Source: a virus | Length of the DNA: 64,000 nucleotides | Reading direction: 5' to 3' (one strand) | IMG/VR virus record: IMGVR_UViG_3300037504_000682 | Span: 35,176-99,175 of that record | Part shown: in pieces, positions 1 through 64,000 of the stretch | Position numbering within the stretch: the stretch's first letter is position 1 | Layout: the number at the start of each line of letters is the position of its first letter | Notes under the pieces: model-generated | Databases searched by the model: none | What the model saw: the letters and a program-made list of their open reading frames with translations, nothing else | What the model was told of the DNA's origin: nothing | Position numbers and translations under genes: made by a program

Positions 1-2257
1 CCCGCTCCACGATGTCAAACGGCAGGGGACACAGGTGGTTTTCCTGCTGCTTGCGCCGCTGCTCGCTGTTGAGGCAGCGCATAAAAACGATGTCGTCCCA
101 GACCCAATCGCTGGTGCTGACCGGTGGCTCGTAGAAAAAATGAGCCGGCAGGTTGCCCGCCGCCTCTTTGGTTTCCAGCCGGGCCACGTGGGCCTCGTAG
201 TCATAGAGCTCGGCCGGCTGCAGCATGCCGTTTCCATTTGACCGCCAAAAGCCATGAGCTGCGATTTGCCACCGGGCCCGGCTGTAGTCGGCCTTGTCTT
301 TAGTCACCGGCTCATCGGCGTATTGATCAGAATTGTCGGTCGGCGGCTTTCGGAAAAGAAGCAGGTACTCCGGCAGGCCGGAACCCATCTTGGTGGCATC
401 CTTGGTCATCTCGGTCCATCCCAGCCGGTATGTTGACGCGTTCTCCCGGACCACGTCGGTAACGATGGTCCGCCGGCCTTCGTACATCCAGCCGTGCTCC
501 CGGAAAGCCATCACGCACTCATCAGAGAATGGCGCAATTTCGGTGAAGCCGTGGGGCGTCTGGTGGCCGTAGAGAACCCGGTCTTTGACGTGAATGGCCG
601 CCACCCGGCCGGGCTTTGTCACCCGCAGGAGCTGGGGGATGAGAAAATCCATCTGCTCCCAAAACTCGACATCGGTCGAGTTGTGACCAAAGTCCTCGTA
701 CTGGATGGTATATTCGTAGTGATTACCAAACGGGATCGAGGTCATAATCATATCGACCGAATTGTCCTCCAGCCGAGGCATCTCCAAAACACAGTCGTTA
801 TTGACCGCCGTGAATCGTTTGCCTCCCGCCTCCCGCCGGTCGATGCCGATCTGGCGCTTCAGGTCGCTGGTTAAGGCCGCGTGGGAAAGTCCATATTTTC
901 TCACGATCCGCTGCATCTTCTCTACCTGCCGCTCGTACTGGCTCCACTTGCGTTGAAGGGCCTTAACCACCTGATCTTCGCTCTCGGCGTAGATGATATG
1001 GATGTTAACCTCTTTTCCCTGCTGGAAGCGGTATAGCCGGTGAACGGCCTGGATGAAATCCTGAAACTTGTAATCGACACCCAGAAAGACGGCGTCCGAG
1101 CAGTAGTGCTGGAAGTTACAGCCGGATCCGGCGATCTCCGGCTTGGTGGCCAGGATCGGGAACTGACCCCGGCTAAAACCCAGGATGCGCTCCTCTCGGA
1201 GCTCCAGGGCCTGGGAGCCGTAGACGCTGATCGCGTCCGGGACGGCCCGCTCGATGGCCCGCCGCTCATCCTCCAGGTGGTGCCATAGGAGCCAGTGGTG
1301 GCCGGGATTGGCCTCGATGATCTCGACCATCTTGCCTACCCGGGCGGCCATCGTGGCCCGCTTTTCGGCAACCGCCTCCCGGACCCCACCGGCCGCATCC
1401 AGAAACAGCCGGTGCTGGCCCCGGTTGTCGGTTTGCTCCCAGGCCCGTTGGTGGTCAACCGGGAGGCGGTGCCAGTGAACCTGAAGTGGCGGCAACTCGT
1501 AGCCCTCGTCTGAGTAGCCCAGGTCGCTGGGCTTGTAGACAAAGAGCGCCCAGCTGGCCACCCACAGCCAGAACTTCTTTTCCTGGTTGGGGATCAGGGT
1601 CAAATTGCCGGCCTTGTTCACGTCCCGCTGGAAAAAGCGGGTCAGGGCCTGGCCGTTGTCCATAATGTCCAGGAAGTTGGCGTAGTAAATAAGCTCCCGG
1701 TATCGGTTGGGGTCGGGAGTGGCTGTGCAGACCCACCGGTACGGGACGCCGGCAAAAACTTCGTTGAAGATGTGGTAGGTTTTGCTGTCCAAGCTCCGGA
1801 GGACGCTGCCCTCATCCAGGCTGACTCCGGCGATATCATGCAGCCGGGGGTCGATGTCGCCGTCTCTAACCCGCTCGTAGTTGGTGATCAGATACGGCGT
1901 GTCTGCCGCCTCGATCTCGGCGTCAGTCCGGACGTACTGGAACCGGACGCCCATAGCGGGCCCGTCCTCTTCGGAAAACTGATGCTTTACCCCAAGGGGG
2001 CAAACGATAAGGAACTTACCGCCGCGGCGGCGGGCCAGAACCTGGCGGCCCAGCTCGATCTGGATTCTGGTTTTGCCCAGGCCAAAGCTCATTGCCACCA
2101 GAGCTCTCCCCTGGCGAGCAGACCAGACCACGGCGTCTCGCTGGTGAGGCTTTAGCAAGGCGGGGTCGAGATCGTTCGGGTCGAGATGGAAGCCGGCCCG
2201 GACGGCGATGTCGGCTTTTTGTTGCAGGAATTTGAGATAGTTACCGTTGTTGTTCAT
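1..2257 (-). CDS. SNF2-like helicase fused to DNA methyltransferase (partial, 3' end off the window)
   Basis: Read on the minus strand from ATG at 2257, this frame stays open for 752 codons to the window edge. The N-terminal half has an ATPase motif FGLGKTR at about residues 58-64, a DEG Walker-B-like motif near 148-150 and CTATP near 177-181, as in SNF2/DEAD-type helicases. After about residue 480 the protein becomes a SAM-dependent N4/N6 methylase: a VNNDCVLEMP segment, then the catalytic-type motif TSIPFGNHYEY near residues 503-513, where most relatives have TSPPY. Helicase-methylase fusions are known in phages and may move along DNA while modifying it. The start overlaps the upstream gene by 17 bases. 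The C-terminus is missing. Confidence 0.85.
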   Translation of the reverse strand, partial: MNNNGNYLKFLQQKADIAVRAGFHLDPNDLDPALLKPHQRDAVVWSARQGRALVAMSFGLGKTRIQIELGRQVLARRRGGKFLIVCPLGVKHQFSEEDGPAMGVRFQYVRTDAEIEAADTPYLITNYERVRDGDIDPRLHDIAGVSLDEGSVLRSLDSKTYHIFNEVFAGVPYRWVCTATPDPNRYRELIYYANFLDIMDNGQALTRFFQRDVNKAGNLTLIPNQEKKFWLWVASWALFVYKPSDLGYSDEGYELPPLQVHWHRLPVDHQRAWEQTDNRGQHRLFLDAAGGVREAVAEKRATMAARVGKMVEIIEANPGHHWLLWHHLEDERRAIERAVPDAISVYGSQALELREERILGFSRGQFPILATKPEIAGSGCNFQHYCSDAVFLGVDYKFQDFIQAVHRLYRFQQGKEVNIHIIYAESEDQVVKALQRKWSQYERQVEKMQRIVRKYGLSHAALTSDLKRQIGIDRREAGGKRFTAVNNDCVLEMPRLEDNSVDMIMTSIPFGNHYEYTIQYEDFGHNSTDVEFWEQMDFLIPQLLRVTKPGRVAAIHVKDRVLYGHQTPHGFTEIAPFSDECVMAFREHGWMYEGRRTIVTDVVRENASTYRLGWTEMTKDATKMGSGLPEYLLLFRKPPTDNSDQYADEPVTKDKADYSRARWQIAAHGFWRSNGNGMLQPAELYDYEAHVARLETKEAAGNLPAHFFYEPPVSTSDWVWDDIVFMRCLNSEQRRKQQENHLCPLPFDIVER

Positions 2258-2459
2258 TCAGCGCTCCCCTGACAGCTCGTTCTATGTTCTCCACCCGCTC
2301 GCTCACCCTGGCCGCCAGGACCGGGTCGCAGTCGGCCAGCACCTCGGCACACTCGGCCAGGAGCTGCCCGTCAAGCCGGATCTGGGCCGCCAGGCCGGCG
2401 ATGAACTGCTGGGCCTTGCGAGGGGATAGACGTGTTGGGGTTTTTCCGTTTCGTTTCAC
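2241..2459 (-). CDS. Small conserved-looking protein upstream of the helicase-methylase
   Basis: This 72-residue protein is basic at the N-terminus (KRNGKTPTRLSPRKA) and then helical and acidic, with CAEVLADCDP in the middle. Its end overlaps the start of the helicase-methylase by 17 bases, which suggests translational coupling in the left-arm operon. I recognise no family. It could be a small partner of the modification enzymes, but nothing in the sequence proves that. Confidence 0.6.
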   Translation of the reverse strand: MKRNGKTPTRLSPRKAQQFIAGLAAQIRLDGQLLAECAEVLADCDPVLAARVSERVENIERAVRGALNEQQR

Positions 2460-2478
2460 TTCCGCCGCCTCCTGTGCT

Positions 2479-2853
2479 CTACTCTATCCGGACGGCCGTC
2501 TGCCGCCGGCTTGATTTGTCCGGCCGGGCCATCTCTCCCAGGTCCAACAATTGCCCCCAGACCAGGCCATAAGCCGCCGCCCGGGCCGGCCCCTGCTGCC
2601 GGTGGACCTCGGTCTTGAAGTTGCTGTAGTCCAGTCCCCGGATGATCTGGGCCAGGCCAATCCCGAGGTTCGTGGGGCTGACCGTGGCCCGGTAGCGGTA
2701 GTCGGTGCCGGCTCCGGCCACCGTCTCGCCTAATCCCGGAACGCGCGTTCGGAGATTGTCCAGGTCCTCGGCCACCCGGGCCCGGACCGTCAGTTTGGTG
2801 TCGCCCGGCTTCTGCACGATGCTGAAGAAGCCGAAGGGGGTAAAAATCCACAT
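2479..2853 (-). CDS. Conserved hypothetical protein with MWIFTPFGFFS N-terminus
   Basis: The 124-residue product starts MWIFTPFGFFSIVQK, a pattern I have seen at the start of small uncharacterised proteins in several bacterial groups. The rest is soluble, mixed alpha/beta by eye, without clear catalytic residues. It lies in the left-arm operon between the nuclease-like gene and the small gene before the helicase-methylase. A copy of the dispersed palindrome, GAACGCGCGTTC at 2739-2750, falls inside the coding sequence. Function unknown. Confidence 0.65.
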   Translation of the reverse strand: MWIFTPFGFFSIVQKPGDTKLTVRARVAEDLDNLRTRVPGLGETVAGAGTDYRYRATVSPTNLGIGLAQIIRGLDYSNFKTEVHRQQGPARAAAYGLVWGQLLDLGEMARPDKSSRRQTAVRIE

Positions 2854-2863
2854 AGGTATGCTC

Positions 2864-3370
2864 CTAAAGGTCTATCACTTCTCTGGCTAGATGTTTTTTG
2901 GCGTAATCCAGCGGGACGATCAAGCCGTGGGTGTTATAGCCGTCGTTCTGGTTTTTGCTGGTCGCCACTTCTCGAAATTTTAGCTTCAGGCTATCCATCT
3001 GGGCCCGCAGCTCGTCCGGCCAGAAGACCAGGATCACCCCGTTGAGCAGGGCCGCGTAGAGGATGTAATCGGCCCGGCTGGTGTAGACCCAGCCCGGCTT
3101 GCCGGCGGTGTCGACCGAGATGGTCTCCAGGAAGATATTGCCGGTGTAGAAGGTCTGGATTCCGGACTTGTATTCAACAAACCAGGTCGTTCCGTCCTTG
3201 CTGAATATCCTGTCCCCCAGGCAGAGTACCCGCTCCTGGTGCGGGGTCGTTTTCTCGATGGTAAAGCCCCGGGCCTCGAAGTAGTCATCCAGAAACGCCT
3301 CGACTTGCATCCCCCGGATGTACTGGGGAGTCTTAGTAAATTGGCTGGTCACTCCGGTCGACCGTTGCAT
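2864..3370 (-). CDS. PD-(D/E)XK nuclease-like protein
   Basis: A 168-residue protein with a restriction-endonuclease-like layout: an acidic helix (VEAFLDDYFEARGF, residues about 22-36), an aspartate strand (LCLGDRIFSKDG, about 49-60) and WFVEYKSG (about 63-70), which supplies an E-x-K pair. Such small enzymes in phages act as resolvases or restriction-type nucleases. The start lies 38 bases inside the end of the upstream adenine methylase, so the two are probably made together. The fold assignment is by motif only. An alternative is a non-catalytic DNA-binding relative. Confidence 0.6.
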   Translation of the reverse strand: MQRSTGVTSQFTKTPQYIRGMQVEAFLDDYFEARGFTIEKTTPHQERVLCLGDRIFSKDGTTWFVEYKSGIQTFYTGNIFLETISVDTAGKPGWVYTSRADYILYAALLNGVILVFWPDELRAQMDSLKLKFREVATSKNQNDGYNTHGLIVPLDYAKKHLAREVIDL

Positions 3371-4487
3371 AGGTAATTTCCTTCCCTATTTTGAGTCCCC
3401 AGGTGAACCAGGCCACCGGGAACTGGGCTCCGGCCCCATCCCAACCCTTGTTGGGCATCTTGAAGTTGATCCGCTTGTCCAGCAGGATCAACTCCAGGCC
3501 GAAGACCCGAAACATATCCTGGGCCGTTTTGGCCCCCAACATTTCAACCGGCATCAGGAGGGCGAAGGGCTGGCCCAGCTGATAGCAGCGCTCAAGCCAC
3601 GGGTACTTAATGCTATAGGGCGGGTTCGTGACCAGGCAGTCCCAGAGACCATCCGGCTCATAATCGAAAAAATTCTGGCCGTCCAGCAGGTCAGATGAAA
3701 CAACCTCGAAGCCGGCGTCGTAAAGGCCCTCGACCAGATAGCCCTCTCCCCGGGCCGGCTCCCAGATCGTGGTAAAGCGCTCGATGTAGGGCAGCAGGGG
3801 ATCAATGGCATAGGGCGGGGTCTGGCAGGCGTCGTATCCCTTGGGGACGTAGATGTCTCCCTCTCGGTTGGCCTTATTGTCCCGCTTGTAGTTGGGCTGC
3901 TGGGGCCGGCAATCCGGGCAGGTGGCCCCTTCGTAAACCTGGCCGCAGCCCTCACAGATCGGCAGGGCCGATTCCTCGATAGCGGCCTCCAGGTGCTCGT
4001 CCTTGCCATAAAGCGGCCGGGTGTCGGCCGGAATCGGGCTGGGGACGGTAGCCTGGAAGGTGCTGCCGTTCTGTTTTGGTTCCTTGTGCCGGTCGACAAT
4101 GTCCCGGCCGGTGGAATAGGTGATCCGCTCGCCGGCTTCAGCCCGGGCGATGGCCTCCTGCCGGGCTTCGTCGGGGGTTTTTGGTTCTGCCAGCAAATAC
4201 AGCGCCTTTGCTTGAAATTCCAACCCGGTTGGAATTTGAGGGAATTCACGAGCAACGTTCATAAAGCGCCGCGCTGTCTCTTGGCTCCACCCAAACTCAC
4301 TTTCAAGCCACCCACCAAAAGCGCCGTGGGGCAATCGCTCTTTTACCTCGATCAACTTCTCCCCAATCTCGATAATATCCTGGGCCGTCCGGCGCATCAG
4401 GGTTTTGATCTCGCTGGTCCGCTGCTCGACCACGATCCGGGTCTCGGCGTCCAGTTGGGTGTAGTTAAATACCGTCGTTATTTCCAC
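3333..4487 (-). CDS. DUF3102-like / zinc ribbon / adenine DNA methyltransferase
   Basis: The 384-residue protein has three parts. Residues about 1-110 resemble DUF3102, a domain common in phage and plasmid proteins (IIEIGEKLIEVKERLPHG and a helix-turn-helix-like GWSQETARRFMNVA). Residues about 175-195 have CEGCG and CPDC, a zinc-ribbon pair. The C-terminal half is a SAM-dependent adenine methylase with WEPARGEGYL as the SAM-binding region and NPPY near 287-290 as the catalytic motif. It probably modifies phage DNA against restriction. It overlaps the nuclease-like gene, which could make a linked pair. Catalytic residues look intact. Confidence 0.8.
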   Translation of the reverse strand: MEITTVFNYTQLDAETRIVVEQRTSEIKTLMRRTAQDIIEIGEKLIEVKERLPHGAFGGWLESEFGWSQETARRFMNVAREFPQIPTGLEFQAKALYLLAEPKTPDEARQEAIARAEAGERITYSTGRDIVDRHKEPKQNGSTFQATVPSPIPADTRPLYGKDEHLEAAIEESALPICEGCGQVYEGATCPDCRPQQPNYKRDNKANREGDIYVPKGYDACQTPPYAIDPLLPYIERFTTIWEPARGEGYLVEGLYDAGFEVVSSDLLDGQNFFDYEPDGLWDCLVTNPPYSIKYPWLERCYQLGQPFALLMPVEMLGAKTAQDMFRVFGLELILLDKRINFKMPNKGWDGAGAQFPVAWFTWGLKIGKEITYATVDRSDQPIY

Positions 4488-4497
4488 AAGTCGCTCC

Positions 4498-4788
4498 TTA
4501 TTCCGCTCTGCCTAATAGTTCAATGGCCGGCACCGCCGGATTATTGCGCTCCGGGGTGAGATCGACCCCGAAATGAGCCATCAGGAAATCGGCCACGCCG
4601 GGAAAGTACAGCCCGCTCACCCACCAGGCCCGCCGGTCCTTCACCCACCGCCGGGCGTGGGGCGGCAGGAGCTTCAGGTCGTGGACCAGGTCGGAGTTGT
4701 ACGAAAACTCCAGCAGGAAGCCCTCGGTGAGCGGGGTGATAGAGAAGCTGCCGTGCTCGGTGTTATAGGTCTTCTTGAAGCTGGTCAT
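4498..4788 (-). CDS. Small HARP-like domain protein
   Basis: The 96-residue protein has an aromatic pattern, FSYNSDLVHDLKLLP followed by RWVKDRRAWWVS, resembling the HARP annealing-helicase domain of SMARCAL1-type proteins, where a short helix is followed by WD.ER..W. In phages this fold occurs as a stand-alone protein or at the N-terminus of SNF2 helicases. Here it is separate but in the same operon as a helicase. It sits 10 bases downstream of the DnaC-like gene. The assignment is tentative. Confidence 0.6.
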   Translation of the reverse strand: MTSFKKTYNTEHGSFSITPLTEGFLLEFSYNSDLVHDLKLLPPHARRWVKDRRAWWVSGLYFPGVADFLMAHFGVDLTPERNNPAVPAIELLGRAE

Positions 4789-4798
4789 CGCCCCCCCC

Positions 4799-5704
4799 TT
4801 AAACCACCGCTCGTTGATCCGGCCCTACGACCTGGACTTGCGCCCATAGCTGGCCGGTAAGGCGGCTGAGTAGCGCTCCTCCGATGTCGGCCACGTAGCC
4901 ACCTTGCCGCCGCCAGACATCAGCCAGATCGTCCAGGCTGTGATTGGCGGTGATAATCAACGGCTTCTCGTACATGTAGCGGTAGTGAATGACCTCATAC
5001 AGTTTGCCCAGGGCCCATTCGCTAGGCATCCGCTTGTCGATGTCGTCTATCACCAGAAACGTGGCGTAATTCATCCCCCGCCAAAGCTGGCCCTCGGTCG
5101 GGCCGGGATTGTCGCTCTTGTCCCAGCTCTGCTGAACCCGGGAGCAGTGCAGAACCCACTCGACGAAGCGAACGGACAGGTTGGGCGGGCCGGCATCTAT
5201 GGCGTCCCAGGCCATTTTGCGCAGGGCCGAAACGGCCAGGTGGGTTTTACCTACCCCGTACTCCCCCCCCCAGAGCCACAGCAGATTCCGCTCCCGGCTG
5301 TAGGTTTCGGTGTACTCAATGACATCTCCTAGGTGCTTTCTGGCCAGGCCGTGACGGGCGATGTCCCAGTTCTCAAATGTCATCCGGGCGTAGCGGCCGG
5401 CGTCAATGCCGCCAGCCCGTGAAACAATTTCCCCGTAGGCCGCCTGCTTCTCCTGGTGCTTTTGCTCTGCCAGCTGCCGGTTGCGCTCCTCGGTCACCGC
5501 CGGGCAATCACACGAAACACGCCAATAAACGGTCACCTCGTCGCTCATCTGCATGCTGCCGGGCTCCACAATCCGGCCGCAGTGTTCGCAGCTGTAGCGG
5601 TACTCATCGGGACCTTGCTGCGATAGCTGCCGCTCTAGCACTGTGCCCAGCGGTAACGGTCTCTTCTGTCGGTCGTGGCTTCTTCCGTTTGCCTGAATGT
5701 CCAT
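4799..5704 (-). CDS. DnaC/IstB-type replicative helicase loader ATPase
   Basis: The 301-residue product has an N-terminal zinc-binding segment (CEHCG at about 39-43 and CDCP at 65-68) and an AAA+ core. The Walker A motif GGEYGVGKTHLA spans about 146-157 and the Walker B FLVIDDIDK about 216-224. A downstream ITANHSLDD fits sensor I. DnaC-type proteins load the host DnaB helicase at an origin. It lies just after an initiator-like gene, the classic phage replication pair. The ATG at 5704 overlaps that gene by 101 bases; a GTG at 5641 would shorten the overlap to 38, so the start is uncertain. Confidence 0.85.
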   Translation of the reverse strand: MDIQANGRSHDRQKRPLPLGTVLERQLSQQGPDEYRYSCEHCGRIVEPGSMQMSDEVTVYWRVSCDCPAVTEERNRQLAEQKHQEKQAAYGEIVSRAGGIDAGRYARMTFENWDIARHGLARKHLGDVIEYTETYSRERNLLWLWGGEYGVGKTHLAVSALRKMAWDAIDAGPPNLSVRFVEWVLHCSRVQQSWDKSDNPGPTEGQLWRGMNYATFLVIDDIDKRMPSEWALGKLYEVIHYRYMYEKPLIITANHSLDDLADVWRRQGGYVADIGGALLSRLTGQLWAQVQVVGPDQRAVV

Positions 5705-6560
5705 TTTGCGCTCCGTTCTTTCGTTCCACTTGCTGAATCTGCCCGGTGATTGTCTTGATCAAGCTACCCGGCGACTTGTGGGTGTACCGCCCCCTGTTTA
5801 AAATTTCTACAGCCTCGTCTATCAACCCCCTCGCCCGGCCGACGTCACCCCCGGCCAGGTCTAAAATGTCGCAACAATCATCCTCCCACATCTGGGCGTC
5901 CGTAATCCCCCTGGGGGCGTTTCCGGTTTCTTGCTGGTAATAGGTGGCCAGTTGATCAGCCGGGTTTTGTTTCGGGATTTTTTCTCTAATTCCTTGTTCA
6001 GGGCCCTCTCTCGCATGCGCGTGCGCGATAGTAGTAGGAGTCTTTAAATTAACCTTCTCTTTAAACTTCTTATTAGGCCGCCGTTCTGGCGGCACGCTTC
6101 CGGAATGGTTCCGGCTTTCTTCCGGCAAGTTTCCGGAAGGCGGTTGGGCCTCCTGATCCAGGTTTCCGTCAGGTGTCGGGGCGTCCTGGTCATTGTCGCC
6201 GTCCTGGCTGCTGTCCTGGGGTGGCTCCGGGTAGGTTGACGTCTCCCGGTCGGCCCTGAGTCCGATCTGGTTGTCGTTGAAGCCGGGCCAGTATTGCCAT
6301 TTTTCGCCGTCGGCTTCGAAGAGAACGATCAGGCCGACCTTCTGCATCTCCTGGAGGTAGTGCTCCACCGCCTCGATTGAGACGTCGCTGCGCCAGGGGA
6401 AGACAAGGGAGCGGACCATCACCGGGTCACCGTAGAAGACGCCGTTTTTGTCCAGATGGCTGATGATCCAGGTGGCCAGGAGCCGGCAGGTGTCATCGGG
6501 GAGGTTTTTGAACTTTGAGCTGCGGCTGATCGAGTTGTTTACCATTCGCCCTCTAGCCAT
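5604..6560 (-). CDS. Replication-initiator/replisome-organiser-like protein
   Basis: I place the start at ATG 6560 because it overlaps the upstream stop in an eight-base junction; a longer open frame to 6701 exists but lies inside the neighbouring gene. The 318-residue product begins with a winged-helix-like region (LPDDTCRLLATWIISHLDKNG, HYLQEMQKVGLIVLFEADG), typical of phage initiators and DnaD-like organisers. An Asp/Pro/Gln-rich linker of about 60 residues follows, then a helical C-terminal domain. It immediately precedes the DnaC-type loader, so it probably recognises the origin and recruits the loader. Confidence 0.75.
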   Translation of the reverse strand: MARGRMVNNSISRSSKFKNLPDDTCRLLATWIISHLDKNGVFYGDPVMVRSLVFPWRSDVSIEAVEHYLQEMQKVGLIVLFEADGEKWQYWPGFNDNQIGLRADRETSTYPEPPQDSSQDGDNDQDAPTPDGNLDQEAQPPSGNLPEESRNHSGSVPPERRPNKKFKEKVNLKTPTTIAHAHAREGPEQGIREKIPKQNPADQLATYYQQETGNAPRGITDAQMWEDDCCDILDLAGGDVGRARGLIDEAVEILNRGRYTHKSPGSLIKTITGQIQQVERKNGAQNGHSGKRKKPRPTEETVTAGHSARAAAIAARSR

Positions 6561-6804
6561 TGGTGACCACCCCTTCCATCGCCGGTAGCTGCGCTCGCAG
6601 GGTCGTGATTTCCTCCCTGGCCAGCCGCGCTTGCTCCATATGGTAGAGGTATCTTCCCCAAAGTTCCTGGCCTCCATCCGCCACTTGATCGGCGTAGCCA
6701 AACCATCGACACCAAGCCCTGTTGGCGTCCCGGAGGTGTCGCTTCCGCTTATTGTGCTGCCGGTCGATTTCCGCCGTAATAGATTGTGTAATTATGCTTG
6801 TCAT
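6553..6804 (-). CDS. Small helical protein upstream of the replication initiator
   Basis: The 83-residue product is charged and helical (RQHNKRKRHLRDANRAW, EQARLAREEITTLRAQLP) and could form a coiled coil. Its stop overlaps the initiator start by eight bases, so the two are likely translationally coupled. No family recognised. Confidence 0.6.
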   Translation of the reverse strand: MTSIITQSITAEIDRQHNKRKRHLRDANRAWCRWFGYADQVADGGQELWGRYLYHMEQARLAREEITTLRAQLPAMEGVVTNG

Positions 6805-6833
6805 TAATCCGCTCTTTCGCTTGTCACCGGCCC

Positions 6834-7034
6834 CTACGCCGGCTCACTCATTAATGGTTTCTGCCGGATCACGGCCAGCGCCTCCCTGAGCCTGGCCCGC
6901 TCCCGGCTGGCCTTGAGGCCCGCCGGCGTATCCAGCCCGAACCGCTCATGCAGGTTAGCGTTGACCTCCAGCCGGTCCTGGATGTACTTCTCTACTACTT
7001 TTGTCACCAGCTGCACCGCCGCCCCGTGGTCCAT
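6834..7034 (-). CDS. Small hypothetical protein
   Basis: This 66-residue protein starts MDHGAAVQLVTKVVEKYIQ. Its ATG shares one base with the TGA of the upstream zinc-finger gene (TGATG). A longer open frame runs to 7487, but its extra part is Gly/Arg/Pro-rich shadow sequence of the neighbouring genes. The product is helical and basic, without recognised motifs. Confidence 0.6.
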   Translation of the reverse strand: MDHGAAVQLVTKVVEKYIQDRLEVNANLHERFGLDTPAGLKASRERARLREALAVIRQKPLMSEPA

Positions 7035-7264
7035 CAGGCCGCTACCGCCGCCGGCACCCGGGCGGACCGGTTGGCTATCGCTTTTGGGATTTTGCCCAGC
7101 CGCTGGTGCTGGCTGGTATTGTGCCACCAGCCGCACTCCGGGCAGGGGTAGGTGTAGAGCCGGTGCCGGTGTCGCTGGCAATAATCTGTGGCGACCCGAT
7201 GGGCCGAACCAAAGTCCGGGAAGGCATCCTTTCCACTGGGGCAATCTAATTGTTCTGCAATCAT
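7034..7264 (-). CDS. Small zinc-finger-like protein
   Basis: The 76-residue protein has CQRHRHRLYTYPCPECGWWH, with three cysteines and several histidines able to hold zinc. Similar short Cys/His proteins with CP.C..WH are frequent in actinophage-like genomes. It begins four bases after the stop of the upstream gene and ends in a TGATG junction with the next. Role unknown, possibly nucleic-acid binding. Confidence 0.65.
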   Translation of the reverse strand: MIAEQLDCPSGKDAFPDFGSAHRVATDYCQRHRHRLYTYPCPECGWWHNTSQHQRLGKIPKAIANRSARVPAAVAA

Positions 7265-7267
7265 CTC

Positions 7268-7729
7268 TCACCTCAATTCGTTGAAAATTTCGGGGATGGT
7301 CACCCCGTCCGATTCCATTGGGATCAGCTTCATCCCGGCCTGGATGTCCCGGGCCGCCCCGGCCGAGATGTCGACCAGTCGGGCCACGACGATCCAGTTG
7401 TTCTGCTTCCGCTCCGGCCCGATCAGCTCCATCGCCCGGACGATCTTGCCGCTCTGGGCCACCACGTCCAGGGCTACCTCGCTCCACTTCGGCGGCCGGC
7501 CGCGCCGCTTCCCGGCCTTGCCGGCTATCCGCCGGGCCTGCTTCTTGATGGCCCGGGCTTTCTCCTCGACAAGCGGCAGCAGGATGTCGACCACCTTGTA
7601 ATTCTTGTCTTTGATTCCCTCCACCTGGAGGGTGTCGATCAGGCTACCGATCCGCCGCGCTTCGGCCAGGATCAGTTCGGCCGGCTCGACGGCCTCATCG
7701 GGCCAACCCTGGAGATTACTGTTCACCAT
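7268..7729 (-). CDS. Hypothetical protein with AT-hook-like segment
   Basis: The 153-residue product is helical and basic in the middle, with KRRGRPPKWSEVALD near residues 93-107; RGRP is the core of an AT-hook. The C-terminal part ends GVTIPEIFNELR. The start overlaps the end of the membrane-protein gene by 14 bases. The motif suggests DNA binding, but a regulator, homing-type or packaging role cannot be separated from sequence alone. Confidence 0.6.
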   Translation of the reverse strand: MVNSNLQGWPDEAVEPAELILAEARRIGSLIDTLQVEGIKDKNYKVVDILLPLVEEKARAIKKQARRIAGKAGKRRGRPPKWSEVALDVVAQSGKIVRAMELIGPERKQNNWIVVARLVDISAGAARDIQAGMKLIPMESDGVTIPEIFNELR

Positions 7730-8057
7730 TCTCGACCTTGTCCTTGAGTTTTTCGGCCCGGCGCTCCTGGGCCCGCTTTTTCCAGAGCTGGCCGGCGATC
7801 ATCGGTCCGCCGGTCAGCAGGTGACTGATAATCGGCTGTACGGCCACAAACCAGGGGTTGACCGGATCGCCCGACAGTAAAATGGTCAGGATGGCGGCCA
7901 CGGTGCCGATGTCGGTCCAGCCGTCGCCGATCACCACGCTGAGCCAGGTCCAACCCTGCTCAAATGAATTATGGTAAATATAGACCGCGTAGCCGATGCC
8001 GCCGGCCAGGAGTAGGGACCAGATTGCAATCAGGATGGATAATGTCGTCGCTGTCAT
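7716..8057 (-). CDS. Small membrane protein, holin-like candidate
   Basis: I start it at ATG 8057, preceded on its strand by AAAGG, rather than at the longer frame from 8273, which runs through a terminator and promoters. The 113-residue product has two to three hydrophobic segments (LSILIAIWSLLLAGGIGYAV; IGTVAAILTILLSG; AVQPIISHLLTGG) and a strongly charged tail, KKRAQERRAEKLKDK. Size and layout would fit a holin or other small phage membrane protein. It is the first gene of the left-arm operon. Confidence 0.65.
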   Translation of the reverse strand: MTATTLSILIAIWSLLLAGGIGYAVYIYHNSFEQGWTWLSVVIGDGWTDIGTVAAILTILLSGDPVNPWFVAVQPIISHLLTGGPMIAGQLWKKRAQERRAEKLKDKVENGEQ

Positions 8058-8122
8058 AAAAAAACCTTTTTTCTGATTAAAATTTGAATTTAATTTGGTT
8101 AGCCTGGATTTTTCGGAATCCG

Positions 8123-8186
8123 TGATAGAATGAGTCTGATCCTTAACAACCCGGCCTGCCGCCCCTACGACAGGCCGGACTTTTTC
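8123..8186 (+). promoter_or_regulatory. Extended -10 promoter followed at once by an intrinsic terminator
   Basis: An extended -10 (TGATAGAAT, 8123-8131) faces right. About 20 bases further, CCGGCCTG (8151-8158) pairs with CAGGCCGG (8171-8178) and is followed by five T at 8181-8185. Nothing on the + strand upstream needs terminating, because the left arm runs the other way. This may be a tiny RNA gene, an attenuator before the integrase, or insulation. Confidence 0.45.
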
Positions 8187-8187
8187 A

Positions 8188-8223
8188 TTGGGCCGCCAAC
8201 GGTTGGCGACGGGGGCGGCCCAA
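8188..8223. repeat. Nested inverted repeat upstream of the integrase
   Basis: TTGGGCCGCC (8188-8197) and GGCGGCCCAA (8214-8223) are perfect inverted repeats. Between them lies a second near-palindrome, GCCAAC-G-GTTGGC (8195-8207). The element sits just before the AT-rich integrase promoter region (TATAAT at 8244-8249). It may be a protein-binding site. The rest of the interval 8058-8331 shows no gene. Confidence 0.5.
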
Positions 8224-8331
8224 TTCCTCCTCCGTTTTGTGTATATAATGGTGTATCTATCAACCAGTACCAAAGTACCAGGAGGAGAAAATGAAACCTC
8301 AATTAAAACCCGTTAGGAGGTCGATTAATCT

Positions 8332-9237
8332 ATGAAAAGGTGGGACCGATTAATCGACCGTTTCGCTACCGGCAAGGCCGTCCGCCGCAAGCCGGTGACC
8401 GTCGAGTGGTATCGCCAAAGGCTCAGTCACTGGGCCGAATTCACAACTAGCCGCAAGCTCAAGCCCAAAAAAGTAAAAGCTAAACATCTTGACAAGTTCT
8501 TTGCCGGCCTTAGAGAGGCCGGATACACCGCCAATACCATCAAAGGCACCGAAACCGCCCTTCGGACTTTTTTCGGCTGGTTGGTCCGCCGGGGCAAGAT
8601 GAAGCGCAATCCGTTCGACCGCTTCGAGCCGGTTGAGGTTCCCCGCCAGTCGCAGCCGATCATCCGGCTGGAGTACGCTTACCGGATGATCCGGGCGGCC
8701 GAAGCCGACGATTCCGTGATCGCCCGCCGGGACGCCGCTATTATGCGCTTCCTGCTCAGCACCGGAGCGCGTAGAGAGGAGGTGGTTTCTGTCAGATGGG
8801 AGTGGCTCGACCTGGCCGGCGGCCTGGTCAAGTTGCGGGGCAAATTCGGCCACGAACGGTTGATTCCACTCGTGGCGACCACCGTCACGGCCCTGGCGAT
8901 CTGGATCGAGGCCCGGCCAGCCAGTGACTGGCTGTTTGTCAGCCTGAAGGCTAACCAGTACAATCAAGTCGGGGACAAGCTGGCGGTCAATACGATCAAC
9001 AAGCTGCTTGACCGCTGGAAAATCGCGGCCGGCCTGCCAGAAGAGGCCGAGGTCAATCCCCACGCCTGGCGACGCAGGTTCGCCACGGAGCTGGCCAAAG
9101 CCGGAGATCCGTTCCGGCTCCAGACCCTGCTGGGTCATCTGGATATGAACACGACAAAAAAATACATCCTCGATCAGCCCGATATTTTGAGGGAGATGAT
9201 CGAGCGCTATGGGCCGGGAATCAAAGGCGATACGTGA
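8332..9237 (+). CDS. int: Tyrosine site-specific integrase
   Basis: The 301-residue protein has an N-terminal SAM-like DNA-binding domain (residues about 1-105) and a catalytic domain with the tyrosine-recombinase set: arginine in STGARREEV (about 143-151), HAWRRRF (about 244-250, the H-x-x-R box), GHLDMNTTKKYI (about 269-280) with the nucleophilic tyrosine. A clear AGGAGG site lies ahead of ATG 8332, and TATAAT at 8244-8249 is a likely -10. A tRNA-Leu-like sequence begins 43 bases after the stop, the usual place for attP beside its integrase. It should catalyse integration and excision of this phage. Confidence 0.95.
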   Translation: MKRWDRLIDRFATGKAVRRKPVTVEWYRQRLSHWAEFTTSRKLKPKKVKAKHLDKFFAGLREAGYTANTIKGTETALRTFFGWLVRRGKMKRNPFDRFEPVEVPRQSQPIIRLEYAYRMIRAAEADDSVIARRDAAIMRFLLSTGARREEVVSVRWEWLDLAGGLVKLRGKFGHERLIPLVATTVTALAIWIEARPASDWLFVSLKANQYNQVGDKLAVNTINKLLDRWKIAAGLPEEAEVNPHAWRRRFATELAKAGDPFRLQTLLGHLDMNTTKKYILDQPDILREMIERYGPGIKGDT

Positions 9238-9280
9238 TAATCTCTCACGTACCGCTTGGTTTTTCGAGCAGGTTGCCAAC

Positions 9281-9350
9281 GGGGAGCCTTCGGCAGATGA
9301 TTTAGGATCATGTGCCGAAAGGCGTGCGGGTTCGAGTCCCGCCTTCCCCA
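9281..9350 (+). tRNA. tRNA-Leu(UAG)-like sequence with truncated D arm; probable att site
   Basis: The 3' part is a textbook tRNA-Leu: anticodon loop TTTAGGA with anticodon TAG, a long variable arm (GCC-GAAA-GGC), T arm GCGGG-TTCGAGT-CCCGC and acceptor end TTCCCCA. The 5' GGGGAG can pair with the acceptor end, but only about eight bases separate it from the anticodon arm instead of some twenty, so the D arm is mostly missing. Two readings are possible: the 3' part of a host tRNA-Leu carried in attP/attR, which I favour because the integrase is adjacent, or a minimal phage tRNA. CCA is not encoded in full. Confidence 0.6.
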
Positions 9351-9397
9351 CTAACTGGTGACCTGTTTTTTGTTGCCGGTTCATGAATATAAATCTC

Positions 9398-9566
9398 CTA
9401 CCCTTCTGAGGGTAGCGTGATTAGTCGCTCGAAAGAGCGGCGAGTGCTGTTGTTCACCCGGGGTTGTTTGGCGACGGGTCCGGGTGAGCGGTTCTGTAGC
9501 TGGCGATTGCCATTACAGAACAAAAGGAAGACGCTCCTGCCTCAGTCGGTGGGGGCGTCTTTTTTA
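9398..9566 (+). ncRNA. Candidate structured RNA: four hairpins plus terminator
   Basis: No gene lies between the integrase and the repressor; instead there is a run of perfect stems. CTACCC/GGGTAG is at 9398-9415. CGCTC-gaaa-GAGCG is at 9426-9439. TCACCCGG/CCGGGTGA is at 9454-9487. GTTCTGTA/TACAGAAC is at 9491-9521, with an inner TGGC-gatt-GCCA. An intrinsic terminator follows. The order stem-stem-stem-stem-terminator on the + strand suggests a small RNA, or integrase/excisionase arm sites in DNA. No promoter was clear; a transcript could come through from the integrase or the tRNA. Confidence 0.4.
9528..9566. terminator. Bidirectional intrinsic terminator after the repressor and hairpin region
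   Basis: AAGACGC (9528-9534) pairs with GCGTCTT (9555-9561), followed by a T-rich run on the + strand. On the minus strand the stem is followed by CCTTTTG. It abuts the stop of the repressor gene at 9567, so it can end transcripts from both sides. Confidence 0.75.
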
Positions 9567-9818
9567 TTATCCCTTACTTTCGTCTTCTTTGTGCTTTTCC
9601 AGGAATTCAGACAGAGGCACGCCGACGGCATCAGCAATTGCTCGCAGGGTATCCAGGCGAGCTCCGGGCTTGTACCCGTTTTTTACGATACCGTAAGTGT
9701 GACTGTACGACCGGTCGATCTCCCGGCAAAGCCAGTCGATGGTTTTGCCCATCTCGTCAAGACGCTGCTCCAGGAATGTTTTTTGTTCCTCTTGTTCCAT
9801 AATAGCGGTGGCCAGCAT
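9567..9818 (-). CDS. XRE-family (Cro/C1-type) repressor
   Basis: The 83-residue protein has a helix-turn-helix of the Cro/C1 class (IDWLCREIDRSYSHTYGIVK; LDTLRAIADAVGVPLSEFL). ATG 9818 is preferred over the GTG at 9827 because AAGGAG then sits about ten bases upstream. It is transcribed away from the + strand early genes and next to the integrase, the expected position of a lysogeny regulator. TATACACT half-sites in the intergenic region are plausible operators. It lacks a C-terminal peptidase or dimer domain, so it is Cro-sized. Confidence 0.85.
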   Translation of the reverse strand: MLATAIMEQEEQKTFLEQRLDEMGKTIDWLCREIDRSYSHTYGIVKNGYKPGARLDTLRAIADAVGVPLSEFLEKHKEDESKG

Positions 9819-9906
9819 CAACAGCACTCTCCTTTCTGTTTGGTTTGGGCCGCCCCTGGGCGACCGTTTCTAAGATAGTATCACAGCTTTCCGAGCTGGT
9901 CAAGAC

Positions 9907-9936
9907 AGTATATACACTTCACTATATATTTTAAGG
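9907..9936. promoter_or_regulatory. Candidate repressor operator (TATACACT half-site)
   Basis: An AT-rich imperfect palindrome contains TATACACT at 9911-9918 and ends TTTAAGG. The same 8-mer recurs at 10784-10791 (other strand) and 10817-10824, all in intergenic, promoter-bearing DNA near the XRE gene. I infer an operator of that repressor. Confidence 0.4.
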
Positions 9937-9944
9937 ATTTCTCA

Positions 9945-9982
9945 GAACGCACGTTGAGAAGTCCGTCAAAATCGGTTATACT
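9945..9982 (+). promoter_or_regulatory. Rightward promoter with AACGNNCGTT palindrome over the -35
   Basis: TTGAGA (9954-9959), a 17-base spacer and TATACT (9977-9982) form a good promoter for the gene at 10003. The palindrome GAACGCACGTTG (9945-9956) overlaps the -35, so a bound protein would block RNA polymerase. It is one of 14 exact AACGNNCGTT sites in the window. Confidence 0.65.
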
Positions 9983-10002
9983 GGACAAAAACGAGGTGGA
10001 TA

Positions 10003-10713
10003 ATGCTTGAAGAGATCAAAAACGATCGCATCACCCTGATTCTTTCGGTTGTCTTCGTCCTGCTCTTGTGCGTTAGTGTTGGTATGGTTGGCCTGCTCGG
10101 TTTTTTATGGCTCAACCGTTCGGCCGAAGTGGCCGGCCCGCCGCCGGCCGAGTCCGCGGACTCCGTTACTGGCGACGAATTACCGCCACCCGCCGAAGAT
10201 GCGCAGCCTACCGAGGAGGCCCCACCCCCGGCCGGGCCGGTGGCCGATCAGCCCCAGGAGCCAGCCCAGCCCCCGGCCGAGATGACCGAGGGGGTCCAGC
10301 AGGCTTATCTCGCCCTGGTGACCTACGATTCCACCCTGGCGTTACTTTCCGAATTGCCCGGCCGTCCGGCCGACAGCCCGGAAGCCATTGGCGAGCGGCT
10401 GGGGGTCGTGATCGGAGCGACGGCCATCCTGGAGGCCGTATCCCAGAAGCTGGAGCAGGAGCCGCCGCCGGGCTTTGAGCCGGCCTGGGAAACGGCCCGG
10501 CAGTCGATACCAGTCACCCAGGGGGCACTGGCCGCCTGGTCCGATCAGGAAGTCAACCTGTCTCAAATGGCTGAGCAGTTGCCGTATACCCTGGTCGACC
10601 AGGCCGTCGACCAGGCCGACCGGGCCCTGGTGGAGCAGTACGGCGGCAGCCAGGCCGATCTGGACCGGATGCGAGCCGAAGCCGAAGCGAAGTTGGTGGA
10701 AGCTCTGGAGTAA
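10003..10713 (+). CDS. Membrane-anchored Pro/Ala/Glu-rich protein
   Basis: The 236-residue product has a short cytoplasmic start and one transmembrane helix (ILSVVFVLLLCVSVGMVGLL, residues about 13-36). A Pro/Ala/Glu-rich spacer (about 40-95) precedes a helical outer domain. A GAGGTGG site precedes ATG 10003, and its own promoter and terminator make it a stand-alone unit beside the repressor. That position is typical of lysogenic conversion genes, so superinfection exclusion or another surface role is possible. This is inference; no family is recognised. Confidence 0.65.
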   Translation: MLEEIKNDRITLILSVVFVLLLCVSVGMVGLLGFLWLNRSAEVAGPPPAESADSVTGDELPPPAEDAQPTEEAPPPAGPVADQPQEPAQPPAEMTEGVQQAYLALVTYDSTLALLSELPGRPADSPEAIGERLGVVIGATAILEAVSQKLEQEPPPGFEPAWETARQSIPVTQGALAAWSDQEVNLSQMAEQLPYTLVDQAVDQADRALVEQYGGSQADLDRMRAEAEAKLVEALE

Positions 10714-10734
10714 AATAGCAGCCCGCTCACCCTC

Positions 10735-10762
10735 AAGGGTCGCCACTCGGCGGCCCTTTTTT
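10735..10762 (+). terminator. Intrinsic terminator
   Basis: AAGGGTCGCC (10735-10744) pairs with GGCGGCCCTT (10749-10758) around a four-base loop, followed by a T run. It ends the gene at 10003-10713. Confidence 0.8.
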
Positions 10763-10783
10763 GTTGTCTACAATGTATACTGG

Positions 10784-10838
10784 AGTGTATATTTTTAAGG
10801 TTTATCAGGTTGACAATATACACTGAATATTATATACT
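10784..10838 (+). promoter_or_regulatory. Consensus promoter with flanking TATACACT half-sites
   Basis: TTGACA (10810-10815), 17 bases, TATACT (10833-10838) is an almost perfect sigma-70-type promoter. It should start the long rightward early operon at 10887. TATACACT half-sites lie just upstream (10784-10791, reverse) and inside the spacer (10817-10824), so occupancy would repress it. This is the best candidate for the main early promoter under XRE control. Confidence 0.75.
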
Positions 10839-10886
10839 AGAGATTATAAACACCCGTTAGAAATTCTTCACAGAAAGGACCTTTCG

Positions 10887-11180
10887 ATGGCCTACAATCT
10901 ACCGTTTATCAACGATTATCGAAGTCAACAGCCCGAAGCCGACAGCGCCCTTCCCCAGACCGAGGCCGCCAAGTACGAAGTCGAGTGGCTCACCTGGATG
11001 GAGCGCAAAACGGTCGGCCCCAAGAATTTCAAGGCCACCCTGGCCACCTTCCGGCGGGACTTCGGCCCTCAGACCGACTGGTCCGAAGACTGGTCCGTCC
11101 AACAAGGCGAGACCCTGCTGATCACCGTCGCCCTCCGGGAGCATATCCTGGACTTGTCCGCTCAAGAGAATAGCCAATAA
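10887..11180 (+). CDS. Small early hypothetical protein
   Basis: The 97-residue product is acidic, with aromatic helices (VEWLTWMERKTVG; LATFRRDFG). It is the first gene after the consensus promoter, with AGAAAGGACC upstream of the ATG, and is closed by its own terminator. That makes it the most strongly placed early gene. No family recognised; such first genes often act on host or regulatory targets. Confidence 0.65.
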   Translation: MAYNLPFINDYRSQQPEADSALPQTEAAKYEVEWLTWMERKTVGPKNFKATLATFRRDFGPQTDWSEDWSVQQGETLLITVALREHILDLSAQENSQ

Positions 11181-11183
11181 AAA

Positions 11184-11227
11184 AGCCCCACCGGCCGGCG
11201 GGAGTACGGCCGGGTGGGGCTCCTTTA
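11184..11227 (+). terminator. Intrinsic terminator or attenuator
   Basis: AGCCCCACC (11184-11192) pairs with GGTGGGGCT (11213-11221), followed by CCTTT. The early operon continues beyond it, so it may only reduce or regulate read-through. Confidence 0.65.
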
Positions 11228-11269
11228 ATTGGTGCGAAAGCACCGGAGAACACAAGGAGTATAGCACAA

Positions 11270-11608
11270 ATGTCTCAAAATGGTAAAAGTTTTGTAGTCC
11301 TAAGCGATGGCAGTCTGGCCCCGGTTCCCGAGGGAGCTGACCCGGACTTCATCCGGCGCTTTGAAAACGCCAAGCTGGAAGCGGCCAAAAAGCCTAAGAA
11401 AAAGAAGCGCCGCTCCCGCCGGTCCTCCGGCTCCCGCTACGCCGGCAAAAGCTGGCGGGCCGACAGCGTCTTGGGCCGCAGCTCGTACTTCGAGCAGCAG
11501 GCCGAGACCTACGAGGCCACCCGGGAGCTGGTCGACCGGGCTAACGGCAACGAAGAGGCCGACGAGGATGAAGAAATCCAGGTCATCCTCGAAGGGCGAC
11601 CCTGGTAA
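11270..11608 (+). CDS. Basic small protein
   Basis: The 112-residue protein has a strongly basic middle (KKPKKKKRRSRRSSGSR, about residues 39-55) that could bind nucleic acid, and an acidic C-terminus. CAAGGAG precedes the ATG. No family recognised. The charge pattern is the only functional hint. Confidence 0.6.
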   Translation: MSQNGKSFVVLSDGSLAPVPEGADPDFIRRFENAKLEAAKKPKKKKRRSRRSSGSRYAGKSWRADSVLGRSSYFEQQAETYEATRELVDRANGNEEADEDEEIQVILEGRPW

Positions 11609-11612
11609 AAAG

Positions 11613-11647
11613 CGAGCGGCCGGGTGCTGCGAACACCGGGCCGCTCG
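11613..11647. repeat. Long intergenic hairpin
   Basis: CGAGCGGCC (11613-11621) pairs with GGCCGCTCG (11639-11647), with further pairing inside (GGTG/CACC). There is no T run, so it is not a standard terminator. It may stabilise or process the early transcript. Confidence 0.5.
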
Positions 11648-11684
11648 ATAGTCAGTCTCTCCGACCAAAGAAAGGTGACTTGAG

Positions 11685-12089
11685 ATGAGTGTAGCACAGA
11701 AAACCAGAGATCGTCAAATGAAGCATTTAGAGAATGTAGTCGAGAGACACAATCTCAACCGCTCCATTTTGCTTCAGGCCCAGCGAACCGGCAACCCGGC
11801 CGCCGGCCTCAAGGTCGCTCTCCGCCGGCTCTTTCCGACCGCCGGGGCCACCGAAGCCGATCACCTAGAGGCCCCCGCCGTTGTCGACGAGCCGGGCCCC
11901 AAGCCCAAGCCGGCCATCCAGAACATCGGTCACAGTATTCAGCAGCTCCTGGGCCAGGAGCCGGTGACCCACAGCCCCAAGCCTCGGCAACTCACCGCCG
12001 AGGAGCGTGAGCGAGGCTACGCGGCGGCCCTGCGGCCGGACGCCTGCAACCGTAAGCGCCGAAACAACTGGCAGTTTAAGGCCCGGTAG
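11685..12089 (+). CDS. Early hypothetical protein
   Basis: The 134-residue product has a basic helical N-terminus (MSVAQKTRDRQMKHLENVVE), a proline-rich middle (EPGPKPKP) and a basic end (NRKRRNNWQFKAR). GAAAGGTGA precedes the ATG. It is spaced, not overlapping, with its neighbours. No family recognised. Confidence 0.55.
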   Translation: MSVAQKTRDRQMKHLENVVERHNLNRSILLQAQRTGNPAAGLKVALRRLFPTAGATEADHLEAPAVVDEPGPKPKPAIQNIGHSIQQLLGQEPVTHSPKPRQLTAEERERGYAAALRPDACNRKRRNNWQFKAR

Positions 12090-12105
12090 CGAAAGGACTC
12101 GGAAG

Positions 12106-12366
12106 ATGTCACAGACCGTAAACGTCACCTCCAGACCGGCCGGCCTCGGCACCCACTGCGACGCCTGGCACCGCAATCCCGACCCCGGCGGCCCGTATCT
12201 GGTCCGCTGCCGGCGGACGGCCCGCCGCCGGCTGGTAATTGTCGACAGCCGGGAGGCCTACACCGTGAAGCGCTGCGACGAGTGTGCCGGCCGGTTGCAA
12301 GAGAAGGCCGCTAACGGAGCCACCTTTGAGATTTTATCTGATGAACCAATCGGAGCATTAGTATGA
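12106..12366 (+). CDS. Small Cys-containing protein, zinc-finger candidate
   Basis: ATG 12106 follows GAAAGGA and gives 86 residues; the longer frame upstream lies within the previous gene. HCDAWH, VRCRR and KRCDECAGR supply Cys/His residues that could hold a metal. The stop overlaps the next ATG in an ATGA junction. Similar small proteins are common in early phage operons. Function unknown. Confidence 0.6.
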   Translation: MSQTVNVTSRPAGLGTHCDAWHRNPDPGGPYLVRCRRTARRRLVIVDSREAYTVKRCDECAGRLQEKAANGATFEILSDEPIGALV

Positions 12367-12572
12367 ATACCTACGACGTTGAAGTGAGACGGCAGGGCCA
12401 GCTGGTGGCCACGGTACGAACCAACGCCGACAGCGGCCTTGAGGCCTGCGACCGGGCCGAACGGAAGATGAAGGCCAGGCCGAAGGCCTGCCACCTGGGA
12501 GAAAATGGCAAAACACGAATAGTTTACTGGGCCGGGTTCGATACCTGCGCCCGGCAAGTGATAGGAGCGTAA
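12363..12572 (+). CDS. Small hypothetical protein before the Sak4-like ATPase
   Basis: The 69-residue product begins MNTYDVEVRRQGQLVATV and is soluble. An ATGA overlap couples it to the gene before, and three bases separate it from the ATPase gene. That tight placement suggests joint expression with the recombination ATPase. No family recognised. Confidence 0.6.
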   Translation: MNTYDVEVRRQGQLVATVRTNADSGLEACDRAERKMKARPKACHLGENGKTRIVYWAGFDTCARQVIGA

Positions 12573-12575
12573 CGA

Positions 12576-13748
12576 ATGGGATTTCCAAAATTCAAACAAG
12601 ATCACAAAGAGCCGATCTTTTGCTGGCTCTACGGCGTAGCCCGGGGTGGCAAAACCACCCTGGCCCTGGACTTCATCCGGGAAAATCAGCCCGGGGTCGT
12701 GATCCCGATGGATCAGCGCTTCGAGGTCTACCGGGACCTGGCCCTGGCCGAAGGGGTCGATGTCTGGCCGGTCAGTGACCCATCTGACCCAACGGTCTGG
12801 GCCAGTGCCGATCACATTATGGAAAACCTTCGGCGCAACTTCCCCGGCTCCGGAGCCCGGTCGCTGGTCTGGGACAGTATCAGCCCCGAGTTCCGGCACT
12901 GGGTCGAGTGGGCGATGGCCTACGCCGACAAAACTCCCCAGGAGCGGCAGCAGGCCCTGGGCCCCAAGTTCAAGAATAAGTCGGCCCTGTTCCAGCCGAA
13001 GGCTCACTATATGGAGCAGGTGGCGATGATCGCCAATTACGGCGTCAGCTGCATCTGGGTCTCCCATGAGCACCAGGGCGGCGACCAGTCCGGCAATCTG
13101 GTGATGAAGACCTCGATCACCGACCAGGAGCGGCTGAAGTTTCAGCGCAACGTCAACCTGGTCTTGAAGGTTCACCTGAACAGCGGTCGCTACGGGGTCG
13201 AGATCGAGGAGGCTCGGAACCGGCCGGAGTTGAACGGCCGGGTGATCTGGGATGAGCCGGGCAATATGTTCAAAGGCGTCTGGAAGCAGATCGAAGCCGC
13301 CTTCTACGCGGCCCAGGTGGTCGACTGGGACCAGATCGAGCAGTTCGCCTCCGACCGGCAGGCGGCCGATCTGGCGATGGAGCAGACCCGGGAGGTAGAC
13401 GGCGAGATCGTGACGCCGTTCAAAAACGTCCACCACGCCTTAAACGCCCTGGCCCAGGTCAAGGAGAAGACCGGCCACCAGTCCGGGATAGACCTGGCCA
13501 AAGCCTGGAAGACCGAGGTCGAGGCCCGGCTGCAAGCGGCCGCCTCTGACCAGAGCAACCCGCCGGCCTTCAAAACCCTGGAGGACCTCCTGTTCCAGAT
13601 GCACCTGGAGTTCAACCTCAAGGAAGGCCCGGCCAAGAAACTGCTCAAGGAACTGGGTTTCACCTCCCTGCCCGCCAACGGCGGACTCCAGGAGCGGCTG
13701 GCCGAGATGTACGCGGCCGTTAAGGAGCATATGGAGGCGCAGCAGTAG
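12576..13748 (+). CDS. Sak4-like RecA-fold ATPase (single-strand annealing)
   Basis: The 390-residue protein has a Walker A in YGVARGGKTTLALDF (about residues 19-33), a Walker B-like SLVWDSIS (about 95-102) and a histidine switch, WVSHEHQGG. This matches the phage AAA (Sak4) family, a cut-down RecA core that assists strand annealing. The extra C-terminal region (about 260-390) is helical and ends in a small domain (LLKELGFTSLPANGG). Next to it lies a DHH-type nuclease-like gene, a plausible exonuclease partner for recombination-dependent replication. Confidence 0.75.
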   Translation: MGFPKFKQDHKEPIFCWLYGVARGGKTTLALDFIRENQPGVVIPMDQRFEVYRDLALAEGVDVWPVSDPSDPTVWASADHIMENLRRNFPGSGARSLVWDSISPEFRHWVEWAMAYADKTPQERQQALGPKFKNKSALFQPKAHYMEQVAMIANYGVSCIWVSHEHQGGDQSGNLVMKTSITDQERLKFQRNVNLVLKVHLNSGRYGVEIEEARNRPELNGRVIWDEPGNMFKGVWKQIEAAFYAAQVVDWDQIEQFASDRQAADLAMEQTREVDGEIVTPFKNVHHALNALAQVKEKTGHQSGIDLAKAWKTEVEARLQAAASDQSNPPAFKTLEDLLFQMHLEFNLKEGPAKKLLKELGFTSLPANGGLQERLAEMYAAVKEHMEAQQ

Positions 13749-13814
13749 TCAACCCAAAGGTCCCGGCTTGGCCGGGGCTCAATTGCAACCCTACGTAAGA
13801 AAGAGAAGAATAAA

Positions 13815-14765
13815 ATGCCTAAAACAATCGTTACTCACACGAACCCTGATCTGGACGCCGTAACGGGCGTCTGGCTGCTCAAGAGATTTCACGCGATGGC
13901 CGAGGCCGAGGTTGCTTTTGTCAACACCGGCAACCCTGACCCTGACGTTCTGGCCGAAGCGACCGCCGTGGTCGATACCGGCCGGGAGTTCGATGACAGC
14001 CGGCTACGGTTCGACCACCACCACCTGCCCGGCCAGGCGGCTAACGACACCTGCGCAGCCCGGCAGGTGTACGAGTTTGTGAATTACTTCCTGTATTCCT
14101 GGTCCGGCTCCTGGGAGCTGGACTACCTGCGGCCGCTCGTTGATCTCGTTTTTGCCGGCGACACCGGCCGGGATGAGGCCAATCAGAGCCGGGAGCTTGG
14201 CTTACACGCCATCTTTGCTGGCTACAAGTCAAGAATGAAGGACGAAAGCGAAGACGGCCGGGTGTCGGATATGGCCGTCCTGCAGATGGGCTTCAGCTTA
14301 TTGGACGCCCTGGAGACTCGTCTGCGCAAGCAGGTCGAGGTCAAGCGAGACCTGGCCCAAAAGGTCGTCTATAAGTCGGACGACGGCCAGGTATGGGGCA
14401 TCCGGCACGGCACCAGTGGGCACGCCTTTGCCGCCTACGAGGCCGGGGCGAGGGTGGTTGTGTTTGAGGGTGAGCCGACCGAGGTCGAGGGTGGCACCAC
14501 TTACCCGGTCGGCATCATGCGGGCCGGTGAATGGCAGGAGCCCCACGTTGGCGAGTTGGTTGAGACCATCCTGGCCGGCCTTAGAAATTACACGGCAACT
14601 GATGGTCAGGCAGAGGCCATTTACTCTGAGCTTGATAGCTGGTTCAAGCATCCGGCCGGTTTTTTCGCCGGTCGGGGGACGCCCAAGGCTCCGGTATTTG
14701 AGCCGGTCGAGATCGACCTGGCCTGGTTGGCCGCAGAGGTCTCCGACGCCTGGGAGAGAGAGTAA
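13815..14765 (+). CDS. DHH-superfamily/MYG1-like phosphoesterase
   Basis: The 316-residue protein starts with THTNPDLDAVTGVWLL (residues about 7-22), the first DHH-superfamily metal motif, followed by FDHHHLPGQ (about 65-73) and DLVFAGDTGRDE (about 111-122). The size and the DHHH form recall the MYG1/UPF0160 group of 3'-5' exonucleases. It probably degrades nucleic acid or short oligonucleotides with manganese. It follows the Sak4-like ATPase. A second, different DHH protein is encoded at 19529-20338. Confidence 0.75.
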   Translation: MPKTIVTHTNPDLDAVTGVWLLKRFHAMAEAEVAFVNTGNPDPDVLAEATAVVDTGREFDDSRLRFDHHHLPGQAANDTCAARQVYEFVNYFLYSWSGSWELDYLRPLVDLVFAGDTGRDEANQSRELGLHAIFAGYKSRMKDESEDGRVSDMAVLQMGFSLLDALETRLRKQVEVKRDLAQKVVYKSDDGQVWGIRHGTSGHAFAAYEAGARVVVFEGEPTEVEGGTTYPVGIMRAGEWQEPHVGELVETILAGLRNYTATDGQAEAIYSELDSWFKHPAGFFAGRGTPKAPVFEPVEIDLAWLAAEVSDAWERE

Positions 14766-14778
14766 TCAGGAGAAAACG

Positions 14779-15777
14779 ATGATAGGTTATCTGGTAATCT
14801 GGCGCATGGCCGACGTGGCCGCGCCATACGACGACCTTGAAGAGCTGGCCGGCGCGGTGGGCTTCGACCTGGACTACATCCCCAGCCCGCCGCAGCCCCG
14901 CCACGCCTGGGAGAAGGCGACGAACCTCAAACGGCAGAAGTTGATCGTGCCGGAGGCCTACACCGCCCAGGTCAAAGCCAAGTACAGTTGCGAGCCGGCG
15001 GTGGTAGCCGAGACCAAGATTATCTCTTCCACCACCCGGCACCTGGTCCGCTACATCATCGTCAAGGGGGCCGACAAGCGGGACAAGCAGCTAGATATGA
15101 AGTCGGTGGCCGTCTTGAAGTACGACGACGACCGGCTGGACGACGCCGATAAGTTCGTCGGTCTCTACCATCCCGACTACGACCCCAGTGGAGCCACCAA
15201 CGGCAACATTCCGGCCCTGATCCACCGGATGCAGACGGAGTACCAGCGCCAGCTAAGTATGGCCGATGGTCAGGACGTGCGTTACAAAATCCGCTCCTAC
15301 CTGGAGAAACTGAGCGCCACCTGCCTGGCCGATGGGACCTACTTCATCCCCGGCGGGGTGGTCGGGGTCCAATCCAAGCTGGATAGCCTCCAGGCCTTTA
15401 TCCTGGGCCTCCAGGAGTGGAAGGTGACCGACAGCGCCCTGACCTGCCAGGTCTACAAGGTGGACGACGACGGCAGCGCCATTAGCCAGCGCAACCGGGC
15501 CGAGGTGGCCGAGGGGGTGATCCGGCAGTTCAAGACCCGGCTCACCTCGACGATGGAGGCCCTGACCACGCCTGATAAGCGGGGCCAGCTGGCCACCCAG
15601 CGGCGGGTCGAGCAGGCCTCGGCCGACTTCCTGGAGATCAAATCATCAATCAAACTGTACCAAGAGACGCTGGGCGAGGAGATGCAAGCCCTGGCCGATA
15701 TGCTCCATATGTGCCAGACGGCGATGTTCACCGCCCACGATAAGCTAGAGGAGAGCACCGATGCACACTCAAATTAA
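14779..15777 (+). CDS. Unknown partner protein upstream of MoxR/VWA pair (DUF6744-like?)
   Basis: ATG 14779 follows AGGAG and gives 332 residues; the longer frame to 14416 lies inside the DHH gene. The N-terminus (MIGYLVIWRMADV, then LDYIPSPPQP) and a C-terminal helical bundle (about 230-330) recall DUF6744, but only loosely. The stop overlaps the MoxR start by 17 bases, and the VWA gene follows, so the three are one unit. It may be the substrate-recognition or adaptor subunit of the ATPase/VWA machine. Confidence 0.7.
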   Translation: MIGYLVIWRMADVAAPYDDLEELAGAVGFDLDYIPSPPQPRHAWEKATNLKRQKLIVPEAYTAQVKAKYSCEPAVVAETKIISSTTRHLVRYIIVKGADKRDKQLDMKSVAVLKYDDDRLDDADKFVGLYHPDYDPSGATNGNIPALIHRMQTEYQRQLSMADGQDVRYKIRSYLEKLSATCLADGTYFIPGGVVGVQSKLDSLQAFILGLQEWKVTDSALTCQVYKVDDDGSAISQRNRAEVAEGVIRQFKTRLTSTMEALTTPDKRGQLATQRRVEQASADFLEIKSSIKLYQETLGEEMQALADMLHMCQTAMFTAHDKLEESTDAHSN

Positions 15778-16996
15778 TGGTCGTACCATCACACTCACCC
15801 AGCCGGCCCGCCCTATTCGCGCCCTCCTGGCCGGCCGGGCCTGGCAGACCGACGAGCAGCCGGCCGATGGCCCGGCCGACCTGGCCCAGGTATCAAACGA
15901 CCTGCAAGCCCTGTGGGGTGAGCTTGAGGCCAAGTTCATCGACCGCTCCGAACTGATCGAGGCCGCCCTGACGGCTCTTGTGGCCGGCGAGCACACCTTC
16001 GTCTACGGCCCGCCGGGGACGGCCAAGACGGCGGTGATCGAGACCCTGGCCGCCGGGATCGGCGGCACCTTTGCCGAGCGGCAGATCACGGCCGAAACCA
16101 CCACCGACGAGGTATTCGGACCCATCGACGCTGTGGCCTTCAGCCAGGGCCAGTACACCCGCCGTTGGGCCGGGATTGCCGTAGCCGACGTCTTCTACAT
16201 CAACGAGGTCTGGGAGGCCTCCTCGACCGTGACTAACATTTTCAAGACGGCGCTTGAGAGCCGCAAGGTCCACGACGGCGACGTGGAGCGGGCCATCCCC
16301 CTCCTGTCTGCCATCGCCGACAGCAACCACGTCCCGACCGACAAAAACCAGCAGGCCGACTGGGATCGATTCCTGGTCCGGCTGGCGGTGGGCTACATCC
16401 GGGACGCGGGCCTGTTTGATCTGATGCTGACGGCCGATGCCGGCGGCACCCGGCCCTTCTACCCGGATCTGACCCCGGACCACCTGCGGCTGACGGCCGC
16501 CGCCGCTGAGCTGATGGCCCTTAACCCGCCGGCCGACCTCAAGGAAGTGCTGGTCAGCCTGTGGCGGGAGCTGGGCCAGAACGGTCGCAGCGTCTCCGAC
16601 CGGCGCTGGCGAAAGACCCTGAAGCTGGCCTGTGCGGCCGCCCTACTTGAAGGGGTCGACCCTGAACCGCGCCACCTGGCCGTGGGTCGCTGGACGCTCT
16701 GGAACGAGCTGGACGAGCGGGAAGAGGTGGCCAACCTGGTGATGAGCCAGACCGATCCCCTGGCCGGGGAGGTGCTGGACGCCGAGGCCCTGCTGGCCGA
16801 TCTCAAAAAGGCCCGGGACAGCATCGCCCGGGGTGATATGATGGCCCGGCAGGAAGTGATCAGCCGGGGCCGGAAATTGTCGAAGCAGGCTCAGGAATTG
16901 ATCGACCGGGGAGCCAACGGCTACACCGGCCGGCTCCAGACCGTGATCGAGCAGGCGGATCAGGTCTGGGAAGAAGTCCTGGATTGGAAGGTGTAA
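15761..16996 (+). CDS. MoxR/RavA-type AAA+ ATPase
   Basis: The 411-residue protein has Walker A GPPGTAKT (about 83-90), Walker B FYINEVWEAS (about 144-153) and the MoxR insertion TTDEVFGPIDAVAF (about 114-127). ADSNHVPTD fits sensor I (ASNEVP in RavA). MoxR ATPases work with VWA proteins as metal-dependent chaperones or remodellers. The C-terminal part is helical. The VWA gene starts one base after the stop. Confidence 0.85.
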   Translation: MHTQINGRTITLTQPARPIRALLAGRAWQTDEQPADGPADLAQVSNDLQALWGELEAKFIDRSELIEAALTALVAGEHTFVYGPPGTAKTAVIETLAAGIGGTFAERQITAETTTDEVFGPIDAVAFSQGQYTRRWAGIAVADVFYINEVWEASSTVTNIFKTALESRKVHDGDVERAIPLLSAIADSNHVPTDKNQQADWDRFLVRLAVGYIRDAGLFDLMLTADAGGTRPFYPDLTPDHLRLTAAAAELMALNPPADLKEVLVSLWRELGQNGRSVSDRRWRKTLKLACAAALLEGVDPEPRHLAVGRWTLWNELDEREEVANLVMSQTDPLAGEVLDAEALLADLKKARDSIARGDMMARQEVISRGRKLSKQAQELIDRGANGYTGRLQTVIEQADQVWEEVLDWKV

Positions 16997-16997
16997 G

Positions 16998-18554
16998 ATG
17001 ACCAGACTGTGGCGAATTAAGGACGTTGAATCGATCTTTGAGGCCAACCGCTTCGATCTGGCCGACTACCGCCAGGCGGTGGGAGCTTACCCCCGCCTCT
17101 CGACGGCAAACAGCCGGGCCCGGGATGAGCTGGGCGGCGGCCAGCCGGCTCAGGACGCCTTCCTGGACCTGTACAAGGCGGCTCCCCGCCTGGCCGAACC
17201 CTGCCCAGCTGCCCTCTCCGGTCTGCGGCAGCTGGTCGAGCGGGGCCGGCAGACCCCGGAGTACCAGAAGCTCCGGGCCGGCAGCGTGGGCGATCTGGTC
17301 AGCGCGGCGGTGGGGGCCGAGGTCTACGTCGACCGGGTGATGAAGCACCTGCCCGATGAGGTCAAAGAGGCGATCAAGCAGCAGTCGGTCGCCCAGAAGA
17401 AGGCCGACGAGGCCCACCGGCAGGCCCAGGCGGCCCGAGATTTCTCCGAGCTGCTGGGGCAGATAATGGAGCAGACCGACGACCCGGCCCGCCTGCGGGA
17501 TTACGAGCAGCAGCTGCCGCAGGCCACCTATCAACAAGAAGCGGCCGAGGCCCGGGCCCAGGAGATGCAGGCGGCAGCCGACGAGTTTAAGGCCGCAGCC
17601 GATGAGGCAATGGCCGGCCACGAGGCCCAGGTCACCGCCGCCCTCAACCAGGCCGCCGGCCAGGCGGCCCAGGAGGGACAGCAGGTCAGCCAGGTGGTGC
17701 GAGGCTTCAGCCAGGCCGCCGGCGGAAGCGGGGAGTACGTCGACCCTGAGCAGGTCCGGGGCGTTATGGACCTGATGGCCCGTCAGCCCAACCTCCAGGA
17801 GCTGGCCGAGCTTCTGGGCTGGGCCCGGCGGATGGTCCGGGCCGAGTGGCGAAAGAGCCCCCGGGGCCGGACGGAGCTGACCGGCTACCGCAAGCAGGCC
17901 CTGGTCCCGTCCCGGATGGCCACGGCCGAGATGGCCCGGATGGTTTCGCCGGCGGCAGCGATCCGCCAGGACTGGCAGCGGCGGGCGGTCGATAACGCCA
18001 TTATGCACCGCCAGTATGAAGGCGAGAGCCAGGAGGGCCGGGGGCCGCTGGTGATGGTCCGGGATGAGAGCGGCTCGATGGAGGGAGCGCCCCACGCCCT
18101 GGCCGTGGCCCTGGAGTGGGCCCTGCTGGAGATCGCCCGGCGGGACGGCCGGCCGTTTGTCTGCATCCCCTTCTCGGGGGCGGGGCAGTCTGAAATCTGG
18201 CGAGCCCCGGAGGCGGGCAAGCCGGATATGGAGAGCCTGCTTCACCACCTGGGTCACTTCTACGGCGGTGGGACCGAGCCGTATAACCCACTGGCGGCGG
18301 CCCTGGATGTGATCGAGGCGGATGACCTGAAGGCCGACGTGCTGCTGCTCACCGATGCCGACTTTGCCTCACCCCCGGCCGACTTTATGGAGCGACTGGA
18401 CGAGGTTCGCTCCGGCCGGCCGGTTAAGATGGTCTCGGTCGTGATTGGGGCCGGGGGCCATCAGGCCCGGAAGTTCAGCGACAAGGTCATTTTTGTGGGT
18501 GACCTACTGGCCGACCGGGAGAAGCTGGCCGGGGCTGTGGGGGGGGTGGTCTAG
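16998..18554 (+). CDS. VWA-domain protein, ViaA-like partner of the MoxR ATPase
   Basis: The 518-residue protein has a long Ala/Gln/Glu-rich helical N-terminus (coiled coil about 115-245) and a C-terminal von Willebrand A domain. The MIDAS motif is DESGSM (about 355-360), with a later GGTEPYNPL threonine and LLTDADFASP (about 451-460) completing the metal site. This layout matches ViaA, the partner of RavA. One base separates it from the ATPase gene. In a phage it could remodel host or phage complexes. A conflict-system role is my hypothesis. Confidence 0.85.
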   Translation: MTRLWRIKDVESIFEANRFDLADYRQAVGAYPRLSTANSRARDELGGGQPAQDAFLDLYKAAPRLAEPCPAALSGLRQLVERGRQTPEYQKLRAGSVGDLVSAAVGAEVYVDRVMKHLPDEVKEAIKQQSVAQKKADEAHRQAQAARDFSELLGQIMEQTDDPARLRDYEQQLPQATYQQEAAEARAQEMQAAADEFKAAADEAMAGHEAQVTAALNQAAGQAAQEGQQVSQVVRGFSQAAGGSGEYVDPEQVRGVMDLMARQPNLQELAELLGWARRMVRAEWRKSPRGRTELTGYRKQALVPSRMATAEMARMVSPAAAIRQDWQRRAVDNAIMHRQYEGESQEGRGPLVMVRDESGSMEGAPHALAVALEWALLEIARRDGRPFVCIPFSGAGQSEIWRAPEAGKPDMESLLHHLGHFYGGGTEPYNPLAAALDVIEADDLKADVLLLTDADFASPPADFMERLDEVRSGRPVKMVSVVIGAGGHQARKFSDKVIFVGDLLADREKLAGAVGGVV

Positions 18555-18817
18555 TGCCTCTCCTGAACTACAGGTTCGCAACTGCGAACATCGGCCTCAA
18601 CCTCGGTCAGGCCCTGGAGGACTATTGGACCAGGTTTGGACAGGAGCCCCGGGGCATCGTGGTTAACCAGAAGCAGCTGGCCGAGGCCCAGGCTTACACC
18701 CGGAAGATCAGACTGCCGGAAAACGTGACCATCTCCGGCAGCGGCGGCTGCTTTACGTGTGAAGTGTGGCTGGAGACGAATGGCGACCAAACGAACGGGA
18801 GAGGCCCTGATGGATGA
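18554..18817 (+). CDS. Small hypothetical protein after the VWA gene
   Basis: A GTG start shares one base with the VWA stop (TAGTG), giving 87 residues. A glycine-rich GSGGCFTCEVW segment near the C-terminus is notable. The end overlaps the next gene by eight bases. No family recognised. Confidence 0.6.
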   Translation: MPLLNYRFATANIGLNLGQALEDYWTRFGQEPRGIVVNQKQLAEAQAYTRKIRLPENVTISGSGGCFTCEVWLETNGDQTNGRGPDG

Positions 18818-19061
18818 TAGACATCTGACCATAGAGGATGCAAAAAGGATCATAAAAACTGGAGTGCCCGGGGCTGTGACCATTACCCAGATCATACACG
18901 GAAGGCCCATCAGCTGGTGGACGCCGGCCATAAACGAGATACCCATCAGTTCAACTGGCGATGTTTTGCAGTTCAGCAACCCGAGCGACGCCCTGGATAA
19001 GGCAATCGAGCTACAAAAAGAGGCCATAGCCAGGCGGGAAGTCGAGGAGGGCTCACCATGA
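18810..19061 (+). CDS. Small hypothetical protein
   Basis: ATG 18810 overlaps the previous stop by eight bases and gives 83 residues; the longer frame upstream is not needed. MDDRHLTIEDAKRIIKTG leads into a soluble alpha/beta sequence with a Lys/Glu-rich tail. It ends in an ATGA junction with the next small gene. No family recognised. Confidence 0.6.
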   Translation: MDDRHLTIEDAKRIIKTGVPGAVTITQIIHGRPISWWTPAINEIPISSTGDVLQFSNPSDALDKAIELQKEAIARREVEEGSP

Positions 19062-19234
19062 ACGGATTCACCGTTTATCTTGTCGTCGGCAGGTGGGCAA
19101 AACCCGGTGTCGCTATCGACGGGAACGTATTACGGATTGTTCTCGGCTTTATCGCCATTGGCTTTATGCTAACCGACCTTGAAGTCTTTATGGGAGAAAT
19201 CCTGGACGTATTGGAGGAGAAAACCAATGGTTAA
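19058..19234 (+). CDS. 58-residue single-pass membrane protein
   Basis: This short gene starts in an ATGA overlap and ends overlapping the next ATG. The product begins MNGFTVYLVVGRW and has a hydrophobic helix (LRIVLGFIAIGFMLTDL, about residues 25-41), then an acidic tail. Tight coupling on both sides supports a real gene. Role unknown. Confidence 0.6.
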   Translation: MNGFTVYLVVGRWAKPGVAIDGNVLRIVLGFIAIGFMLTDLEVFMGEILDVLEEKTNG

Positions 19235-19532
19235 ACCTGCTCACCACGTCGAACCAGAGGTTCTGGTCGAAAATCAAACCCACAAAATCTTTGCCAAAGG
19301 TGGCCGGCTATTCAAGATCGAGTATATCCGGGGCCAGGAGCAGGACCGGCCAGAAGACATTATTTTCTGGATTTGGACCGCGAACGGCTGGCGACTTTTT
19401 GACTCCCTGAAGGGTTGGCCTGATCAAGCTATTTATACCCTGGCCGGCCTGATAGTCGAATTGACCGACCAGGCCATTACCGTCTCAGGTTCTGACCATT
19501 CCGTAGAAATCTACAAGGAGCTTTTGCAATGA
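19227..19532 (+). CDS. Small hypothetical protein
   Basis: ATG 19227 lies eight bases downstream of TTGGAGGAG, giving 101 residues. The sequence alternates strands and helices (ILVENQ-type start, FWIWTANGWRLFDSL). The end overlaps the next start in an ATGA junction. No family recognised. Confidence 0.6.
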   Translation: MVKPAHHVEPEVLVENQTHKIFAKGGRLFKIEYIRGQEQDRPEDIIFWIWTANGWRLFDSLKGWPDQAIYTLAGLIVELTDQAITVSGSDHSVEIYKELLQ

Positions 19533-20338
19533 TCTGCATTTACCACGCCGATTGCCCGGACGGCTTCGGAGCCGCCTGGGTGGTCAACCGCTGGGCCCGG
19601 CAAAATGAGGTATCGGTCAGGTTCATTCCGGCTGCCTACGGCGACGAACCTCCCGACGTGGCCGGCCAGGAGGTGGTCATCGTCGACTTCTGGTATCCCC
19701 GGGACGTCCTCCTGGAGATACACCGCCAGGCCAAAAGCCTGATCGTCCTGGACCACCACGACGGGGCCAGAGAGGCCCTGGCTGGCCTGGAGTTCGTTCG
19801 GGTCGGCGACCAGGCTGGCTGCATGATGGCCTGGGGCCATTTCTTTTACGGCTGCGAGCCGCCGCTCTTTTTGGAGTACATCCAGGAAGGCGACCTGTAC
19901 CGCTGGAAGCTGGATCACTCCCGGGAAGTCTACGCGGCCATCTGTAGCTACCGCCAGGATTTCAACCTGTGGAGCAAGTGGGAGAGCCGGGGCGCGGTCT
20001 ACCGCCTGGCCGAGGAGGGCCGGGCCATTATGCGGGAGCGAAACAACCAGATCGCCAAGCTCGCAAACGGCCCGGTGGTCCGGGTCGAGATCGGCGGCTA
20101 CAACGTGCCGTGCGTCAACGCGCCCCACTTCCTGGCCAGCGATTTGTGCAATCTGCTGGCCGTAGGTGAGCCGTTTGCCGCCAGCTACTGCGACGAGGCC
20201 AACCACCGCCGCTTCAGCCTGCGGGCCACTGCTGCCAGCGGAGTCCACGTTAACCAGGTGGCCCGGCTCTACGGCGGCGACGGCCACGAGCGGGCGGCGG
20301 GATTTACCATCAAGAAACCTGAAATTTTGGGAGGATAA
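19529..20338 (+). CDS. DHH/DHHA1-type phosphoesterase (second DHH protein)
   Basis: The 269-residue protein has YHADCPDGFGAAW (about residues 5-17), VIVDFWYP (about 50-57), LDHHDGA (about 74-80) and the C-terminal GGDGHERAAGF (about 250-260), which is the DHHA1 substrate-binding motif. This is the NrnA/RecJ/exopolyphosphatase-like fold. It may degrade nanoRNAs, cyclic dinucleotides or oligonucleotides. Such enzymes can blunt host second-messenger defences, but the substrate cannot be told from sequence. It is tightly coupled to its neighbours. Confidence 0.8.
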   Translation: MICIYHADCPDGFGAAWVVNRWARQNEVSVRFIPAAYGDEPPDVAGQEVVIVDFWYPRDVLLEIHRQAKSLIVLDHHDGAREALAGLEFVRVGDQAGCMMAWGHFFYGCEPPLFLEYIQEGDLYRWKLDHSREVYAAICSYRQDFNLWSKWESRGAVYRLAEEGRAIMRERNNQIAKLANGPVVRVEIGGYNVPCVNAPHFLASDLCNLLAVGEPFAASYCDEANHRRFSLRATAASGVHVNQVARLYGGDGHERAAGFTIKKPEILGG

Positions 20339-20339
20339 C

Positions 20340-20456
20340 GTGACTATTATCGTTGGCGCGATTTGTGGCTTGGTCGGCCTAATCGACGGCTTTGTGGTCG
20401 GCTTTACGGCCGGCTCCGACACGGCCACAGACGAAAACAGGAGAAAGTATCAATGA
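20340..20456 (+). CDS. 38-residue membrane peptide
   Basis: GTG 20340, preceded by GGGAGGAT, encodes a peptide with one hydrophobic helix (IIVGAICGLVGLIDGFVVGF) and a charged tail. The stop overlaps the next ATG (ATGA). Small membrane peptides of this type can be inhibitors or regulators. No family recognised. Confidence 0.55.
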   Translation: MTIIVGAICGLVGLIDGFVVGFTAGSDTATDENRRKYQ

Positions 20457-20782
20457 AACAGGCGATTATGAACCTCGATGACCAAATGGTCATCAAAAAA
20501 CTCAACGAGCTGGGCTTGTATGACCTCTTCCACGAACAGGCCGGCCGGGCCCAGGGGCCGGATCGGGACGTAGTGATGGAGCATCAGGAGGACGATACCA
20601 TTTATTGGTTCGTGCTCCACAAAAACTACACCGATCCCAAAGACAACGGCTACCTGATGATCCACCTCTCTGGCGCTTCAGGCGACCGGGAGGCGGTCGA
20701 GGTCGTCCGGCAGTCCTTTGAAGCTCTGAGCAAAACACCCATCGAACCGCTCTACGTCGATGAGCCGGGCAAGAGAAACTGA
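20453..20782 (+). CDS. Small acidic hypothetical protein
   Basis: ATG 20453 in an ATGA overlap gives 109 residues, beginning MKQAIMNLDDQMVIKKLNE. It is acidic with a beta-rich middle (DTIYWFVLHKNYTDP). It is the last gene of this early operon: a new promoter begins at its stop. No family recognised. Confidence 0.6.
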   Translation: MKQAIMNLDDQMVIKKLNELGLYDLFHEQAGRAQGPDRDVVMEHQEDDTIYWFVLHKNYTDPKDNGYLMIHLSGASGDREAVEVVRQSFEALSKTPIEPLYVDEPGKRN

Positions 20783-20804
20783 AACGTCCGTTCTGTGATA
20801 TAAT
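20782..20804 (+). promoter_or_regulatory. Extended -10 promoter with AACGNNCGTT site
   Basis: TGATATAAT (20796-20804) is an extended -10 of consensus quality. The palindrome AAACGTCCGTTC (20782-20793) lies just upstream, in the -35/spacer zone. It should drive the gene at 20826 and be blocked by whatever binds the palindrome. Confidence 0.65.
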
Positions 20805-20825
20805 AAGCGCAACCAGGAGGAAGCT

Positions 20826-21086
20826 ATGGACAATCCCCTTGCCATCAAATGGTCCCCGCTCCAGCGGGCCCAGAACGTAGTGACCAATCTTGAGCAGCGC
20901 GGCCTCCGGATCGACCAGCCTCACCGCAGCGACCTGGTCGCCCTGGTGCTTCACGAGATCACCCAGGCCGAAGAGGAGGCCCGCCGGCAGGAGCGGCGCA
21001 AGATCGCGGCCGAGTGGCTGGTCGAAAGCCTGCCGGCCGACGTACTGCAAATGGCCGCCGAGCGGGTCACCGCTCAGGAGTGGTGA
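20826..21086 (+). CDS. Small helical protein
   Basis: The 86-residue protein follows AGGAGGAAG and a strong promoter. It is helical, with a charged centre (EITQAEEEARRQERRK). It is convergent with, and overlaps by 20 bases, a minus-strand gene. No family recognised. Being singly expressed under the palindrome, it may be a regulator. Confidence 0.6.
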   Translation: MDNPLAIKWSPLQRAQNVVTNLEQRGLRIDQPHRSDLVALVLHEITQAEEEARRQERRKIAAEWLVESLPADVLQMAAERVTAQEW

Positions 21087-21267
21087 GAAAGGCCTGGGCC
21101 AGTTCGGCCAGCGACCCGGGCCGGATTCCGGCCAGGGTGGCCCGTTCCTGATCGGAGAGGTCGAAGTCCTGGCCGGATCCGGCCGGATCCCCCAGCAGCT
21201 GCCGGCAGAAGGCCGGGTCAACCAGGGCCTGGGCGAATAATTTGGCGAGTTCTCTGCTTGGTTCCAT
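21067..21267 (-). CDS. NHLP/Os1348-like small protein
   Basis: The only minus-strand gene candidate in this part encodes 66 residues. The pattern LVDPAFCRQLLGDP, then FDLSDQERATLAGI, resembles nitrile-hydratase-like leader proteins (NHLP, Os1348 type), which serve as leader peptides of some RiPP natural products or as free-standing relatives. TAGACT lies six bases before the ATG, so the message may be leaderless. No core peptide or maturation enzyme is visible, so a RiPP role is doubtful. Confidence 0.5.
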   Translation of the reverse strand: MEPSRELAKLFAQALVDPAFCRQLLGDPAGSGQDFDLSDQERATLAGIRPGSLAELAQAFLTTPER

Positions 21268-21342
21268 AGGGCCAGTCTAGCCCCGGCCGGTCACCGAAAG
21301 AGGCTCTTTTCTGCCGGCCGGGGCGACAAATCAAAAGGCGTT

Positions 21343-21670
21343 AAATTCAAAATAGGCCGGCTTATTTTGTGACAGCCACCAAGGAAATTACTGGTCGCTA
21401 AATGCAAGATAAGCCGGCCTTTTTGTGTGGTCGTTCGTCAGAAATTATCAGCCGGTAAACCAGGGATAGCGCCAACTAATTTCTCTGGCCACAGGAGAGA
21501 AATAGTGGCGACTAAAGGCGGGCTTATTTCTCTCTCTTGTCCACACGAATTACCGGAGCCTATTCTGGAAATAGCCCAGTTTATTTTCTCCCGGCCACCC
21601 GAGAAAATAACGGCCATTAATCGCCGGTTAAGCCGCTCTATTTTCTCCCGGGCCGGACGAGAAAAATAAA
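21343..21670. repeat. Six tandem imperfect 57-bp repeats with hairpins (iteron-like)
   Basis: Units start at 21343, 21400, 21457, 21514, 21561 and 21618. The spacing is 57 bp, except the fourth unit, which is 47 bp (a ten-base deletion). A typical unit contains GGCCGGCTTATTTTCTC, a GGCCACC-like centre and GAGAAATTA, forming hairpins. Examples are TTATTTTCTC/GAGAAAATAA (21581-21610) and ATTTCTCT/AGAGAAAT (21479-21503). No gene lies in 21268-21802. This may be a replication origin, a partition site or a structural protein-binding array. Related but less regular units recur at 34018-34292. Confidence 0.75.
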
Positions 21671-21672
21671 CG

Positions 21673-21798
21673 TTGCAAAGTCGGAACAAACGTGCTACAC
21701 TACTGTCAGCGGCGGGAGTCCAGTGCGGGCTACCCCGCCGCTTACAATTTTAAAGGCCCTCGGACACCCCGTCGCCGTCCGAGGGTCGTTTTTTTTGT
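21673..21798 (+). promoter_or_regulatory. Promoter with two-hairpin leader ending in a terminator
   Basis: TTGCAA (21673-21678), 17 bases, TACACT (21696-21701) with an extended TG. The leader then folds AGCGGCGGG (21708-21716) with CCCGCCGCT (21734-21742). A strong intrinsic terminator follows: CCCTCGGAC (21757-21765) with GTCCGAGGG (21777-21785) and eight T. The ATG of the next gene is only a few bases later. It is either a roughly 90-nt RNA or an attenuated leader. The first 40 bases recur at 43760. Confidence 0.65.
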
Positions 21799-21802
21799 AC
21801 TT

Positions 21803-22396
21803 ATGCCATCACTCCAGGAAATTGCCGCATTTTTAGCCTTCATCGCCCCGGCCGCCGGGGCTGTCTGGCTTTTGATCAGAGAACGGACCACTCAGCGGCT
21901 CAAGGCTGAAATCGAGGCTCAGAACAAGCGGTTGGAGCTGGAGCTTGAGGAGTCGCGCCAGCGGCTGGAGGAGCGCAACAAGCGACTGGAGGCCGAGCTA
22001 GAGAAGGCCCGCCAGCAGCTCGGGGCCGAGATTGACGCCCAGGCCGACCACCGGGAACACGTCCAGAAGCAGTCCGATCTTGAGACTGCCTACCACCTGG
22101 CCGAGGGAGCGGCAGCCCAGCAGGTTATGGCTGAGTTGGTGGCCAACTCCCAGGATAAGCTCGACGACGCCTACGGCTTCATCAGGTCGGACATCAAGGC
22201 CGACCTGGAGCAACTTCAAACGCTCGTTGACGAAATACAGAAACAGCTCTTGTCCTATTACCCGAAGATCGACGAGGTCCCCTCGATCAAATACGAACTC
22301 AGAAACTTCTCCACCCAGTCCCGTCTCCTGGTCAACCTCATTAGAGAGATTTACGAAAAATTATTCAAGGAGCAGTCGGATGAAAAACTGGACTAA
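21803..22396 (+). CDS. N-terminally anchored coiled-coil protein (spanin-like?)
   Basis: ATG 21803 gives 197 residues: one N-terminal membrane helix (IAAFLAFIAPAAGAVWLLI, about 6-24), then about 75 residues of charged coiled coil with repeated EERNKRLEAELEKAR. Membrane anchor plus coiled coil is the layout of i-spanins (Rz), but no partner lipoprotein was recognised. A structural role is equally possible. The start has no good ribosome site and sits directly after a terminator, so expression is probably regulated. Confidence 0.6.
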   Translation: MPSLQEIAAFLAFIAPAAGAVWLLIRERTTQRLKAEIEAQNKRLELELEESRQRLEERNKRLEAELEKARQQLGAEIDAQADHREHVQKQSDLETAYHLAEGAAAQQVMAELVANSQDKLDDAYGFIRSDIKADLEQLQTLVDEIQKQLLSYYPKIDEVPSIKYELRNFSTQSRLLVNLIREIYEKLFKEQSDEKLD

Positions 22397-22934
22397 TCGG
22401 CTGGTCGGGCCAGCAGGAACCGTTTTGATCACTATTGGATATTGCTACCTGTCCACCCTGTGGCCAGACATTATCCCCAGCACTGCCGCTATCCTTTTTC
22501 CGGTTGTCGCCGTCGCCGCTTTTATTAGTGGCTTGCGGGCCGGGCTGGTCGCCGCCCTGTGGACCGGAGCTTACAGCGCCTGGCAGCTGTGGCCGGCCGA
22601 TATTCCCCGGGCGGTGGTCGTTACCGCCAGCGCGGTCGCCCTGGCGGTTGTGGTTGGCGTGCTCAAGCGGCGCTCCCGGCTATCAGACCTGGCTCGCCGC
22701 AAGGCGACCGCGTTCGACGAGGTCAACGGCAATATCCTGCGAATAGGACAGATGCAATCCCGGCTCTTTGAGCTGCTCTCCGGCTGGCGGCACATCCCCG
22801 ATAAAGAAAAGTATCGCCAGGTCGAGATCGTTTACGGAGGCCTGGTTACCCTGGCTACGATGACCGCCGGCTGGCACCAGCTGGCCCGGGAAAAGAAGGA
22901 AGTTCAATCCGGAGGTCCGACAAAGGAGCACTAA
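22380..22934 (+). CDS. Multi-pass membrane protein
   Basis: ATG 22380 overlaps the previous gene by 17 bases and gives 184 residues. About four hydrophobic segments (VLITIGYCYLSTLWP; ILFPVVAVAAFISGL; GLVAALWTGAYSAW; VVVTASAVALAVVVG) precede a helical cytoplasmic tail. Together with the coiled-coil gene before it, it may form a membrane complex, possibly lysis- or exclusion-related. No family recognised. Confidence 0.6.
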   Translation: MKNWTNRLVGPAGTVLITIGYCYLSTLWPDIIPSTAAILFPVVAVAAFISGLRAGLVAALWTGAYSAWQLWPADIPRAVVVTASAVALAVVVGVLKRRSRLSDLARRKATAFDEVNGNILRIGQMQSRLFELLSGWRHIPDKEKYRQVEIVYGGLVTLATMTAGWHQLAREKKEVQSGGPTKEH

Positions 22935-23075
22935 GTGGGCGAACGGCTCAACATCCGCCACTCCGGGGTGGGGATGAGGCCGGACCACTCCGGGGTGGCC
23001 CTGGTCTTTCAGCTGTTTCGGCCGGGAATCAAAACCATCGGCGAGCGGCTGGCCGCCCTCGAAGCCGGGGGATAA
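22935..23075 (+). CDS. 46-residue protein with internal HSGV repeat
   Basis: GTG 22935 lies after AAAGGAG and directly follows the previous stop. The peptide carries HSGVGMRPDHSGVALV, a short internal duplication, and ends just before the terminase gene. The coupling supports it as a real gene. Function unknown. Confidence 0.5.
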   Translation: MGERLNIRHSGVGMRPDHSGVALVFQLFRPGIKTIGERLAALEAGG

Positions 23076-23104
23076 TTTATCTTTGAGCTTTCCAGGGGGA
23101 AGCG

Positions 23105-23767
23105 ATGGCAGTTGAATTAGTTTACGGCGAGCGCAAAGAGCGCGAGACCAAAAAGGCGATCCTGGCCTGCAACGACTACTTGCGGATGGGACCCGGCCGG
23201 AGCTTACAGAAGCTACACGACCGTTACCAGGCCGTATCCGAACCGTTACCACCAACCAGGCGAATTACCACCTTAAAGCGTTGGTCAAAGGATTTTGAAT
23301 GGCAAAAACGGGCCGCTGATTACGAAGCCTATCTTGACCATCAAAAGACCGAAATGGCCGAGCGACGCCGGCGGCAGGCGATGGAGCAGGGCCTAGCCCT
23401 CGACTACGAGCGGGTCACCGTCCTGAAAAACCTGACCTCTCTGCTTCTGGGCGAGATGCTCAAAAAAGACCCGGCTACCGGCAAGTTGATCAACATCTGG
23501 CTCCAGGACGCCAAGCAGATCGGCTCCGGAATTGACGCCGAACGGGTCGACATCGAACACTTCAACGCCGCCATCATTCGGGAGCTGCGCGGCCTGCTGG
23601 ACGACCTGGCCAAAGAGACCGGCGGACGCAAGGAGAAACACGAATTCAGCGGACCGGGCGGCGGGCCGATCAAGACCGAAGACACCACGATGGACGACGA
23701 TGGTCGGGCCCGGCGGATCGTGGAACTACTGACCAAGGTCAAAGGGCGCGTGAGCGACGATGATTGA
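23105..23767 (+). CDS. terS: Terminase small subunit
   Basis: The 220-residue protein precedes and overlaps the large terminase by eight bases. PPTRRITTLKRWSKDFEWQ (residues about 50-68) with a following acidic helix resembles the DNA-binding part of phage small terminases, followed by helical assembly regions. It should recognise the packaging site and feed DNA to the large subunit. GGGGGAAGCG precedes the ATG. Confidence 0.75.
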   Translation: MAVELVYGERKERETKKAILACNDYLRMGPGRSLQKLHDRYQAVSEPLPPTRRITTLKRWSKDFEWQKRAADYEAYLDHQKTEMAERRRRQAMEQGLALDYERVTVLKNLTSLLLGEMLKKDPATGKLINIWLQDAKQIGSGIDAERVDIEHFNAAIIRELRGLLDDLAKETGGRKEKHEFSGPGGGPIKTEDTTMDDDGRARRIVELLTKVKGRVSDDD

Positions 23768-25319
23768 CGAGTGGGAGGTCAGTCAGCTTCAGCAGCATAT
23801 GACCGGCCGGGAGCGGGCCTACCTGGAGGCCTTGCTTTCTGACGAGTTCATTTCGCTCTCGCAATACATCCAGGCCGCCTGGCCCGTGGTCGAGCCGGCC
23901 ACCGACTTCATCTCCAACTGGCATATCGACGCCATCAGCGACCACCTGGAGGCGGTCACCTGGGGCTGGATCAAAAACCTGATCATCAACATCCCCCCGC
24001 GCCATATGAAATCCCTGACCGTCTCTGTCTTCTGGCCGACCTGGGCCTGGACCTGGCGGCCGGAGCTGCGCTGGCTCTTTGCCTCCTACGCCGAGAAGCT
24101 GGCCATCCGGGATAACGTCAAGAGCCGGCGAGTGATCAAATCGCCCTGGTATCAGGCCCGCTGGGGCCACGTCTTTCGGCTGACCGGCGACCAGAACGAG
24201 AAGATGCGCTTTGAGAACGACCGCTCCGGCTACCGGATCGCCACCAGCGTAGGCGGCAGCGCCACCGGCGAGGGCGGCGACATCATCGTGGTCGACGACC
24301 CCCACAAGATGAAGGAGGTCGAGAGCGACCTGATCCGGGAGGGGGTCCTGGACTGGTGGGATGAGACGATGAGCACCCGCCTCAACGACCCCAAGAGCGG
24401 CAATAAGGTGATCCTGATGCAGCGGGGTCACGAACAGGACCTGACCGGCCACGTCCTGGAAAAGATGGAGCAAGGGGGCGAAAGCTACGAGCACCTGTGC
24501 CTGCCGGCCGAGTATGAGCCGACCACCTATGTGACGGCCATCGGCTTTGAAGACCCCCGCACTGAGCCGGGCGAGCTCTTGTGGCCGGATCACTTCGACC
24601 AGGAGGCCATCGACAACCTGAAGATTTCGCTTGGCTCCCGGGCGTCTGCCGCCCAGCTCCAGCAGCGGCCCAGCCCGGCCGAGGGCGACATCTTTAAGAA
24701 AAAATGGTGGCGCTTCTGGATTCCGCCCGGCTCCAACCTGCCGCCTTACCGGATCAAGCTGCCGGACGGCTCTCTCTTTGAGTGCGAGCAAAGGGAGTTG
24801 CCGGCGTTTTTCACCGAGCAGCTCCAGAGCTGGGATATGGCCTTCAAGGACACCAAGTCCAGCGCCTTTGTGGCCGGCCAGGTCTGGGCCCGGCTGGGGG
24901 CCGACAAGTTCCTGCTCGACCAAGAGCGAGATCGGTGGGACTTCCCGGCCACCCTGGCCGCCGTCCGCCGGGTGACCACCCGCCACCCGGCCGCTCACGC
25001 CAAGCTGGTCGAGGATAAGGCCAACGGGCCGGCCGTGATCCAGACCCTGCGCAGCAGTGTCGCCGGCCTAATCGCGGTCAATCCGGAGGGGGACAAAGTC
25101 TCCAGGGCCAACGCCGTGACCCCAGACATCGAGGCCGGCAACGTCTACCTACCCCACCCGGCCATCGCGCCCTGGGTCGACGGCCTGATCGACGAGTGCG
25201 CCTCTTTTCCTAACGGCGCTTTCAGCGACCAGGTCGACACCCTGAGCCAGGGGCTGGTCCGGCTGAAGAAAAACGAGCAGCGGGATCAGAAAAGCAGGCC
25301 CCGCTCCCACAGTTTGTAA
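23760..25319 (+). CDS. terL: Terminase large subunit
   Basis: The 519-residue packaging motor has an ATPase domain with INIPPRHMKSL (about residues 76-86) as Walker A and DIIVVDDPHK (about 174-183) as Walker B. An RNase-H-like nuclease domain starts near SWDMAFKDTKSS (about 357-368), and the acidic VEDKANG (about 417-423) continues the active site. It cuts and pumps DNA into proheads. The palindrome TAACGGACGTTT (25317-25328) covers the stop codon and the gap before the next gene. Confidence 0.95.
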   Translation: MIDEWEVSQLQQHMTGRERAYLEALLSDEFISLSQYIQAAWPVVEPATDFISNWHIDAISDHLEAVTWGWIKNLIINIPPRHMKSLTVSVFWPTWAWTWRPELRWLFASYAEKLAIRDNVKSRRVIKSPWYQARWGHVFRLTGDQNEKMRFENDRSGYRIATSVGGSATGEGGDIIVVDDPHKMKEVESDLIREGVLDWWDETMSTRLNDPKSGNKVILMQRGHEQDLTGHVLEKMEQGGESYEHLCLPAEYEPTTYVTAIGFEDPRTEPGELLWPDHFDQEAIDNLKISLGSRASAAQLQQRPSPAEGDIFKKKWWRFWIPPGSNLPPYRIKLPDGSLFECEQRELPAFFTEQLQSWDMAFKDTKSSAFVAGQVWARLGADKFLLDQERDRWDFPATLAAVRRVTTRHPAAHAKLVEDKANGPAVIQTLRSSVAGLIAVNPEGDKVSRANAVTPDIEAGNVYLPHPAIAPWVDGLIDECASFPNGAFSDQVDTLSQGLVRLKKNEQRDQKSRPRSHSL

Positions 25320-25332
25320 CGGACGTTTGAAA

Positions 25333-25536
25333 ATGACCGACACACCCCAGGACATCGAAGCCGCGCAGCGCCGCATCCGGGAGCTGGAGGCCGCTCTTGA
25401 CCGGGAGGCCCGCTGGGCCGAGTTGTACCACGACCGCTGGCTTTTGTCCCACGACCGTGGGAACCATAGCATCGACTGGCAGGCGACCAACGACTACCGT
25501 CACCTGATCGGAGGAGAGAATGGCTACATTCGATGA
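25333..25536 (+). CDS. Small protein between terminase and portal
   Basis: ATG 25333 gives 67 residues with a charged helical start (DIEAAQRRIRELEAALDRE). It overlaps the portal start by 17 bases. No family recognised; small genes here are often packaging accessory proteins. Confidence 0.55.
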   Translation: MTDTPQDIEAAQRRIRELEAALDREARWAELYHDRWLLSHDRGNHSIDWQATNDYRHLIGGENGYIR

Positions 25537-27106
25537 ACTGACCCTCAAGGACGCCGAGGAGCGTATTCCGGACCGGGGCGAGGATTGGCTAAAGGCCAAC
25601 CGGGCCTACTACCACGGCGACCACTGGCAGGATGGCGACGGCTGGTCCGGCCCGATGCTGGATATGAAACATAAGCTATATAGCCAGATGCTGCTCGAAA
25701 TCCAGCGAGCCTTCGTCTCCAAAAACACCATCGCCGAGGTGGCCGAGAGGCATAGCGCCGGGGTGATCGGCCGGGAGCCGCGCTGGCGGCTGACCGTCCG
25801 CCGGCCGCTGGCCGACGGCGAGGAGCCCACGGCCCAGGAGCAGACCTTGATCGACGAGGCCGAGATGCTGCTTAACGGCTGGTGGGAGGATCGGGGCTGC
25901 CATAAGGTGCTCAGGGAAGCGGCCGAGACGATGCTCCTGGCCAAGCGGGGCTCTCTCAGGCTCTTTGTGCCGCCGGGGCTCCTGGTCGACGGCTTGGTGC
26001 CCCGGGAGCCGGTCGAGGAGGCTATAGGCCGCATCTACCTGCACCATCCGGAGCCGGAGCAGGCGGCCGTGCCCCGGGACCGAAACACGATGCAGGACAT
26101 CGGCATCTACCTCTTTGAGCGCAACAATCAAAAGCTGGCCGAGCTGATCTACCTGGATGGCGACTGGACGGTGATCCGGCTGGCCGAAGCGACCAGCGAC
26201 GAAGGCGAGGAAGAAGAGCAGCCCGAGCCCTGGCGCTTCAACCTGGGTGGCCGGCTGACGATGTTTGAGATGAATCGCCGGCTGCTTATTACCGAGCAGG
26301 TCCGGCAAAACCAGAAGCTGCTTAACCTGGCGCTCACGATGCTTCAGCGCAACGTGATCCAGGGCGGCTTTCTGGAACGCACGTTTTTTAATGCCCAGCT
26401 GCCCGGCAAAGATATACCCGATCCGGACCGGCCGGGGGAAACCAAGTTCGTACCGGAGCCCCTGCACGTCGGGCCCGGGGCTACGAACTTCCTCTCCGGC
26501 GTGGTGACCGAAGACGATCAGGGTAACACAGTGGTGGCAACTCCTTCGGTGGTCTACCGGAACCCGGTGCCGGTAGAAACCTTTGCCGAGACCAAGCGGG
26601 AGGCCTACAGCTGCATCCTGGAGGAGGTTGACCAGCTGCACGTCCTGATCACCGGCGACGCCACGGCCAGCGGTGAGAGCCGCAAACAGGCCCAGACCGA
26701 CTTCCGGCAGTCCCTGCTGGACAGCAAGGATCAACTGGAGAAGGCCACCGCTTGGCTCCTGGAGACGGTACTGGCGATGGCGGCCGAATTCTCCGGCCAG
26801 GCCGGCCGGTACGAGGAGCTCCGGGTTGACGCCGAGTGCCGGGTCGACCTGGGTCCCATCTCGGGCGACGAGCAGCGGGTGGCCAGGGAGCTGGTCGAGG
26901 CTCAGATCATCTCGAAGCGAACGGCAATGAGCCGGGTGGGGGTGGACGACGCCGACGCCGAGGCCGGCCAGATCGCTACCGAGCAGGAGGAGAGCAGCCA
27001 AAGGCAGCAGCAGAGCCTGGCCACGGCCGTACTGAACGCCCAGCGGCAGCTGGCCGGCGGGCAGCAGTCGACCGGCCTGGAGCAGCCGGAGGGAGAGGAG
27101 GAGTAG
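25520..27106 (+). CDS. Portal protein
   Basis: The 528-residue protein lies between terminase and MuF, the expected portal place. It starts with a helical segment (LKANRAYYHGDHWQDGDGW, about 24-42) and has LNLALTMLQRNVIQGGFLE (about 263-281) and a Gln/Glu-rich C-terminus, as in SPP1 gp6-like or phage Mu-type portals. It forms the dodecameric DNA entry ring. GGAGGAG precedes the ATG. One AACGNNCGTT site (26376-26385) lies inside. Confidence 0.85.
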   Translation: MATFDELTLKDAEERIPDRGEDWLKANRAYYHGDHWQDGDGWSGPMLDMKHKLYSQMLLEIQRAFVSKNTIAEVAERHSAGVIGREPRWRLTVRRPLADGEEPTAQEQTLIDEAEMLLNGWWEDRGCHKVLREAAETMLLAKRGSLRLFVPPGLLVDGLVPREPVEEAIGRIYLHHPEPEQAAVPRDRNTMQDIGIYLFERNNQKLAELIYLDGDWTVIRLAEATSDEGEEEEQPEPWRFNLGGRLTMFEMNRRLLITEQVRQNQKLLNLALTMLQRNVIQGGFLERTFFNAQLPGKDIPDPDRPGETKFVPEPLHVGPGATNFLSGVVTEDDQGNTVVATPSVVYRNPVPVETFAETKREAYSCILEEVDQLHVLITGDATASGESRKQAQTDFRQSLLDSKDQLEKATAWLLETVLAMAAEFSGQAGRYEELRVDAECRVDLGPISGDEQRVARELVEAQIISKRTAMSRVGVDDADAEAGQIATEQEESSQRQQQSLATAVLNAQRQLAGGQQSTGLEQPEGEEE

Positions 27107-27107
27107 G

Positions 27108-27329
27108 ATGACTTCATACACGGACCGGTATCCAAAGAGATGGGAGGACCGACCGGAGGGGCGGCAGACAAACATTTTCTTGTGTCCGTTTTGCCAGAGG
27201 GAGCGGTGTGATTGTTTAGAAACGATGATATACCCTGCACGAGATTGGCCCGGCAAGGGGACCGATGCAAAAATCAACATCACCACCAGAGAAGATACCG
27301 GCAGCGCGAGTACAACATCAGGAAGGTGA
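27108..27329 (+). CDS. Small Cys-rich hypothetical protein
   Basis: ATG 27108 follows a GGAGGAG and gives 73 residues. CPFCQRERCDC (about 26-36) may bind zinc. The C-terminal part is Thr/Ser-rich and low in complexity, so the true end is less certain. No family recognised. Confidence 0.5.
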   Translation: MTSYTDRYPKRWEDRPEGRQTNIFLCPFCQRERCDCLETMIYPARDWPGKGTDAKINITTREDTGSASTTSGR

Positions 27330-27339
27330 AAGGGGTGCT

Positions 27340-27414
27340 ATGCGGAAAGTCTCGACCGTTCCGGTCCGGAAGGTGGGCCGGTTTGAGCAGGTTGGCGGGC
27401 CGAGGGAGGAATGA
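27340..27414 (+). CDS. Possible 24-residue peptide
   Basis: ATG 27340 follows AAAGGGG and gives MRKVSTVPVRKVGRFEQVGG plus four residues. The stop overlaps the next start (ATGATG). It is too short to be sure; the ribosome site and coupling are the only support. Confidence 0.3.
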   Translation: MRKVSTVPVRKVGRFEQVGGPREE

Positions 27415-27524
27415 TGAACATCTGGCTGATTGATCTCATCTGGCGGATGAAGCGCAGCCGGGAGCGGCGATATGATCACTCCTGGACCGAGCTAATAAAA
27501 CTCACAAGGAGAGTTTGGCCGTGA
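27411..27524 (+). CDS. Possible 37-residue peptide
   Basis: ATG 27411, after GAGGGAGGA, encodes MMNIWLIDLIWRMKRSRERR and a basic tail. The stop overlaps the GTG of the next gene (GTGA). The hydrophobic start plus basic stretch could be membrane-associated. Low certainty because of size. Confidence 0.4.
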   Translation: MMNIWLIDLIWRMKRSRERRYDHSWTELIKLTRRVWP

Positions 27525-28294
27525 AATACATTTTAGATGGCAGGTTTTGGGTGAGCTGGCAAAACCTGAATAGAAAGTTCGACCGGCTCGGAAATCGGAT
27601 CAAGCAAGGCTCCGGCTTCTGGCACGGCCGGGCCTGGATACACAAGTCTGAGGGTAGATTTTCTGCCAAGGTTGAGTGGAACTTCAAATCTAGCTTTTGT
27701 TTCATCGGCCTATCGGTTGGTGGCGACGAGAACGACCTTGGGTTCCATGTCGCCCTGCCGCCGGTGGCCATTTGGGTGAGTGTCGCCGGCATTGTGCCGC
27801 GACGCTGGGTCAAAAACCTCGATTGGTGGTATCGACCCTGGCCGAAAGAGGTCGACCTCACCGTTTACGCCGGCAGCCTGTGGTGGAAACTGTGGCGCAG
27901 CGAAAGCGACTGGATGGACGACGCCACTGGCTGGGAAGGCAACTTCAACTTCGTTGATTTCTTTTTGGGCCGGGATAAATGCCGCCACGAGACGCTTTAC
28001 GAGATCGACGAGATGGAGGTCCGGCTCAAAGACGGCGATTATCCGGTCTCGATCCGTATTTTCCGCAGCTACTGGGACCGGCCACGCTGGCTCACCCGCT
28101 CCATTGTTCGGGCCACGGTTACATCCCTGGACGAAAGCGGCGTTCCCACTGGTGACGAAAAGTTCGGAAGCGACAACAACACCATCTCCTCCACCTTCCC
28201 GGCTTCAACCATCCGGGAGGCGGTCGAGAAATTCTGCGAAGACATCGAGATCGCCCGGCAGAGATATGGGTATTACCGGAGGGTGGGCTCGTGA
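27521..28294 (+). CDS. Trp-rich hypothetical protein
   Basis: GTG 27521 in a GTGA overlap, with AGGAGAG upstream, gives 257 residues. It is unusually rich in Trp (for example LDWWYRPWPKE and SLWWKLWRSESDW). Similar Trp-rich proteins occur in several phages without known function. It overlaps the next start in an ATGA-type junction. No catalytic motif seen. Confidence 0.6.
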   Translation: MKYILDGRFWVSWQNLNRKFDRLGNRIKQGSGFWHGRAWIHKSEGRFSAKVEWNFKSSFCFIGLSVGGDENDLGFHVALPPVAIWVSVAGIVPRRWVKNLDWWYRPWPKEVDLTVYAGSLWWKLWRSESDWMDDATGWEGNFNFVDFFLGRDKCRHETLYEIDEMEVRLKDGDYPVSIRIFRSYWDRPRWLTRSIVRATVTSLDESGVPTGDEKFGSDNNTISSTFPASTIREAVEKFCEDIEIARQRYGYYRRVGS

Positions 28295-28650
28295 AGCGAA
28301 ACCGTAGAGCCGAAGCCAAAAAGAAAGCCCGCCAGCAGGCCCGCCGCAAGGAGGTCGAGGCCCTGCTTATGGCGATGGGCCAGGCGGCCGTAGAGGTTCT
28401 GGTCACCCACTTCGACTTCACCGAGGCCCAGGCCGTACACTTCCTGAAGTTCGTCCGGCAGCGACTGCCCGACATTCGCCCTGTCCGGCCGGTGCTGAGC
28501 CACCTCGACCGGTTGGAGACCACGGCCCAGCGCTTTGGGGTGGCCGGGATGCAGGTCTTGACCGGCATCTACGGCCTGGAGCAGGCTCAGGCCGATGACT
28601 GGTTGCAAAGAATGGTCGAGGCCGGCCGGCAGATGGACAAGGCGGCGTGA
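28291..28650 (+). CDS. Small helical hypothetical protein
   Basis: The 119-residue product begins with a very basic stretch (MKRNRRAEAKKKARQQARRK) and continues helical. It is coupled at both ends. No family recognised. The basic end suggests nucleic acid or portal-ring contact, but this is inference. Confidence 0.6.
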   Translation: MKRNRRAEAKKKARQQARRKEVEALLMAMGQAAVEVLVTHFDFTEAQAVHFLKFVRQRLPDIRPVRPVLSHLDRLETTAQRFGVAGMQVLTGIYGLEQAQADDWLQRMVEAGRQMDKAA

Positions 28651-29060
28651 TGAAAACCGTCCCCGAGTGGGTTATCGACTGTATCACCGAATGGAAATCC
28701 ACCCTCCTGCTCCAGGAGTGGACTTTCGAGACCAGTTTGAGCCCCCACCCCGGCGGTGACGGATCCGGCCATACCAGCGCCCATATTACCCTGTGGCCGG
28801 ACATCCGCCGGGCCCAGCTGGAGATCAGAGACGACATCCCCGATGAATCAACCCGCGAGTGGCGAAAGACCATCATCCACGAGCTGGTTCACGTCCGACT
28901 GGCCGGGATCACAGAGCTGGTCAACCAGGAGCTGATCCCCGAACTGCCCGGCAACGCCCAGGAGATTGCGGCGGCCGTGTTTCGCCGTGAGGTCGAGCCG
29001 GTGGTTGAACTGCTGGCCGGTATTCTGTTGGAGCTATCCGGTGATCCAAACAACGACTGA
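28650..29060 (+). CDS. HExxH metallopeptidase-like protein
   Basis: ATG 28650 overlaps the previous TGA and gives 136 residues. HELVHVRLAGITE (about residues 75-87) is a zincin HExxH motif, and a glutamate three helical turns later could be the third ligand. It may be a prohead-type or cell-wall-associated protease, or a SprT-like DNA-linked protease. It lies between portal and MuF, where prohead proteases are common. Specificity unknown. Confidence 0.65.
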   Translation: MKTVPEWVIDCITEWKSTLLLQEWTFETSLSPHPGGDGSGHTSAHITLWPDIRRAQLEIRDDIPDESTREWRKTIIHELVHVRLAGITELVNQELIPELPGNAQEIAAAVFRREVEPVVELLAGILLELSGDPNND

Positions 29061-29259
29061 CGGCCGTGAAATCCGAATAGCCAACCACTGCCCCTACTGC
29101 CAGCTTGATTCCGGCGGCCGGCATGCCCCCGACTGCCCCCTCCTCCGGCCGGCCTGGACAAACTCTCCCCCTGCTCCACCCCCGCCCTCTACATTATTAA
29201 ACGCACGTTTGGAATTCAAGGCCGACAATGCCGGATCCGCTAGTCGTTCAACTCGCTAA
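29041..29259 (+). CDS. Small zinc-ribbon-like protein overlapping MuF start
   Basis: GTG 29041 gives 72 residues with CPYC (about 17-20) and C in DCPLL (about 32), followed by a proline-rich stretch. It overlaps the next gene by 32 bases. The palindrome AAACGCACGTTT (29199-29210) lies within its 3' end. Similar CPYC short proteins occur in phages. Moderate certainty. Confidence 0.45.
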   Translation: MIQTTTDGREIRIANHCPYCQLDSGGRHAPDCPLLRPAWTNSPPAPPPPSTLLNARLEFKADNAGSASRSTR

Positions 29260-32200
29260 CCAATTTCGGGAGCAGCTCGACGGCCGGGCCAATGAGGCCA
29301 TCGAGCAGATGGCCGGCGAGTGGCTCAAGGTCGAGGAGCGCCTGAAGGCTGACATCGAGCTTTTGGCCGCCGAACTGGCCGCCGCGCCCGGCGAGGTCAA
29401 GCTCAGCCCGATGACCGAGACGGTCAAGCTGATGCAGGAGGCCGGCTACGCGCCGGATTACATCCTCCAGCTCCTGGCCACCCAGGGCATTTTCGAGATA
29501 CCGGAGGTGCCCCAGCCCCAGGCCAAGCAACTCAAGGACTGGCAGCTGGCCCAGCTGCGGCGCTACGTCCGCCTCCTGGTCCAAGTGCAGGCCGAGATCG
29601 CCCGCTTCACCGGCCAGACGGCCGCCCCGATTATCGAGCAGCTCCAGGCCGACGCGGCCTATGAGGGTATTCAAAACGCCCTGACGATGATCGAAGCCTC
29701 GGTGTCAAGTGCCGGCGGCAGTACGGTCGATCTCGCCTTTGACCAGCTCAATACCGCCGCCGTGGAGAACATCGTGGCTATCGCCGGGGCCGGCCGGCCC
29801 CTGGGCGACCTGCTCCAGGCCGCTTATCCCCTGTCAGCCAACGGGATTACCAATGAGCTCGTCTACGGCACAGCCAAGGGCCAGAACCCGCGCAAAACAG
29901 CCCGGTCGATTATTGAAAATGGCCTGGCCCAGGGGCTCAACCATATGCTACTGGTGGCCAGAGACCAGCAGGTTAGAGCGGTCAGGGAGTCAGCCCGGCA
30001 GCAGTACGCCCGGGCCGGCATCGAGGGCTACCGCCGGCTGGCCGCCAAGCAGGCTCGCACCTGCCTGGCCTGCCTGGCCCTGGACGGCACCATCTGGCCC
30101 ACCTCGGAGCTGATGGCGCTTCATCCCCAAGATAGATGCTCGATGCTTCCGCTGGTGCCCGGCTTTGAGCCCGTTCAGTTTGAGACCGGCCCCGAGTGGT
30201 TCATGAAGCAGCCGGCTTCGGTCCAGAAGGAAATGATGGGCCCGGGCAAGTATGAGCTTTGGAAGGCCGGCGGCTTCGAGTTTGACCAGCTGGCCACGAT
30301 CAAGCCCAATCGCACCTGGGGGCCGAGCGCCCAGGTGACCACCCTCAAGGACCTGCAGCGCGGCCGGGGCGGATTCCGGCCGCCGGGCTCACCGACCCCG
30401 GCCCAACCCCGACCACCTACTGGACCGGTCGCCCCTGGCCCTTCTCCCCTGCCCGGCCTGGATCACGAGGCCCTGATGATCAAGGACCTGCACCAGCTGG
30501 GGCCGGATTGGGGCGAGCAGACCAACTGGAAAAACCAGAGCTACGGCGGAATCCTCTTTGACGACCAGGGTCGGGTGCTGCTGCGAAAGCCGACCGGCGA
30601 ATTCGGCGGCTACGCCTGGACTTTCCCCAAGGGCAAGATGAACAACTCCAAGGAGCACCCTGTCCAGACGGCCTTAATGGAAGTCGAGGAGGAGACCGGC
30701 CACGACGGCCAGATCATCGGCCTGGTGCCGGGCCAGTTCAAGGGAGACACCGGCCAGACCAACTTCTTCCTGATGAAATCCAACAGCTGGGACCGGTCGT
30801 TGATGGATGACGAGACCGAGCGGTTGGTCTGGGCTACGCCGGAGGAGGCCAAGAAGCTCATACGGCAGGGGGCCAACGAGAAGGGGGTCAAGCGGGACCT
30901 GGCCGTCCTGGAGGCGGCCACGAAGGCCCACGGCGACCTGCTGAGTGGGGAGGCGACCAACGACTACCTGTTCGACCAGAAGGGGCCGGTGGTGATCACC
31001 AACTTTAGTCAGCCACTCCTGGATCACATCGAAAAGCAGGCGGGGCAGATCAGCCACCAGAACAAAATGGAGCTACTTGTAACCAAGGCTGACATTGGTA
31101 AAAGCGGCACCAAGGGCATAGTAGTTCTGGATAGCGACGGGAGCCTGAAGGCTCTGGCCACTTATGATGACAAGTCCAGTGACTATGTATATGTTCATAA
31201 CGCCTGGGGCGATACAGTTACCAACGGAAAAACCCTGCTTATAAACTTGGGGCAGATAGCCGCTAAGGACGGCAGGGGTATTATCTTGACCCCCAAAGCA
31301 AGCAAGGTCAAACAATCCGCACCAAAAGTTGGATACAAGTCAACCGACGATGGCGGGCCGGTCACCCCGGGCTCGTTTTACCTTGAATCTGACTGGATGA
31401 AGGAATGGAAAAAGGCCCCGACCAAGTTCAAGCCGCCCAGTCCCCGGCCGCTTCCGCCTGAGCCCAAGGGGTACGACCGTAAGACCATCCCTCCAACTGA
31501 CGCCAAGCTAACGGGTGAGATAAAAGAGCTGGCCCAGGCGGACTTCGGCGATCCCCTGGCCTTGAAGGGAGCCCAGGTGGCGGCTGATAAAATCGCCGGC
31601 GGCCAGAAGGGGTTTATGTACGCCTCCGACACCGGCAAGCTGAAGGGGGTCATTTCTTACGAGGAGCAGGGTTCGATCATCAAGGTCGGCTCGGCCGGCT
31701 TCAGCGACTTCGAGACCAACCTGGCGGGCCTCCAGGACGTGGTGAAAATAGCCAAGCAAGCCGGCAAGGACTTCGTTACCTTCGCCCCGAAGGGCCCCAT
31801 CTTGGACCAGTACCTCAAATGGGGCTTTGAGGTCAACACCGCTTACGGCAACGGCGCTTCCCTAATTCTCAAGAAGCAGAACTTCGATGAGTGGCTGGGT
31901 GACCCGGCCAAATACGGCAAGGAGCACCGCTCCTCGCTGGAGCCCACCCCCTCCGGCAGCTACAGCCCGCCACCCCAGCCGACCAGCAGCGGTTACAAGG
32001 CCACGCCCCGGCCCCGGGACCCTGACCCCCTGCCGGATCCGGCTCCCCTGCCCGACCCTGACGATTTCCCGCCGGACCCGGCCGTGCTGACCGTCGTCCG
32101 TAAACTGGGTGGGTCGACCGGGGCCGAGCTGGTCGAGGACGTGGTCACCGGCCGGCGCTACGTCCGCAAGCGAGGCGGTAGCCCTGACCACATCCTGGAG

Positions 32201-33592
32201 GAGGTTCACGCCGATGCGGCCTACCAGGCGGCCGGGGCTAACGTGCCCCGCTTCAAGTTGTACGACACCCCCGCCGGCCCGGTCAAGTTGGCCGAGTTCA
32301 TCGAGGGCGAGGTGCTGGGCGACGTGCTAAAGAAGGGCGGGGCCCGGGCCAAGAAGGCAAGAGAGGCGATGAAGGAGAATTTTGGGGCCGACGCGCTGTT
32401 TGGCAATCGGGACGTGATAGGCGCGGACTACGACAACGTCCTGGTTGATAAGTCTGGCCGGGTCTGGCGCATCGACAATGGCGGGTCGTTCAGGTTCCGG
32501 GCAATGGGCGAGCGAAAGACCGACTGGGACGATTACCCTCTTGAGTTCTGGTCGATGCGAGACAAGCAATACAGGCAGGTTCACGATTTGTTTGGCGACC
32601 TGGACTTTTATTCCATCTCCGACCAGGTAATGGAGCTAAAGCGCCGGCGGGAGGCAATCCTGGCCGCCGTGCCGGAGGAGGTCCGGGACGTGCTGGATCG
32701 CCGGCTGCGAAACATCACGGATATGGCCACCACCGGCCAGGCGATGCAGGGCGATGATTTCCAGGTCGACTATGCCGACGGAATGAGCCGGCAGCGAATG
32801 GAGATGCGCAAGGGCGGGCTGACTGATCAGATGCCCCTGGCGATGGGGATTAAGGGATACGAGAAGGCCAGCGCCAAGAAGCGTTACAAAGGGGCTGTGA
32901 ATACCAGCGCGGTCTACGACGAACAGGGCCGACAGTTCGACCGGCTGCGGGGTGGGAACTCACTGATCGGCCAACTTAAGGGCTTTGTGAACAAGGCCGG
33001 CGGTAATTATGACCTGGTCGTCAAGTGGGCCAGCGAACAGGCCGGCAGTAGCTGGTCGCCGGCATCTCAGGCGCTGAAATACCACGTGGTCCAACAGATG
33101 AACAAGGCCGAAAAGCTGTTCTGGTGGCGAGATGGCAAATCAAAAGCCGAGAAGTATTATAAATCCATAGCCAGCGATAAGGCTGCCTATGATAAAACCT
33201 TCCAGGCCCTGCACGCCTTTACCCAGGAGATGTTGACCAGAATGGACCTGCCGAATAAGACAGAAAGAGATACAATCTTCTTGCTCAGATCGGAGGCGTC
33301 CAATATTTTGAGCAGGAACGGGATAAAACCGGGAGACACAGGGGCCACGATGCCCCGGGGGGCCATTGAGAGTACATCTGTTTTTGGAGGGGTGTACATC
33401 GGGGGCTCGGAGCTAACTCGACAAGAGGTCCCTTTGCATCGGATAATCGCGCCGTATTTTATGGAAAGGGTCCCAGGCAGCGGGGTAAGTATGTTCTACG
33501 GTGACAACGAAAATGAATTCGTGGTCATTCTCGGGGGCGACCTGCCATTCGACTACGTTGGCAGAAATAACGGGTCGGTTGTCATTGACTGA
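29228..33592 (+). CDS. Giant MuF polyvalent protein: MuF, Nudix, acetyltransferase-like, kinase-like and ADP-ribosyltransferase domains
   Basis: This 1,454-residue protein joins several enzymes to a capsid protein. Residues about 1-330 are MuF (head morphogenesis; RTCLACLALDGTIW near 276-289, then DRCS). About 435-565 is a Nudix hydrolase; its box runs GKMNNSKEHPVQTALMEVEE and ETG. About 585-690 and 760-885 look like GNAT-type or related folds. About 955-1135 is a kinase-like region (GNRDVIGADYDNVLVD, RIDNGGSF). The C-terminus, about 1305-1454, shows R-S-E type ADP-ribosyltransferase motifs: LLRSEAS, ESTSVF and ENEFVV. MuF proteins are packaged, so this is probably injected with the DNA to modify host targets. 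Confidence 0.8.
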   Translation: MPDPLVVQLANQFREQLDGRANEAIEQMAGEWLKVEERLKADIELLAAELAAAPGEVKLSPMTETVKLMQEAGYAPDYILQLLATQGIFEIPEVPQPQAKQLKDWQLAQLRRYVRLLVQVQAEIARFTGQTAAPIIEQLQADAAYEGIQNALTMIEASVSSAGGSTVDLAFDQLNTAAVENIVAIAGAGRPLGDLLQAAYPLSANGITNELVYGTAKGQNPRKTARSIIENGLAQGLNHMLLVARDQQVRAVRESARQQYARAGIEGYRRLAAKQARTCLACLALDGTIWPTSELMALHPQDRCSMLPLVPGFEPVQFETGPEWFMKQPASVQKEMMGPGKYELWKAGGFEFDQLATIKPNRTWGPSAQVTTLKDLQRGRGGFRPPGSPTPAQPRPPTGPVAPGPSPLPGLDHEALMIKDLHQLGPDWGEQTNWKNQSYGGILFDDQGRVLLRKPTGEFGGYAWTFPKGKMNNSKEHPVQTALMEVEEETGHDGQIIGLVPGQFKGDTGQTNFFLMKSNSWDRSLMDDETERLVWATPEEAKKLIRQGANEKGVKRDLAVLEAATKAHGDLLSGEATNDYLFDQKGPVVITNFSQPLLDHIEKQAGQISHQNKMELLVTKADIGKSGTKGIVVLDSDGSLKALATYDDKSSDYVYVHNAWGDTVTNGKTLLINLGQIAAKDGRGIILTPKASKVKQSAPKVGYKSTDDGGPVTPGSFYLESDWMKEWKKAPTKFKPPSPRPLPPEPKGYDRKTIPPTDAKLTGEIKELAQADFGDPLALKGAQVAADKIAGGQKGFMYASDTGKLKGVISYEEQGSIIKVGSAGFSDFETNLAGLQDVVKIAKQAGKDFVTFAPKGPILDQYLKWGFEVNTAYGNGASLILKKQNFDEWLGDPAKYGKEHRSSLEPTPSGSYSPPPQPTSSGYKATPRPRDPDPLPDPAPLPDPDDFPPDPAVLTVVRKLGGSTGAELVEDVVTGRRYVRKRGGSPDHILEEVHADAAYQAAGANVPRFKLYDTPAGPVKLAEFIEGEVLGDVLKKGGARAKKAREAMKENFGADALFGNRDVIGADYDNVLVDKSGRVWRIDNGGSFRFRAMGERKTDWDDYPLEFWSMRDKQYRQVHDLFGDLDFYSISDQVMELKRRREAILAAVPEEVRDVLDRRLRNITDMATTGQAMQGDDFQVDYADGMSRQRMEMRKGGLTDQMPLAMGIKGYEKASAKKRYKGAVNTSAVYDEQGRQFDRLRGGNSLIGQLKGFVNKAGGNYDLVVKWASEQAGSSWSPASQALKYHVVQQMNKAEKLFWWRDGKSKAEKYYKSIASDKAAYDKTFQALHAFTQEMLTRMDLPNKTERDTIFLLRSEASNILSRNGIKPGDTGATMPRGAIESTSVFGGVYIGGSELTRQEVPLHRIIAPYFMERVPGSGVSMFYGDNENEFVVILGGDLPFDYVGRNNGSVVID

Positions 33593-33643
33593 GTTTGCAA
33601 CGCTCGTTACAAACTCGAAATCGCCGGCCGGCTGTGATATACT
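33591..33643 (+). promoter_or_regulatory. Near-leaderless promoter with extended AACGNNCGTT dyad
   Basis: GAGTTTG-CAACGCTCGTTA-CAAACTC (33591-33616) is a nearly perfect 26-base dyad centred on the AACGNNCGTT core. Downstream is the extended -10 TGATATACT (33635-33643). ATG 33653 lies only nine bases past the -10, so the message should be leaderless or almost so. It separates the MuF transcript from the next gene. Confidence 0.6.
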
Positions 33644-33652
33644 GAGGGTACG

Positions 33653-33973
33653 ATGAAAATCACCGATGCCAGATGGACCGAAGCCAGCAACGGCCTGCCG
33701 CTGCTGAAACTGAAAATCAACGGAGTAGAGGTCATCATCGACCCGGCCCAGAAAGCGATTTCTGAAGGAGTAGTGTTTTTGACGACGCCGCCCGAACATC
33801 TTGACCTGCTGCCGGAGATTACCATCCCGGGGGACAAGAGCGACAACCGGGGCTCGATCACCACCAACCAGGCCACAAGAGACAGGAGGATACTCAGGCT
33901 GACCAAGGAGTTCCTGGAGGCCGCCCAGAAGGACGATTTCGAGCCGGGGCCGGTGGCCCTGGAGGAAGAGTAA
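33653..33973 (+). CDS. Small hypothetical protein under its own operator
   Basis: The 106-residue product is acidic, beta-rich at the start (LKLKINGVEVIIDP) and helical at the end. It has its own promoter, operator-like dyad and terminator, so it is a single-gene unit between MuF and the accessory island. It may be an immunity or regulator protein linked to the polyvalent protein, but there is no direct evidence. Confidence 0.6.
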   Translation: MKITDARWTEASNGLPLLKLKINGVEVIIDPAQKAISEGVVFLTTPPEHLDLLPEITIPGDKSDNRGSITTNQATRDRRILRLTKEFLEAAQKDDFEPGPVALEEE

Positions 33974-33999
33974 AGCCGGGGGCAAGCCCGGCTTTTTTT
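33973..33999 (+). terminator. Intrinsic terminator
   Basis: AAGCCGGG (33973-33980) pairs with CCCGGCTT (33987-33994) and is followed by a T run. It isolates the accessory island from the MuF region. Confidence 0.85.
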
Positions 34000-34017
34000 A
34001 TTCCTTAGAGAAAATGG

Positions 34018-34292
34018 ATGGCCTTATTTGAGAATAGGCCGACTTGTTTTGTCTGGCCTGGCGGGAAAAATAGGCCGGCTTATAGTGGTCGCTATTTCTC
34101 GGGTGGCCGGAGAGAAATAGAGAGGGTTATAGTTCGACTTGTTTGTCTCGGGTCGCCCGAGAAATTAGCGGAGCTTGTTTGGGAATGAAGGGGCGTTAAT
34201 TTGTGGCCGGGTGGAGAGAAATTAACGATCGGTAAAGGGAGGATAGAGTAGCTTGTTTTATCTGGTCACCAGGGCCTGGCGACCAGAGTTTA
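34018..34292. repeat. Second cluster of hairpin repeats upstream of the CRISPR array
   Basis: About five units related to the 21.3-kb array lie here at spacings of about 47-57 bases. They share ATAGGCCGGCTT and the hairpin pairs CTATTTCTC/GAGAAATAG (34092-34120), GTTAATTT/AAATTAAC (34195-34226) and CTGGTC/GACCAG (34262-34286). They are less regular than the first cluster. No gene is present. They may be origin-like iterons or binding nodes, and they directly abut the CRISPR promoter. Confidence 0.65.
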
Positions 34293-34339
34293 GAACGCGT
34301 GTTCAAAACTGTACAGCGGACTCCTCGGTATGGTAAAAT
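34293..34339 (+). promoter_or_regulatory. Likely CRISPR leader promoter with LexA-like box
   Basis: GAACGCGTGTTC (34293-34304) fits both GAACNNNNGTTC, a Gram-positive-type SOS box, and nearly the AACGNNCGTT motif. TGTACA and, after 18 bases, the extended -10 TGGTAAAAT (34331-34339) follow. Transcription would start near 34346, running into the array at 34374. Confidence 0.5.
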
Positions 34340-34343
34340 GGGA

Positions 34344-34614
34344 TGGAAGTGTAACCCAACCGGCAACCGAAGTCTATTCCCCACACGCGTGGGGGTGAAC
34401 CGAGAACCCGCTGCGGCCGGATGAGCAGGAATCAGCTATTCCCCACACGCGTGGGGGTGAACCGGGCCAGCAGCTGGCCGGGGCGGCCTGGGCCAAGCTA
34501 TTCCCCACACGCGTGGGGGTGAACCGGGGTCCCCGCTTTTGGCCAGTTCGGTCGCGAACTATTCCCTACATACGTGGGGGCGGCGGGTTACACAACGAGA
34601 CTGGAAGTGTAACC
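34344..34614. repeat. GTGTAACC repeats bracketing the CRISPR array
   Basis: TGGAAGTGTAACC occurs at 34344-34356 and again at 34602-34614, as a direct repeat on either side of the array. In addition GGTTACAC (34586-34593) pairs with GTGTAACC (34607-34614) to form an eight-base-pair hairpin just after the last repeat. The direct repeats may mark insertion of the array, or sites for a regulator. Confidence 0.7.
34374..34587 (+). CRISPR. Mini-CRISPR array, type I-E-like repeat, three spacers, no cas genes
   Basis: Three identical 29-base repeats (34374-34402, 34436-34464, 34498-34526) and a fourth degenerate one (34559-34587) flank spacers of 33, 33 and 32 bases (34403-34435, 34465-34497, 34527-34558). 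The repeat begins CTATTCCCCACACGCG and ends GGGTGAACCG, with a CCCCAC/GTGGGG stem, the hallmark of type I-E repeats. Decay of the last repeat puts the leader on the left, in line with the promoter at 34331. No Cas-like protein is encoded in the window, so it would depend on host Cas proteins. Confidence 0.93.
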
Positions 34615-34630
34615 GATACTTGGAGGGGAA

Positions 34631-35215
34631 ATGGCGGAAATCGGCGAGGAGAGACGTATCACAGAGCGCGATGTAATCCAGGTTCGCAAGAAGATCGACA
34701 CCGTCTTGCAAAAAGCCCTGGCGGGCTATGAAACCGACTTCAAGGATTCGGGCGGATATGTGAAGTGGGGCGAGGTTCAACAAGCGGTACATGAGGCGTT
34801 GGGTGATTTCTGGTCAAGGGCAGATCCGGAAATTTGGTTTGACGCAGCCCGGCCGACCATTGTTTGCCTTTGTGGGTCGACCAGGTTCTGGCGGGAATTC
34901 CAGCGGGCCAGCCTGCGCGAAACGATGGCCGGCAAAATCGTCCTGAGCATCGGGGCGGCCACCGGCACCGACGATGAACACTTCGGCAATCTTCCCCAAG
35001 AAGAGTATGACCGGATAAAGGTAGAGCTTGACGAGCTACACCTGAGAAAGATCGACCTGGCGGACGAGGTTCTGATCCTGAATGTCGACGGATACATCGG
35101 CGAGTCGACTGGTCGAGAGTTGGCCTACGCTAGGCGGGCCGGCAAGTTCGTGAGGTTTCTTGAGGATCATCCTGGGATTGGGGGAACGATAAAGGGGGAA
35201 AGGACTGACCAATGA
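34631..35215 (+). CDS. Nucleoside 2-deoxyribosyltransferase-like protein
   Basis: The 194-residue protein has an N-terminal helical region (about 1-70) and a C-terminal Rossmann-like domain. TIVCLCGSTRFWREFQ (about 77-92) and LNVDGYIGESTGRELAYARR (about 153-172) match the nucleoside deoxyribosyltransferase/DUF4406 fold, with the substrate glutamate in GESTGRE. The family cleaves or exchanges N-glycosidic bonds in nucleosides and NAD-like molecules. It begins 43 bases after the CRISPR array and probably shares its transcript. Phage versions may alter nucleotide pools. Confidence 0.75.
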   Translation: MAEIGEERRITERDVIQVRKKIDTVLQKALAGYETDFKDSGGYVKWGEVQQAVHEALGDFWSRADPEIWFDAARPTIVCLCGSTRFWREFQRASLRETMAGKIVLSIGAATGTDDEHFGNLPQEEYDRIKVELDELHLRKIDLADEVLILNVDGYIGESTGRELAYARRAGKFVRFLEDHPGIGGTIKGERTDQ

Positions 35216-35568
35216 ACAACGAAGAACCAACCACCTGGGCCATAATCGAACTTATGGGCCATCAAAAAATAGCCGGCCGCTACAGCGAGCGCGGGGCCAT
35301 GCACCGCGTCGACGTCCCCGGCGATGGGGATGAATTTAGATTCACCCGGCTTTACTCGCCCCAGGCCATCTACTCGATCACCTTCGTTGACGAGCAAGCG
35401 GCCCGGATGGCGGCCAGGGCGCTGGAGGTGCAGCCGATCACGATCTGGGAGGTCAACCAGGAAATTCGCCGGCTGGCAGCTCCGGCTGAATCAGGCGACG
35501 TGCTGGATGAGTACGTCGAGCACGAAGACTACGACTACGACGACGATTATGAGGGAGTGCCGTTTTAG
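35212..35568 (+). CDS. Acidic hypothetical protein
   Basis: The 118-residue protein is coupled to the deoxyribosyltransferase-like gene (ATGA). It ends in an extremely acidic tail (EYVEHEDYDYDDDYEGV). Such DNA-mimic-like tails occur in some inhibitor proteins, but the rest gives no clue. No family recognised. Confidence 0.6.
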   Translation: MNNEEPTTWAIIELMGHQKIAGRYSERGAMHRVDVPGDGDEFRFTRLYSPQAIYSITFVDEQAARMAARALEVQPITIWEVNQEIRRLAAPAESGDVLDEYVEHEDYDYDDDYEGVPF

Positions 35569-36176
35569 TGGACAAAGGTGCCACGGTCGTTTTCGGTCCA
35601 ATATTGAAAGACCAGGAAGGCTCATACCCAATGAAGCTAATCGTAATCCCCAGGGAAAAGACTATCATCGAAGTACCCGACGAAGTCCGGCCGGCGCTCT
35701 GCCTCGACCTGGACGGCACGGTCCGCTACAGCAAAAACGGCGAATTCATCAACCGGCCGGAGGACATCGACCTCTTCGATGGCGTCGAGGAGAAAATCTG
35801 GCAGTACCGAGACGACGGCTATCTGATCTTCGGGATCACCAACCAGGGCGGGGTCGCCTTCGGCTACAAAACCCCGGCCGGCTGCGAGGCTGAGATCGAG
35901 GCCACTTGCAACCTATTTGAGCGCAACCCGTTTCACATCATCAAATCCAGCTACCACCATCCCAAGGGGACGGTCGAGCCGTACAACTACCGGTCGCTGC
36001 TGCGGAAGCCGGACATCGGGATGCTGGCCCTGTGCGAGGTCGACGCCTGGCAGGCCGGCTATGTGGTCGACTGGGACCGGAGCCTCTTTGTGGGTGACCG
36101 GCCGGAGGACCAGGAGTGTGCCGAGTGGGCCGGGATCGAGTTCCGGTGGGCCGGTGAGTTTTTCGGGAGGGAGTGA
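35568..36176 (+). CDS. HAD-superfamily phosphatase
   Basis: The 202-residue protein has the HAD motifs LDLDGTVRYS (about 46-55), FGITNQGGV (about 87-95) and GDRPED (about 178-183), as in histidinol-phosphatase/polynucleotide 3'-phosphatase relatives. GTG 35568 overlaps the upstream stop (TAGTG); ATG 35631 with AGGAAGG upstream would give 181 residues and is equally plausible. Substrate unknown. With the neighbouring deoxyribosyltransferase-like gene it suggests nucleotide or end-processing work. Confidence 0.8.
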   Translation: MDKGATVVFGPILKDQEGSYPMKLIVIPREKTIIEVPDEVRPALCLDLDGTVRYSKNGEFINRPEDIDLFDGVEEKIWQYRDDGYLIFGITNQGGVAFGYKTPAGCEAEIEATCNLFERNPFHIIKSSYHHPKGTVEPYNYRSLLRKPDIGMLALCEVDAWQAGYVVDWDRSLFVGDRPEDQECAEWAGIEFRWAGEFFGRE

Positions 36177-36183
36177 AACCAAA

Positions 36184-36426
36184 GTGCCAGCCGAGCAATA
36201 CTTGATTGACTACAGAGCCGTTCACGGCGAATATCCAGAATGGTATTATGAGCAACAGGCCGATTGTTGGTGCTGTGCCTACGGGTGCAGCGACCATCAG
36301 GGCAATCTGTTGCCCAACGCCTGCGACTGCTGTACGGGGCAGTGCGATTGCCCGTGTCACCAAAAGCAGCTTGAGCCCAGCAGGGTAGAAGCCGCCCCAC
36401 GAGACAGGGACCCCGGCCAGGAATAA
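36184..36426 (+). CDS. Cysteine-rich small protein
   Basis: GTG 36184 gives 80 residues, with twelve cysteines and several histidines clustered in DCWCCAYGCSDHQGN and CDCCTGQCDCPCH. This density suggests two metal clusters or zinc sites. The start is weak, GAGGGAG lying about ten bases upstream. It is the last gene before a 430-base gene-free stretch. No family recognised. Confidence 0.55.
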   Translation: MPAEQYLIDYRAVHGEYPEWYYEQQADCWCCAYGCSDHQGNLLPNACDCCTGQCDCPCHQKQLEPSRVEAAPRDRDPGQE

Positions 36427-36464
36427 ATGCCGGCACCGCCAGCCGCACGGCGACCGGACGCCTA

Positions 36465-36814
36465 CCGCAGGGGGCTTGACCTGCGGCGTAATTCTACCCG
36501 TTCACATAGATAGCAGTGTAGCACCGAGAGCGACGGCCGGGAGAGGTGCGGCCCCGGCCGTCTTGAGGCCAACCGGGAGCATTATCCCGTCGTCGGCTGG
36601 CATACCTGACAGAAACGTATGCTGGTTGTTATCCTCCCAACCAATAGGATGAGGTTGGCAAGCGTTCGGAACAGTTTGCGCGGCCGGAAAAGGAACTCCC
36701 GTTTTAAGTGCCTGTGACGGATACAGACCACCCAGTTATGGCGTTCTGTGATAAAAACGCCAGAAACCAAAACGGCCGCCCTGTGACCACCGAAGCCCCG
36801 CGCGGCGCGCGGGG
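36465..36814. ncRNA. Gene-free stretch with five strong hairpins; candidate structured RNA
   Basis: Between 36427 and 36863 I see no convincing gene, only perfect stems: CCGCAGG/CCTGCGG (36465-36486), GACGGCCGGG/CCCGGCCGTC (36532-36562), CCAACC/GGTTGG (36637-36658), TGGCGTT/AACGCCA (36739-36762) and CCCCGCGC/GCGCGGGG (36796-36814). Around 36624-36658 three pairings compete (GGTTG/CAACC, ATCCT/AGGAT, CCAACC/GGTTGG), which would suit a switch. Strand is uncertain. No clear promoter was found. A decayed gene is the main alternative. Confidence 0.4.
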
Positions 36815-36863
36815 TCAGATGGAGGTAGGTGGCGCGGGGCGGCCCATCAGAAGGAGAGGCTTA

Positions 36864-37118
36864 ATGTATCCACCAAAACCAACTCACATCTACATCGGCC
36901 GGGACGCCGGCGGCTGCTGCCTGGCCATCCGAAACGACTATGGCGACAAAGACACCGGCCAGAATGTGGCCCAAATGATAGAGAGCGGCCTGGCCGTCGA
37001 GCGGGTCGACTGGGAAACCTACGTTGGCAAGGTCTCCAACGAACCGACCTTTATGAACTGTAACTGCAAGCCGCCTGAGCCGGAGCCCGAGTTGCAGCCG
37101 GCGCTGTTTGCGGACTAA
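36864..37118 (+). CDS. Small Cys-containing hypothetical protein
   Basis: ATG 36864 lies after AAGGAGAGG, giving 84 residues. It begins MYPPKPTHIYIGRDAGGCC and ends in a proline/glutamate-rich tail after MNCNCKPP. The ribosome site is strong, so the gene is likely real. No family recognised. Confidence 0.6.
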   Translation: MYPPKPTHIYIGRDAGGCCLAIRNDYGDKDTGQNVAQMIESGLAVERVDWETYVGKVSNEPTFMNCNCKPPEPEPELQPALFAD

Positions 37119-37133
37119 TTAGGAGTGAGCGTT

Positions 37134-37340
37134 ATGGAACCGACCATATTCTACCGTATTGAAACCCTGGTCCAAGCGGCTGCTTGGACCTCAATAACTG
37201 AGGTCGACCGCGTTGAGCCGATAGAAGACGAGGCCAAAGCTCAAGAGCTCTTCGAGGTCGCCAAGAAGCTAAAACGCCCCAACGACTGGCCGGTCCGGTT
37301 GGTCAAGGTCACCGAAGAGGTACTGGAGATCAGCGAATGA
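37134..37340 (+). CDS. Small hypothetical protein
   Basis: ATG 37134 follows TAGGAGTGAG and gives 68 residues; a GTG three codons earlier is possible. The sequence is acidic and helical in the middle (EDEAKAQELFEVAKKLKR). It ends in an ATGA overlap with the next gene. No family recognised. Confidence 0.6.
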   Translation: MEPTIFYRIETLVQAAAWTSITEVDRVEPIEDEAKAQELFEVAKKLKRPNDWPVRLVKVTEEVLEISE

Positions 37341-37717
37341 CCACCCTCAAGCCCTACATCGCCTACCCTGAGCATTACGGTCCTCACCACGCCGCCGCTC
37401 TGGTCCTGGCCACCTCCGTCAGGGAGGCCAAACGGTTGGCCTGGCGGCGCAGCTGGTTGCCGGACGAGTGCGACGGCTGGACCGATCTGGCCGTCCGGCT
37501 GTTTCGGCCTGCGGACCGCGCCCTGCCATTGGCCGACCAGGATAAGCTGGCCGCCGGCATCCCTCACGTGGTCGAAAGCCCGGCCTACTGCCAGTCCTGT
37601 GAGCAGTGGGGCTGCGGGGTGACTGAGGACGGCCGGTGCTGTCATTGTAATGAGTATCCCGGCGATGAGTTAGTGGGGTTGTTTGGTGGACAGAAAGAAG
37701 AAGCAGGAGATGCATGA
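37337..37717 (+). CDS. Hypothetical protein with C-terminal zinc-ribbon-like Cys pairs
   Basis: The 126-residue product has CQSCEQWGC and CCHCNEYP near the C-terminus (about 84-107), forming a likely zinc ribbon. The N-terminal part (YPEHYGPHHAAALVLATSVREA) resembles small phage proteins of unknown role. It overlaps the cytosine methylase start by eight bases. Confidence 0.6.
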   Translation: MTTLKPYIAYPEHYGPHHAAALVLATSVREAKRLAWRRSWLPDECDGWTDLAVRLFRPADRALPLADQDKLAAGIPHVVESPAYCQSCEQWGCGVTEDGRCCHCNEYPGDELVGLFGGQKEEAGDA

Positions 37718-38885
37718 GCTGGCTTTATTTGCCGGAGCAGGAGGCGGGCTCCTCGCCACAAAGTGGCTCCTTGGCTGGGAGACCGTCTGCTACGTCGAAA
37801 AAGAAGAATATCCGGTCAGGATCATCAAGGCACGGATCAGGGACGGACTCCTTGATGACGCCCCGATCTGGTCCGATGTCCGGTCGTTCACCAAGCGAAA
37901 CAATCAGGCACGGCCGTTCATCCGCCAACTGCGGGCGATACGCGGCTCTCTGGTTGTCACGGCGGGTTTCCCCTGTCAACCGTTCAGCCTGGCGGGAAAA
38001 TCCAGAGCCGAGGCAGACGAGCGGAACGGTTGGCCGGATACCGTTCGCATTATTAGAGAAATCCGGCCGGCGTGGGTTTTTCTGGAGAATGTACCAGGAC
38101 TCCTTGCCGGGTCTCACGGATACTATGGCACGATTCTCCAAGAGTTGGCCCAGAGCGGGTATGATGCTCGATGGCGTGTGTTATCTGCGGCCGAGATGGG
38201 AGCGCCGCATCAGCGAGACAGGCTCTGGATTGTGGCCCACGCCCAGGAACAACACCGGGCCGTCGATGGACCGAAAGCATCTCAGCCTCGACGGGGCGGT
38301 GAGGCTATGGCCGACTCCAGTCTATTCGGATCATTCCGATCGAGCACCCGGCCGGCCGCACCTGACCAAAAACGGCACAATCAGGCACGTCAACAAGGCG
38401 GGGCAACAGAGTTTTATGAGGCTGTCCCAGGTGGTCAAACTCTGGCCCACACCGACCGTCAACGGCAACCACAACAGGGCTGGTCTGAGCAAAAAGAGCG
38501 GGGACGGGTTGGCTACGGCCGTCAAGCGGTGGGCGACCCCGAGTGCCAGGGACTGGCGATCAGGCAAGGCGTCAGAGGAAACACACCAGCGCAACGCCCG
38601 GCCGCTATCGGAGCAGGTGATCAGGGCGGAGAAATTCAGGGCGCCAACACAGACCGACGCCACGAAATGGAACAACGCGTCGGTTCAGGAGAGACGGGCA
38701 AAAGGGCGAAGCGTTCGTTTACCCAACCAGGTTGCCCCGGGCCGTGGTGGGCAACTGAACCCGATGTGGGTCGAGTGGCTGATGGGGTGGCCTCTCGGGT
38801 GGACCGACTCAAGGCCCTTGGGAACGGGCAGGTTCCTGACGTGGCTGCGCTCGCGTGGGTTGAATTAACAAAGGATTTATTATGA
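37710..38885 (+). CDS. C5-cytosine DNA methyltransferase (Dcm-like)
   Basis: From ATG 37710 the 391-residue protein reads MHELALFAGAGGG, the SAM-binding motif I. GFPCQPFSLAG (about 90-100) carries the catalytic cysteine, VFLENVPG (about 127-134) is the ENV motif, and GAPHQRDRLWIVAH (about 160-173) is motif VIII. The end, VDRLKALGNGQVPDVAALAW (about 361-380), is motif IX/X. The middle (about 175-355) is a low-complexity variable region. It should methylate cytosine in phage DNA. A second frame stays open across the whole gene; see the overlapping entry. Confidence 0.9.
   Translation: MHELALFAGAGGGLLATKWLLGWETVCYVEKEEYPVRIIKARIRDGLLDDAPIWSDVRSFTKRNNQARPFIRQLRAIRGSLVVTAGFPCQPFSLAGKSRAEADERNGWPDTVRIIREIRPAWVFLENVPGLLAGSHGYYGTILQELAQSGYDARWRVLSAAEMGAPHQRDRLWIVAHAQEQHRAVDGPKASQPRRGGEAMADSSLFGSFRSSTRPAAPDQKRHNQARQQGGATEFYEAVPGGQTLAHTDRQRQPQQGWSEQKERGRVGYGRQAVGDPECQGLAIRQGVRGNTPAQRPAAIGAGDQGGEIQGANTDRRHEMEQRVGSGETGKRAKRSFTQPGCPGPWWATEPDVGRVADGVASRVDRLKALGNGQVPDVAALAWVELTKDLL
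37714..38868 (+). other. Full-length overlapping frame across the cytosine methylase
   Basis: In the +1 frame a 384-codon ORF runs from ATG 37714 to just before the methylase stop. It reads MSWLYLPEQEAGSSP, then WPRAGMMLDGVCYLRP, GSGLWPTP, QLNPMWVEWLMGWPLGWT. I recall the same string of motifs in many database proteins annotated as methylase-like or hypothetical. They match the other frame of conserved Dcm motifs: RDRLWIVA lies under SGLWPT, and EPDVGRVADG lies under NPMWVEWLMG. It may be true overprinting or an artefact conserved only because Dcm is. Confidence 0.4.
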
Positions 38886-39187
38886 CAGTAACCGTATCGC
38901 TCAACAGGGATTACAAAATCTTCCCTATCGGCGGCAATATGCCCGGCCGGGAATGGGTCGACTTTTGGCCGACCTTCATCCCCCTCAAGTCCACTCAGGG
39001 TATCTGGGGTGAAATGTCGGAGCCGCCCCGGGATGGAGACGTTATCGCCGCCGATATGGAGTCCGGCCGGCGGGCCTTGTTTGTCGTTCACGGTATGAGA
39101 AGCCTTGATCCGCCCGACTTTTTTTGTGAAGCCTCATTTGTCGGCTACGAGGACGATAACGAGCTGCCGGAATCGGAGGCCAAATGA
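38882..39187 (+). CDS. Small acidic hypothetical protein
   Basis: The 101-residue protein starts in an overlap with the methylase stop. It is beta-rich and ends EDDNELPESEAK. Coupled on both sides (ATGA with the recombinase). No family recognised. Confidence 0.55.
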   Translation: MTVTVSLNRDYKIFPIGGNMPGREWVDFWPTFIPLKSTQGIWGEMSEPPRDGDVIAADMESGRRALFVVHGMRSLDPPDFFCEASFVGYEDDNELPESEAK

Positions 39188-40146
39188 GTCACCTCCCCGC
39201 CCCCCGCACGTCCACCCCGGCCGCTCTCCAGACCGTCATCACCCTATGGGCCGACCACGTCACCGACCCGGCCAGCCCCCGCCGGCGGGACCTGCTGCGG
39301 GACAAGACCAAGGCCGCGCTCGACTTCTTCGAGTTCGCCGGCCGGCCCCCGGCCGCCGTTGGCCCGGTCGAGGTCAAGAATTGGCAGGCCGAACTTGAGG
39401 CCCAGGGGCTGGCCACGTCCACGATCTACGCCAAGATCAGCCGGGTGTCATCGTTCTATAACTGGGCCATCGAGGCCGGCCACGTGGAGCGCAACCCGGT
39501 CGATGAGGCCCGGCCCCGGGCTCCCCGGCCCTACCAGAGCGAGAGCACCCAGTCCCTGAGCGACGACGACGTGGCCCGGCTGCTGGAGGTGGTCCGGGAG
39601 CGAGACGACCTGGTGGGCCGGCGGGATTACGCGATGCTCACCTTGTACTTCTTCTCCGGCAAGCGCCGGCGGGAGATCGTGCAGCTGCGGGCCGGGGACG
39701 TGCGGATCAAGGGAGAGAAGCTGATCATCCGTTCCCAGGTCAAGGGCGGCGACTACGAAGCCTTTGAGGTCGACAACCCTCTGGCCGTCGAGGCCCTCGC
39801 CGCCTATCTGGCCCGGCGGGGTGTCAGCCTGGCCGACCTGGCCGAGGATGCGCCGCTGTGGGTAGTCAGCCGCAAGGCCGGCAAGTATGCCGGTCGAGCC
39901 ATCAGTAGCCACGGTTTCGTGGCCAATTTGAAGCGGTACGCCAGGGCCGCCGGCCTGGGCGACATCCACCTGCACCAGACCCGGCACACGTTTGCGAGGT
40001 GGGTGGGCGAGGAGAGCGGCAGCCTCCAGGAGGCCCAGGCAGCGCTGGGGCATAGGAACGTGGGGACTACCCGGGTGTATCTGCCCCGGGTGGCGGTGAA
40101 GAAGGATCATTATAGCCAGAAGATTAGCGAAAGGTTGGGATTGTGA
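39184..40146 (+). CDS. Second tyrosine recombinase
   Basis: The 320-residue protein has a SAM-like core-binding domain (about 1-105) and a catalytic domain with FSGKRRREIVQL (about 157-168), HQTRHTFARW (about 264-273) and GHRNVGTTRVYLP (about 289-301). The catalytic set looks complete. Unlike the integrase at 8332, it lies within an accessory operon far from the att candidate. It may resolve multimers, invert or mobilise part of the island, or serve as a XerC-like enzyme. It is tightly coupled to flanking genes, so it is not a recent insertion there. Confidence 0.85.
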   Translation: MSHLPAPRTSTPAALQTVITLWADHVTDPASPRRRDLLRDKTKAALDFFEFAGRPPAAVGPVEVKNWQAELEAQGLATSTIYAKISRVSSFYNWAIEAGHVERNPVDEARPRAPRPYQSESTQSLSDDDVARLLEVVRERDDLVGRRDYAMLTLYFFSGKRRREIVQLRAGDVRIKGEKLIIRSQVKGGDYEAFEVDNPLAVEALAAYLARRGVSLADLAEDAPLWVVSRKAGKYAGRAISSHGFVANLKRYARAAGLGDIHLHQTRHTFARWVGEESGSLQEAQAALGHRNVGTTRVYLPRVAVKKDHYSQKISERLGL

Positions 40147-40403
40147 CTACCGACTACACCAACGGCAACTGGCACGCGGCCACCCTGGGCGAATTCGTGT
40201 CTCTGTTGATTGATAGCGGCGGCGATCCGGCGGTTATTTTTCGGGTGGTAGAAGATGAACCAAGTAAAGACGGCGCGTTCGTCAGGCACCTGGAAGTGAT
40301 GATGCTACCGCAGGGGCGGGTAAAAGAGAAGATCAACCAGGTCAAGCCGGAATCGATCCACAACACGCTGGTAGACCTGATTAAGGCAGGGGTGGTGAAA
40401 TGA
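40143..40403 (+). CDS. Small hypothetical protein
   Basis: GTG 40143 overlaps the recombinase stop and gives 86 residues, soluble and helical at both ends. The C-terminus ends IKAGVVK. Coupled to the next membrane gene (ATGA). No family recognised. Confidence 0.55.
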   Translation: MTTDYTNGNWHAATLGEFVSLLIDSGGDPAVIFRVVEDEPSKDGAFVRHLEVMMLPQGRVKEKINQVKPESIHNTLVDLIKAGVVK

Positions 40404-41008
40404 AACAAATCGGCATTACCGGCGCTCTGGTTCTACTCATCGCCTTATCTTGCAGCATCTTCTCCGTTCGGATCGGCTCTTCGGTCGGCCGGTCAATCGA
40501 GACCGCCGCCCACCAGCGGGCCGCAGACCGGTCCCAGGCCCGGCAGGAGCGGGACCAGTGGCACCGGCTGGCCATGGAGGAGGCCCGGCAGACAGCGTCG
40601 TACCGGATCGCAGCCAAGCGAGCCACCTGGTACTGGCTGTCCATTTTCGGCATCGGCTCCGGCGCAACCATCATGGTGACCGGGGTTTTATCGGTGGCCT
40701 GGTGGATGATCGGCCGCAGCCGGGCCGCAGTGGAGCGGTCTCGCAGAGAAGCGCGGTTGATTCCGGTCGATCCGGAGACGCGCCAGTTCCCACTGTTCGT
40801 TTACGAGCTGGCCGGCGCTCCCCGCATATACAACCCAAACACCGGCAGCGTGGTGACCCTGGAGGCGGGCCGGGACGAGATACCGATGCTGATCACCGGC
40901 TCATCGGCCACCCAGTTGGCCGGGGCGATTGCCCAGCAGGCGGCTAAAGCCCAGGACGCCGGCAGTGTGGCGATGATAAGCCCGCCGCTGGTGGTGGAGG
41001 ACAAATGA
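40400..41008 (+). CDS. Two-helix membrane protein
   Basis: The 202-residue protein has an N-terminal membrane helix (GALVLLIALSCSIFSVRIG), a charged helical loop (HQRAADRSQARQERDQWHR), a second helix (WYWLSIFGIGSGATIMVTG) and a soluble C-terminal domain. It lies between the recombinase and the sulfurtransferase-like gene, coupled by ATGA junctions. It may be an exclusion or anchor protein. No family recognised. Confidence 0.6.
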   Translation: MKQIGITGALVLLIALSCSIFSVRIGSSVGRSIETAAHQRAADRSQARQERDQWHRLAMEEARQTASYRIAAKRATWYWLSIFGIGSGATIMVTGVLSVAWWMIGRSRAAVERSRREARLIPVDPETRQFPLFVYELAGAPRIYNPNTGSVVTLEAGRDEIPMLITGSSATQLAGAIAQQAAKAQDAGSVAMISPPLVVEDK

Positions 41009-42189
41009 GACTGACCCAACAACCCCTCTTTGGCGACCGGCTCACCCTGATCGAAGCTATCGGCCTGACCGTCGAGTCACTCCAGGCCTACGGCTCCGAC
41101 TACCACCACTGGGTCCTGGCCTTCAGCGGCGGCAAGGATTCAACCGTGGTCGTCTCCCTTCTGGCCTGGCTCATCGAGCAGGGCCACATCGAGCCCCCAC
41201 CGGCCGGGATCACCGTCCTGATGAGCGACACCCGCCAGGAGTTCCTGCCGCTGCACCTGGCCGCCCTGGAGACGCTGAAGGTCGCCCAATCCTGCGGCTT
41301 CAGGGCCCGGGTAGTCCAGCCGCCGTTCGATCATCGGATGTACGTTTATATGCTCGGCCGGGGCGTCCCGCCGGCCAGCAACGTCTTTCGCTGGTGTACC
41401 CGGATACTCAAGGCCGACCCGATGGCCCGGGCCATTGAGGCCCTGGCCGAAACAAACGGCCAGGTGCTGGTCTTGACCGGTGTCCGGCAGGGCGAGAGCG
41501 CGGCCCGGGATCAACGGATCGCTCTCTCGTGCAGCCGGGACGGTGGCGAGTGTGGGCAGGGGTGGTTTCAGAACGCCAGCCGGGACGGGGTGGCCAGCAC
41601 CCTGGCCCCGCTGCTGCACTGGCGATTGTGCCACATCGAGGACTGGCTGCGCTTCTACGCCCCAGAGATCGGCCTGGACAGCCGGCCCATAATCGACATT
41701 TACGGCTTTGAGGAAGACGAGCAGATGAACCTCCGGACCGGCTGCGCCGGCTGTATGCTCATCGAGGAGGACCGGGCCCTGGCCAGGATCGTGCAGCTGC
41801 CGGGGTGGGGCTACCTGGCCCCATTGCAAAGGCTCAAGGCGGTGTATCGGGAGCTGAAGCGGCCCCAGAACCGGCTCAGGAAGTGGGGCGAACGTAAGAA
41901 GGACGGCTCGCTCGGGGCCAAGCAGGGCCGACTGGGCCCGCTTACGATGGAGGCGCGGCGCTGGGGACTGGAGCAGGTGCTGGCCATCCAGGAGGAGATA
42001 AACGGCGCGGCCCGGGTGCTGGGGCGGCCGGAGCTACACCTGATCACCGATGCCGAGCGGGAGAGGGTGCTGGAGCTGATCGAGGCCAACACGTGGCCCA
42101 GGGGCTGGACAGGAGAGGAGCCCCGGGGTGATGAGTTGGTGGATAAGATTGTGGCCGAGGGGGTGACCCTGCCGGTGTTGATTTCTTAG
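41005..42189 (+). CDS. PAPS-reductase-superfamily protein (DndC-like candidate)
   Basis: The 394-residue protein has the PP-loop FSGGKDSTVVVSLL (about 38-52) that binds ATP/PAPS, RWCTRILKADP (about 129-139) and RTGCAGCMLIEED (about 244-256), where the two cysteines can hold an iron-sulfur cluster. This matches the PAPS reductase/DndC/sulfurtransferase superfamily. The length and late GCxGC motif recall DndC, which puts sulfur in the DNA backbone. No DndD/E genes are visible, so tRNA/DNA base thiolation or other adenylation chemistry is possible. Confidence 0.75.
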   Translation: MRLTQQPLFGDRLTLIEAIGLTVESLQAYGSDYHHWVLAFSGGKDSTVVVSLLAWLIEQGHIEPPPAGITVLMSDTRQEFLPLHLAALETLKVAQSCGFRARVVQPPFDHRMYVYMLGRGVPPASNVFRWCTRILKADPMARAIEALAETNGQVLVLTGVRQGESAARDQRIALSCSRDGGECGQGWFQNASRDGVASTLAPLLHWRLCHIEDWLRFYAPEIGLDSRPIIDIYGFEEDEQMNLRTGCAGCMLIEEDRALARIVQLPGWGYLAPLQRLKAVYRELKRPQNRLRKWGERKKDGSLGAKQGRLGPLTMEARRWGLEQVLAIQEEINGAARVLGRPELHLITDAERERVLELIEANTWPRGWTGEEPRGDELVDKIVAEGVTLPVLIS

Positions 42190-42202
42190 AGGAGGAAGTG
42201 CA

Positions 42203-42652
42203 ATGATTTTCGCCCACACCCACACCTGGATCACCGGCGCCAGTCCCCACACCGGCCGGGCCAAGACCCAGACCCGCCGGCTGGTGCCGCCTTATACCAC
42301 CTGTCAATTCTTGATGAATGGCGGATCGGCCTTTCGGCCTGTTGGTATCTTACCGACAGGTGCCACAGTGCTGGCCGTCTACAAATATAAGGGCGATGGG
42401 CAGTATCGCCTGGCCTACGAGGTCGGCCGGACCTACGCCGTTCAGCCCGGCCGGGGCAAGCCGGCGGTCGCCCGCTTCCGGCTGAAGCGGATCCGGCTGG
42501 AGCGGCTCCAGGAGATCGGCCTGGCCGACGCCCAGGCCGAGGGGTGCCGGGACGTGGCGCATTTTAGGGGGCTGTGGACGGAAATCCACGGCGATGGAGA
42601 GAACAGCTGGGAGGCTAACCCGCCGGTGTTTGTGCTGGAGATGGAGGTGTAA
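42203..42652 (+). CDS. ASCH/PUA-like domain protein
   Basis: The 149-residue protein follows AGGAGGAAG. QTRRLV near the start, then LERLQEIGLADAQAEGC and LWTEIHGDGENSWEANPPVF, give the phage ASCH pattern that ends in a strand VLEMEV. ASCH/PUA folds bind RNA or modified bases. It directly follows the PAPS-reductase-like gene and may read or support a base modification. Confidence 0.75.
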   Translation: MIFAHTHTWITGASPHTGRAKTQTRRLVPPYTTCQFLMNGGSAFRPVGILPTGATVLAVYKYKGDGQYRLAYEVGRTYAVQPGRGKPAVARFRLKRIRLERLQEIGLADAQAEGCRDVAHFRGLWTEIHGDGENSWEANPPVFVLEMEV

Positions 42653-42705
42653 GATGGATATAGGACACGAGGTTTGTGGACCTGGAACGAAGGGTGGAGT
42701 CACAA

Positions 42706-43269
42706 ATGGGTAAAGTAACCGAAATACCACTGGCCAGCCAAGGCCAACCGCCCAAACTCCCAACGGACGTTCTGGAAATGGAGGCCGGCCCGGCCCTGGA
42801 TGAGGTGATCGGCCGGCTCATCAACTCTCACTACACCCGCAAGTGGTGGGCGATGAACAGGGAGGAGACGGCGCTTTATATCGACTTCGACTACCAGGGC
42901 GAGGCTAACGAGTGGCTAGCCAAAGAGGTCGAGCGCCGGCCGGAGTATGTGAGAGAAAACGGTATCCATATTGTTTACCGGCGAATTTACCCCCGCTTCT
43001 CCCGCAGTCTGGACGAGGCCACGGTGCTGCTGACCCGCTTTCGCCTGGCCCTGGCCCCGTTGGTTGCCCTGGATGGGGCGATTATGGACGCTCCGGACTT
43101 CAACTGGTGGTGTGGCCGGCTAGGGTTCGATAACGAGGCAGTTCAGGAATGGAACGACGAGTATATCGGCACCTGGGCCGAGACGGCCCCGCTGGCCGTC
43201 TGCCGGGCGGTGTTGCTGGCGGCGGTGGGGGGGGTGGGGGATAGGGAGGCGAGACGAGATGGCCGTTAG
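42706..43269 (+). CDS. Phage ABA-sandwich-like hypothetical protein
   Basis: ATG 42706 gives 187 residues; an in-frame start ten codons earlier exists, and ATG 42778 is another option. MEAGPALDEVIGRLI (from 42778) is the typical start of phage ABA-sandwich/DUF2591 proteins, and NWWCGRLGFDN recurs in that group. The palindrome core AACGGACGTT (42762-42771) lies just before that ATG, supporting it as the true start. Function unknown. Confidence 0.65.
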   Translation: MGKVTEIPLASQGQPPKLPTDVLEMEAGPALDEVIGRLINSHYTRKWWAMNREETALYIDFDYQGEANEWLAKEVERRPEYVRENGIHIVYRRIYPRFSRSLDEATVLLTRFRLALAPLVALDGAIMDAPDFNWWCGRLGFDNEAVQEWNDEYIGTWAETAPLAVCRAVLLAAVGGVGDREARRDGR

Positions 43270-43528
43270 TCCGACCTGGGAGACGGTTTATTCCAGAACC
43301 GCCGGAGCATATGTATTGTGCTCGTGTGGGGCAATTCTTCAAACAATTCAGCGGGTCCGCGAGCACTGGCAAGCCGGCCATTTTGATTACGAGCACGCCA
43401 CCGCAAAAAGACACGCTCACGATCTGGCCTTTTTGGATGGGGGCGAGGGCGTGTACTGTATGGATGTCGATTGCGATTTCAGACTGGAGGGCGATGAGCT
43501 ATTGCGGTATATCAACGAAAAGGAGTAG
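43259..43528 (+). CDS. Small Cys-containing protein
   Basis: The 89-residue product has LCSCGAI and YCMDVDCDF, possible zinc ligands, with HAHDLAF between. It overlaps the previous gene by eleven bases. No family recognised. Confidence 0.55.
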   Translation: MAVSPTWETVYSRTAGAYVLCSCGAILQTIQRVREHWQAGHFDYEHATAKRHAHDLAFLDGGEGVYCMDVDCDFRLEGDELLRYINEKE

Positions 43529-43535
43529 TGATAAA

Positions 43536-43751
43536 ATGGCGATTGACACCAGTAGAGAAGTAGAAGCCGGCTTTTTCACCCGGTGGATGACAGTGGACAA
43601 ACTCAGGAAGGCTCTGGAGCAGCTCCAAGACACCGACGAAATCTTACCCGACAAGGTCGGCAATCTATCCGTGCCCCGAGATGGAGAGGTGATCGGATAT
43701 ATCGACTTCCAGGAAGAGGAGTTTGTCGACCTCCGACCAGTGGCCAAATAA
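43536..43751 (+). CDS. Small acidic protein
   Basis: ATG 43536 lies after AGGAG and gives 71 residues beginning MAIDTSREVEAGFF. It is acidic, soluble, and followed directly by a new promoter. No family recognised. Confidence 0.6.
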   Translation: MAIDTSREVEAGFFTRWMTVDKLRKALEQLQDTDEILPDKVGNLSVPRDGEVIGYIDFQEEEFVDLRPVAK

Positions 43752-43759
43752 CCTCCCTA

Positions 43760-43824
43760 TTGCAACATCAGAATAAATGTGTTACACTAATATCAGCGGC
43801 GGAGCTATTCCGCCGTTTTTTATT
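43760..43824 (+). promoter_or_regulatory. Promoter running directly into a hairpin-T-run; copy of the 21.7-kb leader
   Basis: TTGCAA (43760-43765), 17 bases, TACACT (43783-43788) with extended TG. The start site is near 43795, and CGGCGG (43797-43802) pairs with CCGCCG (43810-43815), followed by TTTTTT. The block from -35 through AGCGGCGG closely matches 21673-21716. A gene with a good ribosome site follows (GGAGAA before ATG 43835). Confidence 0.65.
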
Positions 43825-43834
43825 GGAGAAACCT

Positions 43835-43969
43835 ATGCCGGCCTGGATCGTCAAACTGGCCCAGCGACTGATGGCCCTTGAGCCCGGCCGCTGGCAGATC
43901 ATCCTGACCATAGATAAGGACCGTCAGGACTGGACCGTGATCCAGCTCGGCAAGGTAGAGAAACCCTGA
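43835..43969 (+). CDS. 44-residue hypothetical protein
   Basis: ATG 43835 follows TTGGAGAA. The peptide begins MPAWIVKLAQRLMALEP and is alpha then beta (WQIILTIDKD), soluble with a basic start. Its own promoter-hairpin leader suggests controlled expression. It is the last gene before the structural block. Unknown function. Confidence 0.6.
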   Translation: MPAWIVKLAQRLMALEPGRWQIILTIDKDRQDWTVIQLGKVEKP

Positions 43970-44025
43970 CATTCAAATAGGCCCGGCCACCATACCGGGC
44001 AACAGCACCAGGAACGCAGACACAC

Positions 44026-44066
44026 GGCGCTATCCGGCCCTTACGGCCAGGTAGCGCCTTTTTTTA
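44026..44066 (+). terminator. Intrinsic terminator before the capsid operon
   Basis: GGCGCTA (44026-44032) pairs with TAGCGCC (44052-44058), with an inner GGCC pairing, and is followed by seven T. A second hairpin, GCCCGG/CCGGGC, lies at 43981-44000. It separates the accessory island from the scaffold gene. Confidence 0.85.
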
Positions 44067-44088
44067 TTTCGGCTCAAGGAGACGACCG

Positions 44089-44880
44089 ATGTTCAAATCA
44101 ATCAGCTTGCTCTTTTGGTTCCTTTTCCCGCTTCTGTCCCTGTCCCTTGCGGACGGCGACGGAGGCGGCGGCGGTCAGCCACCCTCCACCCCTCCCCCAG
44201 CCACCCCACCGGCCCCTAACCCCGACCCGGGCGTGGCCGCCGGTATCAACAACCTGATCGAGCGATACAACTCTGATATGCGGGCGGTAATCGACAAGCT
44301 GTACACCGAAAACTACTCGTACCGCGAAACAATCCGGGACCTCAAAGAGCAAAACGACGACCTCAAGAGCCGAATTCCCAAGGACAGCCAGGCAGTGCTG
44401 CCCAAGGAAGACGCGCAGCTCCTGGAGCAGTACAAGGAGCTGGGCGAACCAGACGCAATCAAGGAGCTCCAGGGTGAGCTTGAAACCACCAAGGAGCAGC
44501 TAGGAGCGCTCCAGAAGGACCAGGTACTCCGGGACGTGGCTGAGGCCGCCGGCTTCAAGCTGCCGGTCTTAAAGCGCCTCGGCGCTGAGCTGGACTACGA
44601 GCTGCGGGAAGTCGAGCAGGACGGGGAGAAGCAGACCGTCGCCTACGTCAAAAATGGCGATGGCGAGGCCAAACCCCTGGCCGACTACGCCAAGGATCAA
44701 TGGGCCGACTTTATGCCGGCCCTCACGGCCGAACCCCAGCCGCCGGCCCAGCAGGGCACCCGATACCCGGCCCAGGACGCGGGCTCGCCAACCCCCAAGG
44801 GCAACGTGGTGGATGAATTCATTTCCGGCACTAACAAAGCCCGCGCCGAAAAACCTAATCCGTTAGTCAAGCAGCAATAA
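44089..44880 (+). CDS. Scaffold-like protein with N-terminal signal-like hydrophobic segment
   Basis: The 263-residue protein precedes decoration and capsid genes. Its middle is coiled coil (about 60-160, e.g. RETIRDLKEQNDDLKSR) and its end is a basic tail (KARAEKPNPLVKQQ), as in GP20-type scaffolds. Unusually, residues 1-21 (MFKSISLLFWFLFPLLSLSL) look like a signal peptide, followed by a Gly/Pro linker. AAGGAG eight bases before the ATG supports this start. It may tether prohead assembly to the membrane, or the true scaffold starts later. Confidence 0.75.
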   Translation: MFKSISLLFWFLFPLLSLSLADGDGGGGGQPPSTPPPATPPAPNPDPGVAAGINNLIERYNSDMRAVIDKLYTENYSYRETIRDLKEQNDDLKSRIPKDSQAVLPKEDAQLLEQYKELGEPDAIKELQGELETTKEQLGALQKDQVLRDVAEAAGFKLPVLKRLGAELDYELREVEQDGEKQTVAYVKNGDGEAKPLADYAKDQWADFMPALTAEPQPPAQQGTRYPAQDAGSPTPKGNVVDEFISGTNKARAEKPNPLVKQQ

Positions 44881-44891
44881 AGGAGACTCCT

Positions 44892-45548
44892 ATGGCAAGA
44901 GCAACCTATTACGTTACCCGTCCGCCCTTTGTGGTCGATCCCGACAGTATCGACCGCTCCAGCGGCCGGCAGATCGACTGGGATAACGTGCCGGAAAGCT
45001 ACCGGCAGGGAGCGGTGACCGTCACGGCCGCCACCAACGCCGACGCGGCCGCCACCCAGATCACCGTCAGCGCCCTGGGCGGGTCGATCCCGACCGAGAC
45101 CAACCTGTACTTCGGGGAAGCCGGGGAATTCGCCCGGCTGGCCGCTGCGGCCGCCTCCGGGGCGACCCAGATCACGGTCGACGCCCTGGGCACCACCATC
45201 GAGAGCGGTGACAGCGCCGTCTACCCCGGCACCGGGGCCAAGAAAATCCCGGCCGGCAAGGCGATGTGTGAGCTGGCCAGTGGCAAGATCCTCCCCCGGG
45301 TCAACCGGCCCGGCAGTGAGGTTGCGGCCGGCTTCCTGGAGACCAACGCCGTCGAGGGTGAGGTTCAAGCCGCCAAGACCGGCTACGGAATGATCATCGG
45401 CGGGGTGCTGTATGAGAACCTGCTGCCGGATGCGACCGGCGGCACCACCGGCACCATCAGCCAGGACTACAAAAACGAGCTCGCCTCAGCGACCAACGGC
45501 AAGGCCACCGGCTTCGCGTTCGAGCAGTATCGAGACAACCGGAGCTAG
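44892..45548 (+). CDS. Head decoration-type protein
   Basis: The 218-residue protein contains two Ala/Thr-rich repeat-like strands (TNADAAATQITVSALGG; ASGATQITVDALGT) and a later KIPAGKAMCELASGKILPR, the pattern of capsid decoration proteins that give a GILYE-like strand (here GVLYENLL). GGAGACTC precedes the ATG. It lies directly before the major capsid gene and probably binds the outside of the shell. Confidence 0.7.
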   Translation: MARATYYVTRPPFVVDPDSIDRSSGRQIDWDNVPESYRQGAVTVTAATNADAAATQITVSALGGSIPTETNLYFGEAGEFARLAAAAASGATQITVDALGTTIESGDSAVYPGTGAKKIPAGKAMCELASGKILPRVNRPGSEVAAGFLETNAVEGEVQAAKTGYGMIIGGVLYENLLPDATGGTTGTISQDYKNELASATNGKATGFAFEQYRDNRS

Positions 45549-45587
45549 TAGAGGCTTCGGAGCGAACAACTAAAATCGGAGGCCAAT

Positions 45588-46700
45588 ATGAATTTCAACT
45601 TTTCCCAGGCTTTAGCGGCCCTGCCGCAGGGGGCAATGTTTCAGGTGGCCAATCAGGCCAGACCCCCGGCCAACTATCTCTTCAATACCCTGCTGCCTGA
45701 GCGCGGCAGCTACGACTACCAGGCCAAGAGCGGCTCGATGACCGTCCGGACCACCATGGCCGGCCTGGCCGCAATGGACAGCCCTTACGCCGAAGGCGGC
45801 GTGATCGAAGTCTCCACCTTCACCGAGGAGACGGCCAAGGTGGCCAACCGGGTCCGCCTGCCGGAAGCGGCGCTGCGCCAGCTGCAAAATATGCTGATGC
45901 ACCTGCAACTAAACGGCCAGCCCACCACCGAGGTAATGCAGCGGGAAGCGCTCAACTTCGGCGACAAGCTGGTCGTCCAGGCCCACCTGGACACCTTCGA
46001 GTATCTGCGAGGCCAGGCTCTGGTCAATGGCCAGATCGACTGGACCTTCAACAAGAAACGGCTCCTGGTCGACTACGGCATCCCGGCCGCCAACATCCTG
46101 ACCCAGCGAACCGGCAACGACGCCTACAGCGGCACCGCCTCGAAGTTTTGGGACGACGTGAAGCTAGTCCGCAAGGGCCTCAAGCGCCAGATCCGGGCCG
46201 CCATCGCCCACCCCGACACCATCGACGACATCGTCTACAACACGGCCAACTCAATCTGGAACGCTTCCGACAACGGCTCGTCCGTCACCATCAGCCGACG
46301 GGCCGGCGGCGAGACCACGGCCGACCGGGAAGAGGAGAGCGAGCTGTACCGGGTCACCCTGATCCCGTATGGCCTGGAAGGTGAAATCTTCGACCTCTCC
46401 AACCCTGGCCAGACGATCACCGTGCCGTTTATGCCCCGGGGCAAAATCCTGTGGGTCGGCAGCGCCACCCGACCGCGCTACGTGGTCGGCGAGGGCTCGA
46501 CCCGGGACGTGGAGTACGCCCTGGGCTACACCCACCTGGCCCCGACCGTCGAGGCCGGCGGGACGCCCGGCCGGTGGATGCAGGTCTACACGCCGGAGGG
46601 TGAGCCCTGGACCATCGAGGGACGCGGCGTCACAAACGGCCTGCCCGTCCTAGAAGAACCAGAGCTCCTGGTTATTTCTTCGACCGAAATGAGCAGCTAA
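45588..46700 (+). CDS. Major capsid protein
   Basis: The 370-residue protein fits the lambda-E type major capsid family: FNTLLPERGSYDYQAKSGSM (about 32-51), DKLVVQAHLDTFEYLRGQ (about 125-142) and a C-terminal TPEGEPWTIEGRGVTNGLP (about 341-359). It follows scaffold and decoration genes and precedes a glycosyltransferase. GGAGGCC precedes the ATG. It should form the HK97-fold shell. Confidence 0.85.
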   Translation: MNFNFSQALAALPQGAMFQVANQARPPANYLFNTLLPERGSYDYQAKSGSMTVRTTMAGLAAMDSPYAEGGVIEVSTFTEETAKVANRVRLPEAALRQLQNMLMHLQLNGQPTTEVMQREALNFGDKLVVQAHLDTFEYLRGQALVNGQIDWTFNKKRLLVDYGIPAANILTQRTGNDAYSGTASKFWDDVKLVRKGLKRQIRAAIAHPDTIDDIVYNTANSIWNASDNGSSVTISRRAGGETTADREEESELYRVTLIPYGLEGEIFDLSNPGQTITVPFMPRGKILWVGSATRPRYVVGEGSTRDVEYALGYTHLAPTVEAGGTPGRWMQVYTPEGEPWTIEGRGVTNGLPVLEEPELLVISSTEMSS

Positions 46701-46732
46701 CCGCTGCCTGACAAATCTCAAGGAGATTGACT

Positions 46733-47662
46733 TTGAAACAGACGTTTGAAGTTATGCTCTGCCGCTTTCCCGGCGGCAACTCAGAGCACCCGGCCGAGGT
46801 GGACTGGGTGCTCAATACCACCCTGGCCTGCCACGCGGACCCTCGTGTGAGCAGGCTGCACCACTGGCACCTGAACGATACGCCGGTGACTATGAGCCGG
46901 AACCGGGCCATTCTGACGGCCATCCAGCAGGGAATCGACATCGTGTTGATGGTCGATTCCGATATGGGGCCGGACCAGATCGACCCGTCCAAAGCCTTCT
47001 GGCAGCGGGCCCTGGACTTTATGGCCCGGCGCTGGCATGAGGCTCCGACCATCATCGCCGCGCCCTACTGCGGCCCGCCGCCGGTTGAGAACATCTACAT
47101 CTTCCGCTGGCGCAACTACCAGAGCGACCACCCCAACCCCGACTACAAGCTGGCCCAGTTCACCCGGGAGGAAGCGGCCGAACGGACCGGCATCGAGCCG
47201 GTGGCGGCCCTGCCGACCGGGGTCATTGCCATTGATATGCGGATTTTCACCGGCTTTGAGGTTGGTGGCGAGGCAGTCAAACTGCCGCCGCCGTGGTTTT
47301 ACTACGAGTGGACCGACGAGTACGCAACCGAGAAGGCCTCGACCGAGGACGTGACCTTCACCCGGGACGTGTCGATCCTGTTCAACGCCCACGGCTTAGA
47401 CGCCGTCTTTGTCGACTGGGACACCTGGGCTGTGCATTTCAAGCAGAAGGGGGTCGGCAAGCCGGCGGTCCTGAAGCCCCACAAGCTGGCCCGGCTGTTC
47501 AAGGAGCGGTCGGCGGATATGTCGCACCAAAACGGAAATCAGCCTGACCGGAGCGAGTGGGTCAAAGGGGTAATAGAGGAGGTTGAATTAGCGACCTCTG
47601 ATTTTGTCACCGAACTCGCTGAAGGAGAAGCAGATGAAGACCGTCAAGGTCAACCTCAGTAG
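46733..47662 (+). CDS. GT-A type glycosyltransferase in the head operon
   Basis: TTG 46733, seven bases after AAGGAG, gives 309 residues. TMSRNRAILTAIQQGIDIVL (about 52-71) followed by MVDSDM (about 72-77) is the GT-A nucleotide-sugar and DxD metal motif. LPTGVIAID (about 160-168) fits the acceptor part. Position between capsid and neck genes suggests it decorates virion proteins or is a late-expressed host modifier. The stop overlaps the next gene by about 29 bases. Near the start lies an imperfect AACGNNCGTT site. Confidence 0.75.
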   Translation: MKQTFEVMLCRFPGGNSEHPAEVDWVLNTTLACHADPRVSRLHHWHLNDTPVTMSRNRAILTAIQQGIDIVLMVDSDMGPDQIDPSKAFWQRALDFMARRWHEAPTIIAAPYCGPPPVENIYIFRWRNYQSDHPNPDYKLAQFTREEAAERTGIEPVAALPTGVIAIDMRIFTGFEVGGEAVKLPPPWFYYEWTDEYATEKASTEDVTFTRDVSILFNAHGLDAVFVDWDTWAVHFKQKGVGKPAVLKPHKLARLFKERSADMSHQNGNQPDRSEWVKGVIEEVELATSDFVTELAEGEADEDRQGQPQ

Positions 47663-47951
47663 CAGCTACGGCTACCGTGACCCTGTGACCGGCCAGCGTA
47701 AATATTACGGGCCTGGTAAAGGAATCGAGGTGCCGGCCGGCCTGGCCAACACGCTGGGGCTGGAAGTGATCGGGGAAGAGGAAGCCGACACCGGCACCGA
47801 ACTCCACGAAGACTTTCCCGGCTGGCTCCAGCTGGTAGAGGCCGGCTACTACACCATCGAGGCCGTCCGGGAGATCGACGACCTGACCGCCATCGACGGC
47901 ATTGGGCCGGCCACGGCCACCAAGATCAAGGAGGCGCTGAGTGACTTCTAA
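47634..47951 (+). CDS. Small protein with C-terminal helix-hairpin-helix
   Basis: ATG 47634 gives 105 residues. The C-terminus, LTAIDGIGPATATKIKEAL, is a helix-hairpin-helix motif, common in head and neck proteins that contact DNA. The middle has KYYGPGKGIEVPAGLANTLG, seen in small head-completion proteins. It probably acts at the head-tail joint. Overlaps the next gene by eleven bases. Confidence 0.7.
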   Translation: MKTVKVNLSSSYGYRDPVTGQRKYYGPGKGIEVPAGLANTLGLEVIGEEEADTGTELHEDFPGWLQLVEAGYYTIEAVREIDDLTAIDGIGPATATKIKEALSDF

Positions 47952-48384
47952 CCGAACCTCTATTTACAAACGCACGTTCCCTATTCTCCTGGCCCTGATC
48001 CTCTCTATCACCCTGGCCGCCCCGGCCCTGGCCCAGGAGGGCGGGGTCTCCCCACCGGAGACAGCCACCGAGCTGGTGGCCATGGTGCTCGCGGCCGTAG
48101 GCGCTATCCTGGCCGGCGGGACGCTGGGCAACCTCTTTACCGACCGGCTGAAGGCGATCAAGCTGCCATTCCTGAGTAGCCCTGAACGGGCCCGGCTGGG
48201 CGGCCTGATGGCCGAGATCGCGGCCCTGGTCGTTTCGGCCGGCCTGGCCTGGGTGGGGGTAACTTACCTCACGCCCCTGGCCAGCTACCTGGATGAGAGC
48301 GGTATCTGGGCCATTGTTCTGGCCGCCTGGCCGGTGGCCCGTTACTGGTTTGTGGCCCGTAAGCGGGCCGGAGTGAGCCAGTGA
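47941..48384 (+). CDS. Membrane protein with signal-like N-terminus
   Basis: GTG 47941 gives 147 residues. A signal-like segment (FPILLALILSITLAAPALAQ, about 13-32, ending in A-x-A) is followed by two to three membrane helices (AAVGAILAGGTLG; LAWVGVTYLTPL). A holin-like or assembly-at-membrane role is possible. The palindrome AAACGCACGTTC (47968-47979) lies in the start region. It is unusual to find it among neck genes. With the scaffold it makes two membrane-directed proteins in the head operon. Confidence 0.6.
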   Translation: MTSNRTSIYKRTFPILLALILSITLAAPALAQEGGVSPPETATELVAMVLAAVGAILAGGTLGNLFTDRLKAIKLPFLSSPERARLGGLMAEIAALVVSAGLAWVGVTYLTPLASYLDESGIWAIVLAAWPVARYWFVARKRAGVSQ

Positions 48385-48773
48385 CCCTCCAGGCCGTTCA
48401 ACTGATCGCCCCGGCCGGCAAGCTCCAGGAGGATTTATTCCCCGAGGGCGTGCTGGTCGGTCACATCGAGACCTGGCTGAACACGGCCTACACCAAGACC
48501 GGCGACCTGACCGGCGCAGCCCGGGACGCGGCCGCCGAGCACTACGTCTACTACCTGGCCTACAGCCACGTGGCCGACCGGCTGGCCGGCGAGCCCAACG
48601 AAGCGACGGTCGATTCCGCCGGCCGGGTCTCGCGGACCATTGACAGAGACCGGATCGCGCACTTCAAGCGGCTGGCCGATGACCACCTGGAGCAGTTCAA
48701 GGCCAATTTCGCCGACGCGCCCGCCGGCGATACGCCCCGCTCCAGCTACGTCCAGACGAAGGTGATCTTCTGA
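48381..48773 (+). CDS. Head-tail connector protein
   Basis: GTG 48381 gives 130 residues, helical (HIETWLNTAYTKTGDLTGAA; AAEHYVYYLAYSHVADRLAG). Position right after the head genes and the all-alpha pattern fit gp6/gp15-type connectors. The next gene starts one base inside its stop. Assigned by order and fold impression only. Confidence 0.65.
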   Translation: MTLQAVQLIAPAGKLQEDLFPEGVLVGHIETWLNTAYTKTGDLTGAARDAAAEHYVYYLAYSHVADRLAGEPNEATVDSAGRVSRTIDRDRIAHFKRLADDHLEQFKANFADAPAGDTPRSSYVQTKVIF

Positions 48774-49168
48774 TGCTCTCTAACACCACTATCGCCGGGA
48801 TGCGCCGCTTGCAGCAGCAGGCCCTGATGGACGAGTGCGAGCTGCTCCAGTACCAGGCCGGCGGCAAAAGTCGCTACAACGTGCCGGCCGAGGCCTGGGC
48901 CACCCCCGTCACCGTGCCCTGCATCTTTAGGCCCAACCGGGCCGATGAGGTGATGGGCGAGACGGAGGTGCCCCGGCTGGACGGCTCCCTGGGCCTGGCG
49001 GTCGACGTAGAGAGCGATTACGACGTGGCGCTCTCCAACCTGGGCCGGATCCGGCTGACGAAACTGCACGGCGAGGCTATCAGCCCGCAGCTGTACGACA
49101 TCGCCGGCGAAATCAAGCGGGACAGCGTGATGATCGTTGTTCCATTAAAGCGAGTGACCGATGAATAA
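48773..49168 (+). CDS. Head closure / head-tail joining protein
   Basis: The 131-residue protein, with an RRLQQQALMDECELLQYQ start and a beta-rich body (TVPCIFRPNR; GRIRLTKLHG), resembles SPP1 gp16-like head closure proteins. It lies in the expected slot between connector and HK97 gp10-like genes. Confidence 0.65.
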   Translation: MLSNTTIAGMRRLQQQALMDECELLQYQAGGKSRYNVPAEAWATPVTVPCIFRPNRADEVMGETEVPRLDGSLGLAVDVESDYDVALSNLGRIRLTKLHGEAISPQLYDIAGEIKRDSVMIVVPLKRVTDE

Positions 49169-49424
49169 GAGCTGGAGTGCAATCATCAAATCGTGTAAGG
49201 CCCTGGCCGAGATGACCGGGGTCGAGCTGCCGCATGTCCTGGCCGAAGAAGCGGCCGACGGGCCGGCCGACCGGACCCGGGCCGACCAGTGGATGCGCAA
49301 TGGCGTGCTGCTGGAAGCTCTGAGCTACTTCCTGCCCGAGGTCAGCCGGGCAGTGGATAAGCCGCCCACGCCCAAGACGGAGGGCTCCAAGACTGAAGCC
49401 CCCAAGAAGTCGAGCCGGAAATGA
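49161..49424 (+). CDS. Small neck-region protein
   Basis: The 87-residue product is helical (IIKSCKALAEMTGVELPHVLA) with a Lys/Pro/Thr-rich tail. It overlaps both neighbours. No family recognised; its place suggests a head-tail accessory protein. Confidence 0.55.
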   Translation: MNKSWSAIIKSCKALAEMTGVELPHVLAEEAADGPADRTRADQWMRNGVLLEALSYFLPEVSRAVDKPPTPKTEGSKTEAPKKSSRK

Positions 49425-49834
49425 CCGTCAACTGGTACAAACAAAAGGCCGGCGCAAAGGTCGATGAGGCCACCGAGAGACTGGCCGAAGCCCTGGCCTT
49501 CCGGATCGAGGAACGGGCCAAGATCAACATCTCCGAAGCTCCGGGAGCAAGCGGGCAGGGGCTGATCGACACCGGCTTTATGATCAACTCGACCTATGTG
49601 GTTCTGCCGGATGACAGCACCTACGTCGACGACACCGGCTACCAGGTCAACCAGGCCGGCCAGCAAGTCTGGCGGCAAATGGCCCCGGAGGCCGAGTTGG
49701 AGGGGGCCCTGGCCGCCGTGGCTGTGGGCGCTGAGTATGCCATCTACCAGGAGATGATCCACCACTTCCTGTACCAGGCGGCCGAGGACGCGGCCAGTGA
49801 GGCCGGGGCCGACCTGGAGATAGGTGAATTATGA
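49421..49834 (+). CDS. HK97 gp10-like tail-joining protein
   Basis: The 137-residue protein starts WYKQKAGAKVDEATERLAEA with KINISEAPGASGQGLIDTG later, the helix-strand layout of HK97 gp10 proteins (KxxxP...TG.L..S). The C-terminal helix has YAIYQEMIHHFLYQAAED. It joins neck to tail. ATGA overlap with the next gene. Confidence 0.7.
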   Translation: MTVNWYKQKAGAKVDEATERLAEALAFRIEERAKINISEAPGASGQGLIDTGFMINSTYVVLPDDSTYVDDTGYQVNQAGQQVWRQMAPEAELEGALAAVAVGAEYAIYQEMIHHFLYQAAEDAASEAGADLEIGEL

Positions 49835-50217
49835 TCGACCCGTCGGCTGAGGTTCTGGAATTTTTAACCGGCCAGCCGGCGATGGTAGTGCTGACCGGCG
49901 ACCGGATGTATGCCGACACCGACCTGCCCAGGGGTTACAAGCCGGCTGACGGCCAGGCCCTGCTCCTGGCCACCCGGGGCGGCCGGCCGGATTACAGCAG
50001 CCTGGTCCTGTACCCGTCGTTTCAATTCCGCAGCTACGGGCCGGACTTTGAGGCCTGCTGGGAGTTGGACCAGACGCTTTTTGACGTACTCAACGACAAA
50101 GGAAACTGCAAGATCAAGTTCGCCCGGCTGGAGGCCATCGGGCGACCGCTTAGAGAACCGGACACAGGGTGGCCGTTCGTTCTGACCTATTATCAAATCG
50201 CAATGAACAGCAGCTAG
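49831..50217 (+). CDS. Tail terminator-like protein
   Basis: The 128-residue protein fits the tail-completion group (DUF3168-like): FLTGQPAMVVLTGDRMYADTD, then an alpha/beta body and TGWPFVLTYYQIAMNSS at the end. It lies between the gp10-like gene and the tail tube, the usual terminator place. Tail terminators cap the tube and bind the neck. Confidence 0.7.
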   Translation: MIDPSAEVLEFLTGQPAMVVLTGDRMYADTDLPRGYKPADGQALLLATRGGRPDYSSLVLYPSFQFRSYGPDFEACWELDQTLFDVLNDKGNCKIKFARLEAIGRPLREPDTGWPFVLTYYQIAMNSS

Positions 50218-50229
50218 GAGGAACAAACA

Positions 50230-50565
50230 ATGGCACGAACAGCCCTGACCGTTCAAAAGATCGAGCCGGCCGGCCTTCAGCCCGCCTTCGTGGCCGCCAA
50301 CACCGACGGGGTGTCGGTGGAAAACAACGGCTACACCTACATCGAGCTGATCAACAACCACACCGAGGCTCACACGGCCACCATCGACCACCCGGGCACT
50401 ATCGACGGCCTGGCCGTCGCCAACCGGACGGTGGAGGTGCCGGCCAGTGAGACCCGCAAGATCGGGCCCTTCACCGCCCGGTACAACCAGGCCGGCACCA
50501 CCTACATTCACGTCGACTTCTCAAACGTAACCAGCCTGAGCGCGGCCGCGTTCAAGCTGGAATAG
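50230..50565 (+). CDS. Beta-rich virion protein before the tail tube
   Basis: The 111-residue product is a beta-sandwich by eye (YTYIELINNHTEAHTATI; RYNQAGTTYIHVDF). It resembles small decoration or tail-associated proteins. AGGAGGAAC precedes the ATG. It probably decorates the tail or head. The exact family is not identified. Confidence 0.65.
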   Translation: MARTALTVQKIEPAGLQPAFVAANTDGVSVENNGYTYIELINNHTEAHTATIDHPGTIDGLAVANRTVEVPASETRKIGPFTARYNQAGTTYIHVDFSNVTSLSAAAFKLE

Positions 50566-50574
50566 GAGGCCAAT

Positions 50575-51162
50575 ATGCCAGCCGCAGATGTTCTGATTAC
50601 GCCAGTCACTATCTGGCGCTCATCGGTCGGCGTGGCCCGGCCGTATGAAGACGTTGCCTACGGGGCTAACTGGGCCGGATGGGCCAAGCTGGGATTGACC
50701 AGCGCCGCCCTGACCGTCAACCTGGAGCGGACCAAAACTGACAAGATCGTCCAACAAGCCCTGGGCAAGATCGGCTCAGTCATTACCAATGAGGTCTTGA
50801 CCATCTCCACTACCCTGGCCGAAATGACGATGGACAACCTGGCCCTCTCCTGGCCCGGGATCGTCTCCAAAGAGCCGGCCGCCGCCGGCCAGGCCGCCTA
50901 CGAGCGGCTCCAGGGAGGCGGCAAAATCTGCCTCAACACCCTGCAATGGGGATTTGAGGGGCTATACCAGGACGAAGAGTGCGCCGTCCAGCTGCCGCTC
51001 AGGTTCTTCTGTATCGGGGAAGCTGAGATGGGGGGCGAGATTGCTTTCGACAAGGAGAACCAGACCGGCATCCCGTTTCAAGTCAGCGCCTCATACGAGC
51101 TGGAGCAGCCGCCCGGCAAGCAGCTTTACGAGTGGTTTAAAGTGACCGCGCCGGCGCTCTAA
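50575..51162 (+). CDS. Major tail tube protein
   Basis: The 195-residue protein lies between terminator and chaperone genes. It is beta-rich, with TVNLERTKTDKIVQQ and SYELEQPPGKQLYEW as in tail tube proteins (a receptor-like antiparallel sheet). A strong intrinsic terminator after it suggests high, separate expression. GGAGGCC precedes the ATG. Confidence 0.75.
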   Translation: MPAADVLITPVTIWRSSVGVARPYEDVAYGANWAGWAKLGLTSAALTVNLERTKTDKIVQQALGKIGSVITNEVLTISTTLAEMTMDNLALSWPGIVSKEPAAAGQAAYERLQGGGKICLNTLQWGFEGLYQDEECAVQLPLRFFCIGEAEMGGEIAFDKENQTGIPFQVSASYELEQPPGKQLYEWFKVTAPAL

Positions 51163-51186
51163 TTCCAAACGCCCGTTCATAAACCC

Positions 51187-51221
51187 AGGCCGGTGGCCAT
51201 CTCTGGCCCCGGCCTTTTTTC
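51187..51221 (+). terminator. Strong intrinsic terminator after the tail tube gene
   Basis: AGGCCGG (51187-51193) pairs with CCGGCCT (51109-equivalent arm at 51209-51215), with inner GGCCA/TGGCC, followed by a T run. The palindrome AAACGCCCGTTC (51167-51178) sits just upstream. Together they separate the capsid-to-tube unit from the tail chaperone onward. Confidence 0.85.
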
Positions 51222-51251
51222 TAGACAAACTTTTTCTCAAGGAGGAAAAAC

Positions 51252-51734
51252 GTGGAGCAACATCTTATCGAGGTCGACCTGCTAATTTTTCAGCTGGGAG
51301 ACAAGGTCTACAAAATCCCGGCCGCTGGCCTGGAGCGGGCCGAAACCTGGCGGTTCGAGTTTGAGGCCCAGGTGACGGCCATCCTGGACCTGCTCAATGA
51401 GCAGGGCGAGGCCCTGGGCGGTATCGACCTGGAGAACCTGGGCAAGCTGGCCGACGTGGACGTAATGAAGCTGGTGCCGGTAGTGATCCAGGTCTTTCGC
51501 CGGCTCAATATCTCCCTGAACCAGATCGGCGAGCTGGTCATCCTCTACAGCGAGGAGCTATCGGCCGACGCCGAAACGATCCGCCAGCACGCCACCACCA
51601 AGCAAACCATTTACGCCCTCAAGGAGATGATCCTCGTCGAGTACCCTTTCGGGATGATGGGGAATTTGATCAACGACAATGGCCAGGCGGCCGACACGAT
51701 CTCGAAGAACTCGCCCTCGCCCAGTGGGGCATAA
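51252..51734 (+). CDS. Tail assembly chaperone, short form
   Basis: GTG 51252, with AAGGAGG upstream, gives 160 residues. VYKIPAAGLERAETWRFEFEA and LKEMILVEYPFG are helical chaperone-like segments, and SKNSPSPSGA ends it. It lies between tube and tape measure genes as in most siphoviruses. The longer form is made by a -1 shift near 51644-51650. Confidence 0.75.
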   Translation: MEQHLIEVDLLIFQLGDKVYKIPAAGLERAETWRFEFEAQVTAILDLLNEQGEALGGIDLENLGKLADVDVMKLVPVVIQVFRRLNISLNQIGELVILYSEELSADAETIRQHATTKQTIYALKEMILVEYPFGMMGNLINDNGQAADTISKNSPSPSGA

Positions 51735-51964
51735 CCCCGGCCGAGGTGGCCCGGATGGACCGGATCACGCTGCACCGTCTCACGGCCGCCTATATCCGCC
51801 GGCAGAGCTTTGAGGCCGACGTGATCGCGGCCCGGGTGGGCCGGATGCTCTTTGGCGAGGTGACAGGCGGGAAGGTGAGCAACCAGCCGGCGGTCCGGAA
51901 GCCGGCGGCCACAAACAAGATCGACGGAGGCGAGATGCTTGAAATGATGGGAGTGAGCCTGTGA
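51644..51964 (+). other. Tail chaperone long-form extension by -1 frameshift
   Basis: The slippery heptamer CCCTTTC (51644-51650) sits in the X XXY YYZ phase of the short chaperone gene. After a -1 shift the frame stays open, running through DLEELALAQWGITPAEVARM and LTAAYIRRQSFEADV, to the stop at 51964. This resembles the T domain of G-GT pairs. The alternate frame, which has an internal GTG at 51746, is not well explained as a separate gene. Many tailed phages use exactly this arrangement. Confidence 0.7.
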
Positions 51965-52620
51965 ACGGTGTAAAAATCGGGATGGAGCTGGGGAGCTACC
52001 TGAGCCAGATGGATCCGGCCCAAATACCGGGGCTGGAGCTTACGCTCACCATCCAGCCGCCTATCCCGGCCGAATTCCCCGAGTGCCTGCCCCGGCAGCA
52101 TCTGCCGGGCTACCTGCACCTGATCGGGGCCCGGGTCGGGGTTGAGGTGGGGGTGCAGCGGGGCGAATTCTCCGAGCACCTCCTGGAGCACTGGGGCGGC
52201 AAGCTCTTTATGGTCGACGCCTGGCGCTACCAGCCGGCCGGCTACCGGGACGCAGCCAACGTCTCAGACGCCGAGCATCAGGCCAACTACCTGGAAGCCA
52301 AAGCTGTAGAAAGAAAGTTCGCCAACCGGGCGGTCATCATGCGCGGCCTATCGGTTGAGATGAGCCGCCGCTTTGCTGATGAAGCGCTCGACTTCGTCTA
52401 CCTGGACGCCAATCACTCCTGCGAGGCCGTCACCGCCGACCTTGAGGCCTGGTTCCCCAAGGTCCGGCCGGGCGGTTTGATTGCCGGCCACGACTTCATT
52501 GACGCCGACAACGAGTACGGCAGTTTCCGGGTTCGGTCGGCCGTCCTGAACTTTGCCCCCACCCGGCCGGTCTTCGTCAGCCGGGAGCACTGGCCCAGCC
52601 TGTGGTTTTTTAAGAAGTAG
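51961..52620 (+). CDS. Class I SAM-dependent methyltransferase (Methyltransf_24-like)
   Basis: GTG 51961 overlaps the chaperone stop and gives 219 residues. VGVEVGVQRGEFSEHLLEHW (about 59-78) is the SAM-binding motif. FMVDAWR, DFVYLDANHSCEAVTADLEA (about 142-161) and GGLIAGHDFID (about 175-185) match Methyltransf_24, which often acts on sugars or small molecules. Placed between tail chaperone and tape measure, where such an enzyme is unusual. It may modify glycans or tail proteins, in line with the glycosyltransferase upstream. Confidence 0.75.
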   Translation: MNGVKIGMELGSYLSQMDPAQIPGLELTLTIQPPIPAEFPECLPRQHLPGYLHLIGARVGVEVGVQRGEFSEHLLEHWGGKLFMVDAWRYQPAGYRDAANVSDAEHQANYLEAKAVERKFANRAVIMRGLSVEMSRRFADEALDFVYLDANHSCEAVTADLEAWFPKVRPGGLIAGHDFIDADNEYGSFRVRSAVLNFAPTRPVFVSREHWPSLWFFKK

Positions 52621-52627
52621 GTGACCT

Positions 52628-55609
52628 GTGGCCATCACACTCGGTGACGTTATTGTCAAAATCCGGGGCGACCGCTCCGGCCTGGACCGGACCTTCGACC
52701 AGGCCGAACGCCGCTCCCGGGGGTTTGCCTCTTCCATCGCCGGATTCCTCCAAAATAGCCTCTCTTTTGCTGTCGGCGGCCTGATCGAGCGGGGTCTCCA
52801 GTCGATCACCGCCGGCATTGCCGGCCTGGGCCGGACCGCTTTCGGGGCGGTTCAGAGCAATGAACGGCTCCAGCTCTCCCTGGAGTCCCTGGTGGCCAGC
52901 CAGCTTAAGGCCTCATCGACCACCCTGTCGATGAACGACGCCCTGGCCGCCGCCTCGCCCATCGCCGAAGAACTTTATAGCTGGGTGCAGCGCCTGGCCG
53001 CCAAAAGCCCCTTTGACGAGGAGGGAGCGGCGGCCGCCCTTCAGACCGCCCTATCCTACCGCTTTACAACCGAACGCTCAAAGGAATTAGTGCAAGCCCT
53101 GGTCGACCAGGCGGCCGCCGCCGGCAAGTCGACCGAAGCCGTAGAGCGGGCCACCGTCGCCCTCGGCCAGATGAATGTCAAGGGCAAGGTCTCGGCCGAG
53201 GAGCTGAACCAGTTAAGGGAGGCCGGGGTGGACGCCAACCGGGCCCTGGAGGTAATGGGGGTCACCCTTGACGACGTGGCCCAGGGCAACGTCAGGGCTG
53301 ATGAGTTTGTAAGCGCCCTGCTGACCACCCTGGAGGACGTGGAGGGAGCCGCCGAACGGCAGGCCACCAGCTGGGCCGGCCTGACCACCACCATATCGGC
53401 CCTGACCCGGACGGGGCTGCGGACCTTCTTTGAAGGCATCTTAAAGCCCCTGCAACCCCTCACCGTCAAGCTGGTCGACCTCCTGAGCAACCAGGATATG
53501 CTCAACGGGGCCAAAGAGCTGGGGCAGGCCATTGGCGACATTCTGGCCCCGGCCGTCGAATGGCTGGGCAACCAGTTGGAGCGCCTGCCGGACCTGTTCC
53601 GGTCGGCCTCGGGCTTCATCCGCCAGCTTCGGGACGAGCTATCGGGCATAAGCGCGGCCGAGCTCCTGGGCCAGATCGGGCCGGGGTTGGAGAAGATTCA
53701 GGAGAATATGCGGACCACGCTTGACGCCCTGGCCCAGAGCCACCAGGGCGCTCTGGCCAAGATGGAGCAGCAGATCGACGAGGCCGGCGACCGGATGGGC
53801 GAGGAGATGGTCAAGATCGCCGAGAAGTACGGGCCGAAAATCCTGGAGGTCGAAAAGCGCATCCGCCGGCAGCAGGAGGACTTCGACGAGGCGCTGGTCG
53901 AGCAGCGGGAGCGGGCGGCCAAAAAGCGGGGCGACATCCAGGAACGGATCGTAAAAACCAGCGAGGCCCTGGAGGAGCGACTAACCGAGATAAAGGCCGA
54001 CCACCAGCGCAAGCGGCAGCAGCTGGCCACCTCGCTCCTTACGGCTGAGTCTGAAGAGCAATACCTGCAAATCCAGGCCCAGATCGACGCCGAGGACGAC
54101 AAGTTCGAGAAGCAGAAGTCCAAGGCCAAAGAGGCCGGCAAGGACCAACTGAAGGAGCTGAAGGCCCGGCTGAAGGAGGAGGAGAAGGAGGCCGAGAAGG
54201 CCGAAGCCAAGCTGGTAAAACGCCGGGAGCGGGCCCTGGGCGACCTGATGGAGCAGCTAAACGAAATCCGGGCCGAACGGCGCAAAGAGGAGTCCGCGGT
54301 CAAAGAGACCTACGCCAATGAGGTCCAGGCGCTCAAGGACAAGATCGAGCAGGAGAAGGAGCTCTACCAGCAGCGGGTCGACGAGCTGACCACGATGTTC
54401 GAGGAGCAGGCCCGCGCCTTTGAAGAGGAGACCCGGGCCCGGGCTGCGGCCCTGGGGACCGGCCTGGCGGCCGAGGTGGCCGGCTGGGTACAGACGGGGC
54501 TTGACGCCTTCGAGGAACTTAAAACGACCGTTGGCCAGTTCCTGACCGACTATGCCGAACCGCTGACCGGGGCCCTGATCGGAATCGGGGCCGTACTCGT
54601 AGGCGGCGGGGTGATTGCGGCCGTGGGAGCCCTGGCCGGGGCCCTGGCCGGCATATCGCTGCCGATTGTGGCTATCATCGCCGCCACGGCGCTCCTGTAC
54701 ACCGCCTGGGTCCAGAACTGGGGCGGGATTCAAGAAAAGACGGCCGAGGTCTTAGCCTGGCTGGAATCGACAACCCAGAGCACCCTGGCCAGCGCCACGG
54801 CCTGGTGGGAGGAACACGGCGGCGCTGTCCGGACTATCATCGGCTGGGTGGCCGCCATCGTTATGGTGAAGCTGGAGGAGATCAAAGCCTGGTGGCAAGC
54901 TCACGGCGACGCGGTCCTGGCCCTGCTGGCTCTGATGTGGGATAACATCAAGATTTCCTTCGAGGGGGCCCTGGCTATCCTGACCGAGCTGATCGAGGCT
55001 TTTGCCGCCCTGATCGAGGGGGACTGGGGCCGCTTTCTTGAGCACATCGGCAACGCCTGGGAGGCCGGTTGGAACACCGTCACCCGGATTTTTGAGAATA
55101 ACGTCGAGGCCTGGAAGATTATGGCCGGGGAGATGGTGGAGAACATCGTGAGCACCTTCACCGACAAGGACTGGGGCGAGATTGGCAGCAATATCATCGG
55201 CGGGATCATCGAGGGGTTAAAAAGTAAGGCGAGCGACCTGGCTGACGCCGCCAGCGAAGCCGGCAGCGACCTGCTTGGTTCTATGCAGGATTTCTTCGGG
55301 ATCGATTCCCCCTCCAAGCTCTTCAAGGAAAAAATCGGCAAGCAAATCTCGGCCGGGATCGGCGAGGGGGTCCTGGCCGGCGTCGGCGAGATCAAGGGCT
55401 CTCTGGCCCAGGCGATGGCCGGCCTGACCCCCGGCCTCGGCCAGCCGGCCCTGGCTGCCGCCGGTGGGCCCCGGACGATCCAGTTCAGCCAGACCAACAA
55501 CCTGCCCCAGGCCCCGGCCGGCTTCGACCGGGAAGGGATGATGGATGAGATCAACCAGAACACCCTGGGGCTGATTATGAAGGTTTTTGAGGATGAAGAG
55601 GAGGAGTAG
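52628..55609 (+). CDS. Tail tape measure protein
   Basis: GTG 52628 gives 993 residues. The N-terminus (VIVKIRGDRSGLDRTFDQAE) and TELAKGKVSAEELNQLREAG-like section are the tape-measure signature (KVSAEELNQLREAG near 192-205). About 360-600 is coiled coil, rich in Glu/Lys/Arg. Hydrophobic segments at about 645-695 may enter the membrane. The end, MQDFFGIDSPSKLFKEKIGKQ, is typical. It sets tail length; at 993 residues a tail of about 150 nm would follow from the usual proportion. Confidence 0.9.
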   Translation: MAITLGDVIVKIRGDRSGLDRTFDQAERRSRGFASSIAGFLQNSLSFAVGGLIERGLQSITAGIAGLGRTAFGAVQSNERLQLSLESLVASQLKASSTTLSMNDALAAASPIAEELYSWVQRLAAKSPFDEEGAAAALQTALSYRFTTERSKELVQALVDQAAAAGKSTEAVERATVALGQMNVKGKVSAEELNQLREAGVDANRALEVMGVTLDDVAQGNVRADEFVSALLTTLEDVEGAAERQATSWAGLTTTISALTRTGLRTFFEGILKPLQPLTVKLVDLLSNQDMLNGAKELGQAIGDILAPAVEWLGNQLERLPDLFRSASGFIRQLRDELSGISAAELLGQIGPGLEKIQENMRTTLDALAQSHQGALAKMEQQIDEAGDRMGEEMVKIAEKYGPKILEVEKRIRRQQEDFDEALVEQRERAAKKRGDIQERIVKTSEALEERLTEIKADHQRKRQQLATSLLTAESEEQYLQIQAQIDAEDDKFEKQKSKAKEAGKDQLKELKARLKEEEKEAEKAEAKLVKRRERALGDLMEQLNEIRAERRKEESAVKETYANEVQALKDKIEQEKELYQQRVDELTTMFEEQARAFEEETRARAAALGTGLAAEVAGWVQTGLDAFEELKTTVGQFLTDYAEPLTGALIGIGAVLVGGGVIAAVGALAGALAGISLPIVAIIAATALLYTAWVQNWGGIQEKTAEVLAWLESTTQSTLASATAWWEEHGGAVRTIIGWVAAIVMVKLEEIKAWWQAHGDAVLALLALMWDNIKISFEGALAILTELIEAFAALIEGDWGRFLEHIGNAWEAGWNTVTRIFENNVEAWKIMAGEMVENIVSTFTDKDWGEIGSNIIGGIIEGLKSKASDLADAASEAGSDLLGSMQDFFGIDSPSKLFKEKIGKQISAGIGEGVLAGVGEIKGSLAQAMAGLTPGLGQPALAAAGGPRTIQFSQTNNLPQAPAGFDREGMMDEINQNTLGLIMKVFEDEEEE

Positions 55610-55610
55610 G

Positions 55611-55919
55611 GTGGAATATAGCGTTATTATCTCAGCAGACGACCCAAAAGCCATTAAATTTATAGACCCAGAAACCGGCCAGGCGGTCGATCCGGAGACC
55701 GTGCTGGAGCTATTGGCCTCGGATAAGTGGGAGATGGAAGCCAGGGAAGAACAAGCGGAGAAATCACCCCAGAAGACCGTCAGGGCCTGGAGGGTCACCC
55801 GCAAAAAGCCAAGCCTACCAGCCCACATTCACCTCCGGTCGCCAGAACCTGAGCCTGTGATTATTAACGCTATCGGCCTTGAGTGCCCTATGATGGAGCG
55901 CGGCATATTCAAACGGTGA
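55611..55919 (+). CDS. Small tail-region protein
   Basis: GTG 55611 after GGAGGAGTAGG gives 102 residues; the longer frame lies in the tape measure gene. MEYSVIISADDPKAIKFID has a beta-alpha start. No family recognised; it sits between tape measure and tail-tip genes. Confidence 0.55.
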   Translation: MEYSVIISADDPKAIKFIDPETGQAVDPETVLELLASDKWEMEAREEQAEKSPQKTVRAWRVTRKKPSLPAHIHLRSPEPEPVIINAIGLECPMMERGIFKR

Positions 55920-55923
55920 CCCT

Positions 55924-56334
55924 ATGACCATCTCTCAGCACGCCCTGGGGGTGACCTACCCCCCGACCAACATCGAGCTCTTTGACCCGCCCCTGCCGGC
56001 GGTGATGCGCTGCACGCCGGAACTATGGTCTGTGATCACCGGCAAGTTGGACGGAAACGAAGCCGGGCACGGCTTCCCTTACACCGTCTGGCTTTTTCAG
56101 TTCCTGGTACAGCTGGAGGTCAACGCGCTGAAATCCATCTGCACCGTGGGCGGGGTGCTCCAGAAAAGCCGGGCCGTTTACATCCGGACCAGAACCCCCG
56201 AGGACCATGACCAGTTCGCCGACTACCAGGCCATTATGCACTGGCCGCAGGTGCTGCCCGACACGCGCCGGCCGGGCGGCACCTATCACAACGTCGAATT
56301 TAGATTCAGCCGGCTCATTCCCTACGTGCCATAA
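55924..56334 (+). CDS. Distal tail-like protein
   Basis: The 136-residue protein precedes the large tail-tip gene and shares one base with its start. It is mixed alpha/beta, with AVMRCTPELWSVITGKLDG and YHNVEFRFSRLIPYVP. The order suggests a distal tail or hub-linking role. The family is not recognised. Confidence 0.6.
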   Translation: MTISQHALGVTYPPTNIELFDPPLPAVMRCTPELWSVITGKLDGNEAGHGFPYTVWLFQFLVQLEVNALKSICTVGGVLQKSRAVYIRTRTPEDHDQFADYQAIMHWPQVLPDTRRPGGTYHNVEFRFSRLIPYVP

Positions 56335-59300
56335 TGCCGACTTACGACATTACCACCGCAGAACAGGATAAGCTCCGGGCCGGCGGCCACAAGAGTATTT
56401 TCTACCTTACCGCCTCCAAGCCGGCCACCCTGCTCACCGCCCAGGTGGCCGATAGCGGCATCGAGCGAGGCGATACCACCATCGCCTTCGACGGCGGGAC
56501 CAGCTCCGACACGAGCCGGATCGTGGAGGGCCTGTCTGTCGAGGTCATCACCTCCGTTGGCACCTACAGCGCCAGGGTGGCCGGCTTCTCCTCCTCCGGC
56601 TCTTCCCCAACCATCACCGGCACGATCACGGTCGACGCCAACTCCATCCCCTGGGAAGACAACGCGGTCCTGACCATTTACGAGGCCTACGACCCCCGGG
56701 TGATACCGCTGACGTTCGACCCGTCGACCGGCGTCTCCACCAAGCGGGGCCAGGTGTTTTCCAACCAGAAACTGCCGCCCCAGGTCAAGGCCGGCTCCCA
56801 CCGGGCCGCCTTCCCCTCCGGAGGGAGCGCCTCTTTCGTCCTGGCCGGCCAGGCGAGGCCGATGCACCCCGGGGCCACCATCACCGGCTGGCTGTGGGAA
56901 TGTACCGGCGGGACAATCGCCAGTCCCACCTCGCAGAACACCACCCTCGACATCTCCACCCCCGGCCAATATTGGCTGTCTCTGACCGCTACCGATAGCA
57001 ACGGCCAGAGCAAACGAACCAGCCGGCGGGTGTGGGTCCCCTCGGCCGATCCGGAAGACAGCACCCATCCCTATACCGACGTGCAGGTCGGCCGGATCAG
57101 CCTGTCGGCCGGCGGGGACGTGCGGGTGAGTGTGAACGTGTCCGGGGTGGCCGATTTTGAAACGTTCGTTGACGGGTCGCTCATTGCCATCTGGCACCGG
57201 GGCTTCTACGGGGCGAGCGAGGAGCACATCAGCCGGATTACCGGCGGGGAGAACCTGTTATTTTCGGGCTACATCTTGAAGGGTACGGTGGTCAAGAACC
57301 GGGAGCACGGCTCAGTCAGCTTCGAGCTGGGTTCGGTCATCTCGGTGATGAAGCAGCTGCCGATGCAGGCCCTTTCGATCCACGCGGAATATAGCCAGGA
57401 CTACTGGTTCCAGATCGACACTCAGTTGACCCTGGAGCGGATGATCTGGTGGCTCATTCACTGGCACTCCAACATCGGCGAGATCGTCGACATCGACCTA
57501 CCGGAAACGACGCTGTACAAAAAGCTCTTCAAATTCAACGAGGGCAGCCTCTTTAGCCAGATCCGCTCCATCGCCGAGAAGGGAGCCTGCCGGGTGGGCT
57601 GCAATAAGGCCGGCCAGATTTTTATCGAGCCGGACATCCAGCTGCTGGACAGCGCCGACCGGGCGGCCGAAACCCATATGATGGAGATCACCACGGCCGA
57701 CCTCAGAGACGAGCTGCGGATCGTCCGCCGGCACCGCAAAGACGTGGCCGTCACTTACGTCGAGGGCTTCCATTACGACGGCGGCAGCCAGATCACCCCG
57801 TATTGCTCCATCGCTCCGACGAAAATCCGGGAGGCGACCGGCTCAGGCAAGCGAACGGCCGACGGGATGATCCTGGCCGACCAGGACCACGCCAATCTGC
57901 TCAGCGGCCGGATAGCGGCCACCGAAAACAATGAGTATGTCGAGATACGGGCCGCTTTCGCCGGCAACTATTCCATCATAGACGTCTTCCCTCAGCGGTG
58001 GTGGACCATCTCCCTGGCCGCCGGCGACACCCTGCGGGGCCTGACCGAGACGGAGCTCAGGCTGGTGCCCCGGGTGGTCGAGCTTGAGCAGGCCGGCGAC
58101 GTGGTGCTGGTCGACGCCGTCTTTGAGTCCGAGGCCTTTGGGCCCGACGGCATCTTTGACCCTTGCCCCTCCTGCGGCGACGTCGATCCGGACCAGACCG
58201 ACAAGCCGGCCTGGCAGGCCGAGGAGGCCCTGGGAGCGCTGGTCGCCTTCAGCAGCATCAACTACCGGGACGACAACGCGGCCGGCTGGGACGAGCTGGA
58301 TACGGAGCCGGTCAACCACGGCGTGGTCGATCCGTACTGGAAGCAGAAGCAAAAGTCTTTGCAGCCATCGAAGGCTATTTTCTGGACGGCCGGGGACGGG
58401 GAGATCGCCTTCTACACCGAAGGGGCTCGCACCCTGCGGACGCCGGCCACCGATCCGCCGGATACCTGGTCGGATGGGCCCGGCCCGTCCGTGGCGGGTC
58501 TGGCCTTCGGCCAGGTCGCCTCCGACATTTTCACCCGGGGCAAACATTACGCTTTCGCCAGCTGGCAAAACGGCGCGAGCGCCTGGCGCGGCTGGCTGGC
58601 GATCACCACAGACGACTGGCTGACGGCCTCCTGGGTCGAGCCCTACGATGGCGTAACCCTGCCGGCGGCCTTAAAGCCCCTGGGGGTGGCGGTCAACGAT
58701 AGCTACATCCTGCTCACCGTCTGGCAAGATAACACCTTAAAGCTCCTGGTCTTTGACCTGGACGGGGTGTATCAGGCCACGCACGCCCTGGGGGCGGCGC
58801 TACTGGCCGAGGTGGCCGATACCTACCACGCCTTCCCGGTGGCCGTGGTCGATGATAGCGACCTATGGCACGTGGCCGGCCGGATGGACGCGCCGGCGGG
58901 CCTGGCCGGGGTACAGCATATCATAAAGACGACCGACGCCGGCTCAAGCTGGCAGTCGGTGGAAGCGAGCTGGGGAGCCGACCGCTGCACCCAGCTGGCC
59001 GTGGCGGCTGAGGCCGGCGGCAGCCGGCTGATGCACGCCGTCCGGCTGGAGACAGACACCGGAATAAGCCAGCCGGTGACGCTCTCCTCCAATCCGCCCC
59101 TGGAGATGGCGGCTCAGAAGCTGACCGACAGCCGGACACTCACGATGCACGTCGAAAATCAGTCGGCACCGAATTTTGACCGGCTGGTCTTCTCCCTGAT
59201 CAACACCTCGGTCGACCCGCCGACCGTACTCGATCAGTCCATCGTCGATCTGGGCAGCGTAGACCACCGGGGCGTAAGCCTGATTTACGCCGATGATAAT

Positions 59301-60182
59301 GGAGCGGTGGCCACCTGGGTCTACGACGACGATCTGGGCAACTACCAGCCCAAAGCGGCCCTTGTAGACTGCACCGATGACACGCTTGGCCTGGCCACGG
59401 TCAACCTGCAATCGGCCGGCACTACCTACATCGGGTGGACCGACGTGGCGCTGCTCACAAACTCCCTGGCCGTGGCCGTCTGGAACACCACGGCCACACT
59501 CTACGGCTGCACTCTGGCCGTCGACCTGGTGGCCCGGACGGTGACGGCCAATACTGACAAAATCATAGAGAATGAAGGCCACGAGCATCCCCAGGTGGCC
59601 AAGGTCAACTCGACCACGGCCTTTGTAGCCTTTCAGTCCGACGATTTCGGCGACGACGCCCAGTTGGCCGGGGTGTCGCTCTACAACTGCGCCGCCTCGT
59701 TTGACGTCGGCACCCGGGTCTATTTTGACGCTCTCATGATCAATGCCTTCGACGCCGGAGCCAACCCCCACTGCGCCGTGCCGGCCGGAGACGGCAAAGT
59801 GCTCGTGGCCTATAACGCCTATGACCAGAATGACCCGGTAAGCTGGGACTACTACATTTTCCTGTGTTGTGTCGGCGTCTCGGGGGCCACCTCCACGCCG
59901 GGAAACATCGAAAAAGCCTCTACAATCGCCAATGGCTATGACTACGCCCCGTCGGTGACGTTCGACCCGGCCCTGAACGATGGCCTGGTAGTGTTCAACG
60001 ACGACGACAACATCCGCCAGACACCGTTTTCAATCTCAGGCACCACCACCACGGCCGGCACCGAAAGCGAGCTGGTGGCCGTGGGCGGCGTGCCTCATTA
60101 CCTCTCCATCGACGGGCCGGCTCCCCGGGTCCTGATGTGGAACGAAGACGCCTCGAATGAGGCCAGGCTGGTGGTACTATGA
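56334..60182 (+). CDS. Large tail-tip protein with PKD and beta-propeller-like parts
   Basis: The 1,282-residue protein has a PKD/Ig-like domain at about 165-245 (GATITGWLWECTGGTI; YWLSLTATDSNGQSKRTSRR), a hub-like region (about 290-600) and CPSCGDVDPD (about 608-617), a possible metal site. The C-terminal half has Asp-box-like repeats (KTTDAGSSWQSVEAS near 863-877), suggesting a beta-propeller. Such proteins form the tail tip and bind or cut surface glycans. The stop overlaps the next gene by four bases. Confidence 0.75.
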   Translation: MPTYDITTAEQDKLRAGGHKSIFYLTASKPATLLTAQVADSGIERGDTTIAFDGGTSSDTSRIVEGLSVEVITSVGTYSARVAGFSSSGSSPTITGTITVDANSIPWEDNAVLTIYEAYDPRVIPLTFDPSTGVSTKRGQVFSNQKLPPQVKAGSHRAAFPSGGSASFVLAGQARPMHPGATITGWLWECTGGTIASPTSQNTTLDISTPGQYWLSLTATDSNGQSKRTSRRVWVPSADPEDSTHPYTDVQVGRISLSAGGDVRVSVNVSGVADFETFVDGSLIAIWHRGFYGASEEHISRITGGENLLFSGYILKGTVVKNREHGSVSFELGSVISVMKQLPMQALSIHAEYSQDYWFQIDTQLTLERMIWWLIHWHSNIGEIVDIDLPETTLYKKLFKFNEGSLFSQIRSIAEKGACRVGCNKAGQIFIEPDIQLLDSADRAAETHMMEITTADLRDELRIVRRHRKDVAVTYVEGFHYDGGSQITPYCSIAPTKIREATGSGKRTADGMILADQDHANLLSGRIAATENNEYVEIRAAFAGNYSIIDVFPQRWWTISLAAGDTLRGLTETELRLVPRVVELEQAGDVVLVDAVFESEAFGPDGIFDPCPSCGDVDPDQTDKPAWQAEEALGALVAFSSINYRDDNAAGWDELDTEPVNHGVVDPYWKQKQKSLQPSKAIFWTAGDGEIAFYTEGARTLRTPATDPPDTWSDGPGPSVAGLAFGQVASDIFTRGKHYAFASWQNGASAWRGWLAITTDDWLTASWVEPYDGVTLPAALKPLGVAVNDSYILLTVWQDNTLKLLVFDLDGVYQATHALGAALLAEVADTYHAFPVAVVDDSDLWHVAGRMDAPAGLAGVQHIIKTTDAGSSWQSVEASWGADRCTQLAVAAEAGGSRLMHAVRLETDTGISQPVTLSSNPPLEMAAQKLTDSRTLTMHVENQSAPNFDRLVFSLINTSVDPPTVLDQSIVDLGSVDHRGVSLIYADDNGAVATWVYDDDLGNYQPKAALVDCTDDTLGLATVNLQSAGTTYIGWTDVALLTNSLAVAVWNTTATLYGCTLAVDLVARTVTANTDKIIENEGHEHPQVAKVNSTTAFVAFQSDDFGDDAQLAGVSLYNCAASFDVGTRVYFDALMINAFDAGANPHCAVPAGDGKVLVAYNAYDQNDPVSWDYYIFLCCVGVSGATSTPGNIEKASTIANGYDYAPSVTFDPALNDGLVVFNDDDNIRQTPFSISGTTTTAGTESELVAVGGVPHYLSIDGPAPRVLMWNEDASNEARLVVL

Positions 60183-60412
60183 CCTCTAAATTTTACTATG
60201 GCGATGGCAGTCTCACCGAACGCTCAACCCTGCCGTTTGACCCGAGCGCCATGGCCGTCCGGGACAATGGGCAGGTGGCGCTGGGTAACAGCGTAAGCGC
60301 GGCCACAATGGTTGTGACCGGCTCTACGGCCGATGACTACGCCACCTGGACGGACTACACCGGCGACTACGCCGGCGGGCCGGTGAAAGGCCTGGGGTGG
60401 ATCAATGGCTAA
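60179..60412 (+). CDS. Small tail-tip accessory protein
   Basis: The 77-residue protein is beta-rich, begins MTSKFYYGDGSLTERSTLP and is coupled to both large tail genes. It may be a linker between tip and fibre. No family recognised. Confidence 0.6.
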   Translation: MTSKFYYGDGSLTERSTLPFDPSAMAVRDNGQVALGNSVSAATMVVTGSTADDYATWTDYTGDYAGGPVKGLGWING

Positions 60413-62684
60413 GAGAACGATCAGGGACGCCAAGCTGGCCCGGCGGCAGCACGAGCAGCGCTTTGCCGGAGAGCGGATCGAGACCTATGCGGTCATCGTC
60501 AAGCGCAACGGCTCGACCCAGGTGCCGGGGGTGTACGATCACATCTGGGTGCTGCCTTACGGCGTGGGAGAGCCGGTGGCCGTCTATAACCGCCGGGTGA
60601 AGTCCACCCGGCCAAATACGGCCGTGGCCATCGGCTACGCGCCGGGCTCGACCACCTTGGAGGTGCTCAGGACCGTGATAGACACCACGGCCGGGGTGGT
60701 GCCCACCGGCACCGTGGACCTGCCCAACCACGCTTCCAGCCACTACCCCGACGGGGATGACCCGCTGTATATTTACGGCCGGGCCATCGCCGTGCTTCTC
60801 TGTTATCCTGCCGGGGGGCTCAAGGTCAATGTCGCGCCCTACACCTATGAAAAAGACGGCGCGTTCGTTACGTTTCCAGGGGTGGAGAATTATGACCTGT
60901 CGGCCCACCTGCCGGCGGCCGGCCAGGCCCTGCGGGTGCTGGTGCACCTCAATTTGAGCACCAATCAGATCGGGGCGGTGGCCGGCTCGGCGGTGGTCGA
61001 TAGTGGGGCTATCTTACCGCCGGCTCCGGCCATCCCGGCCGGGGTGCAGGGGGCGGCCCTGGTCCGGCTGGCCGGGGGGCAGTCGGAGCTGGCCGAGAGC
61101 GACTTTTACGAGGCCAGGGATTTTCTGGGCGGCGGGGGTGGGGGCAGCACCCGCTACCCCGGTCCTGGGGAGATTGTGATCGGCACCACCATTTACGCCG
61201 ACCTGGACGCGGCCGAGGCGGCGGCCAGCGCCGGAGACCAGGTCCTGATCGGGCCGGGGACCTACAGCTACACCGGGACGCTGACCTGGCCGGCCGGGGT
61301 GGACGTGCGGGGGGCCGGGGTCGATGTGACGGTCATCCAGTCGCCGGACGGTCGGGGGGTTCAGGTCGAAGATGGGGTTATCTGCGATCTGTCTATCACA
61401 ACTGTCGATCCGGCCAACACGTTTGTCTATCCGCTCTTGACGCTGGTGGGGTCCTGCTATTACTACAACCTGAAACTGACCGGCACCAACTCTGGCTCCG
61501 GAATTATCAACGGCATTTCCACGACCGGCACGGTGACCGGGGTCGGCTCGTTTATCGAAACGAACGTTGACGGAAACGGCCTGGACATCAACAACGGGGC
61601 TGATATGGTGGTGGGGCCGGGAAACATCTCCGGTGGAACCAACGACATATTGGTCCACTCCGGGGCAACGGCCAAGCTGAACTGGCCTCGATGTGCAAAC
61701 AGCGACGTGGTTGTATCCGGTACAGCCACCGGCGTCTACCTCAATGGTGACGGCGTGCCTGTCTTTGGCTTTGCGACACCAAGCGACGGTCAAGCGCTCA
61801 TCTGGAGCGGGGCCAACAGCCGCTGGGAGCCGGGGGCAGCCGGAGGCGGAGCCCACGCGGCCGACCACGTCAGCGGCGGCTCTGACGAGGTTGACGGGGA
61901 CCAGCTCGACATCGACTGGAATCCGGCCAACTACACTCCATCGACCGCGCCGACTGAGGCCACGTCGGTCGACCACCTGACGGCTCACCTGGCGGGGATC
62001 GACGGTGAGCTGGCGGGTATCGGCCAGCCGCCGTTTGATGCCAACGGAAACGCCAGCGGCCTTATCCTGGATGCCGATGGGGACACGAAGCTGGAATCGC
62101 AGTCAGACGACTGGGTTAAATTGTGGATCGGGGGCTCGGTTGAGCTCAATGTAAACTCTGCCGGACTACAGCTACTCACCGGGGCCAGGATTGACCAGGT
62201 TGCCACATCGCTGGTAAACAACCACACCAATGTGCCGACCGGAGCGGCTGTTAAGGCATATGTTGACCCGGCTGTGGGATTTCGGGTTACAAAAACATCC
62301 AGCCAGGAAATCGCTAATGCGACTGATGTAAAAATCACCTGGGAATCAATTGACTTTGACACAGAGTCCGATTTTAGCCTGGCGCTTGAGCGGCACACTC
62401 CCAGCAAAGCAGGGTTGTGGGTCTATATTCTAACACTGCTCTTTCAGGAAAGTGGCAATGGCAAAGAGTTCCAGGCAAAGTTGTACCGAAACGGCGGACT
62501 ATATAAATATATTGCCGAGCAACCGGGCGGGGCTGGCTGGATCACATTTCAAATAATCTCCGTATCGCAGATGAATGGCTCCTCAAATTATATGGAGGCT
62601 TACGCTCGACACACGCTTGGAGCCAATGCCACATTGGCAGCATCGGTGACCTCATTCGAGGGCTTTTACCTGGGGACAATATAA
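60405..62684 (+). CDS. Tail fibre / tailspike with beta-helix
   Basis: The 759-residue protein has HASSHYPDGDDPLYI (about 109-123) and HAADHVSGGSDEVDG (about 484-498), short motifs common in tail fibres. Residues about 255-450 form a likely right-handed beta-helix (IYADLDAAEAAASAGDQVLI; VDVRGAGVDVTVIQS), as in tailspikes with glycan-binding or lyase activity. The C-terminal 150 codons (from about 62200) are clearly poorer in GC, so this receptor-binding end may have been acquired from elsewhere. Confidence 0.75.
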   Translation: MAKRTIRDAKLARRQHEQRFAGERIETYAVIVKRNGSTQVPGVYDHIWVLPYGVGEPVAVYNRRVKSTRPNTAVAIGYAPGSTTLEVLRTVIDTTAGVVPTGTVDLPNHASSHYPDGDDPLYIYGRAIAVLLCYPAGGLKVNVAPYTYEKDGAFVTFPGVENYDLSAHLPAAGQALRVLVHLNLSTNQIGAVAGSAVVDSGAILPPAPAIPAGVQGAALVRLAGGQSELAESDFYEARDFLGGGGGGSTRYPGPGEIVIGTTIYADLDAAEAAASAGDQVLIGPGTYSYTGTLTWPAGVDVRGAGVDVTVIQSPDGRGVQVEDGVICDLSITTVDPANTFVYPLLTLVGSCYYYNLKLTGTNSGSGIINGISTTGTVTGVGSFIETNVDGNGLDINNGADMVVGPGNISGGTNDILVHSGATAKLNWPRCANSDVVVSGTATGVYLNGDGVPVFGFATPSDGQALIWSGANSRWEPGAAGGGAHAADHVSGGSDEVDGDQLDIDWNPANYTPSTAPTEATSVDHLTAHLAGIDGELAGIGQPPFDANGNASGLILDADGDTKLESQSDDWVKLWIGGSVELNVNSAGLQLLTGARIDQVATSLVNNHTNVPTGAAVKAYVDPAVGFRVTKTSSQEIANATDVKITWESIDFDTESDFSLALERHTPSKAGLWVYILTLLFQESGNGKEFQAKLYRNGGLYKYIAEQPGGAGWITFQIISVSQMNGSSNYMEAYARHTLGANATLAASVTSFEGFYLGTI

Positions 62685-62686
62685 TA

Positions 62687-63316
62687 ATGGAATTAGATAA
62701 AGCTCTCCAAAATATCTACCCAGATATCGAATTTGATCCGTTTGGTGATGTCATCCTCCAGGACGACGGCGACGGACCATACATCGCCCGATGGAATCGG
62801 CCGGAGCCACAGCCGACCGAAGCCGAGCTAGAGCAGGCCTGGACCGACTACCAGGCCGGGGCGCTCGACCGGGCCAAGGTGGCGACCAAGGACCAGATCG
62901 ACCTGGCCGTTGATGCGTTCTGCCAGTCGTTTCTCTCCAAGGGCACCCTGATGCCGGAGCGCTATAAACAGAAGCAGGAGATCATCGAGCCCTGGGCGGC
63001 GGCCACCCAGCAGGAGAGGGAGACCGACAGCCGCTTCAACCTGGTCTGGCGGGAGTTGGCCGCCACCCAGGCGGCCGGGATCACCACCTACGAGATCGCC
63101 GGCCAGCAGTATCCGGTCACCACGGCCGACGAGGTGGTGGCCACCTGGGGGGTGAATAAGGTTTTGTGGTTGGAGACGGTCGTTCCGGAATCGGAGTATA
63201 TCCGGGTCTACTGCGCCAGTCTGGTGAGGTTGGCGGCTTCGGAGGCGGACTGCGAGGCGGCCTACCAGACGTGTCTAACGATGTTGGATGGGTTGGGGCA
63301 GCAGCTGGGGGTGTAG
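62687..63316 (+). CDS. Fibre-associated protein, XkdW-like N-terminus
   Basis: The 209-residue protein begins MELDKALQNIYPDIEFDPFG, followed by VILQDDGDGPYIARWNRP, a pattern of XkdW-type phage proteins that sit with tail fibres. The remainder is helical. It is the last + strand structural gene and is followed by a terminator. It may be a fibre chaperone or tail component. Confidence 0.65.
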   Translation: MELDKALQNIYPDIEFDPFGDVILQDDGDGPYIARWNRPEPQPTEAELEQAWTDYQAGALDRAKVATKDQIDLAVDAFCQSFLSKGTLMPERYKQKQEIIEPWAAATQQERETDSRFNLVWRELAATQAAGITTYEIAGQQYPVTTADEVVATWGVNKVLWLETVVPESEYIRVYCASLVRLAASEADCEAAYQTCLTMLDGLGQQLGV

Positions 63317-63330
63317 GCGGGGCAAAAGAA

Positions 63331-63354
63331 AAGCCCCGGCGGGGGCCGGGGCTT
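63331..63354. terminator. Bidirectional terminator between convergent genes
   Basis: AAGCCCCGG (63331-63339) pairs with CCGGGGCTT (63346-63354). On the minus strand it is followed by TTCTTTTG. It separates the end of the late operon from the converging minus-strand genes. Confidence 0.7.
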
Positions 63355-63374
63355 GTGGGGGGGCTACGCGGGGG

Positions 63375-63713
63375 TTAGCCAGGGGGAGTCGTTGAGTCTC
63401 CATCTTGATTTAGCAGAAATGAAAAATCGCGTCCGCTTTCGGACTCAATTACAATTGGGTCGGGCTTTAATTTGGCGGATTGTCTCTCCTCCCAGTTTTC
63501 ATCAGTGTAGATTTCAAAATCCTCTGGCCTGCGAAGTGCTTCGGTGTAAAGCTGCCCCATCGCCTCGTCTGCGCTGATCCCATCAGGTCCGGGGTGCGAG
63601 CCCAAAATCACTTGCTCGTGTAATTCTGTGATGGTTTGCTCCCCTGCCGTAGAAATTGCAAAAATATAATAATCTTTGCCATTTACTTCAATCGCTCTTT
63701 GTTTGTTTCCCAT
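63375..63713 (-). CDS. Minus-strand hypothetical protein
   Basis: ATG 63713 with AGGGGAT upstream gives 112 residues, acidic, beginning MGNKQRAIEVNGKDYYIFAI, with IVIESESGRDFSFLLN near the end. It converges on the late operon. If the genome is circular this strand would run on into the left-arm direction. No family recognised. Confidence 0.6.
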   Translation of the reverse strand: MGNKQRAIEVNGKDYYIFAISTAGEQTITELHEQVILGSHPGPDGISADEAMGQLYTEALRRPEDFEIYTDENWEERQSAKLKPDPIVIESESGRDFSFLLNQDGDSTTPPG

Positions 63714-63743
63714 TTTAATCCCCTTTTTTTTAATTTGTTTTGC

Positions 63744-63977
63744 CTACGCGGCCGGGTCGTTCCGGCCTTTATCTGTCAAATCGTCCGCCGCTTTCAGCTC
63801 AGCGGCGATGATTTCCATCAGCCTGTCGCTGCGCACCACTCGCCGAAGGAGCGCCCGCCAGGTGGGCTCCCCGGCCGTCTGGCCGGCGGTGGCTACGGAG
63901 CCGGTGGCAGCGGCCAGGTCGTCCAGCCGCTGCCAATCCTCCGGAGCGAGCGTGGTGCTACGTCGCTCTTGTGGCAT
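63744..63977 (-). CDS. Minus-strand small protein, possible DNA-binding
   Basis: ATG 63977 gives 77 residues. RSTTLAPEDWQRLDDLAAATG followed by WRALLRRVVRSDRL has a ribbon-helix-helix-like rhythm, but no clear match. GAGG lies about nine bases upstream. It is the first gene of a minus-strand unit and may be a regulator of it. Confidence 0.55.
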   Translation of the reverse strand: MPQERRSTTLAPEDWQRLDDLAAATGSVATAGQTAGEPTWRALLRRVVRSDRLMEIIAAELKAADDLTDKGRNDPAA

Positions 63978-64000
63978 CGGATTACCTCAATAGGTAGGCG

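Follow-up and report, generated by a model that had tools for sequence, protein, structure and literature searches.

Structure and proposed role of a phage CRISPR array

How does a set of regularly spaced CRISPR repeats come to lie among the genes of a phage, and what might it do there? The window, that is the whole 64,000-nucleotide stretch analysed, corresponds to positions 35176-99175 of an IMG/VR virus record 99,175 bases long (IMGVR_UViG_3300037504_000682). In this window a CRISPR array spans 34374-34587 and comprises four 29-nt repeats, three of them identical and the last decayed, at spacings of 62, 62 and 61 bases. An initial annotation, made from the letters alone, had described just these repeats, with spacers of 33, 33 and 32 bases, and the coordinates agree.

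34374-34402, + strand: CRISPR repeat 1, CTATTCCCCACACGCGTGGGGGTGAACCG; 28 of 29 bases as in Chloroflexota type I-E repeats
34403-34435, + strand: spacer 1, 33 nt; without a match
34436-34464, + strand: CRISPR repeat 2, same as repeat 1, CTATTCCCCACACGCGTGGGGGTGAACCG
34465-34497, + strand: spacer 2, 33 nt, GC-rich; chance-like matches only
34498-34526, + strand: CRISPR repeat 3, same as repeat 1, CTATTCCCCACACGCGTGGGGGTGAACCG
34527-34558, + strand: spacer 3, 32 nt; tyrosine-integrase motif FATELAKSGD(P) encoded on its reverse complement
34559-34587, + strand: decayed terminal repeat, CTATTCCCTACATACGTGGGGGCGGCGGG; predicted hairpin retained, 3' handle gone

The geometry is canonical for type I-E: the 29-nt repeat has a short GC stem of 7 bp and an 8-nt 3' handle (GTGAACCG), the spacers are 32-33 nt long and the distal repeat is decayed. 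The type I-E assignment, first made from the repeat ends and stem, is supported by the identity of the repeat to host I-E repeats at 28 of 29 bases. A 20-mer scan found no CRISPR-spaced repeats in the window besides this array, and there was no Rfam match around it. The phage mini-array is real and probably functional.

The window had been reported to lack Cas-like genes, and this extends to the whole 99-kb record: a tblastn panel that was positive on the cas operons of host loci detected none of the I-E Cas genes in its 99,175 bases, and the Cas1 Pfam model had no match in the virus. With structural genes on both sides, few spacers and both Cas searches negative, the array has the features of a virus-borne mini-array, in a record that is perhaps incomplete. 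The product of 41005-42189, a PAPS-reductase-like protein, resembles DndC and phage CysH-like enzymes and alone is no evidence for a type IV system. The phage is temperate and probably present as a prophage; the "small temperate siphovirus" of the initial annotation is not simply small, since the 99-kb record has two structural modules, its terminase, portal and tape-measure genes each being present twice. An internal stretch at record positions 28012-28268 shares 95% identity with the final 256 bases (98919-99175; window 63744-64000), and the record may represent a tandem of two related prophages or a composite assembly.

Repeat kinship and likely host

Exact copies of bases 2-29 of the repeat are present in 14 GTDB stretches, nearly all titled Chloroflexi/Anaerolineales, nine of which carry I-E cas genes (tblastn, E. 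coli and Chloroflexota panel). The repeat copies adjoining these cas genes (L002-L008, L010, L011) agree with the phage repeat at 28 of 29 bases, the phage having C for G at base 1; this first base is C in all phage copies and G in the intact host copies seen. Profile searches named Cas1e, Cas3e, Cas6e, Cas7e and Cas8e beside host repeats. Of 396 genomes of the class Anaerolineae, 3 contain relatives of the phage portal, at ~40% identity; in eight IMG/VR contigs portal relatives were found at 36-50% identity. Because a repeat equal at 28 of 29 bases lies beside I-E cas genes and portal relatives occur in Anaerolineae genomes, the host is likely to be of Anaerolineae type and to have a matching I-E system. 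The comparison with host I-E arrays that the initial annotation had proposed thus yields a host group with a near-identical repeat and I-E cas genes, which answers its proviso that the absence of such a host would count against a phage-borne array.

The exact repeat was found in IMG/VR only in this virus record, and the array as DNA was not found in phage records. Immediately before repeat 1 the phage sequence GAAGT resembles the host GAAGG; the remaining leader differs, and beyond the similar GAAG end no host-like leader precedes the array. A solitary pair of repeats around a single spacer in a Chloroflexota genome (L015:4166-4256) was considered as another mobile mini-array and rejected, its glycosyltransferase gene neighbours indicating that it is probably a chromosomal remnant.

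Genomic setting

The array is preceded by genes for TerL, the portal (assigned by its relatives and position) and a head-morphogenesis protein, and followed by those for the major head protein and tape measure. It lies in an accessory block of 10.5 kb, between the end of the head gene at 33592 and the next syntenic gene at 44089, together with a small widely shared gene, a PNK3P-type phosphatase, a C5 methyltransferase, an integrase and the PAPS-reductase-like gene. The equivalent interval of the nearest relative (L140, 50% portal identity) measures about 2.2 kb, and the portion of L140 compared showed no I-E-like array.

34310-34339, + strand: promoter-like site, TGTACA-18-TAAAAT with TG before the -10 element, from a consensus scan
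34344-34356, + strand: upstream copy of a 13-bp direct repeat, TGGAAGTGTAACC
34602-34614, + strand: downstream copy, TGGAAGTGTAACC; a hairpin is predicted between its last bases and GGTTACAC just 5'
34631-35215, + strand: gene that comes next after the array; C-terminal part shared with many unrelated, array-less phage contigs

The initial annotation had given the array a likely promoter of its own and a place in an accessory operon. The sigma-70-like site supports the first at the consensus level (one site observed versus 0.3 expected in shuffles), and the array does lie in the 5' leader of the operon. TGGAAGTGTAACC has two copies in the window, even at 2 mismatches, and sharing of at least 13 bp between flanks was seen at 2 of about 4000 control positions. 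When the sequence is joined at TGGAAGTGTAACC, the promoter is followed by a short leader, GGAGG and the ATG of the gene at 34631, and for this reason the array looks inserted between the promoter and the ribosome-binding site of an existing operon.

Three further features of this region may be mentioned. The 1454-aa protein encoded at 29228-33592 combines a NUDIX hydrolase domain with a Mu F-like head-morphogenesis part. The intergenic stretch 34000-34260 has several similar hairpin-forming units with (G/A)(A/G)CTTGTTT-like boxes and no Rfam match. A second tyrosine integrase is encoded at 39184-40146, in the accessory block 3' of the array, the other being at 8332-9237.

Spacer 3 and the integrase motif

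The reverse complement of spacer 3 reads TTC GCG ACC GAA CTG GCC AAA AGC GGG GAC CC, or FATELAKSGD(P), and the integrase gene of the phage at 8332-9237 has FATELAKAGDP at the corresponding place.

9079-9110, - strand: imperfect spacer 3 counterpart in the phage's own integrase gene; 7 mismatches, 5' flank AAC

The initial annotation had found no useful spacer match in the window; this is incorrect for spacer 3, which agrees with the complement of 9079-9110 at 25 of 32 bases. The mismatches fall at spacer positions 3, 6, 10, 11, 21, 24 and 27, and five of the seven differences are synonymous. In its own record the best match of spacer 3 has 7 mismatches, versus at least 9 in 300 shuffles and at least 8 in 600 random host 32-mers, and the 10-aa match scores 46 versus 21-32 in every other frame. 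Most of the other Anaerolineae integrases fetched have RHSFATHLL-GGADL at the place of the motif.

The PAM of type I-E is in general AAG, which may not be that of this host. By the usual I-E rules, self-targeting of the phage's own integrase appears unlikely from the sequence, because its flank is AAC rather than AAG and because of the seven mismatches. Since the own gene lacks the AAG PAM, the integrase of a relative, not that of the phage itself, is the likely target of spacer 3. The flank of such a target would read AAG if its proline codon were CCC followed by TTN, as the Pro-Phe context of the phage's own gene allows.

In the spacer search that the initial annotation had called for, spacer 3 resembled the carrier's own integrase family, and no exact protospacer of any spacer was found in phage and plasmid records or in 396 Anaerolineae-class genomes. 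Blastn against the phage and plasmid records gave chance-level GC-rich pieces only, and spacers 1 and 2 had no convincing match. Anaerolineae matches of spacer 2 (best E 1.3e-5) were dropped, the best being gap-broken and in an ordinary chromosomal gene. Relaxed-pattern scans of IMG/VR with spacers 1 and 3, one pattern each, gave no match; nor did a degenerate DNA pattern for FATELAKSGDP with an AGY serine codon in IMG/VR, or spacer 3 at 3 mismatches in 298 class genomes. Among the IMG/VR portal relatives neither a close integrase relative nor the spacers were present, and matches of host spacers to the phage were no better than those of shuffled ones.

What the array may do

The array structure, its near-identity to host I-E repeats, the absence of Cas from the record and the integrase-motif match in spacer 3 are observed. 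Because its repeats copy the repeat of the likely hosts and spacer 3 matches the integrase family of the phage's own group, it is probable that this is a virus-borne I-E mini-array in a temperate Anaerolineae-type phage, which uses host Cas against competing mobile elements. The phage's accessory-operon promoter would drive the array RNA, host Cas6e would cleave this RNA at its repeat hairpins, and the three crRNAs would be used by host Cascade/Cas3 against competing elements. Spacer 3 would target a related temperate phage in its integrase gene, whereas the phage's own integrase would escape because its flank is not AAG and because it differs from the spacer at seven bases, of which one is a seed mismatch other than that at the tolerated sixth base. 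In this the initial annotation, which had proposed a phage-borne, I-E-like and cas-less array that probably borrows host Cas against rivals, is supported.

We also consider a more speculative and doubtful extension, that the array is a replaceable cassette which entered the operon leader at the 13-bp repeat, for which the operon promoter serves as leader, and which host Cas1-Cas2 extended within the phage; the last step is proposed because the first base C, seen only in the phage, is common to all four repeats. If this were true, a temperate phage would keep its own updatable memory against relatives that compete for its host.

Alternatively, the repeat RNAs may act as a decoy that occupies host Cas6e/Cascade and so blunts host immunity, in the manner of the solitary-repeat RNA anti-CRISPRs (Racrs). 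Host-mimicking phage repeats do inhibit CRISPR-Cas (PMC10651486), solitary repeats make up 23 of the 64 repeat groups in our scan of virus contigs, and the promoter-like site is immediately 5' of the array. However, a decoy needs neither three exact repeats, nor canonical spacer lengths, nor a spacer from an integrase family. Racrs are moreover defined as solitary units, with no other repeat within about 100 bp, and the search of PMC10651486 discards arrays, whereas here four repeats follow each other at 61-62 bases. We regard this explanation as unlikely. It is also quite unlikely that the array is an inert fragment of a host array which recombined into the operon leader and is now decaying. 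The decayed last repeat, the 13-bp direct repeats that flank the insert and the plain promoter and ribosome-binding site left by joining at them would fit such an origin, but decay of the distal repeat is usual in functioning arrays, repeats 1 to 3 do not differ from one another and a promoter-like site is present. Misassembly of a host array with the phage, which the initial annotation had named as a possible refutation, is very improbable even in a possibly composite record (its near-duplicated end, its two structural modules), as both flanks of the array are in the phage accessory operon, all phage repeats have C at base 1 where the intact host repeats seen have G, neither a host leader nor a cas gene adjoins the array and the suspicious junctions are >25 kb away.

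Comparison with known mini-arrays

The initial annotation had considered such an array unusual for a phage of this kind, and this part of its reading is not supported. Mini-arrays and single repeats have been described from many phages and prophages, with spacers aimed at related viruses among the published precedents (PMC11656645, PMC6858448), the CRISPR arrays of C. difficile prophages are expressed (PMC6079278), solitary phage repeats function as RNA anti-CRISPRs (PMC10651486), and 61 IMG/VR stretches have similar repeats. The portogloboviruses SPV1 and SPV2 of Sulfolobales (PMC6858448) likewise have cas-less mini-arrays with few spacers, host-like repeats and their own promoter; the spacers target relatives rather than the virus itself, as is proposed here. 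They are however archaeal and have host-like leaders, whereas the present array is in a bacterial tailed phage, has a type I-E repeat and three spacers, and has an operon promoter without a recognisable host leader. The Clostridioides difficile prophage arrays (PMC6079278) are also from temperate phages, rely on host Cas as the present array would, and have been proposed to block competing phages; they differ in being of type I-B, in another phylum and with crRNA expression demonstrated. Reviewed phage mini-arrays (PMC11656645) resemble it in their host-matching repeats, the lack of cas genes and, as proposed for spacer 3, spacers against related viruses, but have one or two spacers, compared with three and a decayed last repeat here. 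Racrs (PMC10651486) are similar in that a phage-encoded CRISPR repeat hairpin lies 3' of a promoter, and different in being solitary repeats without spacers.

Our literature search found no papers joining mini-arrays with Chloroflexi. As far as searched, the mini-array is new for phages of Chloroflexota (Anaerolineae), while the kind of strategy is already known. A phage of this group would join the viruses that use host CRISPR machinery in phage-phage competition, and the integrase motif of related temperate phages offers a concrete target.

A degenerate repeat pattern matched 61 stretches of IMG/VR virus contigs (L079-L139), in which we distinguished 64 repeat groups. Of these, 23 consist of a single repeat, 17 of two and 8 of three, and longer groups are fewer. 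Only one of these stretches (L132) has I-E cas genes in the portion examined, and some of the contigs may be host pieces. With this pattern the commonness of I-E mini-arrays is directly measurable. Most of the stretches have one to three repeat copies. Identical arrays recur across independent metagenomes (L080/L119/L130; L086/L139), and in one virus-contig mini-array (L084:8100-8430) parts of the array and its flank are duplicated.
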